Source of the DNA: Morinoia aosen
Taxonomy: Eukaryota > Arthropoda > Malacostraca > Amphipoda > Talitridae
Direction: 5' to 3'
Assembly (NCBI GenBank): GCA_030386875.1
Contig: CM059558.1
Coordinates: 14,302,928 to 14,366,927 of the forward strand
DNA: 64,000 nucleotides
The notes under the pieces were generated by a model. The model was not told the origin of the DNA. It worked only from the letters and a program-made list of their open reading frames with translations, and ran no database searches. Shown piece by piece: positions 1-64,000 of the stretch (positions within the stretch are counted from its first letter, which is position 1; every line of letters begins with the position of its first letter). Made by a program: the position numbers and the translations under genes.

Positions 1-1240
1 AGCATTGGTGTTGTGAGGAGATTGCAGCAGCGAGCGTTGGTGTTGTGAGGAGATTGAAGCAGCGAGCGTTGGTGTTGTGAGGAGATTGCAGCAGCGAGCG
101 TTGGTGTTGTGAGGAGAATGCAACAGCGAGCGTTGGTGTTGTGAGGAGATTGCAACAGCGAGCATTGGTGTTGTGAGGAGATTGCAGCAGCGAGCGTTGG
201 TGTTGTGAGGAGATTGCAGCAGCGAGCGTTGGTGTTGTGAGGAGATTGTAGCAGGGAGCGTTGGTGTTGTGAGGAGATTGCAGCAGCGAGCGTTGGTGTT
301 GTGAGGAGAATGCAACAAAGATTGCAGCAGGGAGCGTTGGTCTTGTGAGGAGATTGCAGCAGCGAGCGTTGGTCTTGTGAGGAGATTGCAACAAAGATTG
401 CAGCAGCGAGCGTTGGTCTTGTGAGGAGATTGCAACAAAGATTGCAGCAGGGAGCGTTGGTCTTGTGAGGAGATTGCAGCAGCGAGCGTTGGTCTTGTGA
501 GGAGATTGCAACAAAGATTGCAGCAGCGAGCGTTGGTCTTGTGAGGAGATTGCAGCAGCGAGCGTTGGTCTTGTGAGGAGATTGCAACAAAGATTGCAGC
601 AGCGAGCGTTGGTCTTGTTAGGAGATTGCAGCAGCGAGCGTTGGTCTTGTGAGGAGATTGCAACAAAGATTGCAGCAGCGAGCGTTGGTCTTGTGAGGAG
701 ATTGCAGCAGCGAGCGTTGGTCTTGTGAGGAGAATGCAACAAAGATTGCAGCAGGGAGCGTTGGTCTTGTGAGGAGATTGCAGCAGCGAGCGTTGTTCTT
801 GTGAGGAGATTGCAACAAAGATTGCAGCAGCGAGCGTTGGTCTTGTGAGGAGATTGCAACAAAGATTGCAGCAGGGAGCGTTGGTCTTGTGAGGAGATTG
901 CAGCAGCGAGCGTTGGTCTTGTGAGGAGGTTGCAACAAAGATTGCAGCAGCGAGCGTTGGTCTTGTGAGGAGATTGCAGCAGCGAGCGTTGGTCTTGTGA
1001 GGAGATTGCAGCAGCGAGCGTTGGTCTTGTGAGGAGATTGCAACAAAGATTGCAGCAGCGAGCGTTGGTCTTGTGAGGAGATTGCAGCAGCGAGCGTTGG
1101 TCTTGTGAGGAGATTGCAACAAAGATTGCAGCAAGGAGCGTTGGTGTTGTGAGGAGATTGCAGCAGCGAGCGTTGGTCTTGTGAGGAGATTGCAACAAAG
1201 ATTGCAGCAGGGAGCGTTGTAGTCCTGAGGAGATTGCCGC
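1..1240. repeat. Minisatellite array, 32-bp and 44-bp units
   Basis: Units combine a 20-bp core (AGCGTTGGTSTTGTGAGGAG) with one 12-bp module, ATTGCAGCAGCG, giving 32 bp, or with an extra module ATTGCAACAAAG, giving 44 bp. The two 12-bp modules are themselves similar, so the longer unit looks like an internal duplication. Up to about 310 every unit is 32 bp with GTTGGTGTTG; after about 330 most carry GTTGGTCTTG and 32/44-bp units alternate, giving a 76-bp higher-order period. The array is already in progress at base 1, so its left end lies outside the window. A 210-codon minus-strand open frame (618-1250) is only this repeat translated. Confidence 0.96.
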
Positions 1241-1314
1241 AATCAATCATGCCAGCTCAGCAAATTAGGAGATTTCCAGGAACTCAACAGGGCGCCAACG
1301 CTGAGGCCGCGCTG

Positions 1315-3916
1315 TGGTGTGGTTGTGGTGTGGTTGTGGTGTGGTTGTGGTGTGGTTGTGGTGTGGTTGTGGTGTGGCTGTGGTGTGGTTGTGGTTTGGT
1401 TGTGGTTTGGTTGTGGTGTGGTTGAAATGTGGTTGTGGTGTGGTTGTAGTGGGGTTGTGCTGTGGTTGTGCTGTTTATGTGGTGTAGTTGTGGTTTGGTT
1501 GTGGTGTGGTTGTGGTGTGGTTGTGGTGTGGTTGTGGTGTGGTTGTGCGGTTTTTGTGGTGTGGTTGTGGTGTGGTTGCGGTGTGGTTGTGGTGTGGTTG
1601 TGGTGTGGTTGTGCTGTTTTTGTGGTGTGGTTGTGGTGTGGTTGTGCTGTTTATGTGGTGTAGTTGTGGTTTGGTTGTGGTGTGGTTGTGGTGTGGTTGT
1701 GGTGTGGTTGTGGTGTGGTTGTGCTGTTTTTGTGGTGTGGTTGTGGTGTGGTTGTGGCGTGGTTGTGGTGTGGTTGTGCTGTTTTTGTGGTGCGGTTGTG
1801 GTGTGGTTGTGGTGTGGTTGTGTTGTTTTTGTGGTGTGGTTGTGGTTTGGTTGGGGTGTGGTTGTGGTGTGGTTGTGGTGTGGTTGTGGTGTGGTTGTGC
1901 TGTTTTTGTGGTGTGGTTGTGGTGTGGTTGTGGTGTGGTTGTGATGTTTTTGTGGTGCGGTTGTGGTGTGGTTGTGGTGTGGTTGTGGTGTAGTTGTGGT
2001 GTGGTTGTGGTGTGGTTGTGGTGTGGTTGTGGTGTGGTTGTGGTTTGGTTGTGGTTTGGTTGTGGTGTGGTTGTGGTGTGGTTGTGGTGTGGTTGTGGTG
2101 TAGTTGTGGTGTGGTTGTGGTGTGGTTGTGGTGTGGTTGTGGTGTGGTTGTGGTTTGGTTGTGGTGGGGTTGTGGTGTAGTTGTGGTGTGGTTGTGGTGT
2201 GGTTGTGGTGTGGTTGTGGTGTGGTTGTGGTGTGGTTGTGGTGTGGTTGTGGTGTGGTTGTGGTGTGGTTGTGGTGTGGTTGTGGTGTGGTTGTGGTGTG
2301 GTTGTGGTGTAGTTGTGGTGTGGTTGTGGTGTGGTTGTGGTGTGGTTGTGGTGTGGTTGTGGTTTGGTTGTGGTTTGGTTGTGGTGTGGTTGAAATGTGG
2401 TTGTGGTGTGGTTGTAGTGGGGTTGTGCTGTGGTTGTGCTGTTTATGTGGTGTAGTTGTGGTTTGGTTGTGGTGTGGTTGTGGTGTGGTTGTGGTGTGGT
2501 TGTGGTGTGGTTGTGCGGTTTTTGTTGTGTGGTTGTGGTGTGGTTGTGGTGTGGTTGTGGTGTGGTTGTGGTGTGGTTGTGCTGTTTTTGTGGTGTGGTT
2601 GTGGTGTGGTTGTGCTGTTTATGTGGTGTAGTTGTGGTTTGGTTGTGGTGTGGTTGTGGTGTGGTTGTGGTGTGGTTGTGGTGTGGTTGTGCTGTTTTTG
2701 TGGTGTGGTTGTGGTGTGGTTGTGGCGTGGTTGTGGTGTGGTTGTGCTGTTTTTGTGGTGCGGTTGTGGTGTGGTTGTGGTGTGGTTGTGTTGTTTTTGT
2801 GGTGTGGTTGTGGTTTGGTTGGGGTGTGGTTGTGGTGTGGTTGTGGTGTGGTTGTGGTGTGGTTGTGCTGTTTTTTGTGGTGTGGTTGTGGTGTGGTTGT
2901 GGTGTGGTTGTGATGTTTTTGTGGTGCGGTTGTGGTGTGGTTGTGGTGTGGTTGTGCTGTGGTTGTGCTGTGGTTGTGCTTTTTTTGTGGTGTGGTTGTG
3001 GTTTGGTTGTGATGTGGTTGTGGTGTGGTTGTGGTGTGGTTGTGTTGTGGTTGTGCTGTGGTTGTAGTGTGGTTGAGGTGTGGTTGTGGTGTGGTTGTGG
3101 TGTGGTTGTGGTGTTGTTGTGCTGTGGTTGTGGTGTGGTTGAGGTGTGGTTGTGGTGTGGTTGTGGTGTGGTTGTGGTGTGGTTGTGTTGTGGTTGTGGT
3201 GTGGTTGTGGTGTGGTTGTGCTGTGGTTGTAGTGTGGTTGAGGTGTGGTTGTGGTGTGGTTGTGGTGTGGTTGTGGTGTGGTTGTGGTGTGGTTGTGGTG
3301 TGGTTGTGCTGTGGTTGTAGTGTGTTTGAGGTGTGGTTGTGGTGTGGTTGTGGTGTGGTTGTGGTGTGGTTGTGTTGAGGTTGTGGTGTGGTTGTGGTGT
3401 GGTTGTGTTGTGGTTGTAGTGTGGTTGAGGTGTGGTTGTGGTGTGGTTGTGGTGTGGTTGTGGTGTGGTTGTGTTGTGGTTGTGGTGTGGTTGTGGTGTG
3501 GTTGTGCTGTGGTTGTAGTGTGGTTGAGGTGTGGTTGTGGTGTGGTTGTTGTGTGGTTGTGGTGTGGTTGTGTTGTGGTTGTGGTGTGGTTGTGGTGTGG
3601 TTGTGCTGTGGTTGTAGTGTGGTTGAGGTGTGGTTGTGGTGTGGTTGTGGTGTGGTTGTGGCGTGGTTGTGGCGTGGTTGTGGTGTGGTTGTGGTGTGGT
3701 TGAGGTGTGGTTGTGCTGTGGTTGTAGTGTGGTTGAGGTGTGGTTGTGGTGTGGTTGTGGTGTGGTTGTGGTGTGGTTGTGGTGTGGTTGTGCTGTGGTT
3801 GTAGTGTGGTTGAGGTGTGGTTGTGGTGTGGTTGTGGTGTGGTTGTGGTGTGGTTGTGGTGTGGTTGTGTTGTGGTTGTGGTGTGGTTGTGGTGTGGTTG
3901 TTGCGTGGCCGTGGTG
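1315..3916. repeat. 11-bp G/T-rich minisatellite array
   Basis: About 235 copies of TGGTGTGGTTG. The top strand is almost purely G and T, with sparse variants (GCTGTTTTTGTGG, GTAGTGTGG, GAGGTG) that mark duplications. The unit has no stop trinucleotide on either strand, so long frames are open in several phases and translate to monotonous V/W/C/G repeats. An about 550-bp segment is present twice (near 1421-1960 and 2389-2929). The right third (3060-3830) has a roughly 99-bp higher-order period marked by GTAGTGTGGTTGAGG. Confidence 0.97.
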
Positions 3917-4149
3917 TGGTTTGGCCCGGCAAAATGAAATAGGGTATAAGTTTACAAAATGAAATATGGTATAAGTTTACGTTTTTGGGGAAATGTTTTA
4001 AAATGAACACTGGTATGAATTTTTTTCAGGTACATTGTTACTAAGAGGATAAATATACATTTTGGTGGTGTCGACTGCGTTTGTTGAATTGATTTTAGAA
4101 TGTTGGGTGCATTTAGGAAGAGATATACAGTATATAATAGATATATTGT
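3917..4149. other. Spacer between arrays
   Basis: Non-repetitive AT-rich DNA. It holds one 25-bp direct duplication: AAAATGAAAT followed by GGTATAAGTTTAC occurs near 3931 and again near 3956 with one mismatch. No gene, hairpin of note or RNA signature seen. Confidence 0.7.
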
Positions 4150-5236
4150 ACCTCACTTGTTCCCTCATACATCCCCTCACATATTTTCCCTCTCATACCC
4201 CTCACATACCTCCACATACCTCCCCACATACTTCCCCTCATAATACACCATTACATACCTCTCCTCACATACCTCTCACATACCTTCCTTTATATCTCTT
4301 TTTATACTTCCCCTCACATACCTCTCTTTATACCTCTATTTACACCTCCCTTCATACCTCCCCTCACATACCTCCCTGTATACCTCTCTTTATACCTCCT
4401 TTCATACCTCCACACACATACCTCCCCTCATTCATCCCTCACTTACCTCCTTTTATACCTCTCTTTATACCTCCCTTCATACCTTCCCTCACATACCTCC
4501 CCTCACACATCCCTCACATACCTCCCTTTATATTTCTCTTTATACCTCCCCTCACATACCTCACTTAATACCACTCTTTATGCCTCCCCTCACATACCTC
4601 TCTTTATACCTCTCTTTACACCTCCCTTCATACCTCGTCACATATCCCTCACATACCTCCCTTTATATCTTTTTGTATACCTCCCTTCATACCTCCCCTC
4701 TCATACCTCCCCTCGCACATCCCTCACGTACCTCCCTATATACCTCTCTTTATACCTCCCCTCACATACCTCTCTTCATACCTCCCTTACCACCTCCCTT
4801 CATACCTCCCCTCACATGCTTCCCCTCACATACCTCCCCTCACACACCTCCCCTCACATACCTCCCTTCATCCCTCCCTTTACAAATCCCTTCATACCTC
4901 CCCTCACATGCTTCCCCTCACATACTTCCCCTCACACACCTCCCCTCACATACCTCCCTTCATCCCTCCCCTTACACCTCCCTTCATACCTCCCCTCACA
5001 TGCTTCCCTTCACATACCTCCCCTCACACACCTCCCCTCACATACCTCCCTTCATCCCTCCCTTTACACCTCCCTTCATACCTCCCCTCACATGCTTCCC
5101 CTCACATACTTCCCCTCACACACCTCCCCTCACATACCTCCCTTCATCCCTCCCTTTACACCTCCCTTCATACCTCCCCTCACATGCTTCCCTTCACATA
5201 CCTCCCCTCACACACCTCCCCTCACATACCACCCCT
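4150..5236. repeat. C/T-rich array with a 92-bp higher-order unit
   Basis: The left part (4150-4800) is an irregular array of 12-14-bp pieces such as CCTCCCCTCACATA and CCTCTCTTTATA. From about 4800 it becomes a regular 92-bp repeat: the marker CTCACATGCTT lies at 4811, 4903, 4995, 5087 and 5179, exactly 92 bp apart. Open frames on the plus strand translate to LPSHTSPHI-type repeats and are not evidence of a gene. Confidence 0.95.
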
Positions 5237-5436
5237 CACAGAGGTCACGACAGGCTCTGTCGAGTCCACAGCAAACCCTCACGCAGGACACAAGGACGCG
5301 CCGCTCCAAAAATGCCCGGAAAGGGGAAAAAATGGCAAAAATACGGCCTTATGAACCGCCGAGTTGGGGTGAGGGGGTAAAAATGTCCCTTATGAAACGG
5401 GCTGCTGCGTGGGGGTGTGGGGTGTGTGCTGGGGTG
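5237..5436. other. Spacer between arrays
   Basis: About 200 bp of mixed-composition, non-repetitive DNA with short A runs. No gene or structural motif recognised. Confidence 0.65.
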
Positions 5437-7315
5437 GGTCTTGGGGGTGTGTCTTAGGGATGGAATGTGTCTTCGAGATGTGGGCTGTGTCCTGGAGTGT
5501 GTCTTGGGATGTGTCTTGGGGATGTGTCTTGGGGATGTGTCTTGGGGATGTGTGTTGGGGATGTGTCTTGGGGATGTGTCTTGGGGATGTGTCTTGGGGA
5601 TGTGTCTTGGGGATGTGTGCTGGGGTGTGTTCTGGAGTGTGTCTTAGGGATGGAATGTGTCTTCGAGATGTGGGCTGTGTCTTGGAGTGTGTCTTGGGAT
5701 GTGTCTTGGGGATGTGTCTTGGGGATGTGTCTTGGGGATGTGTCTTGTGGATGTGTCTTGGGGATGTGTCTTGGGGATGTGTCTTGGGGATGTGTCTTGG
5801 GGATGTGTCTTGGGGATGTGTCTTGGGGATGTGTCTTGGGATGTGTCTTGGGGATGTGTCTTGGGGATGTGTCTTGGGGATGTGTCTTGGGAATGTGTCT
5901 AGGGGATGTGTCTTGGGGATGTGTCTTGGGGATGTGTCTTGGGGATGTGTCTTGGGGATGTGTCTTGGGGATGTGTCTTGGGGATGTGTCTTGGGGATGT
6001 GTCTTGGGGATGTGTCTTGGGATGTGTCTTGGGGATGTGTGCTGGGGTGTGTTCTGGAGTGTGTCTTAGGGATGGAATGTGTCTTCGAGATGTGGGCTGT
6101 GTCTTGGAGTGTGTCTTGGGATGTGTCTTGGGGATGTGTCTTGGGGATGTGTCTTGGGGATGTGTCTTGTGGATGTGTCTTGGGGATGTGTCTTGGGGAT
6201 GTGTCTTGGGGATGTGTCTTGGGGATGTGTCTTGGGGATGTGTCTTGGGGATGTGTCTTGGGATGTGTCTTGGGGATGTGTCTTGGGGATGTGTCTTGGG
6301 GATGTGTCTTGGGAATGTGTCTAGGGGATGTGTCTTGGGGATGTGTCTTGGGGATGTGTCTTGGGGATGTGTCTTGGGGATGTGTCTTGGGGATGTGTCT
6401 TGGGGATGTGTGCTGGGGTGTGTTCTGGAGTGTGTCTTAGGGATGGAATGTGTCTTCGAGATGTGGGCTGTGTCTTGGAGTGTGTCTTGGGATGTGTCTT
6501 GGGGATGTGTCTTGGGGATGTGTCTTGGGGATGTGTCTTGGGGATGTGTCTTGGGGATGTGTCTTGGGGATGTGTCTTGGGGATGTGTCTTGGGGATGTG
6601 TCTTGGGGATGTGTCTTGGGGATGTGTCTTGGGGATGTGTCTTGGGGATGTGTCTTGGGGATGTGTCTTGGGGATGTGTCTTGGGGATGTGTCTAGGGGA
6701 TGTGTCTTGGGGATGTGTCTTGGGGATGTGTCTTGGGGATGTGTCTAGAGGATGTGTCTTGGGGATGTGTCTTGGGGATGTGTCTTGGGGATATGTCTTG
6801 GGGATGTGTCTTGGGGATGTGTCTTGGGGATGTGTCTAGGGGATGTGTCTTGGGGTGTGTCTTGGGGATGTGTCTTAAGGATGTGTCTTGGGGATGTGTC
6901 TTGGGGATGTGTCTTGGGGATGTGTCTTGGGGATGTGTCTTGGGGATGTGTCTTGGGGATGTGTCTTGGGGATGTGTCTAGGGGATGTGTCTTGGGGTGT
7001 GTCTTGGGATGTGTCTTGGGGATGTGTCTTGGGGATGTGTCTTGGGATGTGTCTTGGGGATGTGTCTTGGGGATGTGTCTAGGGGATGTGTCTTGGGGAT
7101 GTGTCTTGGGGATGTGTCTTGGGGATGTGTCTTGGGATGTGTCTTGGGGATGTGTCTTGGGGATGTGTCTTGGGGATGTGTCTAGGGGATGTGTCTTGGG
7201 GATGTGTCTTGGGGTGTGTCTTGGGATGTGTCTTGGTGATGTGTCTTGGGGTGTGTCTTGGGATGTCTCTTGGGGTGTGTCTTGAGGATGTGTCTTGGGG
7301 TTTGTCATGGGGTGT
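5437..7315. repeat. 13-bp minisatellite array with GGGG runs
   Basis: About 140 copies of GATGTGTCTTGGG(G). Variant units (CTTAGGGATGGAATG, CTTCGAGATGTGGGC, GAATGTGTCTAGGGG) tag higher-order blocks starting at 5451, 5641, 6063 and 6433. The top strand has GGGG roughly every 13 bp, so it is a candidate for G-quadruplex formation with 9-nt loops. Open frames on both strands are repeat translations. Confidence 0.97.
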
Positions 7316-7482
7316 GTAAGGTACGATTTTTCTACTTTTCGTAAGAGATGTTACGTCCTTATTCTTTTCATTCATTATTCCGTTGCATTCATTTTTTACG
7401 CTGTTGCATTACTGTTCAGAAATGCCCCGTTCCTAGTCCATTCGATTCCCATTTAGTAATTTAGTGTCATTCCCTTGTGAAT
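7316..7482. other. Spacer between arrays
   Basis: About 170 bp of AT-rich unique DNA between a G-rich array and an A/T-rich array. Nothing recognised. Confidence 0.65.
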
Positions 7483-9475
7483 AATATTCAACAGTAATAT
7501 TCAACAGTAATATTCAACAGTAATATTCAACAATGGTGTTCAACAATAATATTCAACAGTGATATTCAACAGTAATATTCAACAATAATATTCAACAATA
7601 ATATCCAACAGTAATATTCAACAATAATATTCAACAGTAATATTCAACAGTAATATTCAACAATAGTAATCAAAAATAATATATAATAGTAATATTCAAC
7701 AATAATATTCAACAATACAATTCAACAGTAATATTCAACAGTAATATTCAACAGGAATATTCAACAGGAATATTCAACAATGATATTCAACAATAATATT
7801 CAACAGTAATATTCAACAATAATATTAAACAATAATATTCAACAATAATATTCAACAGTAATATTCAACAATAATATTCAACAGTAATATTCAACAATAA
7901 TATTCAACAATAATATTCGACAATAATATTCAACAATAGTATTCAACAGAAATATTCAATAATAATATTCAACAGTAATATTCAACAGTAATATTCAACA
8001 GTAATATTCAACAATAATATTCAACAGTAATATTCAACAATAATATTCAACAGTAATATTCAACAATAATATTCAACAGTAGTATTCAACAATAATATTC
8101 AAAAATAATATTCAACAATAATATTCAACAATAATATTCAACAATAATATTCAACAGTAATATTCAACAGTAATATTCGACAATAATATTCAACAATAAT
8201 ATTCAACAGTAATATTCAACAATAATATTCAACAGTAATATTCAACAGTAATATTCTACAATAATATTCAACAATAATATTCAACAATAATATTCAACAG
8301 TAATATTCAACAATAATATTCAACAATAATATTCAACAGTAATATTCAACAATAATATTCAACAATAATATTCAACAATAATATTCAACAGTAATATTCA
8401 ACAATAGTATTCAACAATAATATTCAACAATAATATTCAACAGTAATATTCAACAATAATATTCAACAGTAATATTCAACAGTAATATTCAACAATAATA
8501 TTCAACAGTAATAATCAACAATAATATTCAACAGTAATATTCAACAATAGTAATCAAAAATAATATTTAACAGTAATATTCAACAATAATATTCAACAAT
8601 AATATTCAACAGTAATATTCAACAATAATATTCAACAATAATATTCAACAATAATATTCAACAGTAATATTCAACAATAGTATTCAACAATAATATTCAA
8701 CAATAATATTCAACAGTAATATTCAACAATAATATTCAACAGTAATATTCAACAGTAATATTCAACAATAATATTCAACAGTAATAATCAACAATAATAT
8801 TCAACAGTAATATTCAACAATAGTAATCAAAAATAATATTTAATAGTAATATTCAACAATAATATTCAACAATACAATTCAACAGTAATATTCAACAGTA
8901 ATATTCAACAATAATATTCAACAGTAATATCCAACAATAGTATTCAGCAATAATATTCAACAATAATATTCAACAGTAATATTCAACAATAATATTCAAC
9001 AGTAATATTCAATAATAATATTCAACAATACAATTCAACAATAATATTCAACAGTAATATTCAACAATAATATTCAACAATAATATTCGACAATAATATT
9101 CAACAATAGTATTCAACAGAAATATTCAATAATAATATTCAACAGTAATATTCAACAGTAATATTCAACAGTAATATTCAACAATAATATTCAACAGTAA
9201 TATTCAACAATAATATTCAACAGTAGTATTCAACAATAATATTCAAAAATAATATTCAACAATAATATTCAACAATAATATTCAACAATAATATTCAACA
9301 GTAATATTCAACAGTAATATTCGACAATAATATTCAACAATAATATTCAACAGTAATATTCAACAATAATATTCAACAGTAATATTCAACAGTAATATTC
9401 TACAATAATATTCAACAATAATATTCAACAATAATATTCAACAGTAATATTCAACAATAATATTCAACAATTTAA
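7483..9475. repeat. 13-bp AT-rich minisatellite array
   Basis: About 150 copies of TAATATTCAACAG or TAATATTCAACAA. Each unit carries the palindrome AATATT. Rare variants (TATTCGACAA, TATTCTACAA, CAATAGTAATCAAAAA) reveal large internal duplications at offsets of 273, 884 and 1170 bp, all multiples of 13. Stops occur in every unit, so no open frames arise. Confidence 0.97.
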
Positions 9476-9764
9476 TAATATTTTATTGTGTTCCTAATAT
9501 TCAACAATTTCATAATATTTTATAATGTTCCCATGATATTTCATAAAGAGATTCCTTGCCATTGCAAACTCACTCAATTACCATTTAATAATGGAGATCC
9601 TTAAATACTGATTTACGTGAAGCATTCGTGTAAGGTTCATGTTCAGTACATACAAACTCTACACAATATTCACACAACTTTTTGCAACGTCGAATTATGA
9701 TATTATTCGATAGGCATTTGAGTGTTTTTTTAATAAATATTCTTCCCTTTTGTTAGAATAATAT
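9476..9764. other. Spacer between arrays
   Basis: AT-rich unique DNA. Its left edge has two diverged copies of an about 38-bp piece (CAACAATTTMATAATATTTTAT) that look like decayed relatives of the neighbouring array. No gene recognised. Confidence 0.65.
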
Positions 9765-12700
9765 TGTCAGTTGGGAGTGGGAACGTCAGGTGGGAGTGGG
9801 AACGTCAGTTGGGAGTGGTAACGTCAGTTGGGAGTGGGAACTTCAGGTGGTAGTGGGAACGTCAGGTGGGAGTGGGAACTTCAGGTGGGAGTGGGAACGT
9901 CAGTTGGGAGTGGGAACGTCAGCTGGGAGTGAGAACGTCAGTTGGGAGTGGGAACTTCAGGTGGGAGTGGGAACGTCAGTTGGAAGTGGGAACTTCAGGT
10001 GGGAGTGGGAACTTTAGGTGGGAGTGAGAACGTCAGTTGGGAGTGGAAACTTCAGGCGGGAGTGGGATCGTCAGTTGGGAGTGAGAACGTCAGTTGGGAG
10101 TGGGAACGTCAGGTGGGAGTGGGAACGTCAGGTGGGAGTGGGAACGTCAGTTGGGAGTGAGAACGTCAGTTGGGAGTGGGAACGTCAGTTGGGAGTGAGA
10201 ACGTCAGTTGGGAGTGGGAACGTCAGGTGGGAGTGGGAACGTCAGTTGGGAGTGGGAACGTCAGTTGGGAGTGGGAACTTCAGGTGGGAGTGGGAACGTC
10301 AGGTGGGAGCGGGAACGTCAGTTGGGAGTGGGAACGTCAGTTGGGAGTGAGAACGTCAGTTGGGAGTGGGAACGTCAGGTGGGAGTGGGAACGTCAGGTG
10401 GGAGTGGGAACTTCAGGTGGGAGTGAGAACGTCAGTTGGGAGTGGGAACGTCAGGTGGGAGTGGGAAATTCAGGTGGGAGTGGGAACGTCAGGTGGGAGT
10501 GGGAACGTCAGTTGGGAGTGTGAACGTCAGGTGGGAGTGGGAACGTCAGTTGGGAGTGAGAACGTCAGTTGGGAGTGGGAACGTCAGGTGGGAGTGGGAA
10601 CGTCAGTTGGGAGTGGGAACGTCAGGTGGGAGTGGGAACGTCAGTTGGAAGTGAGAACGTCAGTTGGGAGTGGGAACGTCAGTTGGGAGTGAGAACGTCA
10701 GTTGGGAGTGGGAACGTCAGGTGGGAGTGGGAACGTCAGTTGGGAGTGGGAACGTCAGGTGGGAGTGGGAACGTCAGTTGGGAGTGGGAACGTCAGTTGG
10801 GAGTGAGAACGTCAGTTGGGAGTGGGAACGTCAGGTGGGAGTGGGAACGTCAGTTGGGAGTGGGAACGTCAGGTGGGAGTGGGAACGTCAGTTGGGAGTG
10901 AGAACGTCAGTTGGGAGTGGGAACGTCAGGTGGGAGTGGGAACGTCAGTTGGGAGTGAGAACGTCAGTTGGGAGTGGGAACGTCAGTTGGGAGTGGGAAC
11001 GTCAGTTGGGAGTGAGAACGTCAGTTGGGAGTGAGAACGTCAGTTGGGAGTGAGAACGTCAGTTGGGAGTGAGAACGTCAGTTGGGAGTGAGAATGTCAG
11101 TTGGGAGTGGGAACGACAGTTGGGAGTGAGAACGTCAGTTGGGAGTGAGAACGTCAGTTGGGAGTGAGAACGTCAGTTGGGAGTGAGAACGTCAGTTGGG
11201 AGTGAGAACGTCAGTTGGGAGTGAGAACGTCAGTTGGGAGTGAGAACGTCAGTTGGGAGTGAGAACGTCAGTTGGGAGTGGGAACGTCAGTTGGGAGTGG
11301 GAACGTCAGTTGGGAGTGAGAACGTCAGTTGGGAGTGAGAACGTCAGTTGGGAGTGAGAACGTCAGTTGGGAGTGAGAACGTCAGTTGGGAGTGGGAACG
11401 TCAGTTGGGAGTGAGAATGTCAGTTGGGAGTGAGAACGTCAGTTGGGAGTGAGAACGTCAGTTGGGAGTGAGAACGTCAGTTGGGAGTGAGAACGTCAGT
11501 TGGCAGTGAAACGTCAGTTGGGAGTGAGAACGTCAGTTGGGAGTGGGAACGTCAGTTGGGAGTGGGAACGTCAGTTGGGAGTGAGAACGTCAGTTGGGAG
11601 TGAGAACGTCAGTTGGGAGTGAGAACGTCAGTTGGGAGTGAGAACGTCAGTTGGGAGTGAGAACGTCAGTTGGGAGTGAGAACGTCAGTTGGGAGTGAGA
11701 ACGTCAGTTGGGAGTGAGAACGTCAGTTGGGAGTGAGAACGTCAGTTGGGAGTGAGAACGTCAGTTGGGAGTGAGAACGTCAGTTGGGAGTGAGAACGTC
11801 AGTTGGGAGTGGGAACGTCAGTTGGGAGTGGGAACGTCAGTTGGGAGTGAGAACGTCAGTTGGGAGTGGGAACGTCAGGTGGGAGTGGGAACGTCAGGTG
11901 GGAGTGGGAACTTCAGGTGGGAGTGAGAACGTCAGTTGGGAGTGGGAACGTCAGGTGGGAGTGGGAACTTCAGGTGGGAGTGGGAACGTCAGGTGGGAGT
12001 GGGAACGTCAGTTGGGAGTGTGAACGTCAGGTGGGAGTGGGAACGTCAGTTGGGAGTGAGAACGTCAGTTGGGAGTGGGAACGTCAGGTGGGAGTGGGAA
12101 CGTCAGCTGGGAGTGAGAACGTCAGTTGGGAGTGAGAACGTCAGTTGGGAGTGAGAACGTCAGTTGGGAGTGGGAACGTCAGTTGGGAGTGGGAACGTCA
12201 GTTGGGAGTGAGAACGTCAGTTGGGAGTGAGAACGTCAGTTGGGAGTGAGAACGTCAGTTGGGAGTGAGAACGTCAGTTGGGAGTGAGAACGTCAGTTGG
12301 GAGTGAGAACGTCAGTTGGGAGTGAGAACGTCAGTTGGGAGTGAGAACGTCAGTTGGGAGTGAGAACGTCAGTTGGGAGTGGGAACGTCAGTTGGGAGTG
12401 GGAACGTCAGGTGGGAGTGAGAACGTCAGTTGGGAGTGAGAACGTCAGTTGGGAGTGAGAACGTCAGTTGGGAGTGAGAACGTCAGTTGGGAGTGAGAAC
12501 GTCAGTTGGGAGTGAGAACGTCAGTTGGGAGTGAGAACGTCAGTTGGGAGTGAGAACGTCAGTTGGGAGTGAGAACGTCAGTTGGGAGTGAGAACGTCAG
12601 TTGGGAGTGAGAACGTCAGTTGGGAGTGGGAGCGTCAGTTGGGAGTGGGAACGTCAGTTGGGAGTGAGAACGTCAGTTGGGAGTGGGAGTGTCAGTTGGG

Positions 12701-13356
12701 AGTGGGAACGTCAGTTGGGAGTGAGAACGTCAGTTGGGAGTGGGAACGTCAGTTGGGAGTGAGAACGTCAGTTGGGAGTGAGAACGTCAGTTGGGAGTGA
12801 GAACGTCAGTTGGGAGTGAGAACGTCAGTTGGGAGTGAGAACGTCAGTTGGGAGTGAGAACGTCAGTTGGGAGTGAGAACGTCAGTTGGGAGTGAGAACG
12901 TCAGTTGGGAGTGAGAACGTCAGTTGGGAGTGAGAACGTCAGTTGGGAGTGAGAACGTCAGTTGGGAGTGGGAGTGTCAGTTGGGAGTGGGAACGTCAGT
13001 TGGGAGTGAGAACGTCAGCTGGGAGTGAGAACGTCAGTTGGGAGTGGGAGCGTCAGTTGGGAGTGAGAACGTCAGTTGGGAGTGGGAACGTCAGTTGGGA
13101 GTGAGAACGTCAGTTGGGAGTGGGAACGTCAGTTGGGAGTGGGAGCGTCAGTTGGGAGTGGGAACGTCAGTTGGGAGTGGGAACGTCAGTTGGGAGTGGG
13201 AACGTCAGTTGGGAGTGGGAACGTCAGTTGGGAGTGGGAACGTCAGTTGGGAGTGGGAACGTCAGTTGGGAGTGGGAACGTCAGTTGGGAGTGAGAACGT
13301 CAGTTGGGAGTGGGAACGTCAGTTGGGAGTGGGAACGTCAGTTGGGAGTGTGGTAG
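9765..13356. repeat. 19-bp minisatellite array
   Basis: About 189 copies of GTCAGTTGGGAGTGRGAAC. Three positions vary systematically: GTCAGG/GTCAGT, GTGGGAAC/GTGAGAAC and AACGTC/AACTTC. The flanks are mixed, while 11040-11800 is almost pure GTCAGTTGGGAGTGAGAAC. One unit near 11503 is 18 bp long. GGG runs recur with loops of 3 and about 10 nt. The 57-bp (three-unit) open frames are repeat translations. Confidence 0.98.
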
Positions 13357-13754
13357 GTCAATGAACAACACACGGGCGCTCCAATACTTGAACGCTTTCC
13401 GTTTTTTATCAACCCTTTAGAAAATTTTGCACACATAGAAAACGTTATAACTTTCACGGCAAACTTCAGTTAAATTAAATAATGCTTCATTTATCACTAC
13501 AACTATCTTCAGTAGCGTAATAAAATACGTTAAACATTGATTATTACCCTAATATTAATTTTTCGAAGTATTGAATTTGCTATTCTAAATTTATTTAGTT
13601 TTTGCTAAATAAATATATAATCGAAACCATGAAATTTTTTTTTATTTCCGTGCCACGGCCGTTGTGAAAGATTTATTCTTCAGAGTCTAACAGGGAAAAT
13701 GTATCAAAATGTAAAGAATATATCATTATTACTAAATTTATGAATTACAAAACA
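13357..13754. other. AT-rich spacer
   Basis: About 400 bp of unique AT-rich DNA. It contains a perfect 10-bp stem hairpin (13589-13614) and an ACGGCCGT palindrome near 13660. No coding or RNA signature. Confidence 0.7.
13589..13614. other. Perfect inverted repeat (10-bp stem, 6-nt loop)
   Basis: The left arm ATTTATTTAG (13589-13598) is the exact reverse complement of CTAAATAAAT (13605-13614), with loop TTTTTG. It is entirely AT-rich, so chance occurrence is not negligible. Confidence 0.8.
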
Positions 13755-14255
13755 CCTAGGTGACAACTACCCCCCCCACCACCTAGGTGACAACAGCCCA
13801 CACCACCTAGGTGAAACCAGCCCGCACCACCTAGGTGAAACCAGCCCACACCACCTAGGTGACATCAGCGCACACCACCTAGGTGACAAAAGCGCACACC
13901 ACCTAGCTGACAACAGCGCACACCACCTAGGTGACAACAGCGCACACCACCTAGGTGACAAAAGCGCACACCACCTAGCTGACATCAGCGCACACCACCT
14001 AGGTGACATCAGCGCACACCACCTAGGTGACAACAGCGCACACCACCTAGGTGACAACAGCGCACACCACCTAGGTGACAACAGCGCACACCACCTAGGT
14101 AACAACAGCGCACACCACCTAGGTGACAACAGCGCACACCACCTAGCTGACATCAGCGCACACCACCTAGGTGACAACAGCGCACACCACCTAGGTGACA
14201 ACAGCGCACACCACCTAGGTGACAACACCCCCCACACCACCTAGGTGACAACAAG
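13755..14255. repeat. 24-bp array with a palindrome in each unit
   Basis: About 22 units built on CACCACCTAGGTGACAACAG plus CGCA. CACCTAGGTG is a perfect 10-bp palindrome repeated every 24 bp; a few units have CTAGCTG or AGGTAAC, which breaks it. Because 24 is a multiple of 3, a 157-codon minus-strand frame (13767-14240) stays open. It is monotonous and not supported as a gene. Confidence 0.95.
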
Positions 14256-14334
14256 AAGCACTATAGAGGCAGATCAGCGCACATAATCCCGACTAAAATA
14301 CGGCGGCGACAGGGGTGACGTGTTGTCTACAGGC

Positions 14335-14605
14335 TTACTGGGGTGAAGGGGAGGGGTGAGGTGGGGTAGAGAAGGGGAGGGGTGAAGGGATGGAGAAGAG
14401 GAGGGGTGAAGAGGTGAAGTGGGGAAGAGAAGGGGAGGGGTGAAGGGATGGAGAAGAGGAGGGGTAAAGGGGTGAAGTGGGGAAGAGAAGGGGAGGGGTG
14501 AAGGGATGGAGAAGAGGAGGGGTGAAGGGGTGAAGTGGGGAAGAGAAGGGGAGGGGTGAAGGGGTGAAGTTGGGTAGAGAAGGGGGAGAGAAGGGGGTGA
14601 AGTGC
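14335..14605. repeat. Polypurine G/A array, 58-bp period
   Basis: The top strand is almost entirely purine plus scattered T. The marker GTGAAGTGGGG recurs at 14414, 14472 and 14530, a 58-bp period. GGGG runs separated by 1-6 nt (for example GGGGTGAAGGGGTGAAGTGG) make this the best G-quadruplex candidate on the top strand in the window, and the long purine tract could also form a triplex. Confidence 0.9.
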
Positions 14606-15134
14606 AGCAGGTAAGGGCAGATAGATGGCATGAGGACGGGAAGGAAAGAATGCTTCAAGGAAAAATAGAAATAAAGATAGAATTAAACTATGTAGTAGAG
14701 AAAATATTCAAAATTAGTGATGAAGCTCGCCAAAATGAGTTATGAAAAATGTAAAGGTAGAATAAAATGTTGGAGGGGAAATTGCAAGTCGGGTAAGTAG
14801 AAGCTGTTACACTAATGATAACTATCGAAAAAAATTAAAGCAAACTGTTATGAATTTTAGAAAATTACCGCAAAAGTTAACTATTGAGATAACTTCTCGA
14901 CAGCAATTTGCATTTAGATTTTATTTATTAACAATTTGCCTATTATTATTTTATATTTTATTTATGATTTGCTCATTTGCCCATTACAACAGAACACAAA
15001 TAGATTTTAAAACCCTGACGATGACCTCAAAGCACTGCATTTTTTTGAGTATCGCATAATTTTTTAAGAAATTTTCCACACGATGAGAAGGAATCCCAGC
15101 TCCTCGCCTGCGCCGACAACCCGGCTTTTTTTTT
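14606..15134. other. AT-rich spacer
   Basis: Unique AT-rich DNA. A 69-codon plus-strand frame (14850-15059) contains a strongly hydrophobic stretch near residues 24-43 that could be a membrane segment, but it has no recognisable homology and lies in AT-rich DNA where such frames arise by chance. Confidence 0.6.
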
Positions 15135-15306
15135 CTGCCTAAGGCCTTTAGAAAAGCTTTATACAGAGACACATAAAGGCCTGTATTCAAATGCCTTGCT
15201 TAGCATCAAGCCTTCATTCCTTATGCTGGAATGCGCGCATTCCAAAAACTGGAATTGGCGCATTCCAAAAACTGGAATTGGCGCATTCCAGATGCTGGAA
15301 TTGAAC
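15135..15306 (+). mobile_element. Dispersed repeat element, copy A
   Basis: This segment matches 30400-30575 (copy B) in the same orientation. Shared landmarks in order: CTGCCT, GGCCTTTAGAAAAGCTT, CAGAGACACA, AAAGGCCTGTATTCAAATG, CCTTGCTTAGCATCAAGCC, ATTCCTTATGCTGGAATGCG, TCCAAAAACTGGAAT. GGCCTTTA (15143-15150) and TAAAGGCC form a perfect 8-bp inverted repeat within it. The tail is a short array of ATTCC...GGAAT dyads with about a 23-bp period. No coding capacity. I infer a non-autonomous transposable element or its remnant; the class is unknown. Confidence 0.7.
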
Positions 15307-15574
15307 TCTTGAAACACCAAAATAAATACTGTGCCACCTGATTCATTATTACATACTATTTTGTAAAGTTGAACTTACTGTTATTTTTGTGAATATGGAA
15401 TGATTGATCGTGCATAAAAAATAAGTATTATTAAAATATACATTACACGAGGACCGTAGAAGGGCATGTAACTAGTTGGTACGGAGGTACTGCACGCGCG
15501 TTCGCGCAGCGCGTCTTTCGGTGCTGGGCACAATATTTTCCTAATGAGAAGCTGAAATTCCATAACTCATCAGC
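15307..15574. other. Spacer
   Basis: Unique DNA, AT-rich at first and then with a CG-rich patch near 15491-15520 (GCACGCGCGTTCGCGCAGCG). No gene or RNA structure recognised. Confidence 0.6.
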
Positions 15575-16105
15575 CACCACACTTGCAACCACCACCACCA
15601 CCCTATCGAAGCCACTTCGCGTGCTGGACAAACCTGAAAATATACCACAACCATCACAACACACCACCGTACCACGCCACACCATCACACCACCACACCA
15701 TCACACCACGCCACACCACCACACCACCGCACCACACTACCACTCCACACCATCACACCACCACACCATCACACCACGCAACACCACCACACCACCGCAC
15801 CACCACACCACACCACCACCACAAGCACTCGCCATATTGCACAAAGCAGAACAAATGGCACAACCACCACACCACCACACCACACCACCACCACAAGCAC
15901 TCGCCATATTGCACAAAGCAGAACAAATGGCACAACCACCACACCACCATACCACCACACCACACCACATCACCACACCACCACAAGCCACTCGGCACAT
16001 TGCACAAACCATAAAAAATGCTACAACCACCACAGCACACCACACCACCACCCCACCACCATAAGCCACTCGGTACATTGCACAAAGCAGAACAAATGCC
16101 ACAAA
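15575..16105. repeat. CCA-rich simple-repeat region with four diverged longer units
   Basis: Runs of CACCACACCA enclose four copies of a 60-90-bp unit containing ACAAGCACTCGCCATATTGC and ACAAAGCAGAACAAATG, beginning near 15831, 15893, 15983 and 16061. The first two are nearly identical; the last two are diverged (CACTCGGCACATTGC, CACTCGGTACATTGC). Open frames in this stretch reflect the stop-poor CCA repeat. Confidence 0.9.
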
Positions 16106-16271
16106 GCCGCCACTATGCAGGCAGGTCAGCCAAAAGTAGGCCTACATTTGCCTAAGCCGCCGCGCCTCCGCAGTCCGCACGCAGATCAGCGCAATTTGTG
16201 CGGCGTGAGGCTTCCTTCTTTGGCAGTTCGGCTTAGTGAACTCCTGCAATTTGTGGGAGAGCTTGTAAACA
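16106..16271. other. Spacer
   Basis: About 165 bp of GC-richer unique DNA. GCAGATCAGCGCA near 16180 also occurs near 14269, 1.9 kb upstream, but the match does not extend. No gene recognised. Confidence 0.6.
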
Positions 16272-16760
16272 GCCTCCTGCAGCCCTCCTGCAGCCCTCCT
16301 GCAGCCCTCCTGCAGCCCTCCTGCAGCCCTCCTGCAGCCCTACTGCAGCCCCCCTGCCGCCTCCTGCAGCCCTACTGCAGCCCTCCTTCAGCCCTCCTGC
16401 AGCCCTCCTACTGCCCTCCTGCAGCCCTCCTGCAGCCCTCCTGCAGCCCTCCTGCAGCCCTCCTGCAGCCCTCCTGCAGCCCTCCTGCAGCCCTCCTGCA
16501 GCCCTACTGCAGCCCCCCTGCAGCCTCCTGCAGCCCTCCTACAGCCCTCCTGCAGCCCTCCTGCAGCCCTCCTGCAGCCCTCCTGCAGCCCTCCTGCAGC
16601 CTCCTGCAGCCCTCCTACAGCCCTCCTGCAGCCCTCCTGCAGCCCTCCTGCAGCCTCCTGCAGCCCTCCTACAGCCCTCCTGCAGCCCTCCTGCAGCCTC
16701 CTACAGCCCTCCTGCAGCCCTCCTGCAGCCCTCCTGCAGCCCTCCTGCAGCCCTCCTGCA
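16272..16760. repeat. 11-bp CTGCAG array
   Basis: About 44 copies of CTGCAGCCCTC. The 6-bp palindrome CTGCAG recurs nearly every 11 bp. Shortened units (CTGCAGCCTC) and CTACAG or CTACTG variants occur in duplicated groups near 16510-16700. Confidence 0.96.
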
Positions 16761-17037
16761 GTGGTTTATTAGTTTCAAGTTATTTCAAGAATGTTCTGAT
16801 GTTTTTTACAAGTTTTCCCAAATTTGCGGAATGTCAAAGGAGCCAAAAAAAAGAAAAATAAGCTTCAGTTGCCTTCCCTAAGTACAGCAATATTATGAAA
16901 GGGAAATACTTAACGTAGAAAATACTCGATTTGCCGCGCTCAATTTTGAGGTTTCGTTTAAATTTCTCTTCGCTGTCGCTGTTCAGCGAACTGCGCTCCT
17001 CTGCGCTGGGAAAACCGGTGGGAACCAAACCCTGCAG
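16761..17037. other. Spacer
   Basis: Unique DNA with A/T-rich and mixed stretches. A 64-codon minus-strand frame (16834-17028) has no recognisable feature. Nothing else seen. Confidence 0.6.
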
Positions 17038-17852
17038 AGCCCGGTGTTTCTTCCCGATGGGAAAAGTGGGGAGTTGGTGGTAATTTCTAACCCGGTGTTT
17101 CTTCCCGATGGGAAAAGTGGGAGCTGGTGGTAATTTCTAGCTCGGTGTTTCTTCCCGATGGGAAAAGTGGGGAGTTGGTGGTAATTTCTAACCCGGTGTT
17201 TCTTCCCGATGGGAAAAGTGGGAGCTGGTGGTAATTTCTAGCCCGGTGTTTCTTCCCGATGGGAAAAGTGGGGAGTTGGTGGTAATTTCTAACCCGGTGT
17301 TTCTTCCCGATGGGAAAAGTGGGAGCTGGTGGTAATTTCTAACCCGGTGTTTCTTCCCGATGGGAAAAGTGGGGAGTTGGTGGTAATTTCTAACCCGGTG
17401 TTTCTTCCCGATGGGAAAAGTGGGAGCTGGTGGTAATTTCTAACCCGGTGTTTCTTCCCGATGGGAAAAGTGGGGAGTTGGTGGTAATTTCTAGCCCGGG
17501 GTTTCTTCCCGATGGGAAAAGTGGGGAGTTGGTGGTAATTTCTAGCCCGGTGTTTCTTCCCGATGGGAAAAGTGGGGAGTTGGTGGTAATTTCTAGCCCG
17601 GTGTTTCTTCCCGATGGGAAAAGTGGGGAGTTGGTGGTAATTTCTAGCCCGGTGTTTCTTCCCGATGGGAAAAGTGGGGAGTTGGTGGTAATTTCTAGCC
17701 CGGTGTTTCTTCCCGATGGGAAGAGTGGGGAGTTGGTGGTAATTTCTAACCCGGTGTTTCTTCCCGATGGGAAGAGTGGGGAGTTGGTGGTAATTTCTAA
17801 CCCGGTGTTTCTTCCCCATGGGAAAAGTGGGGAGTTGGTGGTAATTTCTAAC
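17038..17852. repeat. 51-bp minisatellite array
   Basis: About 16 units running CCCGGTGTTTCTTCCCGATG, then GGAAAAGTGGGGAGTTGG, then TGGTAATTTCTAA. Each contains the dyad TTCCCGATGGGAA. The left half alternates 51-bp units (GGGGAGTTGG) with 50-bp units (GGGAGCTGG), giving an about 101-bp dimer; from about 17460 all are 51 bp. Because 51 is a multiple of 3, long frames with a perfect 17-residue repeat stay open on both strands (17289-18023 minus, 17430-17930 plus). I see no independent support that either is translated. Confidence 0.95.
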
Positions 17853-18304
17853 GTGCATGAAATAGGTACCCCTCTGGCACAAACATACACGGGTATGTTT
17901 GTGATTTACCCATGTATTTACATGTTGTAATAAATCACATGTACGTGATTTATTACAATTTACATACATGCGTTTTTGTGTGATTATTAGGGCTGTAAAG
18001 CTATGATTAGAGCATATTTTCACAACCCTAGTTATCAGACACTTGAATCGTCAATACTATTCACTGAAATGCCAAGTGTCTCCTCAAATGTTTGAAAAAA
18101 TAAACAAATAAATAAACAAATAAAAAAATAATTAGATAAAAAAATCAATAAATTGAAATTTTTTGAGCGTAACTTCATCTAGTTATTACGTTGGGAATCT
18201 CAGAGAACACATTACATCGGTTGGTGCGCGTGTCTGTGGCGCTCACCAGGTGCTCAATGACCGTATCTGTGATACGAGTTTCACCAGTGCACAAGTACAA
18301 GAAT
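17853..18304. other. AT-rich spacer with hairpins
   Basis: Contains the inverted repeat at 17925-17958 and a smaller one, CATACACGGGTATG, near 17886. Farther right is an A-rich stretch with AAATAAACAAATA direct repeats (about 18100-18130). The last 20 bp before the 61-bp array (GCACAAGTACAAGAATATTT) resemble a decayed array unit. Confidence 0.7.
17925..17958. other. Perfect inverted repeat (14-bp stem, 6-nt loop)
   Basis: The left arm TTGTAATAAATCAC (17925-17938) is the exact reverse complement of GTGATTTATTACAA (17945-17958); the loop is ATGTAC. It lies about 70 bp beyond the end of the 51-bp array. Function unknown; it could be a hairpin-forming transposon end or a chance AT-rich dyad, although 14 perfect pairs with GC positions is unlikely by chance. 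Confidence 0.9.
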
Positions 18305-21300
18305 ATTTTAATGGCGGGTACTGTTGGGATGGATATATTTGTTGGGCATCCACGTCTGCAAGATTTGTTTAATGGCGGGTACTGTTGGGATGGATATATT
18401 TGTTGGGCATCCACGTCTGCAAGATTTGTTTATTGGCGGGTACTGTTGGGGTGGATATATTTGTTGGGCATCCACGTCTGCAAGATTTGTTTATTGGCGG
18501 GTACTGTTGGGGTGGATATATTTGTTGGGCATCCACGTCTGCAAGATTTGTTTATTGGCGGGTACTGTTGGGGTGGATATATTTGTTGGGCATCCACGTC
18601 TGCAAGATTTGTTTATTGGCGGGTACTGTTGGGGTGGATATATTTGTTGGGCATCCACGTCTGCAAGATTTATTTAATGGCGGGTACTGTTGGGATGGAT
18701 ATATTTGTTGGGCATCCACGTCTGCAAGATTTGTTTATTGGCGGGTACTGTTGGGATGGATATATTTGTTGGGCATCCACGTCTGCAAGATTTATTTAAT
18801 GGCGGGTACTGTTGGGATGGATATATTTGTTGGGCATCCACGTCTGCAAGATTTGTTTATTGGCGGGTACTGTTGGGATGGATATATTTGTTGGGCATCC
18901 ACGTCTGCAAGATTTGTTTATTGGCGGGTACTGTTGGGGTGGATATATTTGTTGGGCATCCACGTCTGCAAGATTTATTTAATGGCGGGTACTGTTGGGA
19001 TGGATATATTTGTTGGGCATCCACGTCTGCAAGATTTATTTAATGGCGGGTACTGTTGGGATGGATATATTTGTTGGGCATCCACGTCTGCAAGATTTAT
19101 TTAATGGCGGGTACTGTTGGGGTGGATATATTTGTTGGGCATCCACGTCTGCAAGATTTGTTTATTGGCGGGTACTGTTGGGGTGGATATATTTGTTGGG
19201 CATCCACGTCTGCAAGATTTATTTAATGGCGGGTACTGTTGGGATGGATATATTTGTTGGGCATCCACGTCTGCAAGATTTGTTTATTGGCGGGTACTGT
19301 TGGGGTGGATATATTTGTTGGGCATCCACGTCTGCAAGATTTGTTTAATGGCGGGTACTGTTGGGATGGATATATTTGTTGGGCATCCACGTCTGCAAGA
19401 TTTATTTAATGGCGGGTACTGTTGGGATGGATATATTTGTTGGGCATCCACGTCTGCAAGATTTATTTAATGGCGGGTACTGTTGGGATGGATATATTTG
19501 TTGGGCATCCACGTCTGCAATATTTATTTAATGGCGGGTACTGTTGGGATGGATATATTTGTTGGGCATCCATGTCTGCAAGATTTATTTAATGGCGGGT
19601 ACTGTTGGGATGGATATATTTGTTGGGCATCCACGTCTGCAAGATTTATTTAATGGCGGGTACTGTTGGGATGGATATATTTGTTGGGCATCCACGTCTG
19701 CAAGATTTATTTAATGGCGGGTACTGTTGGGATGGATATATTTGTTGGGCATCCACGTCTGCAAGATTTATTTAATGGCGGGTACTGTTGGGATGGATAT
19801 ATTTGTTGGGCATCCACGTCTGCAAGATTTATTTAATGGCGGGTACTGTTGGGATGGATATATTTGTTGGGCATCCACGTCTGCAAGATTTATTTAATGG
19901 CGGGTACTGTTGGGATGGATATATTTGTTGGGCATCCACGTCTGCAAGATTTATTTAATGGCGGGTACTGTTGGGATGGATATATTTGTTGGGCATCCAC
20001 GTCTGCAAGATTTATTTAATGGCGGGTACTGTTGGGATGGATATATTTGTTGGGCATCCACGTCTGCAATATTTATTTAATGGCGGGTACTGTTGGGATG
20101 GATATATTTGTTGGGCATCCTCGTCTGCAAGATTTATTTAATGGCGGGTACTGTTGGGATGGATATATTTGTTGGGCATCCACGTCTGCAAGATTTATTT
20201 AATGGCGGGTACTGTTGGGATGGATATATTTGTTGGGCATCCACGTCTGCAAGATTTATTTAATGGCGGGTACTGTTGGGATGGATATATTTGTTGGGCA
20301 TCCACGTCTGCAAGATTTATTTAATGGCGGGTACTGTTGGGATGGATACTCGTATATTTGTTGGGCATCCACGTCTGCAAGATTTTTTTAATGGCGGGTA
20401 CGGTTGGGATGGATATATTTGTTGGGCATCCACGTCTGCAAGATTTATTTAATGGCGGGTACTGTTGGGATGGATATATTTGTTGGGCATCCACGTCTGC
20501 AAGATTTATTTAATGGCGGGTACTGTTGGGATGGATATATTTGTTGGGCATCCACGTCTGCAAGATTTATTTAATGGCGGGTACTGTTGGGATGGATATA
20601 TTTGTTGGGCATCCACGTCTGCAAGATTTATTTAATGGCGGGTACTGTTGGGATGGATATATTTGTTGGGCATCCACGTCTGCAAGATTTATTTAATGAC
20701 TTGTACTGTTGGGATGGACATATTTGTTGGGCATCCACGTCTGCAAGATTTATTTAATGGCGGGTACTGTTGGGATGGATATATTTGTTGGGCATCCACG
20801 TCTGCAAGATTTATTTAATGGCGGGTACTGTTGGGATGGATATATTTGTTGGGCATCCACGTCTGCAAGATTTATTTAATGGCGGGTACTGTTGGGATGG
20901 ATATATTTGTTGGGCATCCACGTCTGCAAGATTTGTTTATTGGCGGGTACTGTTGGGGTGGATATATTTGTTGGGCATCCACGTCTGCAAGATTTGTTTA
21001 ATGGCGGGTACTGTTGGGATGGATATATTTGTTGGGCATCCACGTCTGCAAGATTTATTTAATGGCGGGTACTGTTGGGATGGATATATTTGTTGGGCAT
21101 CCACGTCTGCAAGATTTATTTAATGGCGGGTACTGTTGGGATGGATATATTTGTTGGGCATCCACGTCTGCAATATTTATTTAATGGCGGGTACTGTTGG
21201 GATGGATATATTTGTTGGGCATCCACGTCTGCAAGATTTATTTAATGGCGGGTACTGTTGGGATGGATATATTTGTTGGGCATCCACGTCTGCAAGATTT

Positions 21301-24300
21301 ATTTAATGGCGGGTACTGTTGGGATGGATATATTTGTTGGGCATCCACGTCTGCAAGATTTATTTAATGGCGGGTACTGTTGGGATGGATATATTTGTTG
21401 GGCATCCACGTCTGCAAGATTTATTTAATGGCGGGTACTGTTGGGATGGATATATTTGTTGGGCATCCACGTCTGCAAGATTTTTTTAATGGCGGGTACG
21501 GTTGGGATGGATATATTTGTTGGGCATCCACGTCTGCAAGTTTTATTTAATGGCGGGTACTGTTGGGATGGATATATTTGTTGGGCATCCACGTCTGCAA
21601 GATTTATTTAATGGCGGGTACTGTTGGGATGGATATATTTGTTGGGCATCCACGTCTGCAAGATTTATTTAATGGCGGGTACTGTTGGGATGGATATATT
21701 TGTTGGGCATCCACGTCTGCAAGATTTATTTAATGGCGGGTACTGTTGGGATGGATATATTTGTTGGGCATCCACGTCTGCAAGATTTATTTAATGACTT
21801 GTACTGTTGGGATGGATATATTTGTTGGGCATCCACGTCTGCAAGATTTATTTAATGGCGGGTACTGTTGGGATGGATATATTTGTTGGGCATCCACGTC
21901 TGCAAGATTTATTTAATGGCGGGTACTGTTGGGATGGATATATTTGTTGGGCATCCACGTCTGCAAGATTTGTTTAATGGCGGGTACGGTTGGGATGGAT
22001 ATATTTGTTGGGCATCCACGTCTGCAAGATTTATTTAATGGCGGGTACTGTTGGGATGGATATATTTGTTGGGCATCCACGTCTGCAAGATTTATTTAAT
22101 GGCGGGTACTGTTGGGATGGATATATTTGTTGGGCATCCACGTCTGCAAGATTTATTTAATGGCGGGTACTGTTGGGATGGATATATTTGTTGGGCATCC
22201 ACGTCTGCAATATTTATTTAATGGCGGGTACTGTTGGGATGGATATATTTGTTGGGCATCCACGTCTGCAAGATTTATTTAATGACTTGTACTGTTGGGA
22301 TGGATATATTTGTTGGGCATCCACGTCTGCAAGATTTATTCAATGGCGGGTACTGTTGGCATGGATATATTTGTTGGGCATCCACGTCTGCAAGATTTGT
22401 TTAATGGCGGTTACTGTTGGGATGGATATATTTGTTGGGCATCCACGTCTGCAAGATTTATTTAATGGCAGGTACTGTTGGGATGGATATATTTGTTGGG
22501 CATCCACGTCTGCAAGATTTATTTAATGGCGGGTACTGTTGGGATGGATATATTTGTTGGGCATCCACGTCTGCAAGATTTATTTAATGGCGGGTACTGT
22601 TGGGATGGATATATTTGTTGGGCATCCACGTCTGCAAGATTTATTTAATGGCGGGTACTGTTGGGATGGATATATTTGTTGGGCATCCACGTCTGCAAGA
22701 TTTATTTAATGGCGGGTACTGTTGGGATGGATATATTTGTTGGGCATCCACGTCTGCAAGATTTATTTAATGGCGGGTACTGTTGGGATGGATATATTTG
22801 TTGGGCATCCACGTCTGCAAGATTTATTTAATGGCGGGTACTGTTGGGATGGATATATTTGTTGGGCATCCACGTCTGCAAGATTTCTTTAATGACTTGT
22901 ACTGTTGGGATGGATATATTTGTTGGGCATCCACGTCTGCAAGATTTATTCAATGGCGGGTACTGTTGGGATGGATATATTTGTTGGGCATCCACGTCTG
23001 CAAGATTTGTTTAATGGCGGGTACTGTTGGGATGGATATATTTGTTGGGCATCCACGTCTGCAAGTTTTATTTAATGGCGGGTACTGTTGGGATGGATAT
23101 ATTTGTTGTGCATCCACGTGTGCAAGATTTATTTAATGGCGGGTACTGTTGGGATTGATATAGTTGTTGGGCATCCACGTGTGCAAGATTTATTTAATGG
23201 CGGGTACTGTTGGGATGGATATAGTTGTTGGGCATCCACGTGTGCAAGATTTATTTAATGGCGGGTACTGTTGGGATGGATATAGTTGTTGGGCATCCAC
23301 GTGTGCAAGATTTATTTAATGGCGGGTACTGTTGGGATGGATATAGTTGTTGGGCATCCACGTCTGCAAGATTTATTTAATGGCGGGTACTGTTGGGATG
23401 GATATAGTTGTTGGGCATCCACGTGTGCAAGATTTATTTAATGGCGGGTACTGTTGGGATGGATATAGTTGTTGGGCATCCACGTGTGCAAGATTTATTT
23501 AATGGCGGGTACTGTTGGGATGGATATAGTTGTTGGGCATCCACGTGTGCAAGATTTATTTAATGGCGGGTACTGTTGGGATGGATATATTTGTTGGGCA
23601 TCCACGTCTGCAAGATTTATTTAATGGCGGGTACTGTTGGGATGGATATATTTGTTGGGCATCCACGTCTGCAAGATTTATTTAATGGCGGGTACTGTTG
23701 GGATGGATATATTTGTTGGGCATCCACGTCTGCAAGATTTATTTAATGGCGGGTACTGTTGGGATGGATATATTTGTTGGGCATCCACGTCTGCAAGATT
23801 TCTTTAATGACTTGTACTGTTGGGATGGATATATTTGTTGGGCATCCACGTCTGCAAGATTTATTCAATGGCGGGTACTGTTGGGATGGATATATTTGTT
23901 GGGCATCCACGTCTGCAAGATTTGTTTAATGGCGGGTACTGTTGGGATGGATATATTTGTTGGGCATCCACGTCTGCAAGTTTTATTTAATGGCGGGTAC
24001 TGTTGGGATGGATATATTTGTTGGGCATCCACGTGTGCAAGATTTATTTAATGGCGGGTACTGTTGGGATGGATATAGTTGTTGGGCATCCACGTGTGCA
24101 AGATTTATTTAATGGCGGGTACTGTTGGGATGGATATAGTTGTTGGGCATCCACGTGTGCAAGATTTATTTAATGGCGGGTACTGTTGGGATGGATATAG
24201 TTGTTGGGCATCCACGTGTGCAAGATTTATTTAATGGCGGGTACTGTTGGGATGGATATATTTGTTGGGCATCCACGTCTGCAAGATTTATTTAATGGCG

Positions 24301-26915
24301 GGTACTGTTGGGATGGATATAGTTGTTGGGCATCCACGTGTGCAAGATTTATTTAATGGCGGGTACTGTTGGGATGGATATATTTGTTGGGCATCCACGT
24401 CTGCAAGATTTATTTAATGGCGGGTACTGTTGGGATGGATATAGTTGTTGGGCATCCACGTGTACAAGATTTATTTAATGGCGGGTACTGTTGGGATGGA
24501 TATAGTTGTTGGGCATCCACGTCTGCAAGATTTATTTAATGGCGGGTACTGTTGGGATGGATATAGTTGTTGGGCATCCACGTGTGCAAGATTTATTTAA
24601 TGGCGGGTACTGTTGGGATGGATATAGTTGTTGGGCATCCACGTGTGCAAGATTTATTTAATGGCGGGTACTGTTGGGATGGATATAGTTGTTGGGCATC
24701 CACGTGTGCAAGATTTATTTAATGGCGGGTACTGTTGGGATGGATATATTTGTTGGGCATCCACGTCTGCAAGATTTATTTAATGGCGGGTACTGTTGGG
24801 ATGGATATATTTGTTGGGCATCCACGTCTGCAAGATTTATTTAATGGCGGGTACTGTTGGGATGGATATATTTGTTGGGCATCCACGTCTGCAAGATTTA
24901 TTTAATGGCGGGTACTGTTGGGATGGATATATTTGTTGGGCATCCACGTCTGCAAGATTTCTTTAATGACTTGTACTGTTGGGATGGATATATTTGTTGG
25001 GCATCCACGTCTGCAAGATTTATTCAATGGCGGGTACTGTTGGGATGGATATATTTGTTGGGCATCCACGTCTGCAAGATTTGTTTAATGGCGGGTACTG
25101 TTGGGATGGATATATTTGTTGGGCATCCACGTCTGCAAGTTTTATTTAATGGCGGGTACTGTTGGGATGGATATATTTGTTGGGCATCCACGTGTGCAAG
25201 ATTTATTTAATGGCGGGTACTGTTGGGATGGATATAGTTGTTGGGCATCCACGTGTGCAAGATTTATTTCATGGCGGGTACTGTTGGGATGGATATAGTT
25301 GTTGGGCATCCACGTGTGCAAGATTTATTTAATGGCGGGTACTGTTGGGATGGATATAGTTGTTGGGCATCCACGTGTGCAAGATTTATTTAATGGCGGG
25401 TACTGTTGGGATGGATATAGTTGTTGGGCATCCACGTCTGCAAGATTTATTTAATGGCGGGTACTGTTGGGATGGATATAGTTGTTGGGCATCCACGTGT
25501 GCAAGATTTATTTAATGGCGGGTACTGTTGGGATGGATATAGTTGTTGGGCATCCACGTGTGCAAGATTTATTTAATGGCGGGTACTGTTGGGATGGATA
25601 TAGTTGTTGGGCATCCACGTGTGCAAGATTTATTTAATGGCGGGTACTGTTGGGATGGATATATTTGTTGGGCATCCACGTCTGCAAGATTTATTTAATG
25701 GCGGGTACTGTTGGGATGGATATATTTGTTGGGCATCCACGTCTGCAAGATTTATTTATTGGCGGGTGCTGTTGGGATGGATATATTTGTTGGGCATCCA
25801 CGTCTGCAAGATTTATTTAATGGCGGGTACTGTTGGGATGGATATATTTGTTGGGCATCCACGTCTGCAAGATTTCTTTAATGACTTGTACTGTTGGGAT
25901 GGATATATTTGTTGGGCATCCACGTCTGCAAGATTTATTCAATGGCGGGTACTGTTGGGATGGATATATTTGTTGGGCATCCACGTCTGCAAGATTTGTT
26001 TAATGGCGGGTACTGTTGGGATGGATATATTTGTTGGGCATCCACGTCTGCAAGTTTTATTTAATGGCGGGTACTGTTGGGATGGATATATTTGTTGGGC
26101 ATCCACGTGTGCAAGATTTATTTAATGGCGGGTACTGTTGGGATGGATATAGTTGTTGGGCATCCACGTGTGCAAGATTTATTTAATGGCGGGTACTGTT
26201 GGGATGGATATAGTTGTTGGGCATCCACGTGTGCAAGATTTATTTAATGGCGGGTACTGTTGGGATGGATATAGTTGTTGGGCATCCACGTGTGCAAGAT
26301 TTATTTAATGGCGGGTACTGTTGGGATGGATATATTTGTTGGGCATCCACGTCTGCAAGATTTATTTAATGGCGGGTACTGTTGGGATGGATATAGTTGT
26401 TGGGCATCCACGTGTGCAAGATTTATTTAATGGCGGGTACTGTTGGGATGGATATAGTTGTTGGGCATCCACGTCTGCAAGATTTATTTAATGGCGGGTA
26501 CTGTTGGGATGGATATAGTTGTTGGGCATCCACGTGTGCAAGATTTATTTAATGGCGGGTACTGTTGGGATGGATATAGTTGTTGGGCATCCACGTGTGC
26601 AAGATTTATTTAATGGCGGGTACTGTTGGGATGGATATAGTTGTTGGGCATCCACGTGTGCAAGATTTATTTAATGGCGGGTACTGTTGGGATGGATATA
26701 TTTGTTGGGCATCCACGTCTGCAAGATTTATTTAATGGCGGGTACTGTTGGGATGGATATATTTGTTGGGCATCCACGTCTGCAAGATTTATTTAATGGC
26801 GGGTACTGTTGGGATGGATATATTTGTTGGGCATCCACGTCTGCAAGATTTATTTAATGGCGGGTACTGTTGGGATGGATATATTTGTTGGGCATCCACG
26901 TCTGCAAGATTTGTT
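18305..26915. repeat. 61-bp satellite array, about 141 copies
   Basis: The unit runs ATGGCGGGTACTGTTGGGAT, GGATATATTTGTTGGGC, ATCCACGTCTGCAAG, ATTTATTTA. Variant positions define subfamilies: TTTATTGGC and GGGGTGGATA near 18400-19350; TATAGTTG with CGTGTGCAAG from about 23150; AATGACTTG single units at 20695, 21793, 22281, 22891, 23806, 24965 and 25880. One copy near 20345 carries a 6-bp insertion (CTCGTA). The array has nested higher-order structure (see findings). Plus-strand frames of 117-239 codons near the left end occur because units with TTTATTGG lose the TAA of TTTAATGG. No matching exon or domain evidence. Confidence 0.98.
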
Positions 26916-26940
26916 TGGGCAAATATCCAATCACGTCATT
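26916..26940. other. Junction between 61-bp and 20-bp arrays
   Basis: About 25 bp of non-repeat sequence (GGGCAAATATCCAATCACG) joins the two arrays. Confidence 0.6.
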
Positions 26941-28696
26941 TTTGACGGGCCTTTTACACTAGTGACGGGCCGTGTACACTTGTGACGGGCCGTGTACACT
27001 AGTGACGAGCCGTGTACACTAGGGACGGGCCGTGTACACTAGTGACGGGCCGTGTACACTAGGGACGGGCCGTGTACACTAGTGACGGGCCGTGTACACT
27101 AGGGACGGGCCGTGTACACTAGTGACGGGCCGTGTACACTAGGGACGGGCCGTGTACACTAGGGACGGGCCGTGTACACTAGTGACGGGCCGTGTACACT
27201 AGGGACGGGCCGTGTACACTAGTGACGGGCCGTGTACACTAGGGACGGGCCGTGTACACTAGTGACGGGCCGTGTACACTAGGGACGGGCCGTGTACACT
27301 AGTGACGGGCCGTGTACACTAGGGACGGGCCGTGTACACTAGTGACGGGCCGTGTACACTAGGGACGGGCCGTGTACACTAGTGACGGGCCGTGTACACT
27401 AGGGACGGGCTGTGTACACTAGGGACGGGCCGTGTACACTAGTGACGGGCCGTGTACACTAGGGACGGGCTGTGTACACTAGGGACGGGCCGTGTACACT
27501 AGGGACGGGCCGTGTACACTAGGGACGAGCCGTGTACACTTGTGACGGGCCGTGTACACTAGGGACGAGCAGTGTACACTAGGGACGGGCCTTTTACACT
27601 AGTGACGGGCCGTGTACACTAGGGACGGGCCGTGTACACTAGGGACGGGCCGTGTACACTAGGGACGAGCCGTGTACACTTGTGACGGGCCGTGTACACT
27701 AGGGACGAGCAGTGTACACTAGGGACGGGCCTTTTACACTAGTGACGGGCCGTGTACACTAGGGACGGGCCGTGTACACTAGGGACGAGCAGTGTACACT
27801 AGGGACGGGCCTTTTACACTAGTGACGGGCCGTGTACACTAGGGACGGGCCGTGTACACTAGTGACGGGCCGTGTACACTAGGGACGGGCCGTGTACACT
27901 AGGGACGGGCCGTGTACACTAGTGACGGGCCGTGTACACTAGGGACGAGCAGTGTACACTAGGGACGGGCCTTTTACACTAGTGACGGGCCGTGTACACT
28001 AGGGACGGGCCGTGTACACTAGGGACGAGCAGTGTACACTAGGGACGGGCCTTTTACACTAGTGACGGGCCGTGTACACTAGGGACGAGCAGTGTACACT
28101 AGTGACGGGCCGTGTACACTAGGGACGGGCCGTGTACACTAGGGACGGGCCGTGTACACTAGTGACGGGCCGTGTACACTTGTGACGGGCCGTGTACACT
28201 AGGGACGAGCAGTGTACACTAGTGACGGGCCGTGTACACTAGGGACGGGCCGTGTACACTAGGGACGGGCCGTGTACACTAGGGACGGGCCGTGTACACT
28301 TGTGACGGGCCGTGTACACTAGGGACGAGCAGTGTACACTAGTGACGGGCCGTGTACACTAGTGACGGGCCGTGTACACTAGGGACGGGCCGTGTACACT
28401 AGTGACGGGCCGTGTACACTAGTGACGGGCCGTGTACACTAGGGACGGGCCGTGTACACTAGGGACGAGCAGTGTACACTAGGGACGGGCCGTGTACACT
28501 AGGGACGGGCCGTGTACACTAGGGACGAGCAGTGTACACTAGGGACGGGCCGTGTACACTAGTGACGGGCCGTGTACACTAGGGACGGGCCGTGTACACT
28601 AGGGACGAGCAGTGTACACTAGGGACGGGCAGTGTACACTAGGGACGGGCCGTGTACACTAGGGACGGGCCGTGTACACTAGGGACGGGCCGTGTA
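26941..28696. repeat. 20-bp satellite array with no length variation
   Basis: About 88 copies of AGKGACGGGCCGTGTACACT. Phase is preserved exactly at 20 bp across the whole 1.75 kb; I see no insertion or deletion. AGTGAC and AGGGAC units alternate strictly through about 27001-27400, giving a 40-bp dimer. GTGTACAC is an 8-bp palindrome spanning most units. Variants CCTTTTACACT and GAGCAGTGTACACT occur in clusters from about 27540 onward. Confidence 0.98.
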
Positions 28697-29224
28697 GACT
28701 TCAAAGTTACCCAATATTCGCCAACCTCTTTTTAAAAGATATTAAGAGTTCATTTATATCGTTCTTGTATTCTAAATGATTCGATGATAGTTGCACACCG
28801 TACTGGGTTTATTAAATGATAATTTCAGAGAAATTACCTTAATGTTTCGTCCTGAATCTAAACAATTTGACCGTTACTGGATTATGGTGCAACATGATTT
28901 GCGCCAAATGGAAATTTGCATTTTCGATTTTCAGCTCGAATTCTATATTTTTTAAGACAAAGGTAGTTGTATTTTCAAGAAACAGAATTGTAGTTTTTGG
29001 GTTTTGAGCCTCTGTAAGGTATTCCAACTGTAGATTGCAGCGTATTTTTAGTATCTGAAGGAAAATCGCAACCTTTTCGTTTGAAAAAACAGCCGGTTTT
29101 GATATTGATAACTCGCACAGTGCACAACGTATTTCCTCAGTTATTTTATGCATGCACTTGTTATTTTTATACGTCAAGTTATGAAAATTTTGAAATTTTT
29201 TAAATTAAACCGCGAGCAGTTTAA
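28697..29224. other. AT-rich spacer
   Basis: About 530 bp of unique AT-rich DNA. A 112-codon minus-strand frame (28839-29177) starts with ATG and has a mixed, non-repetitive composition (K, N, I and L rich, four C). I recognise no domain. It is the least repeat-like open frame of its length here, yet could be chance. Confidence 0.6.
28839..29177 (-). other. Unrecognised open reading frame, 112 codons
   Basis: It begins with ATG and ends in a stop on the minus strand inside a unique spacer. The predicted product is lysine- and asparagine-containing with no signal peptide, no clear membrane segment and no motif I recognise. Unlike the other long frames in the window it is not a tandem-repeat translation. 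There is no visible splice, promoter or polyadenylation context that would support a gene, so this is a candidate only. Confidence 0.15.
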
Positions 29225-30150
29225 GCTAATGTTGTGTAGTGTTGTGTTGTGTGTTGTGTTGTGTTGTGTGTTGTGTTGTGTTGTGTTGTGTGTTGTGTTG
29301 TGTGTTGTGTGTTGTGTGTTGTGTGTTGTTTAGTGTTGTGTGTTGTGTGTTGTGTTGTGTTGTGTGTTGTGTTGTGTTGTGTTGTGTTGTGTGTTGTGTG
29401 TTGTGTGTTGTGTGTTGTGTGTTGTGTGTTGTGTGTTGTGTGTTGTGTGTTGTGTGTTGTGTGTTTTGTGTTTTGTGTTTTGTGTTGTGTGTTGTGTGTT
29501 GTGTGTTGTGTGTTGTGTGTTGTGTGTTGTGTGTTGTGTGTTGTGTGTTGTGTGTTGTGTGTTGTGTGTTGTGTGTTGTGTGTTGTGTGTTGTGTGTTGT
29601 GTGTTGTGTGTTGTGTGTTGTGTGTTGTGTGTTGTGTGTTGTGTGTTGTGTGTTGTGTGTTGTGTGTTGTGTGTTGTGTGTTGTGTGTTGTGTTGTGTGT
29701 TGTGTGTTGTGTTGTGTTGTGTGTTGTGTTGTGTTGTGTTGTGTGTTGTGTGTTGTGTTGTGTTGTGTGTTGTGTGTTGTGTTGTGTTCTGTTGGGTTGT
29801 ATTGTGTTGTGTTGTATGGGGTTGTGTTGTATGGTGTTGTGTTGTGTGTTGTATGGTGTTGTGTTGTGTGTTGTATGGTGTTGTGTTGTGTGTTGTATGG
29901 TGTTGTGTTGTGTGTTGTATGGTGTTGTGTTGTGTTCTGTTGGGTTGTATTGTGTGTTGTATGGTGTTGTGTTGTGTGTTGTATGGTGTTGTGTTGTGTT
30001 CTGTTGGGTTGTATTGTGTTGTGTTGTATGGGGTTGTGTTGTATGGTGTTGTGTTGTGTTTTGTTGTATTGTTTTGTGTTGTGTTGTGTTTTGTTGTATT
30101 GTGTTGTGTTGTGTTTTGTTGTATTGTGTTGTGTTGTGTTGTCTTGTCTT
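29225..30150. repeat. TGTTG / TGTGTTG array
   Basis: A mixture of 5-bp (TGTTG) and 7-bp (TGTGTTG) units. About 29390-29690 is almost pure 7-bp repeat. From about 29770, longer blocks appear with TTCTGTTGGGTTGTATTG and TTGTATGGTGTTG variants, the first at 29788, 29937 and 30000. The top strand is nearly free of A and of most C. Frames of 275-330 codons on both strands are repeat translations. Confidence 0.96.
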
Positions 30151-30275
30151 CTCAAGTCGGTCATTGAGACAATTTACGTGGTCGTAAAAGCACACCCGGC
30201 AGCGTAAGTTCATCGCAAAGAAGAACTTACGCTGCGCGTGGTACCATAGAACGCAACGTTCCCATAAGGACTTGT
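30151..30275. other. Spacer with a perfect stem-loop
   Basis: Unique, GC-balanced DNA holding the inverted repeat 30199-30235. GGTACC and AACGTT also occur. No gene recognised. Confidence 0.65.
30199..30235. other. Perfect inverted repeat (13-bp stem, 11-nt loop)
   Basis: GCAGCGTAAGTTC (30199-30211) is the exact reverse complement of GAACTTACGCTGC (30223-30235); the loop is ATCGCAAAGAA. The stem has mixed base composition, so chance is unlikely. It lies between the TGTTG array and the small CCGGTACC-type array. Confidence 0.92.
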
Positions 30276-30375
30276 GCTACCGGCTGTACAGGTACGCTAC
30301 CGGCTGTACCGGTCCGCTACCGGCTGTACCGGTACGCTACCGGCTATACCGGAACGCTACCGGCTGTACCGGTAA
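30276..30375. repeat. 20-bp palindromic mini-array, five copies
   Basis: Five copies of GCTACCGGCTGTACCGGTAC with single-base changes. The unit spans GTACCGGTAC, a perfect 10-bp palindrome, so most unit junctions can fold on themselves. Confidence 0.93.
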
Positions 30376-30399
30376 GACCGCGGCGATTGTTTAGCAGAC

Positions 30400-30575
30400 C
30401 TGCCTGGCCTTTAGAAAAGCTTCACACAGAGACACAGAAAGGCCTGTATTCAAATGCCTTGCTTAGCATCAAGCCTTCCGTGCTCATTCCTTATGCTGGA
30501 ATGCGCCCAGTCCAAAAACTGGAATGGCTGGATTCCATATGCTGGAATGCGCGTTTTCCATATGTTGGAATTGGG
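30400..30575 (+). mobile_element. Dispersed repeat element, copy B
   Basis: Same orientation and order of landmarks as 15135-15306. Relative to copy A it lacks 2 bp after CTGCCT, has AGCTTCACACAG for AGCTTTATACAG, and carries a 7-bp insertion (CGTGCTC) before ATTCCTTATGCTGGAATG. Its tail has further ATTCCATATGCTGGAATG-type dyads. It abuts the 23-bp array. Class unknown; no coding capacity. Confidence 0.7.
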
Positions 30576-30639
30576 GTGCATCCATATACTGTCACTGTCA
30601 CATCCCGTAGTCGGGTTCGGGTTCATCCCGTACACATCC
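30576..30639. other. Junction of dispersed element and 23-bp array
   Basis: Contains GTCGGGTTCGGGTTCATCCC and CATCCCATACAAAGGTTC, which look like diverged precursors of the adjoining 23-bp unit. Confidence 0.55.
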
Positions 30640-33600
30640 CATACAAAGGTTCGGGTTCACCCCACACACCAGCGTGGGTTCACCCCACACACCAGCCCGG
30701 GTTCACCCCACACACCAGCCGGGGTTCACCCCACACAACAGCCCAGGTTCACCCCACACACCAGCCCGGGTTCACCCCACACACCAGCCCGGGTTCACCC
30801 CACACACCAGCCCGGGTTCACCCCACCAGTTCGGGTTCACCCCAAACACCAGCCCGGGTTCACCCCACACACCAGCCCGGGTTCACCCCACACACCAGCC
30901 CGGGTTCACCCCACACAACAGCCCGGGTTCACCCCACCAGCCCGTGTTCACCTCACACACCAGCCCGGGTTCACCCCACACACCAGCCCGGGTTCACCCC
31001 ACACACCAGCCCGGGTTCACCCCACACATCAGCCCGGGTTCACCCCACACACCAGCCAGGGTTCACCCCACACACCAGCCCGGGTTCACCCCACACACCA
31101 GCCCGGGTTCACCCCACACACCAGCCCGGGTTCACCCCACACACCAGCCCGGGTTCACCCCACACACCAGCCCGGGTTCACCCCACACACCAGCCCGGGT
31201 TCACCCCACACACCAGCCCGGGTTCACCCCACACACCAGCCCGGGTTCACCCCACACACCAGCCCGGGTTCACCCCACACACCAGCCCGGGTTCACCTCA
31301 CACACCAGCCCGGGTTCACCCCATACATTAGCCCGGGTTCACCCCACACACCAGCCCGGTTTCACCCCACACACCAGCCCGGGTTCACCCCACACACCAG
31401 CCCGGGTTCACCCCACACACCAGCCGGGGTTCACCCCACACACCAGCCCGGGTTCACCCCACTCACCAGCCCGGGTTCACCCCACACCCCAGCCCGGGTT
31501 CACCCCACACACCAGCCGGGGTTCACCCCACACACCAGCCCGGGTTCACCCCACACACCAACCCGGGTTCACCCCACACACCAGCCCGGGTTCACCTCAC
31601 ACACCCGCCCGGGTTCACCCCACACACCAGCCCGGGTTCACCCCACACACCAGCCCGGATTCACCCCACACACCAACCCGGGTTCACCCCACACACCAGC
31701 CCGGGTTCACCCCCAACACCAACCCGGGTTCACCCCACACACCAGCCCGGGTTCACCCCACACACCAGCCCGGGTTCACCCCACACACCAATCCGGGTTC
31801 ACCCAACACACCAGCCCGGGTTCACCTCACACACCAGCCCGGGTTCACCACACACACCAGCCCGGGTTCACCCCACACACCAGCCCGGGTTCACCCCACA
31901 CACCAACCCGGGTTCACCCCACACACCAGCCCGGGTTCACCCCACACACCAGCCCGGGTTCACCCCACACATTAGCCCGGGTTCACCCCACACACCAGCC
32001 CGGTTTCACCCCACACACCAGCCCGGGTTCACCCCACACACCAGCCCGGGTTCACCCCACACACCAGCCGGGGTTCACTCCACACACCAGCCCGGGTTCA
32101 CCCCACACACCAGCCCGGGTTCACCCCACACCCCAGCCCGGGTTCACCCCACACACCAGCCGGGGTTCACCCCACACACCAGCCCGGGTTCACCCCACAC
32201 ACCAACCCGGGTTCACCCCACACACCAGCCCGGGTTCACCTCACACACCAGCCCGGGTTCACCCCACACACCAGCCCGGGTTCACCCCACACACCAGCCC
32301 GGGTTCACCCCACACACCAACCCGGGTTCACCCCACACACCAGCCCGGGTTCACCCCACACACCAACCCGGGTTCACCCCACACACCAGCCCGGGTTCAC
32401 CCCACACACCAACCCGGGTTTACCCCACACACCAGCCCGGGTTCACCCCACACACCAGCCGGGGTTCACCCCACACACCAGCCCGGGTTCACCCCACACA
32501 CCAACCCGGGTTCACCCCACACACCAGCCCGGGTTCACCCCACACACCAGCCGGGTTCACCCCACACACCAGCCCGGGTTCACCCCACACACCAGCCGGG
32601 TTCACCCCACACAGCCCGGGTTCACCCCACACACCAGCCGGGTTCACCCCACACACCAGCCCGGGTTCACCCCACACACTAGCCGGGTTCACCCCACACA
32701 CCAGCCCGGGTTCACCCCACACACCAACCCGGGTTCACCCCACACACCAGCCCGGGTTCACCCCACACACCAGCCCGGGTTCACCCCACACACCAGCCGG
32801 GGTTCACCCCACACACCAGCCCGGGTTCACCCCACACACCAACCCGGGTTCACCCCACACACCAGCCCGGGTTCACCCCACACACCAGCCGGGTTCACCC
32901 CACACACCAGCCCGGGTTCACCCCACACACCAGCCGGGTTCACCCCACACAGCCCGGGTTCATTCCACACACCAGCCGGGTTCACCCCACACACCAGCCC
33001 GGGTTCACCCCACACACCAGCCGGGTTCACCCCACACACCAGCCCGGGTTCACCCCACACACCAACCCGGGTTCACCCCACACACCAGCCCGGGTTCACC
33101 CCACACACCAGCCGGGTTCACCCCACACACCAGCCCGGGTTCACCCCACACACCAGCCCGGGTTCACCCCACACACCAACCCGGGTTCACCCCACACAGC
33201 CCTGGTTCACCCCACACACCAGCCGGGTTCGCCCCACACAGCCCGGGTTCACCCCACACACCAGCCGGGTTCACCCCACACAGCCCGGGTTCACCCCACA
33301 CACCAGCCGGGTTCACCCCACACAGCCCGGGTTCACCCCACACACCAGCCGGGTTCACCCCACACAGCCCGGGTTCACCCCACACACCAGCCGGGTTCAC
33401 CCCACACAGCCCGGGTTCACCCCACACACCAGCCGGGTTCACCCCACACACCAGCCCGGGTTCACCCCACACACCAACCCGGGTTCACTCCACACAGCCC
33501 GGGTTCACCCCACACAACAGCCCGGGTTCACCCCACACACCAACCCGGGTTCACCCCACACACCAGCCCGGGTTCACCCCACACAGCCCGGGTTCACCCC

Positions 33601-34156
33601 ACACAACAGCCCGGGCTCACCCCACACAACAGCCCGGGTTCACCCCACACACCAGCCCGGGTTCACCCCACACAGCCCGGGTTCACCCCACACACCAGCC
33701 CGGGTTCACCCCACACAGCCCGGGTTCACCCCACACAACAGCCCGGGCTCACCCCACACAACAGCCCGGGTTCACCCCACACACCAGCCCGGGTTCACCC
33801 CACACAACAGCCCGGGTTCACCCCACACACCAGCCGGGTTCACCCCACACAACAGCCCGGGTTCACCCCACACACCAGCCGGGTTCACCCCACACAGCCC
33901 GGGTTCACCCCACACAACAGCCCGGGTTCACCCCACACACCAGCCCGAGTTCACCCCACACACCAGCCCGGGTTCACCCCACACACCAGCCCGGGTTCAC
34001 CCCACACAGCCCGGGTTCACCCCACACAACAGCCCGGGTTCACCCCACACAACAGCCCGGGTTCACCCCACACAACAGCCCGGGTTCACCCCACACACCA
34101 GCCCGGGTTCACCCCACACACCAGCCGGGTTCACCCCACACAGCCCGGGTTCACGC
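30640..34156. repeat. 23-bp minisatellite array
   Basis: About 155 copies of CCCGGGTTCACCCCACACACCAG minus its last few bases in many units (core GGGTTCACCCCACACA). Left of about 32540 nearly all are 23 bp. To the right, 22-bp units (one C of CCCGGG lost) and 19-bp units (ACACAGCCCGGG) become frequent and occur in alternation, for example 33180-33440. Two plus-strand frames (30454-32682, 742 codons; 30674-31975, 433 codons) are open because the 23-bp unit lacks stops; they encode only a 23-residue P/H/T-rich repeat. Confidence 0.97.
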
Positions 34157-34224
34157 AGCCGGCACGCGAGGTATGCGGCCAACAGCGGCCGGCTATGCAA
34201 ATAGCGCTTCCTCTCACCCAGATG
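34157..34224. other. Short spacer
   Basis: GC-richer unique DNA with GCCGGC and CGGCCG motifs. Nothing recognised. Confidence 0.5.
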
Positions 34225-34850
34225 CTCAAATCGATCCCAAGCAACACAAAAAACCCGAGATGATGAGGGCGAAAAAAATACCCGAGATGATGAAAGCAGA
34301 GGAAAATTGCACGAGATGAAAAGGCAAAAAACATGAGATATTGCATGTAAAAATGGAACAATATTCCCTAGGTACTGAAAGAAAAAGTAATTTTCGAAAT
34401 CATGGAAACAAAAACAGAAGATACCCAAAATTTTTAAGATAATGAAAGCAAAAAAAGTAAAAAAAATACCCGAGATAATGAAGTAAAGAACACTGAGATA
34501 ATGAAAGCAAAACATTTTCAGCGATAATGCAAGCAAAAAAAAAAATATTCGAGTTAATGAAGTAAAAAAACACGAGATAATGCAAGCAAAAAAAAAAAAA
34601 AAATACCCGAGACAAAGAACGCAAAAAAAACATGAGATAATGCAAGCAAAAAAAAAAAAAAAATACCCGAGACAAAGAAAGCAAAAAAAAACATGAGATA
34701 ATGCAAGCAAAAAAAAAAAATACTCGAGATAATGAAGTAAAAAATTCCAGCGATAATGCAAGCAAAAAAAGTAAAGAAGTACCCGAGATAATGAAGCGAA
34801 AAAAACACGAGATAATGAAGGCAAAAAATAAAAAAAAAGAGATCAAGAAA
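34225..34850. repeat. A-rich array with CGAGATAATG motif
   Basis: Imperfect repeats, about 30 bp or multiples of it, of CGAGATAATGAAGC followed by runs of 6-15 A. The A-tract lengths vary strongly. Minus-strand frames up to 253 codons (34063-34824) are F/S/L-rich translations of the T-runs and can mimic hydrophobic membrane proteins; I do not call them. Confidence 0.9.
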
Positions 34851-34959
34851 GCAAAGGCTGCTGAATGAGAATGTGCCATTGATCCATGCCAAGCTATACA
34901 GACGCGGCATGTGAAGGAGAGCATGCAGCATGCAAACGAGGTCTGGCTCAATGACGGGG
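34851..34959. other. Spacer
   Basis: Unique DNA with GCATGCAGCATGC near 34920. Nothing else recognised. Confidence 0.55.
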
Positions 34960-35175
34960 CGTTTTTTGGGCGGGGGGGTGTGTGGGGGTGTCCTGGGATG
35001 TGTTATGTCGTGTTTGGGGTGTGAGGGGATGTGTTTAATTGTGTCTGGTGTGTGGGATGAGTCCTGGGGATGTAGGAATGTGTTAAAGGATGTTTGGGGT
35101 ATGAGGGGATGTGTTAAGTTGTGTTTGGGGTGTGTGGGGATGTGTTAAGTTGTGTTTGGGTGTGTGAAGATGTGG
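34960..35175. repeat. Diverged G/T-rich short array
   Basis: Four to six imperfect copies of an about 32-bp unit with GGGGATGTGTTAAGTTGTGT and TTTGGGGTGTG. TCCTGGGGATGT here resembles TCTTGGGGATGT of the array at 5437-7315, which may be distant kinship or convergence. Confidence 0.8.
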
Positions 35176-35464
35176 GGATGTGTCGTCCGTTGTTGATATA
35201 TTGGTTTTCATACCCTCTCTACCGCTGTAATGGGGGAACAATGAAAAATATACTTAAAATCCATGGAAAAATTCAATACAGCTTAAAATTAATAGCAGAA
35301 TAAAACAAATACTATACATCAACCGCAAATACCAAAAATACTTCGAATCAATGAGAAATAAAACTATTCGATAATAATTGCGAACTTTAAAAATACCTAC
35401 GATAGAAGCAAGACCTTCCTGTTTCTGTTGTCATGCCAAGTGCGCAATTTAAACCCGTGTTTAT
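35176..35464. other. Spacer
   Basis: AT-rich unique DNA. TACCCTCTCTACCGCTGTAAT near its left end recalls the TACCCTGTCTACCGTAAT unit of the array at 59483-59720. No gene recognised. Confidence 0.6.
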
Positions 35465-35870
35465 ATCTACATAATATAAAAAATATATATTATGTGTAAA
35501 TGATATACATAGTATAGAATATATATATTATGTGTAAATAATATACATAGTATAAAATATATATATTATGTATAAATAATTTACATAGTATAAAATATAT
35601 ATATTATGTATAAATAATATACATAGTATAAAATATATATATTAGGTATAAATAATATACATAGTATAAAATATATATATTAGGTATAAATAACATAGTA
35701 TAAAATACATATATTATGTATAAATAATATGCATACTATAAAATATACATATTATGTATATATGATAGAAATTAGATATAATATATATATCTCGTATAAA
35801 TAATGTGCATAGTATAAAATATACATATTATGTATATATAATATACATAATATAAAATACATAATACATT
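35465..35870. repeat. 38-bp AT-only array
   Basis: About ten copies of a unit running ATACATAGTATAAAATATAT, ATATTATGTATAAATAAT, almost wholly A and T. Right-hand copies are diverged and shortened. Confidence 0.92.
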
Positions 35871-36347
35871 ATATGTTCCACGAGGTCCATATTTGAAAGA
35901 CGTAGTTGCACGTAGAGTATGTGTACCACTAAATATTCATTTATTTTAACTCTAAAAATTAACTTAACACTTTCATACTTGGTGAAAATAACATATTTGC
36001 TTCATATACATATTGAAAAAAGTTAACATATTGAAAAAACCAAGTTAAAATAAGCGTTTTTTTAGGAAAGAAGCAGACTGATGGAATGGCGGGATTATCG
36101 CAACCGGTCTTCAGAAAACCCCACTAAAGTAGAAACCGTTGTGAACGTGTTGAATATAACTTCGAATAATATAGGCATTTATAATTGAATAATTATGTAT
36201 AATAATTACATATGATATTGTTACATATAGTAATTGGTAATATTACAAATAATCACATGTAAATTATTACAAATCAGGTATCTGTAATCTGTCTTAAAGT
36301 CATGTTTGCGTGAGATATGTGCTGAGCATATTTGTATCATCAAATAT
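35871..36347. other. AT-rich spacer
   Basis: About 480 bp of unique AT-rich DNA with short TTACATATAGTAATTGGTAA-type partial dyads near 36225. No open frame or RNA feature worth calling. Confidence 0.65.
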
Positions 36348-39170
36348 ACCAATGTGCACCTAATATGTTCCCACTCGGCACCAAATGCGTACCAAATGTG
36401 TTCCTAATGTGTACCAAATGTGTACTTAATGTGTACCAAATGTGTACTTAGTGTGTACCAAATGTGTACTTAATGTGGACCAAATGTGTACTTAGTGTGT
36501 ACCAAATGTGTTCTTAGTGTGAACAAAATGTGTACTTAGTGTGTACCAAATGTGTTCTTAGTGTGTACCAAATGTGTACTTAATGTGTACCAAATGTGTA
36601 CTTAGTGTGTACCAAATGTGTTCTTAATGTGTACCAAATGTGTACTTAGTGTGTACCAAATGTGTACTTAGTGTGTACCAAATGTGTTCTTAGTGTGTAC
36701 CAAATGTGTACTTAATGTGGACCAAATGTGTACTTAGTGTGTACCAAATGTGTTCTTAGTGTGAACAAAATGTGTACTTAGTGTGTACCAAATGTGTTCT
36801 TAGTGTGTACCAAATGTGTACTTAATGTGTACCAAATGTGTACTTAGTGTGTACCAAATGTGTTCTTAATGTGTACCAAATGTGTACTTAGTGTGTACCA
36901 AATGTGTACTTAGTGTGTACCAAATGTGTTCTTAGTGTGTACCAAATGTGTACTTAATGCGGACCAAATGTGTACCTAGTGTGTACCAAATGTGTTCTTA
37001 ATGTGTACCAAATGTGTACTTAGTGTGTACCAAATGTGTACTTAATGTGTACCAAATGTGTACTTAATGTGTACCAAATGTGTACTTAGTGTGTACCAAA
37101 TGTGTACTTAGTGTGTACCAAATGTGTACTTAGTGTGTACCAAATGTGTTCTTAGTGTGAACAAAATGTGTACTTAATGTGGACCAAATGTGTACTTAGT
37201 GTGTACCAAATGTGTACTTAGTGTACCAAATGTGTACTTAGTGTGTACCAAATGTGTACTTAATGTGTACCAAATGTGTACTTAATGTGTACCAAATGTG
37301 TACTTAGTGTGTACCAAATGTGTACTTAGTGTGTACCAAATGTGTACTTAGTGTGTACCAAATGTGTTCTTAGTGTGAACAAAATGTGTACTTAATGTGG
37401 ACCAAATGTGTACTTAGTGTGTACCAAATGTGTTCTTAATGTGTACCAAATGTGTACTTAGTGTGGACCAAATGTGTACTTAGTGTGTACCAAATGTGTT
37501 CTTAGTGTGAACAAAATGTGTACTTAATGTGGACCAAATGTGTACTTAGTGTGTACCAAATGTGTTCTTAATGTGTACCAAATGTGTACTTAGTGTGTAC
37601 CAAATGTGTACTTAATGTGTACCAAATGTGTACTTAATGTGTACCAAATGTGTACTTAATGTGTACCAAATGTGTACTTAGTGTGTACCAAATGTGTTCT
37701 TAGTGTGTACCAAATGTGTACTTAATGTGTACCAAATGTGTACTTAATGTGTACCAAATGTGTACATAGTGTGTACCAAATGTGTACTTAATGTGAACCA
37801 AATGTGTACTTAGTGTGTACCAAATGTGTACTTAGTGTGTACCAAATGTGTACTTAGTGTGAACCAAATGTGTACTTAGTGTGTACCAAATGTGTTCTTA
37901 GTGTGTACCAAATGTGTACTTGATGTGTACCAAATGTGTACTTAGTGTGTACCAAATGTGTTCTTAATGTGTACCAAATGTGTACTTAGTGTGTACCAAA
38001 TGTGTACTTAGTGTGAACCAAATGTGTACTTAGTGTGTACCAAATGTGTTCTTAGTGTGTACCAAATGTGTACTTAATGTGGACCAAATGTGTACTTAAT
38101 GTATACCAAATGTGTTCTTAGTGTGTACCAAATGTGTACTTAATATGTACCAAATGTGTATCTAATATGTACCAAATGTGTACTTAATGTGTACCAAATG
38201 TGTTCTTATTGTGTACCAAATGTGTATCTAATATGTACCAAATGTGTACTTAATGTATACCAAATGTGTTCTTAATGTGTACCAAATGTGTACTTAATGT
38301 GTACCAAATGTGTACTTAATGTGTACCAAATGTGTACTTAATGTGTACCAAATGTGTACTTAATGTGTACCAAATGTGTACTTAATGTGTACCAAATGAG
38401 TTCTTAATGTGTACCAAATGTGTTCTTAATGTGTACCAAATGTATACTTAATGTGTACCAAATGTGTTCTTAATGTGTACCAAATGTGTACTTAATGAGT
38501 ACCAAATGTGTACTTAGTGTGTACCAAATGTGTACTTAATGTGTACCAAATGTGTACTTAATGTGTACCAAATGTGTTCTTAGTGTGTACCAAATGTGTA
38601 CTTAATGTGTACCAAATGTGTATCTAATATGTACCAAATGTGTACTTAATGTGTACCAAATGTGTTCTTATTGTGTACCAAATGTGTATCTAATATGTAC
38701 CAAATGTGTACTTAATGTATACCAAATGTGTTCTTAATGTGTACCAAATGCGTACTTAATGTGTACCAAATGTGTACTTAATGTGTACCAAATGTGTACT
38801 TAATGTGTACCAAATGTGTACTTAATGTGTACCAAATGTGTACTTAATGTGTACCAAATGTGTTCTTAATGTGTACCAAATGTGTACTTAATGTGTACCA
38901 AATGTGTACTTAATGTGTACCAAATGTGTACTTAGTGTGTACCAAATGAGTTCTTAATGTGTACCGAATGTGTACTTAATGTGTACCAAATGGGTACTTA
39001 ATGTGTACCAAATGTGTATCTAATGTGTACCAAATGTGTACTTAATGTGTACCAAATGAGTTCTTAATGTGTACCAAATGAGTTCTTAATGTGTACCAAA
39101 TGTGTAATTAATGTGTACCAAATGTGTACTTAATGTGTACCAAATGCGTACCTAATATGTACCAGGTATG
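36348..39170. repeat. 22-bp minisatellite array
   Basis: About 128 copies of GTGTACCAAATGTGTACTTA plus AT or GT, itself two similar 11-bp halves (GTGTACCAAAT and GTGTACTTAAT). Variants TGGACC, TTCTTAG and GAACAAAATG mark a 242-bp (11-unit) higher-order repeat in the left part. From about 38080 the TATCTAATATG variant marks another block with a 462-bp offset. Edge copies at both ends are diverged. Confidence 0.97.
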
Positions 39171-39477
39171 TCAGAAACGGACGATGCAAATAAAAAAGAT
39201 GCAGGAATCAGACGCAATAGCAATATTAGAGCTGCATAATTACCAAGTAAATTAAATAAATCACGCACTTAACACATTTTTAGTTTTGAGATAAATTTCT
39301 CATAGTAAAATTGCGTGTCCGAATTTCAATAACTAATAAAATTTAGAACAAAACATTTTCTAAAAAATTCAACTGCAGCCATCATACCGTTCAAAAATAA
39401 TGGAACAGTTATTTTCGATAGCACGAGTGTATATTTGTTCAAAATTGATTTTATATGAAACCCCTTCAGGATTTATA
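39171..39477. other. AT-rich spacer
   Basis: About 300 bp of unique AT-rich DNA. An ATG at 39400 opens a frame that runs straight into the 29-bp array; this is not taken as a gene start. Confidence 0.65.
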
Positions 39478-41380
39478 TACCATCACTACCACCAACCCCA
39501 CACCAGTACCATCACTACCACCAACCCCACACCAGTACCATCACTACCACCAACCCCACACCAGTACCATCACTACCACCAACCCCACACCAGTACCATC
39601 ACTACCACCAACCCCACACCAGTACCATCACTACCACCAACCCCACACCAGTATCATCACTACCACCAACCCCACACCAGTACCATCGCTACCACCAACC
39701 CCACACCAGTACCATCACTACCACCAACCCCACACCAGTACCATCGCTACCACCAACCCCACACCAGTACCATCACTACCACCAACCCCACACCAGTATC
39801 ATCACTACCACCAACCCCACACCAGTACCATCGCTACCACCAACCCCACACCAGTACCATCACTACCACCAACCCCACACCAGTACCATCGCTACCACCA
39901 ACCCCACACCAGTACCATCACTACCACCAACCCCACACCAGTACCATCACTACCACCAACCCCACACCAGTACCATCACTACCCCCAACCCCACACCAGT
40001 ACCATCACTACCACCAACCCCACACCAGTATCGTCGCTAACACCAACCCCACACCACACCAGTACCATCACTACCACCAACCCCACACCAGTATCATCGC
40101 TACCCCCAACCCCACACCAGTACCATCACTACCACCAATCCCACACCAGTATCATCGCTAACACCAACCCCACACCACACCAGTACCATCACTACCACCA
40201 ACCCCACACCAGTATCATCGCTACCTCCAACCCCACACCAGTACCATCACTACCCCCAACCCCACACCAGTACCATCACTACCATCAACCCCACACCAGT
40301 ATCATCGCTAACACCAACCCCACACCACACCAGTACCATCACTACCACCAACCCCACACCAGTACCATCGCTACCACCAACCCCACACCAGTACCATCAC
40401 TACCACCAACCCCACACCAGTATCATCACTACCACCAACCCCACACCAGCACCATCACTACCACCAACCCCACACCAGTACCATCACTACCACCAACCCC
40501 ACACCAGTACCATCACTACCACCAACCCCACACCAGTACCATCACTACCACCAACCCCACACCAGTACCATCACTACCACCAACCCCACACCAGTACCAT
40601 CACTACCACCAACCCCACACCAGTACCATCACTACCCCCAACCCCACACCAGTACCATCACTACCACCAACCCCACACCAGTATCGTCGCTAACACCAAC
40701 CCCACACCACACCAGTACCATCACTACCACCAACCCCACACCAGTATCATCGCTACCCCCAACCCCACACCAGTACCATCACTACCACCAACCCCACACC
40801 AGTATCATCGCTAACACCAACCCCACACCACACCAGTACCATCACTACCACCAACCCCACACCAGTACCATCGCTACCCCCAACCCCACACCAGTATCAT
40901 CGCTACCCCCAACCCCACACCAGTACCATCACTACCACCAACCCCACACCAGTATCATCGCTACCCCCAACCCCACACCAGTACCATCACTACCACCAAC
41001 CCCACACCAGTATCATCGCTAACACCAACCCCACACCACACCAGTACCATCACTACCACCAACCCCACACCAGTACCATCACTACCACCAACCCCACACC
41101 AGTACCATCACTACCACCAACCCCACACCAGTATCATCGCTAACACCAACCCCACACCACACCAGTACCATCACTACCACCAACCCCACACCAGTACCAT
41201 CACTACCACCAACCCCACACCAGTACCATCACTACCACCAACCCCACACCAGTATCATCGCTAACACCAACCCCACACCACACCAGTACCATCACTACCA
41301 CCAACCCCACACCAGTATCATCGCTAACACCAACCCCACACCACACCAGTACCATCACTACCACCAACCCCACACCAGTA
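39478..41380. repeat. 29-bp minisatellite array, left part
   Basis: Units of ACCATCACTACCACCAACCC plus CACACCAGT. Variants include ATCATCGCTA, CTACCCCCAACC and a longer form with TCGCTAACACC and a doubled ACACC (about 34 bp). The array is broken by the insertion at 41381 and resumes at 42612. Frames up to 412 codons (39455-40693) are repeat translations. Confidence 0.97.
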
Positions 41381-41391
41381 CCCAATTGAAA
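41381..41391 (+). repeat. Left terminal inverted repeat of the insertion
   Basis: CCCAATTGAAA, immediately after the TA at 41379-41380. It is the exact reverse complement of the right end at 42601-42611. Confidence 0.92.
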
Positions 41392-41403
41392 ATTATCGCC
41401 CTT

Positions 41404-41450
41404 TTCAGGTAGTAATTTAGTCGTAAAAGGTCGAAAACGGCCCAAAAGGG
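41404..41450 (+). repeat. Left subterminal motif of the insertion
   Basis: TTCAGGTAGTAA is followed about 22 bp later by GGCCCAAAAGGGCC, a near-palindrome. The same pair of motifs recurs in the right-hand 42-bp repeats, so this looks like one copy of the subterminal unit. Confidence 0.75.
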
Positions 41451-41706
41451 CCAAAAATCACGACTTCAAACCGACTCCTACCTATACTTGGCCTATTAGG
41501 GCTTGAAAAGGGCTCTTCATTCAGCTGGCCTTTTATAGGTCTAGTCAATGGCTGTTTGCGGGCTCATTCGGGTCGTTTAAAGTCGTTTTCAAGCCTTTTC
41601 GACGACCTCTATTTGGACGCGTAATAGATTGTAAAAAGACTCGTAATCGTAAATGTTGTACAAGTCGTATTACTTCAGTAAATGTAAAGAACTAAATGAA
41701 TTTCAA

Positions 41707-41740
41707 CTAACCTAACTTAGTTAAGTTAGATTAGGTAAGT
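41707..41740. other. Imperfect dyad inside the insertion
   Basis: CTAACCTAACTTAG is followed by TTAAGTTAGATTAGG, an imperfect inverted repeat. It superficially resembles TTAGG but has no tandem TTAGG run. Confidence 0.6.
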
Positions 41741-42084
41741 TTCGTTAAACATCTTCAACAATACTATAAATAATTAATCCAGTCAACATGAAAACTAGGA
41801 TAGAAAAGCTAACTGCTGAGCATAACATCAAATTGGCACTTTATTAATGCATTATATAAAATAAATATGAATGATAGCTTATAACTGTTGGAACACTTGG
41901 GTTGTCGAACGCTGAGCATTCAACTTGTAGTGCTTTACCCTAGTTACCCCTCAAACCTCGATTCTAGTCCTTCTATGTTCAGTAATCTTAATACATCCCA
42001 ATGTAAATTTATTTCAGAAAAAGTTTCCACTTCTCCGCCGCTTATCATCGATACCTACAGCCGGAGAAGTATAAACCTAAGTCC

Positions 42085-42128
42085 GCTGCTTCACTCGCCT
42101 CAAATCGGAACTCACTAGGCGAAGCAGC
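42085..42128. other. Bulged inverted repeat inside the insertion
   Basis: GCTGCTTC-ACTC-GCCT (42085-42100) pairs with AGGCGAAGCAGC (42117-42128), leaving a 4-nt bulge and a 16-nt loop. Confidence 0.8.
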
Positions 42129-42225
42129 CACAAGACCCGGCCTTACAAACTCTTTATATCGTATAAAAAATCTGATGTTGGAGCTCTTTGAGGTCGTTGC
42201 ATGGCCCTCTATAAGTCGTACGGAA

Positions 42226-42460
42226 GCCTAATAAGGCCGGTATTAGCCTTGATCAAGCAGTAAGGAAGCCCAAAAGGGCCGGTATTAGCCTTGATCAAGC
42301 AGTAAGGAAGCCCAAAAGGGCCGGTATTAGCCTTGATCAAGCAGTAAGGAAGCCCAAAAAAGGCCAGGACGAGACTCGTTCAAGCAATGGAAAAGCCAAA
42401 AATAGTCGTGAATAGCCTCGTTCAGGTAGTAGAGAAGCCCAAAATGGCCGTTGCATTAGC
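42226..42460 (+). repeat. 42-bp subterminal tandem repeats of the insertion
   Basis: GCCCAAAAGGGCC (or a variant) starts at 42226, 42268, 42310 and 42352, exactly 42 bp apart, each followed by GGTATTAGCCTTGATCAAGC and AGTAAGGAA. The period continues with decay to 42379 (TTCAAGCAATGG) and 42421 (TTCAGGTAGTAG). Inverted copies of the motif lie at about 42533 (TTACTGCTTGAA) and 42567 (AACTGCCTGAAA). Such arrays often bind the transposase in known families; here that is inference. Confidence 0.85.
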
Positions 42461-42600
42461 CGTTTCGATGCCCAGAAATAGCCGTTTAAAAGGGCTTAAA
42501 ATAAGTAGACATTTGCTCCGAAAAAGGCTAATTTACTGCTTGAAAACGACTAAACTCTCGGCTTATAACTGCCTGAAAACGATCTGTAAAAGGCTCAGAA

Positions 42601-42611
42601 TTTCAATTGGG
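42601..42611 (-). repeat. Right terminal inverted repeat of the insertion
   Basis: TTTCAATTGGG, immediately before the TA at 42612-42613. It pairs exactly with the left end. Confidence 0.92.
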
Positions 42612-45600
42612 TATCATCGCTACCTCCAACCCCACACCAGTACCATCACTACCACCAACCCCACACCAGTACCATCACTACCACCAACCCCACACCAGTA
42701 CCATCACTACCACCAACCCCACACCAGTATCATCGCTAACACCAACCTCACACCACACCAGTACCATCACTACCACCAACCCCACACCAGTATCATCGCT
42801 ACCCCCAACCCCGCACCAGTACCATCACTACCACCAACCCCACACCAGTACCATCACTACCACCAACCCCACACCAGTATCATCACTACCACCAACCCCA
42901 CACCAGTACCATCACTACCACCAACCCCACACCAGTATCATCGCTAACACCAACCTCACACCACACCAGTACCATCACTACCACCAACCCCACACCAGTA
43001 TCATCGCTACCCCCAACCCCGCACCAGTACCATCACTACCCCCAACCCCACACCAGTACCATCACTACCACCAACCCCACACCAGTATCATCGCTAACAC
43101 CAACCTCACACCACACCAGTACCATCACTACCACCAACCCCACACCAGTATCATCGCTACCCCCAACCCCGCACCAGTACCATCACTACCACCAACCCCA
43201 CACCAGTACCATCACTACCACCAACCCCACACCAGTATCATCACTACCACCAACCCCACACCAGTACCATCACTACCACCAACCCCACACCAGTACTGTC
43301 ACTACCACCAACCCCACACCAGTACCATCGCTACCACCAACCCCACACCAGTACCATCACTACCACCAACCCCACACCAGTATCATCACTACCACTAACC
43401 CCACGCCAGTACCATCACTACCACCAACCCCACACCAGTACCATCACTACCACCAACCCCACTCCAGTACCATCACTACCACCAACCCCACACCAGTACC
43501 ATCACTACCACCAACCCCACACCAGTACCATCGCTACCACCAACCCCACACCAGTACCATCACTACCACCAACCCCACACCAGTATCATCACTACCACCA
43601 ACCCCACACCAGTACCATCACTACCACCAACCCCACACCAGTACCATCACTACCCCCAACCCCACACCAGTACCATCACTACCATCAACCCCACACCAGT
43701 ATCATCGCTAACACCAATCCCACACCACACCAGTACCATCACTACCACCAACCCCACACCAGTATCATCGCTACCTCCAACCCCACACCAGTACCATCAC
43801 TACCACCAACCCCACACCAGTATCATCGCTAACACCAACCCCACACCACACCAGTACCATCACTACCACCAACCCCACACCACACCAGTACCATCACTAC
43901 CACCAACCCCACACCAGTACCATCACTACCACCAACCCCACACCAGTACCATCACTACCACCAACCCAACACCAGTACCATCACTACCACCAACCCCACA
44001 CCAGTATCATCACTACCACAAACCCCACACCAGTACCATCACTACCACCAACCCCACACCAGTATCATCACTACCACCAACCCCACACCAGTACCATCAC
44101 TACCACCAACCCCACACCAGTACTGTCACTACCACCAACCCCACACCAGTACCATCGCTACCACCAACCCCACACCAGTACCATCACTACCACCAACCCC
44201 ACACCAGTATCATCACTACCACTAACCCCACGCCAGTACCATCACTACCACCAACCCCACACCAGTACCATCACTACCACCAACCCCACTCCAGTACCAT
44301 CACTACCACCAACCCCACACCAGTACCATCACTACCACCAACCCCACACCAGTACCATCGCTACCACCAACCCCACACCAGTACCATCACTACCACCAAC
44401 CCCACACCAGTATCATCACTACCACCAACCCCACACCAGTACCATCACTACCACCAACCCCACACCAGTACCATCACTACCCCCAACCCCACACCAGTAC
44501 CATCACTACCATCAACCCCACACCAGTAGCATCGCTAACACCAATCCCACACCACACCAGTACCATCACTACCACCAACCCCACACCAGTATCATCGCTA
44601 CCTCCAACCCCACACCAGTACCATCACTACCACCAACCCCACACCAGTATCATCGCTAACACCAACCCCACACCACACCAGTACCATCACTACCACCAAC
44701 CCCACACCACACCAGTACCATCACTACCACCAACCCCACACCAGTACCATCACTACCACCAACCCCACACCAGTACCATCACTACCACCAACCCAACACC
44801 AGTACCATCACTACCACCAACCCCACACCAGTATCATCACTACCACAAACCCCACACCAGTACAATCACTACCACCAACCCCACACCAGTACCATCACTA
44901 CCACCAACCCCACACCAGTACCATCACTACCACCAACCCCACACCAGTATCGTCGCTAACACCAACCCCACACCACACCACACCAGTACCATCACTACCA
45001 CCAACCCCACACCAGTATCATCGCTACCCCCAACCCCACACCAGTACCATCACTACCACCAACCCCACACCAGTATCATCGCTAACACCAACCCCACACC
45101 ACACCAGTACCATCACTACCACCAACCCCACACCAGTATCATCGCTACCTCCAACCCCACACCAGTACCATCACTACCCCCAACCCCACACCAGTACCAT
45201 CACTACCACCAACCCCACACCAGTATCATTGCTAACACCAACCCCACACCACACCAGTACCATCACTACCACCAACCCCACACCAGTATCATCGCTACCC
45301 CCAACCCCGCACCAGTACCATCACTACCACCAACCCCACACCAGTACCATCACTACCACCAACCCCACACCAGTATCATCACTACCACCAACCCCACACC
45401 AGTACCATCACTACCACCAACCCCACACCAGTACCATCACTACCACCAACCCCACACCAGTACCATCGCTACCACCAACCCCACACCAGTACCATCACTA
45501 CCACCAACCCCACACCAGTACCATCACTACCACCAACCCCACACCAGTATCATCACTACCACCAACCCCACTCCAGCACCATCACTACCACCAACCCCAC

Positions 45601-48335
45601 ACCAGTACCATCACTACCACCAACCCCACACCAGTACCATCACTACCACCAACCCCACACCAGTACCATCGCTACCACCAACCCCACACCAGTACCATCA
45701 CTACCACCAACCCCACACCAGTATCATCACTACCACCAACCCCACACCAGTACCATCACTACCACCAACCCCACACCAGTACCATCACTACCACCAACCC
45801 CACACCAGTACCATCACTGCCACCAACCCCACACCAGTACCATCACTACCACCAACCCCACACCAGTACCATCGCTACCACCAACCCCACACCAGTACCA
45901 TCACTACCACCAACCCCACACCAGTATCATCACTACCACCAACCCCACACCAGTACCATCACTACCACCAACCCCACACCAGTACCATCACTACCCCCAA
46001 CCCCACACCAGTACCATCACTACCATCAACCCCACACCAGTATCATCGCTAACACCAACCCCACACCACACCAGTACCATCACTACCACCAACCCCACAC
46101 CAGTATCATCGCTACCCCCAACCCCACACCAGTACCATCACTACCACCAACCCCACACCAGTATCATCGCTAACACCAACCCCACACCACACCAGTACCA
46201 TCACTACCACCAGCCCCACACCACACCAGTACCATCACTACCACCAACCCCACACCAGTACCATCACTACCACCAACCCCACACCAGTACCATCACTACC
46301 ACCAACCCAACACCAGTACCATCACTACCACCAACCCCACACCAGTATCATCACTACCACCAACCCCACACCAGTACAATCACTACCACCAACCCCACAC
46401 CAGTACCATCACTACCACCAACCCCACACCAGTACCATCACTACCACCAACTCCACACCAGTACCATCACTACCCCCAACCCCACACCAGTACCATCACT
46501 ACCACCAACCCCACACCAGTATCATCGCTACCACCAACCCCACACCAGTACCATCACTATCACCAACCCCACACCAGTACCATCGCTACCACCAACCCCA
46601 CACCAGTACCATCGCTACCACCAACCCCACACCAGTATCATCGCTACCACCAACCCCACACCAGTACCATCGCTACCACCAACCCCACACCAGTACCATC
46701 ACTACCCCCAGCCCCACACCAGTACCATCACTACCACCAACCCCACACCAGTATCATCACTACCACCAACCCCACACCAGTACCATCACTACCACCAACC
46801 CCACACCAGTACCATCACTACCCCCAACCCCACACCAGTACCATCACTACCATCAACCCCACACCAGTATCATCGCTAACACCAACCCCACACCACACCA
46901 GTACCATCACTACCACCAACCCCACACCAGTATCATCGCTACCCCCAACCCCACACCAGTACCATCACTACCACCAACCCCACACCAGTATCATCGCTAA
47001 CACCAACCCCACACCACACCAGTACCATCACTACCACCAACCCCACACCACACCAGTACCATCACTACCACCAACCCCACACCAGTACCATCACTACCAC
47101 CAACCCCACACCAGTACCATCACTACCACCAACCCAACACCAGTACCATCACTACCACCAACCCCACACCAGTATCATCACTACCACCAACCCCACACCA
47201 GTACAATCACTACCACCAACCCCACACCAGTACCATCACTACCACCAACCCCACACCAGTACCATCACTACCACCAACCCCACACCAGTACCATCACTAC
47301 CCCCAACCCCACACCAGTACCATCACTACCACCAACCCCACACCAGTACCATCGCTACCACCAACCCCACACCAGTACCATCGCTACCACCAACCCCACA
47401 CCAGTACCATCACTACCACCAACCCCACACCAGTACCATCGCTACCACCAACCACACACCAGTACCATCACTACCCCCAACCCCACACCAGTACCATCGC
47501 TACCACCAACCCCACACCAGTATCATCGCTACCACCAACCCCACACCAGTACCATCGCTACCACCAACCCCACACCAGTACCCTCGCTACCACCAACCCC
47601 ACACCAGTATCATCGCTACCACCAACCCCACACCAGTACCATCGCTACCACCAACCCCACACCAGTACCATCGCTACCACCAACCCCACACCAGTATCAT
47701 CGCTACCACCAACCCCACACCAGTATCATCGCTACCACCAACCCCACACCAGTACCATCGCTACCACCAACCCCACACCAGTATCATCGCTACCACCACC
47801 CCCACACCAGTACCATCACTACCACCAACCCCACACCAGTACCATCGCTACCACCAACCCCACACCAGTACCATCACTACCACCAACCCCACACCAGTAC
47901 CATCGCTACCACCAACCCCACACCAGTACCATCGCTACCACCAACCCCACACCAGTACCATCGCTACCACCAACCCCACACCAGTACCATCGCTACCACC
48001 AACCCCACACCAGTACCATCACTACCCCCAGCCCCACACCAGTACCATCACTACCACCAACCCCACACCAGTATCATCACTACCACCAACCCCACACCAG
48101 TACCATCACTACCACCAACCCCACACCAGTACCATCACTACCACCAACCCCACACCAGTACCATCACTACCACCAACCCCACGCCAGTACCATCACTACC
48201 CCCAGCCCCACACCAGTACCATCACTACCACCAACCCCACACCAGTACCATCACTACCACCAACCCCACACCAGTACCATCACTACCACCAACCCCACAC
48301 CAGTACCATCACTACCACCAACCTCACACCACACC
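42612..48335. repeat. 29-bp minisatellite array, right part
   Basis: Same unit family as 39478-41380. Markers GTACTGTC (43293, 44120), CCACGCC (43401, 44228), CAATCCC (43715, 44542) and CCAACCCAAC (43961, 44788) show an 827-bp direct duplication. The same 827-bp offset recurs at 46302/47129 and 46374/47201. From about 46500 ATCGCTACC units dominate. Frames up to 314 codons are repeat translations. Confidence 0.97.
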
Positions 48336-51300
48336 AGTACCACACCAGCACCACACCAGTACCACACCAGTACCACACCAGCACCACACCAGCACCACAC
48401 CAGCACCACACCAGTACCACACCAGCACCACACCAGTACCACACCAGTACCACACCAGCACCACACCAGCACCACACCAGCACCACACCAGCACCACACC
48501 AGCACCACACCAGTACCACACCAGCACCACACCAGCACCACACCAGCACCACACCAGCACCACACCAGCACCACACCAGCTCCACACCAGCACCACACCA
48601 GTACCACACCAGTACCACACCAGCACCACACCAGCACCACACCAGCACCACACCAGCACCACACCAGCACCACACCAGCAGCACACCAGCACCATACCAG
48701 TACCACACCAGCACCACACCAGCACCACACCAGCACCACACCAGAACCACACCAGCACCACACCAGCACCACACCAGCACCACACCTGCACCACACCAGC
48801 ACCACACCAGCACCACACCAGCACCACACCAGTACCACACCAGCACCACACCAGCACCACACCAGCACCACACCAGCACCACACCAGCACCACACCAGCA
48901 CCACACCAGCACCACACCAGCACCACACCAGCACCACACCAGCACCACACCAGCACCACACCAGTACCACACCAGCACCACACCAGCACCACACCAGCAC
49001 CACACCAGCACCACACCAGTAACACACCAGCACCACACCAGCACCACACCAGCACCACATCAGCACCACACCAGCACCACACCAGCACCACACCAGTACC
49101 ACACCAGCACCACACCAGCACCACACCAGCACCACACCACCACCACACCAGCACCACACCAGCACCACACCAGCACCACACCAGTAACACACCAGCACCA
49201 CACCAGTACCACACCAGCACCACACCAGCACAACACCAGCACCATACCAGTACCACACCAGCACCATACCAGTACCACACCAGCACCACACCAGCACCAC
49301 ACCAGCACCACACCAGCACCACACCAGTACCACACCAGCACCACACCAGCACCACACCAGCACCACACCAGCACCACACCAGCACCACACCAGCACCACA
49401 CCAGCACCACACCAGCACCACACCAGCACCACACCAGCACCACACCAGCACCACACCAGTACCACACCAGCACCACACCAGCAACACACCAGCACCACAC
49501 CAGCACCACACCGGCACCACACCAGTAACACACCAGCACCACACCAGCACCACACCAGCACCACACCAGCACCACACCAGCACCACACCAGCACCACACC
49601 AGTACCACACCAGCATCACACCAGCACCACACCAGCACCACACCAGCACCACACCAGCACCACACCAGCACCACACCAGCACCACACCAGCACCACACCA
49701 GTAACACACCAGCACCACTCCAGTACCACACCAGCACCACACCAGCACCACACCAGCACCACACCAGCACCACACCAGCACCACACCAGCACCACACCAG
49801 CACCACACCAGTACCACACCAGCACCACACCAGCATCACACCAGCACCACACCAGCACCACATCAGCACCACACCAGCACCACACCAGCACCACACCAGC
49901 ACCACACCAGCACCACACCAGTACTACACCAGCACCACACCAGCACCACACCAGCACCACACCAGCACCACACCAGCACCACACCAGCACCACACCAGCA
50001 CCACACCAGCACCACACCAGCACCACACAAGTACCACACCAGCACCACACCAGCACCACACCAGCACCACACCAGCACCACACCAGTACCACACCAGCAC
50101 CACACCAGCACCACACCAGCACCACACCAGCACCACACCAGTACTACACCAGCACCACACCAGCACCACACCAGTACTACACCAGCACCACACCAGCACC
50201 ACACCAGCACCACACCAGCACCACACCAGCACCACACCAGCACCACACCAGCACCACACCAGCACCACACAAGTACCACACCAGCACCACACCAGCACCA
50301 CACCAGCACCACACCAGCACCACACCAGTACCACACCAGCACCACACCAGCACCACACCAGCACCACACCAGCACCACACCAGTACTACACCAGCACCAC
50401 ACCAGCACCACACCAGTACCACACCAGCACCACACCAGCACCACACCAGCACCACACCAGCACCACACCAGCACCACACCAGTACCACACCAGCACCACA
50501 CCAGCACCACACCAGCACCACACCAGCACCACACCAGCACCACACCTGCACCACACCAGCACCACACCAGCACCACACCAGTACCACACCAGCACCACAC
50601 CAGCACCACACCAGCACCACACCAGCACCACACCAGCACCACACCAGCACCACACCAGCACCACACCAGCACCACACCAGCACCACACCAGCACCACACC
50701 AGCACCACACCAGCACCACACCAGCACCACACCAGCACCACACCAGCACCACACCAGCACCACACCAGCACCACACCAGCACCACACCAGTACCACACCA
50801 GCACCACACCAGCACCACACCAGCACCACACCAGCACCACACCAGTACTACACCAGCACCACACCAGCACCACACCAGTACCACACCAGCACCACACCAG
50901 TACTACACCAGCACCACACCAGCACCACACCAGTACCACACCAGCACCACACCAGCACCACACCAGCACCACACCAGCACCACACCAGCACCACACCAGC
51001 ACCACACCAGTACCACACCAGCACCACACCAGCACCACACCAGCACCACACCAGCACCACACCAGTACTACACCAGCACCACACCAGCACCACACCAGCA
51101 CCACACCAGCACCACACCAGTACCACACCAGTACCACACCAGCACCACACCAGTACCACACCAGCACCACACCAGCACCACACCAGTACCACACCAGTAC
51201 CACACCAGTACCACACCAGTACCACACCAGTACCACACCAGTACCACACCAGTACCACACCAGTACCACACCAGTACCACACCAGCACCACACCAGTACC

Positions 51301-51386
51301 ACACCAGTACCACACCAGTACCACACCAGTACCACACCAGTACCACACCAGTACCACACCAGTACCACACCAGCACCACACCAGCA
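48336..51386. repeat. 11-bp C/A-rich minisatellite array
   Basis: About 277 copies of CACCACACCAG, with CAGTACCACAC variants that become dominant near 51110-51370. It begins directly where the 29-bp array ends, and its unit matches the CACACCAGTACC end of that unit. Variants GTACTACACC and CACAAGTACC repeat at multiples of 11 bp (for example 242). Minus-strand frames up to 514 codons (49863-51407) are repeat translations. Confidence 0.97.
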
Positions 51387-51462
51387 CGACCCAAGGAATA
51401 ATTTCACACCTTCACGACATTCGTCTTACTTTTTCGACCGTCAAATAAGAAAGCGACGCGTA
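51387..51462. other. Short spacer
   Basis: Unique DNA with CGACGCGTAACGTGCG at its right end. Nothing recognised. Confidence 0.55.
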
Positions 51463-51560
51463 ACGTGCGTTGGTGCGTTGGTGCGTTGGTGCGTTGGTGC
51501 GTTGGTGCCTTGGTGCGTGGGTGCGTTGGTGCGTTGGTGCGTTGGTGCGTTGGTGCGTTT
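51463..51560. repeat. 8-bp GTGCGTTG array
   Basis: About eleven to twelve copies of GTGCGTTG with two variant units (GTGCCTTG, GTGCGTGG) in the middle. Confidence 0.93.
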
Positions 51561-51715
51561 TATGACTACAAACGAAAGATCGCTTCTTAAAATCACCTTA
51601 AGAATATAACGCGTGATGAAAGCGCCTTTAGAAATTACCGTATCTTAAAAACGCTTCTGGAAATTAACGGTTCCTGAAAAATGCTATACCAATTTAACGC
51701 GTCACGAAAATGCGG
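51561..51715. other. Spacer with degenerate repeats
   Basis: Contains three or four decayed copies of an about 34-bp unit with AAATTAACG or AAATTACCG and GAAAATGC-type ends (51620-51715). No gene recognised. Confidence 0.6.
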
Positions 51716-54700
51716 TGTTGTTCCTGTGTACTGTGTGTTGTGCCTGTGTGTTGTGCCTGTGTACTGTGTGTTGTGCCTGTGTACTGTGTGTTGTGCCTGT
51801 GTGTTGTGCCTGTGTACTGTGTGTTGTGCCTGTGTACTGTGTGTTGTGCCTGTGTACTGTGTGTTGTGCCTGTGTACTGTGTGTTGTTCCTGTGTACTGT
51901 GTGTTGTGCCTGTGTACTGTGTGTTGTGCCTGTGTACTGTGTGTTGTGCCTGTGTACTGTGTGTTGTGCCTGTGTACTGTGTGTTGTGCCTGTGTGCTGT
52001 GTGTTGTGCCTGTGTACTGTGTGTTGTGCCTGTGTACTGTGTGTTGTGCCTGTGTACTGTGTGTTGTGCCTGTGTACTGTGTGTTGTTCCTGTGTACTGT
52101 GTGTTGTGCCTGTGTACTGTGTGTTGTGCCTGTGTACTGTGTGTTGTGCCTGTGTACTGTGTGTTGTGCCTGTGTACTGTGTGTTATGCCTGTGTACTGT
52201 GTGTTGTGCCTGTGTACTGTGTGTTGTGCCTGTGTACTGTGTGTTGTGCCTGTGTACTGTGTGTTGTGCCTGTGTACTGTGTGTTGTGCCTGTGTACTGT
52301 GTGTTGTGCCTGTGTACTGTGTGTTGTGCCTGTGTACTGTGTGTTATGCCTGTGTACTGTGTGTTGTGCCTGTGTACTGTGTGTTGTGCCTGTGTACTGT
52401 GTGTTGTGCCTGTGTACTGTGTGTTGTGCCTGTGTACTGTGTGTTGTGCCTGTGTACTGTGTGTTGTGCCTGTGTACTGTGTGTTGTGCCTGTGTGCTGT
52501 GTGTTGTGCCTGTGTACTGTGTGTTGTTCCTGTGTGTTGTGCCTGTGTACTGTGTGTTGTGCCTGTGTACTGTGTGTTGTGCCTGTGTGTTGTGCCTGTG
52601 TACTGTGTGTTGTGCCTGTGTACTGTGTGTTGTGCCTGTGTACTGTGTGTTGTGCCTGTGTACTGTGTGTTGTGCCTGTGTACTGTGTGTTGTGCCTGTG
52701 TACTGTGTGTTGTGCCTGTGTACTGTGTGTTGTGCCTGTGTACTGTGTGTTGTGCCTGTGTACTGTGTGTTGTGCCTGTGTACTGTGTGTTGTGCCTGTG
52801 TACTGTGTGTTGTGCCTGTGTACTGTGTGTTGTGCCTGTGTACTGTGTGTTGTTCCTGTGTGTTGTGCCTGTGTACTGTGTGTTGTGCCTGTGTACTGTG
52901 TGTTGTGCCTGTGTGTTGTGCCTGTGTACTGTGTGTTGTGCCTGTGTACTGTGTGTTGTGCCTGTGTGTTGTGCCTGTGTACTGTGTGTTGTGCCTGTGT
53001 ACTGTGTGTTGTGCCTGTGTACTGTGTGTTGTGCCTGTGTACTGTGTGTTGTGCCTGTGTACTGTGTGTTGTTCCTGTGTGTTGTGCCTGTGTACTGTGT
53101 GTTGTGCCTGTGTACTGTGTGTTGTGCCTGTGTACTGTGTGTTGTGCCTGTGTACTGTGTGTTGTGCCTGTGTACTGTGTGTTGTTCCTGTGTACTGTGT
53201 GTTGTGCCTGTGTACTGTGTGTTGTGCCTGTGTACTGTGTGTTGTGCCTGTGTACTGTGTGTTGTGCCTGTGTACTGTGTGTTGTGCCTGTGTACTGTGT
53301 GTTGTTCCTGTGTACTGTGTGTTGTGCCTGTGTACTGTGTGTTGTGCCTGTGTACTGTGTGTTGTGCCTGTGTACTGTGTGTTGTGCCTGTGTACTGTGT
53401 GTTGTGCCTGTGTACTGTGTGTTGTGCCTGTGTACTGTGTGTTGTGCCTGTGTACTGTGTGTTGTGCCTGTGTACTGTGTGTTGTGCCTGTGTACTGTGT
53501 GTTGTGCCTGTGTACTGTGTGTTGTGCCTGTGTACTGTGTGTTGTGCCTGTGTACTGTGTGTTGTGCCTGTGTACTGTGTGTTGTTCCTGTGTACTGTGT
53601 GTTGTTCCTGTGTACTGTGTGTTGTGCCTGTGTACTGTGTGTTGTTTCTGTGTACTGTGTGTTGTGCCTGTGTACTGTGTGTTGTGCCTGTGTACTGTGT
53701 GTTGTGCCTGTGTACTGTGTGTTGTGCCTGTGTATTGTGTGTTGTGCCTGTGTACTGTGTGTTGTTCCTGTGTACTGTGTGGTGTGCCTGTGTACTGTGT
53801 GTTGTGCCTGTGTACTGTGTGTTGTGCCTGTGTACTGTGTGTTGTGCCTGTGTACTGTGTGTTGTTCCTGTGTACTGTGTGTTGTGCCTGTGTACTGTGT
53901 GTTGTGCCTGTGTACTGTGTGTTGTGCCTGTGTACTGTGTGTTGTGCCTGTGTACTGTGTGTTGTGCCTGTGTACTGTGTTGTTCCCGTGTACTGTGTGT
54001 TGTGCCTGTGTACTGTGTGTTGTGCCTGTGTACTGTGTGGTGTGCCTGTGTACTGTGTGTTGTGCCTGTGTACTGTGTGTTGTGCCTGTGTACTGTGTGT
54101 TGTGCCTGTGTACTGTGTGTTGTTCCTGTGTACTGTGTGTTGTTCCTGTGTACTGTGTGTTGTGCCTGTGTACTGTGTGCTGTGCCTGTTTACTGTGTGT
54201 TGTGCCTGTGTACTGTGTGTTGTGCCTGTGTACTGTGTGTTGTGCCTGTGTACTGTGTGTTGTGCCTGTGTATTGTGTGTTGTGCCTGTGTACTGTGTGT
54301 TGTGCCTGTGTACTGTGTGTTGTTCCTGTGTACTGTGTGGTGTGCCTGTGTACTGTGTGTTGTGCCTGTGTACTGTGTGTTGTGCCTGTGTACTGTGTGT
54401 TGTTCCTGTGTACTGTGTGTTGTGCCTGTGTACTGTGTGTTGTGCCTGTGTACTGTGTGTTGTGCCTGTGTACTGTGTGTTGTTCCTGTGTACTGTGTGT
54501 TGTGCCTGTGTACTGTGTGTTGTTCCTGTGTACTGTGTGTTGTGCCTGTGTACTGTGTGTTGTGCCTGTGTACTGTGTGTTGTGCCTGTGTACTGTGTGT
54601 TGTGCCTGTGTACTGTGTGTTGTGCCTGTGTACTGTGTGTTGTTCCTGTGTACTGTGTATTGTGCCTGTGTACTGTGTGTTGTGCCTGTGTACTGTGTGT

Positions 54701-57700
54701 TGTGCCTGTGTACTGTGTGTTGTGCCTGTGTACTGTGTGTTGTGCCTGTGTACTGTGTATTGTGCCTGTGTACTGTGTATTGTGCCTGTGTACTGTGTGT
54801 TGTGCCTGTGTACTGTGTGTTGTGCCTGTGTACTGTGTGTTGTTCCTGTGTACTGTGTGTTGTGCCTGTGTACTGTGTGTTGTGCCTGTGTACTGTGTGT
54901 TGTGCCTGTGTACTGTGTGTTGTGCCTGTGTACTTTGTGTTGTGCCTGTGTACTGTGTGTTGTGCCTGTGTACTGTGTGTTGTGCCTGTGTACTGTGTGT
55001 TGTTCCTGTGTACTGTGTGTTGTTCCTGTGTACTGTGTGTTGTTCCTGTGTACTGTGTGTTGTGCCTGTGTACTGTGTGTTGTGCCTGTGTACTGTGTAT
55101 TGTTCCTGTGTACTGTGTGTTGTGCCTGTGTACTGTGTGTTGTGCCTGTGTACTGTGTGTTGTGCCTGTGTACTGTGTGTTGTGCCTGTGTACTTTGTGT
55201 TGTGCCTGTGTACTGTGTGTTGTGCCTGTGTACTGTGTGTTGTGCCTGTGTACTGTGTGTTGTGCCTGTGTGCTGTGTGTTGTGCCTGTGTACTGTGTGT
55301 TGTGCCTGTGTACTGTGTGTTGTGCCTGTGTACTGTGTGTTGTGCCTGTGTACTGTGTGTTGTGCCTGTGTACTGTGTGTTGTGCCTGTGTACTGTGTGT
55401 TGTGCCTGTGTACTGTGTGTTGTGCCTGTGTACTGTGTTGTTCCCGTGTACTGTGTGTTGTGCCTGTGTACTGTGTGTTGTGCCTGTGTACTGTGTGTTG
55501 TGCCTGTGTACTGTGTGTTGTGCCTGTGTACTGTGTGTTGTGCCTGTGTACTGTGTGTTGTGCCTGTGAACTGTGTGTTGTTCCTGTGTACTGTGTGTTG
55601 TGCCTGTGTACTGTGTGTTGTGCCTGTGTACTGTGTGTTGTGCCTGTGTACTGTGTGTTGTGCCTGTGTACTGTGTGTTGTGCCTGTGTACTGTGTGTTG
55701 TGCCTGTGTACTGTGTGTTGTGCCTGTGTACTGTGTGTTGTGCCTGTGTACTGTGTGTTGTGCCTGTGTACTGTGTGTTGTGCCTGTGTACTGTGTGTTG
55801 TGCCTGTGTACTGTGTGTTGTGCCTGTGTACTGTGTGTTGTTCCTGTGTACTGTGTGTTGTTCCTGTGTACTGTGTGTTGTGCCTGTGTACTGTGTGTGG
55901 TTCCTGTGTACTGTGTGTTGTGCCTGTGTACTGTGTGTTGTGCCTGTGTACTGTGTGTTGTGCCTGTGTACTGTGTGTTGTGCCTGTGTACTGTGTGTTG
56001 TGCCTGTGTACTGTGTGTTGTGCCTGTGTACTGTGTGTTGTGCCTGTGTACTGTGTGTTGTGCCTGTGTACTGTGTGTTGTGCCTGTGTACTGTGTGTTG
56101 TTCCTGTGTACTGTGTGTTGTTCCTGTGTACTGTGTGTTGTGCCTGTGTACTGTGTGTGGTTCCTGTGTACTGTGTGTTGTGCCTGTGTACTGTGTGTTG
56201 TGCCTGTGTACTGTGTGTTGTGCCTGTGTACTGTGTGTTGTGCCTGTGTACTGTGTGTTGTGCCTGTGTACTGTGTGTTGTGCCTGTGTACTGTGTGTTG
56301 TGCCTGTGTACTGTGTGTTGTTCCTGTGTACTGTGTGTTGTGCCTGTGTACTGTGTGTTGTTCCTGTGTACTGTGTGTTGTTCCTGTGTACTGTGTGTTG
56401 TGCCTGTGTACTGTGTGTTGTTCCTGTGTACTGTGTGTTGTTCCTGTGTACTGTGTGTTGTTCCTGTGTACTGTGTGTTGTTCCTGTGTACTGTATGTTG
56501 TGCCTGTGTACTGTGTGTTGTGCCTGTGTACTGTGTGTTGTGCCTGTGTACTGTGTGTTGTTCCTGTGTACTGTGTGTTGTTCCTGTGTACTGTGTGTTG
56601 TGCCTGTGTACTGTGTGTTGTTCCTGTGTACTGTGTGTTGTTCCTGTGTACTGTGTGTTGTTCCTGTGTCTTGTTTGTTGTTCCTGTGTACTCTGTGTTG
56701 TTCCTGTGTACTGTGTGTTGTGCCTGTGTATTGTGTGTTGTGCCTGTGTACTGTGTGTTGTTCCTGTGTACTGTATGTTGTGCCTGTGTACTGTGTGTTG
56801 TGCCTGTGTACTGTGTGTTGTTCCTGTGTACTGTGTGTTGTTCCTGTGTACTGTGTGTTGTGCCTGTGTACTGTGTGTTGTGCCTGTGTACTGTGTGTTG
56901 TGCCTGTGTATTGTGTGTTGTGCCTGTGTACTGTGTGTTGTTCCTGTGTACTGTGTGTTGTTCCTGTGTACTGTGTGTTGTGCCTGTGTACTGTGTGTTG
57001 TGCCTGTGTACTGTGTGTTGTGCCTGTGTACTGTGTGTTGTGCCTGTGTACTGTGTGTTGTGCCTGTGTACTGTGTGTTGTTCCTGTGTACTGTGTGTTG
57101 TGCCTGTGTACTGTGTGCTGTGCCTGTGTACTGTGTGTTGTGCCTGTGTACTGTGTGTTGTGCCTGTGTATTGTGTGTTGTGCCTGTGTACTGTGTGTTG
57201 TTCCTGTGTACTGTGTGGTGTGCCTGTGTACGGTGTGTTGTGCCTGTGTACTGTGTGTTGTGCCTGTGTACTGTGTGTTGTGCCTGTGTACTGTGTGTTG
57301 TTCCTGTGTACTGTGTGTTGTGCCTGTGTACTGTGTGTTGTGCCTGTGTACTGTGTGTTGTGCCTGTGTACTGTGTGTTGTTCCTGTGTACTGTGTGTTG
57401 TGCCTGTGTACTGTGTGTTGTGCCTGTGTACTGTGTGTTGTGCCTGTGTACTGTGTGTTGTTCCTGTGTACTGTGTGTTGTGCCTGTGTACTGTGTGTTG
57501 TGCCTGTGTACTGTGTGTTGTGCCTGTGTACTGTGTGTTGTGCCTGTGTACTGTGTGTTGTGCCTGTGTACTGTGTGTTGTTCCTGTGTACTGTGTGTTG
57601 TGCCTGTGTACTGTGTGTTGTTCCTGTGTACTGTGTGTTGTGCCTGTGTACTGTGTATTCTTCCTGTGTACTGTGTGTTGTGCCTGTGTACTGTGTGTTG

Positions 57701-58045
57701 TGCCTGTGTACTGTGTGTTGTGCCTGTGTACTTTGTGTTGTGCCTGTGTACTGTGTGTTGTGCCTGTGTACTGTGTGTTGTGCCTGTGTACTGTGTGTTG
57801 TGCCTGTGTACTGTGTGTTGTGCCTGTGTACTGTGTATTGTTCCAGTGTACTGTGTGTTGTGCCTGTGTACTGTGTGTTGTGCCTGTGTACTGTGTGTTG
57901 TGCCTGTGTACTGTGTGTTGTGCCTGTGTACTGTGTGTTGTGCATGTGTACTGTGTGTTGGGCCTGTGTACTGTGTGTTGTGCCTGTGTACTGTGTGTTG
58001 TGCCTGTGTACTGTGTGTTGTGCCTGTGTACTGTGTGTTGTGCAT
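51716..58045. repeat. 20-bp minisatellite array, about 317 copies
   Basis: Unit TGTGTACTGTGTGTTGTGCC. The main variant is TTCC for TGCC. Short units lacking ACTGTGT cluster near 51740-53085, and two 18-bp units (ACTGTGTTGTTCCCGTG) lie near 53975 and 55433. The unit contains no TAA, TAG or TGA on either strand, so frames are open over thousands of bases in both directions (51681-58070 and 51710-58222 plus, 52184-58045 and 54190-58239 minus). These C/V/L or T/H/Q repeats are a consequence of the unit, not evidence of a protein. Confidence 0.98.
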
Positions 58046-58261
58046 CTCTGTGTGCTCATTGGAGTGTTAGTGATCGTGTGTACTCCTAATTGTGCGTGCG
58101 TGTGCGTCTGTGTGCATGTGTGTCTGTGTGTGTGTGTGTCTATGTGCGTATCTGTGTGCGTGTCTGTGTGTGTGTGTCTATGTGCGTGCGTGCGTTGCAG
58201 GCAGCAGCACAGGAAGGCTTGATGAGAGCAGCACTTCATTAATCATGAGGGGTGAAGTGGC
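58046..58261. repeat. TG/CG-rich alternating purine-pyrimidine tract
   Basis: From about 58090 to 58200 the sequence alternates GT, GC and short CT interruptions; GTGTGTGTGTCTATGTGCGT occurs twice. Such tracts can adopt Z-DNA. The remainder (58201-58261) is unique. Confidence 0.8.
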
Positions 58262-58392
58262 GCTCCCCCCTCATCCCTCCCCCTCACCCCTCCCCCTCAC
58301 CCCTCCCCCTCACCCCTCCCCCTCACCCCTCCCCCTCAGCTCTCCCCCTCTCCCCTCCCCCTCACCCCTCCCCCTCACCCCTCCACTCTTCC
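58262..58392. repeat. 13-bp C-rich array
   Basis: Eight to nine units of TCACCCCTCCCCC. The minus strand has GGGG and GGGGG runs separated by 1 and 3 nt, the strongest G-quadruplex candidate in the window. Confidence 0.93.
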
Positions 58393-59222
58393 CCCCTAAC
58401 GCTGCAGTAACGCAGCGCTGCAATAACGCAATAACGCAATAACACAATAACGCTGCAATAACGCTACAATAACGCTGCCAAAACGTGACAATAACGCTAC
58501 AATAACGCTAGCATTACGCGACAATGACGCTGCAATAACGCTTCAATGACGCAAAAATAACGCTACAATAACGCTACAATAACGCTAAAATAACGCTACA
58601 ATAACGCTACAATAACGCTTAAATAACGCTACAATAACGCTTAAATACCGCGACAATAACGCTACAATAACGCGACAATAACGCTGCAATAACGCTACAA
58701 TAACGATACAATAACGCGACAATAACGCTGCTATAACGCTACAATAACGCTACAATAACGCTACAATAACGCTACAATACCGCTACAATAACGCTAAAAT
58801 ATCGCTACAATAACGCTACAATAACGCGACAATAACGCTGCAATAACGCTACAATAACGCTACAATAACGCTAAAATAACGCGACAATAATGCTACAATA
58901 ACGCTACAATAACGTTAAAACAACGCGACAATAACGCTGCAATAGCGCTAAAATAACGCTACCATATCGCTAAAATAACGCTACAATAACGTTACAATAA
59001 CGCGACAATAACGCTGCAATAATGCTACAATAACGCTACAATAACGCTACAATAACGCTGCAATAACGCTGATGTAATGCTACAATAACGCGACAATAAC
59101 GTTACAATAACGCTACAATAACGCTACAATAACGCTGCAATAACGCTACAATAACGCTAAAATAACGCGACAATAACGCTACAATAACGCGACAATAACG
59201 CTTCAATAACGCTGCAATAACA
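58393..59222. repeat. 11-bp ACAATAACGCT array
   Basis: About 75 copies of CAATAACGCTA, with GCGACAATA, GCTGCAATA and GCTAAAATA variants. One CpG falls in nearly every unit. Stop codons are frequent, so no long frames arise. Confidence 0.96.
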
Positions 59223-59482
59223 CAGCTGACAGCTACGGAAGTCAGTCAAATACAGCCCGCCACAGGCGGATATTTTCCTCACGTATTGCAAGACTGATAC
59301 TCGACACTTAAAGGGCTGCTCACTGACGAGCACAGGGCTGAGTGTCAGCGCTGACTGACGAGCACAATGCTTTATTTTTTACGTTTTTTATTTGAGTTCA
59401 TTTTATTTTTTATGAACGCGACCCAGCGGAATTTTTTGTGTAGTTCAGTGGACGTTTTTCTGGATACTTCGAGTCGAAGCTT
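59223..59482. other. Spacer
   Basis: Unique DNA. ACTGACGAGCACA occurs twice, about 36 bp apart (near 59320 and 59356). AT-rich to the right. No gene recognised. Confidence 0.65.
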
Positions 59483-59720
59483 TATACCCTGTCTACCGTA
59501 ATCTTTATACCCTGTCTACCGTAATTCTATACCCTGTCTACCGTAATTCTATATACCCTGTCTACCGTAATTCTTTATACCCTGTCCACCGTAATCTTTA
59601 TACCCTGTCTACCGTAATTCTTTATATCACACTTGCTCTATTATTTCTACCCTTTTTACATCAGTTTTTTCTACCCTGCCAGCCCTAACTGTTCTACCCT
59701 ACCTACCCGAACTTTTCCTA
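59483..59720. repeat. Decaying array of about 24-bp units
   Basis: Six good copies of TACCCTGTCTACCGTAAT plus a variable CTTTA linker (59484-59625) are followed at about 24-bp spacing by three decayed copies beginning TACCCTTTTTACATC, TACCCTGCCAGCCC and TACCCTACCTACCCG. Confidence 0.85.
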
Positions 59721-59764
59721 CGTCTCCCCTTTTTCATCACCAACCTATTGTACGGTACATCTCT

Positions 59765-62700
59765 TCCTGCATCACTCAACAACACAACAGCAACACAACA
59801 ACACAACTATACAACACAACAACACAATAACACAACAAAACAACAACACAACAACACAACAACACAACAACACAACAACACAACAACACAACAACACAAC
59901 AACACAACAACCACAACACAACAACAACACAACAACACAACAACACAACAACACAACAGCAACACAACAACACAACAACAACACAACAACAACACAACAA
60001 CACAACAACACAACAACACAACAGCAACACAACAACACAACAACACAACAACACAACAACACAACAGCAACACAACAACACAACAACACAACAGCAACAC
60101 AACACAACAACACAACAACACAACAACACAACAACACAACAGCAACACAACAACACAACAACACAACAACACAACAACACAACAACACAACAGCAACACA
60201 ACAACACAACAACACAACAACTCAACAACAACAACACAACAGCAACACAACAACACAACAACAACAACACAACAACAACAACACAACAGCAACACAACAA
60301 CAACAACAACACAACAGCAACACAACAACAACACAACAACACAACAACACAACAACACAACAGCAACACAACAACAACACAACAACAACACAACAACACA
60401 AAAACACAACAACACAACAACACAACAACACAACAACACAACAACACAACAACACAACAACACAACAACACAACAACAACACAACAACACAACAACAACA
60501 ACACAACAACACAACAGCAACACAACAAAAACACAACAACAACAACACAACAACACAACAACACAACAACACAACAACACAACAACACAACAACACAACA
60601 ACACAACAACACAACAACACAACAACACAACAACAACACAACAAAACAACAACAACAACACAACAACACAACAGCAACACAACAAAAACACAACAAAAAC
60701 ACAACAACAACAACACAACACAACAACACAACAACACAACAACACAACAACACAACAACACAACAACACAACAACACAACACCACAACACAACAACACAA
60801 CACAACAACACAACAACACAACAACAACACAACAACACAACAACACAACAACACAGCCACACAGCAACACAACAACACAACAACACAGCAACACAACAAC
60901 ACAACAACACAGCAACACAACAACACAAAAACACAAAAACATCAACACAACAACACAAAAACACAACACAACAACACAACAACACAACAACACAACAACA
61001 CAACAACACAACACAACAACACCACAACACATCAACACAACAACACAACAACACAACAACACAACACAACAACACAACAACACATCAACACAACAACACA
61101 ACAACACAAAAACACAACAACACAACAACACAACAACACAGCAACACAACAACACAAAAACACAAAAACATCAACACAACAACACAACAACACAACACAA
61201 CAACACAACAACACAACAACACAACAACACAACAACACAACACAACAACACCACAACACATCAACACAACAACACAACAACACAACAACACAACACAACA
61301 ACACAACAACACATCAACACAACAACACAACAACACAACAACACAACAACACAACAACACAACAACACAGCAACACAACAACACAAAAACACAGAAACAT
61401 CAACACAACAACACAACAACACAACACAACAACACAACAAAACAACAACACAACAACACAACAAAACAACACAACAACACAACAACACAACAACACATCA
61501 ACACAACAACACAACAACACAACAACACAACAACACAACACAACAACACAACAACACAACAACACAACACAACAACACAACAACACAACAACACAACAAC
61601 ACAACAACACAACAACACAACAACACAGCAACACAACAACACAAAAACATCAACACAACAACACAACAACACAACAACACAACAACACAAAAACCTCAAC
61701 ACAACAACACAACAACACAACAACACAACAACACAACAACACAACAACACAACAACACAACAACACAACAACACAACAACACAGCAACACAACACAACAA
61801 CACAGCAACACAACACAACAACACAACAACACAACACAACAACACATCAACACAACAACACAGCAACACAACAACACAACAACACAGCAACACAACAACA
61901 CAAAAACACAAAAAAATCAACACAACAACACAACAACACAACACAACAACACAACAACACAACAATACAACAACACAACAACACAACACAACAACACAAC
62001 AACACATCAACACAACAACACAACAACACAACACAACAACACAACAACACAACAACACAACACAACAACACAACACAACAACACAACAACACAACAACAC
62101 AACACAACAACACAACAAAACAACACAACAACACAACAACACAACAACACAACACAACAACACAACAACACAACAACACAAAAACATCAACACAACAACA
62201 CAACAACACAACAACACAACAACACAACAACACAACACAACAACACAACACAACAACAAAACAACACAACAACACAACACAACAACACAACACAACAACA
62301 CAACAACACAATAACACAACAACAACAAAACAACACAACAACACAACAACACAACAACACAATTACACAACAACAACACAACAACACAACAACACAACAA
62401 CAACACAACAACACAACAACACAACAACAACACAACAACACAACAACAACACAACAACACAACAACACAACAACACAACAACAACACAACAACAACACAA
62501 CAACACAACAACACAACAACACAACAACACAACAACACAACAACACAACAACACAACAACAACACAACAACACAACAACACAACAACACAACAACACAAC
62601 AACAAAACAACACAACAACACAACACAACAACACAAAAACACAACACAACAACACAACAATACAACAACACAACACAACAACACAACAACACAACAACGC

Positions 62701-64000
62701 AACAACACAACAACACAACAACAACAAAACAACACAACAACACAACAACACAACAACACAACAACAACACAACAACACAACAACACAACAACAACACAAC
62801 AACACAACAACACAACAACACAACAACAACACAACAACACAACAACACAACAACACAACAACAACACAACAACAACACAACAACACAACAACAACACAAC
62901 AACACAACAACAACACAACAACACAACAACAACACAACAACACAACAACACAACAACACAACAACACAACAACACAACAACACAACAACACAACAACCCA
63001 ACAACACAACAACAACAAAACAACACAACAACACAACAACACAACAACACAACAACACAACAACACAACAACACAACAACACAACAGCACAACAACACAA
63101 CAACACAACAACACAACAACACAACAACACAACAACACAACGACACAACAACACAACAACACAACAACACAACACAACACAACACAACACAACATAAAAA
63201 CACAACAACACAACAACACAACAACACAACAACACAACACAACACAACACAAAACAACATAACAACACAACACAACACAACAACACAAAAACAACAACAC
63301 AACAACACAACAACAACAACACAACAACACAACAACACAACAACAACAACACAACAACACAACAACACAACACAACAACACAACAACACAACAACACAAC
63401 AACAACACAACAACACAACAACACAACAACACAACAACAACACAACAACACAACAACACAACAACACAACAACACAACAACACAACAACACAACAACACA
63501 ACAACACAACAACACAACAACAAAACACAACACAACACAACACAAAAACACAACAACACAACAACACAACAACACAACACAACACAAAACAACACAACAA
63601 CACAACACAACACAACAACACAAAAACAACAACACAACAACACAACAACAACAACACAACAACACAACAACACAACAACAACACAACACAACAACACAAC
63701 AACACAACACAACAACACAACAACACAACAACACAACACAACAACAAATCAACACAACAACACAAAAACATCAACACAACAACACAACAACACAACAACA
63801 CAACAACACAACAACAACAACACAACAACACAACAACACAACAACAACACAACAACACAACAACACAACAACACAACAACACAACAACAACAACACAACA
63901 ACACAACAACACAACAACACAACAACACAACAACAACAACAACACAACAACACCACAACACATCAACACAACAACAACAACACAACAACACAACAACACA
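59765..64000. repeat. CAACA / CAACACA array
   Basis: Mostly 8-bp units (AACAACAC) mixed with 3- and 5-bp steps. The top strand is almost purely A and C. A higher-order period of about 229-270 bp runs from 60850 to 62200, marked by AAAAACATCAAC. Near 63247 and 63582 an about 335-bp duplication is marked by ACACAAAAC. The array continues past the window. Frames of up to 1,149 codons (plus) and 767 codons (minus) are repeat translations. Confidence 0.97.

Follow-up and report, generated by a model that had tools for sequence, protein, structure and literature searches.

A recently amplified, gene-less DNA transposon with CCC termini in a satellite array of Morinoia aosen, likely a non-autonomous animal TRC (CACTA/EnSpm) element

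A 29-bp satellite array of the amphipod Morinoia aosen is interrupted by a recently moved, gene-less DNA transposon of 1,231 bp, of which the genome contains hundreds of near-identical copies. The insertion lies in a stretch of 64,000 nucleotides (contig CM059558.1, positions 14,302,928–14,366,927), hereafter the window. The element has perfect 11-bp inverted ends, CCCAATTGAAA, and its copies are flanked by 2-bp duplications that vary in sequence. The animal TRC elements (Transposon Related to CACTA; CACTA/EnSpm), described from Schistosoma, Tribolium, and Aedes, combine a Transposase_21 domain with inverted repeats starting with CCC and duplications of 2 bp (PMC1636069). Because CCC ends and 2-bp duplications of free sequence constitute this published signature, we consider it likely that the element belongs to a non-autonomous animal TRC family, for which the transposase would be supplied in trans. 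The family had gone unrecognized when the sequence was read on its own; with its termini and duplications fitting animal TRC/CACTA, it can now be placed.

The element occupies window positions 41381–42611 (+ strand, the orientation of the window), as delimited by similarity search, fetched copies, and comparison of ends. Its left terminal inverted repeat is located at 41381–41391 (+) and its right one at 42601–42611 (−), and the two copies of the TA duplication flank it at 41379–41380 and 42612–42613. The sequence-only reading had described a TA-flanked block of 1,231 bp with perfect 11-bp inverted ends, and its coordinates proved exact to the base. The recipient array extends from 39478 to 51191 (TRF, period 29). 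Removal of the element and one TA restores the 29-bp unit TATCATCGCTACCTCCAACCCCACACCAG, with consensus units adjoining on either side. This unit accounts for 5 of 250 examined units of the rejoined array (itself and 4 others). The block is a clean insertion into an existing array unit, as had been claimed. The window had no Rfam match at the gathering threshold.

A similarity search of the genome (1.99 Gb, 29 contigs) revealed at least 40 near-full-length places with 98–100% identity, including the window's own copy, a number that is a floor because the best candidates alone were scored. The left-end 18-mer has 731 exact matches in the genome versus 1 for the reversed control, a count that takes in longer relatives too, and the right-end 18-mer has 648 versus 0 for the reversed pattern. 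Given the 40 near-identical places, the shared exact ends, and the 731-to-1 contrast, the element is not a product of chance. Seven fetched copies (1,228–1,234 bp) begin and end on identical bases, in agreement with the boundaries first proposed. Within the 1.23-kb class, divergence from the consensus of 18 copies is 0.24–1.22% (mean pairwise difference, 1.5%), and therefore the family has amplified and moved recently. Copies are present on many contigs, which rules out a satellite-specific element. Further recurrent length classes with both ends measure 427, about 1,145, 1,187, and 1,341 bp, and an 805-bp class is represented by one copy (plus a duplicate) with both ends common to the family.

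No transposase was recognized in the 1,231-bp element, as the sequence-only reading had stated: a six-frame Pfam search at E 1 returned no match, and the longest stop-to-stop frame is 88 aa, compared with an average of 87 aa in 200 shuffles. A 21-base motif similar to TTTTCAAGCAGTAATTTAGCC lies near both ends, as TTTTCAGGTAGTAATTTAGTC on the left (41402–41422, +) and TTTTCAAGCAGTAAATTAGCC on the right (42526–42546, −), and is found in degenerate form in an internal 42-bp tandem repeat of 3.4 copies (42218–42359, +). The motif has 5 matches at up to 5 mismatches, whereas 100 shuffles gave 0.03 on average; this contrast is inflated, since the motif came from the element itself and three of its five matches are tandem copies. 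The sequences AAAAGGGC (6 versus 0.1) and GCCCAAAA (5 versus 0.06) are also enriched, partly via the same tandem repeat. These subterminal motifs may represent clusters of transposase-binding sites.

Two groups of longer relatives were found. The first, designated LONG, was recognized in two 10-kb stretches, at the loci L069 and L075, that start at the same left end and are about 87–94% alike through nested insertions. At least 11 places besides L069, among 40 candidates scored, match the full 2.3-kb LONG probe at 93–98%. The common sequence covers the leftmost 8.0 kb, beyond which L069 has another, high-copy repeat; the length of LONG is thus at least 8.0 kb, as read in one copy from its left end. 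Segments of both the 1,231-bp and the 1,341-bp element align to LONG in the same order with differing gaps, and therefore both short classes look like products of separate internal deletions in longer elements; no match to their right 400–500 bp was present in the LONG sequence read. L069 and L075 were rejected as autonomous candidates, the 8.0 kb of L069 having no Pfam match in six frames at E 0.1.

Other long candidates were noted as well. A left–right pair of ends 8.3 kb apart is present at C2:30259814–30268098. A 5,040-bp pair on C3 was rejected as an autonomous candidate: the 2.2 kb read from its middle opens with a 245-aa frame, which had no Pfam match but shows 70% identity in alignment with the terminal part of the LINE ORF at locus L072, and continues with a simple repeat. 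A further locus of 6,358 bp (L073) consists of a short element with a nested LINE that carries endonuclease and reverse transcriptase domains.

At E 0.001, the Pfam family Transposase_21 (PF02992) was matched neither in this genome nor in any of 14 control genomes, and the search therefore lacked a positive control, by which an absence of Transposase_21 is not demonstrable. At E 10, 33 rows were obtained in this genome, all below the Pfam cut-off (best E 0.0105). Ten of them fall in stop-free frames of 873 aa (nine with E 0.0105–0.0117 and one with E 0.25), and 17 are at positions 18–108 with E 1.7–3.5, in frames of 147–1,015 aa. Such long intact frames look like real transposase families, a reading that the E-value alone does not establish, and none of the 873-aa frames, one of which is at C2:30310061, was linked to CCCAATTGAAA ends. 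Where the lists overlap, comparison by eye placed no Transposase_21 row beside a listed exact left end. The published motif [LVI]Dx[LM]Hx3LG was absent from the fetched sequences compared with it. Ends of the form CCCAATTGAAAAV are near chance in the genome (327 versus 232 for the reversed control), and CCCAATTGAAAA has 3,751 matches versus 297.

The second group of longer relatives, F5, shares its first 13 bases with the 1,231-bp element and then diverges. Its inverted ends are perfect over at least 26 bp, and the 26-mer end occurs 554 times without mismatch. The 100 places listed include 12 inverted pairs less than 12 kb apart, 7 of which span 5,051–5,128 bp (one example is C3:34911323–34916374), which defines a unit of about 5.05 kb, known here from its ends and their spacing alone. 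The flanks of four F5 sites, read over 3–4 bases, show 2-bp matches of GA, AA, AA, and GA. The two GA sites have identical flanks and are probably duplicates of each other; the two AA sites may be duplicates too, so few are the flank letters.

F5 is central to the alternative that survives best, namely, that the element belongs to an undescribed or unrecognized cut-and-paste superfamily that likewise combines CCC..GGG ends with an unconstrained 2-bp stagger and whose transposase resides in F5. The common terminus, the 2-bp flank matches (GA, AA, and AA), the long inverted ends, the 554 copies of the 26-mer, and the recurrent units of 5,051–5,128 bp all argue for this alternative, as does the finding that none of the 5 Transposase_21 rows within the stretch spanned by the F5 list falls in a listed F5 pair. 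However, F5 may be non-coding, and transposases of the TRC kind in animals may match Transposase_21 weakly, so that a miss means little. We regard this alternative as unlikely. Slightly less likely still is that the short elements, LONG, and F5, with their common 13-bp terminus and a transposase that Pfam does not recognize, form a deep lineage, as yet undescribed, either within the CACTA-Mirage-Chapaev clade or beyond it, in which CCC..GGG ends go with a 2-bp stagger of free sequence.

The target site duplications separate the element from two better-known types. The first fetched copies were flanked by CA, AT, AA, and TC. In a de-duplicated set of 58 two-ended copies, 2 flanking bases are shared in 53 and 3 or more in just 1; the duplications are AA, TT, TA, AG, CA, AT, GA, TG, CT, or AC. 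Thirty of the fetched loci had been selected by a preceding TA and are therefore biased for dinucleotide counts. The sample taken irrespective of TA numbers 34 copies, 32 of which have a 2-bp duplication: TA (7), TT (7), AA (6), AG (3), CA, AT, and GA (2 each), and TG, CT, and AC (1 each). The 2-bp match is missing in 5 of the 58 copies overall and in 2 of these 34. For 8 copies, the joined flanks have near matches in the fetched sequence, with no more than 3 substitutions per 26 bases. In seven of them the match is confined, or nearly confined, to the form with the 2 bp present once, at 1 to 201 paralogous places, and the dinucleotide is TA in 3 of them, AT in 2, AG in 1, and AA in 1. For these 7 copies, the form with both duplications was unmatched, and the form without the 2 bp was matched once (L054). 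The eighth copy (L077) is of low complexity and matched all three forms.

Since the duplications vary and the 2 bp are single in empty sites, both ISL2EU and Tc1/mariner elements are excluded. A duplication length of 2 bp would also suit PHIS elements from the ISL2EU group. ISL2EU, however, duplicates AT within an A|AT|T target (PMC4482050), whereas the dinucleotide here varies and is AT in only 2 of the 32 unselected duplications, which makes this affiliation very improbable. Least credible of all is a Tc1/mariner-type MITE with a TA target. TA does flank the copy in the window and roughly one copy in five (148 genome matches to TA plus the 20-mer versus 731 to the 18-mer; 7 of the 32 unselected duplications), but 25 of the 32 are other dinucleotides (AA, TT, AG, CA, AT, GA, TG, CT, and AC), and AT, AG, and AA are backed by empty sites. 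The expectation in the sequence-only reading that further copies would be found flanked by TA held for some of the many copies and failed for those with other dinucleotides, and TA as the family's target is refuted. The TA at the window copy is one among many possible targets, and the TA flank of a single copy is no evidence for Tc1/mariner.

We now return to the placement in animal TRC, to which both structural features of the element correspond: (i) the inverted ends start with CCC; and (ii) the 2-bp duplication varies in sequence and is single in paralogous empty sites, as in the animal TRC elements of the source text (PMC1636069). In Schistosoma mansoni, 7 of 14 TRC copies had a 2-bp duplication (PMC1636069). 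SmTRC1 also has a region of tandem repeats, and some of its copies are truncated and shorter, but it is about 4.5 kb long, its inverted repeat measures 54 bp, and it contains a Transposase_21 ORF (PMC1636069), whereas the inverted repeat here is 11 bp and no ORF is recognizable. A repeated motif or tandem repeat near the ends, a non-defining trait in the SmTRC1 report, is present in our element. Counting against the placement, the terminal bases in common with published TRC ends are only the first three or four, beyond which the ends quoted in that source for Tribolium castaneum (CCCTAGTAGC..., 5.2 kb) and Aedes aegypti (CCCAGTCAAC, 9.2 kb) show no likeness (PMC1636069). The sub-threshold Transposase_21 scores, the 8.0 kb of LONG devoid of Pfam matches, and the few copies that lack the 2-bp match count against it too, while the ten rows in intact 873-aa frames speak weakly in its favor.

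Spongebob (EnSpm-4N1_HM) of Hydra, with CCCAGCCAAC... ends and 2-bp duplications, was assigned to TRC/CACTA on these grounds (PMC4298943). Our element is similar in its CCCA.. ends (CCCAGCCAACATTGAC in Spongebob) and its duplications; the sequence past CCCA differs, and the Spongebob consensus is 5,836 bp long (PMC4298943). The non-autonomous CMC MITEs of viral genomes are likewise CACTA-type with 2-bp duplications, but have CAC..GTG in place of CCC..GGG (PMC6004678). In the wider CACTA clade, as its source text describes it, duplications are 2–5 bp and most ends are CA..TG, and fungal EnSpm elements have CAC ends and 3-bp duplications (PMC12730594); plant CACTA elements have the CACTA core in their ends (PMC1636069). 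The element resembles plant CACTA in its subterminal repeats and shorter non-autonomous forms and differs in its CCC ends (CCCAATTG), which are neither CACTA nor CAC, and in its 2-bp duplications. Plant CACTA (En/Spm) elements have 3-bp duplications, clusters of subterminal repeats, and non-autonomous deletion derivatives. The family was not found in the literature searched, Repbase being outside that search (its rule for such comparisons asks for equal duplication length and an alignment across positions 1–11; PMC4455052), and a literature search with the 11-mer CCCAATTGAAA returned papers that were unrelated, as judged by title.

If the element is a TRC member, a CACTA-type transposase encoded elsewhere in the genome would recognize the element by its CCC termini and its repeated subterminal motif, bind there, excise it, and insert it at a target cut with a 2-bp stagger and little sequence specificity; gap repair would then produce the 2-bp duplication. 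At the window locus, that target would have been a TA within a single unit of the 29-bp satellite.

To our knowledge, animal TRC/CACTA elements are little studied relative to plant CACTA. The present family is young, high in copy number, and well delimited, and its many sister copies could make it a testbed for excision and end recognition in animal TRC/CACTA. Insertions in tandem arrays provide built-in empty-site controls and mark single units, by which array turnover could be followed. As a separate observation on tandem repeats, TTAGG-type repeats, which point to an arthropod, have 18,973 matches in this genome versus 86 for the control.

The insertions of the family showed a slight target preference around the 2-bp duplication. 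When 20 positions were tested in the 53 two-ended copies (out of 58) that share their 2 flanking bases, a set enriched for TA, three preferences emerged: (i) A was found four positions before the duplication in 31 copies (p 2e-5); (ii) C was located immediately 5' of it in 25 (p ~3e-5); and (iii) G immediately 3' of it in 23 (p ~1e-4). Similar to the 1,231-bp element, which lies in the 29-bp array of the window, the family copies at three loci elsewhere in the genome (L045, L054, and L003) seem to be inside repeated units, because their joined flanks match 85, 29, and 15 places, respectively, in the sequence examined, with at least one match inside the same locus.

Most of the window (1–64000) is composed of tandem arrays of unlike units placed side by side, the periods of which include 32, 11, 13, 19, 61, 20, 23, 22, 29, and 8 bp, among others. 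The 61-bp satellite (18307–26916) starts within a dispersed repeat, and the region 18251–18366 matches parts of five loci (L005, L006, L024, L069, and L075) at ~80–85%. Thus, judged from these matches, the 61-bp array looks like an expanded part of an interspersed repeat.

Several element copies on contig C1 could be paired by their identical flanks, with 0.2–2.3 Mb between partners, which points to segmental or assembly duplication. The pairs are C1:23805130–23810191 with C1:24056318–24061377, whose flank identity was judged on 4 bases per side, L046 with L047, and L049 with L050.

Other repeats and open frames were located at several of the loci examined. In L069, the copy of LONG, the relative of at least 8.0 kb that shares the element's left end, contains a different, nested repeat (L069:1–1906), which occurs at 28 places at 96–97% over the stretch among the matches listed. 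In L075, which also carries LONG, a 115-aa frame (L075:52–399) had no match in a Pfam search and may resemble a Penelope-type GIY-YIG endonuclease. A 316-aa open frame on the minus strand of L006 (3284–4231), which adjoins a copy of the 1,231-bp element's family, has the Tc1/mariner-type domains HTH_Tnp_Tc3_2 and DDE_3 (E ~1e-6, slightly under the Pfam cut-offs). A 153-aa frame (L070:3979–4437) contains a Pfam DDE_Tnp_4 domain (E 2e-13), which is the transposase domain of Harbinger-type elements.
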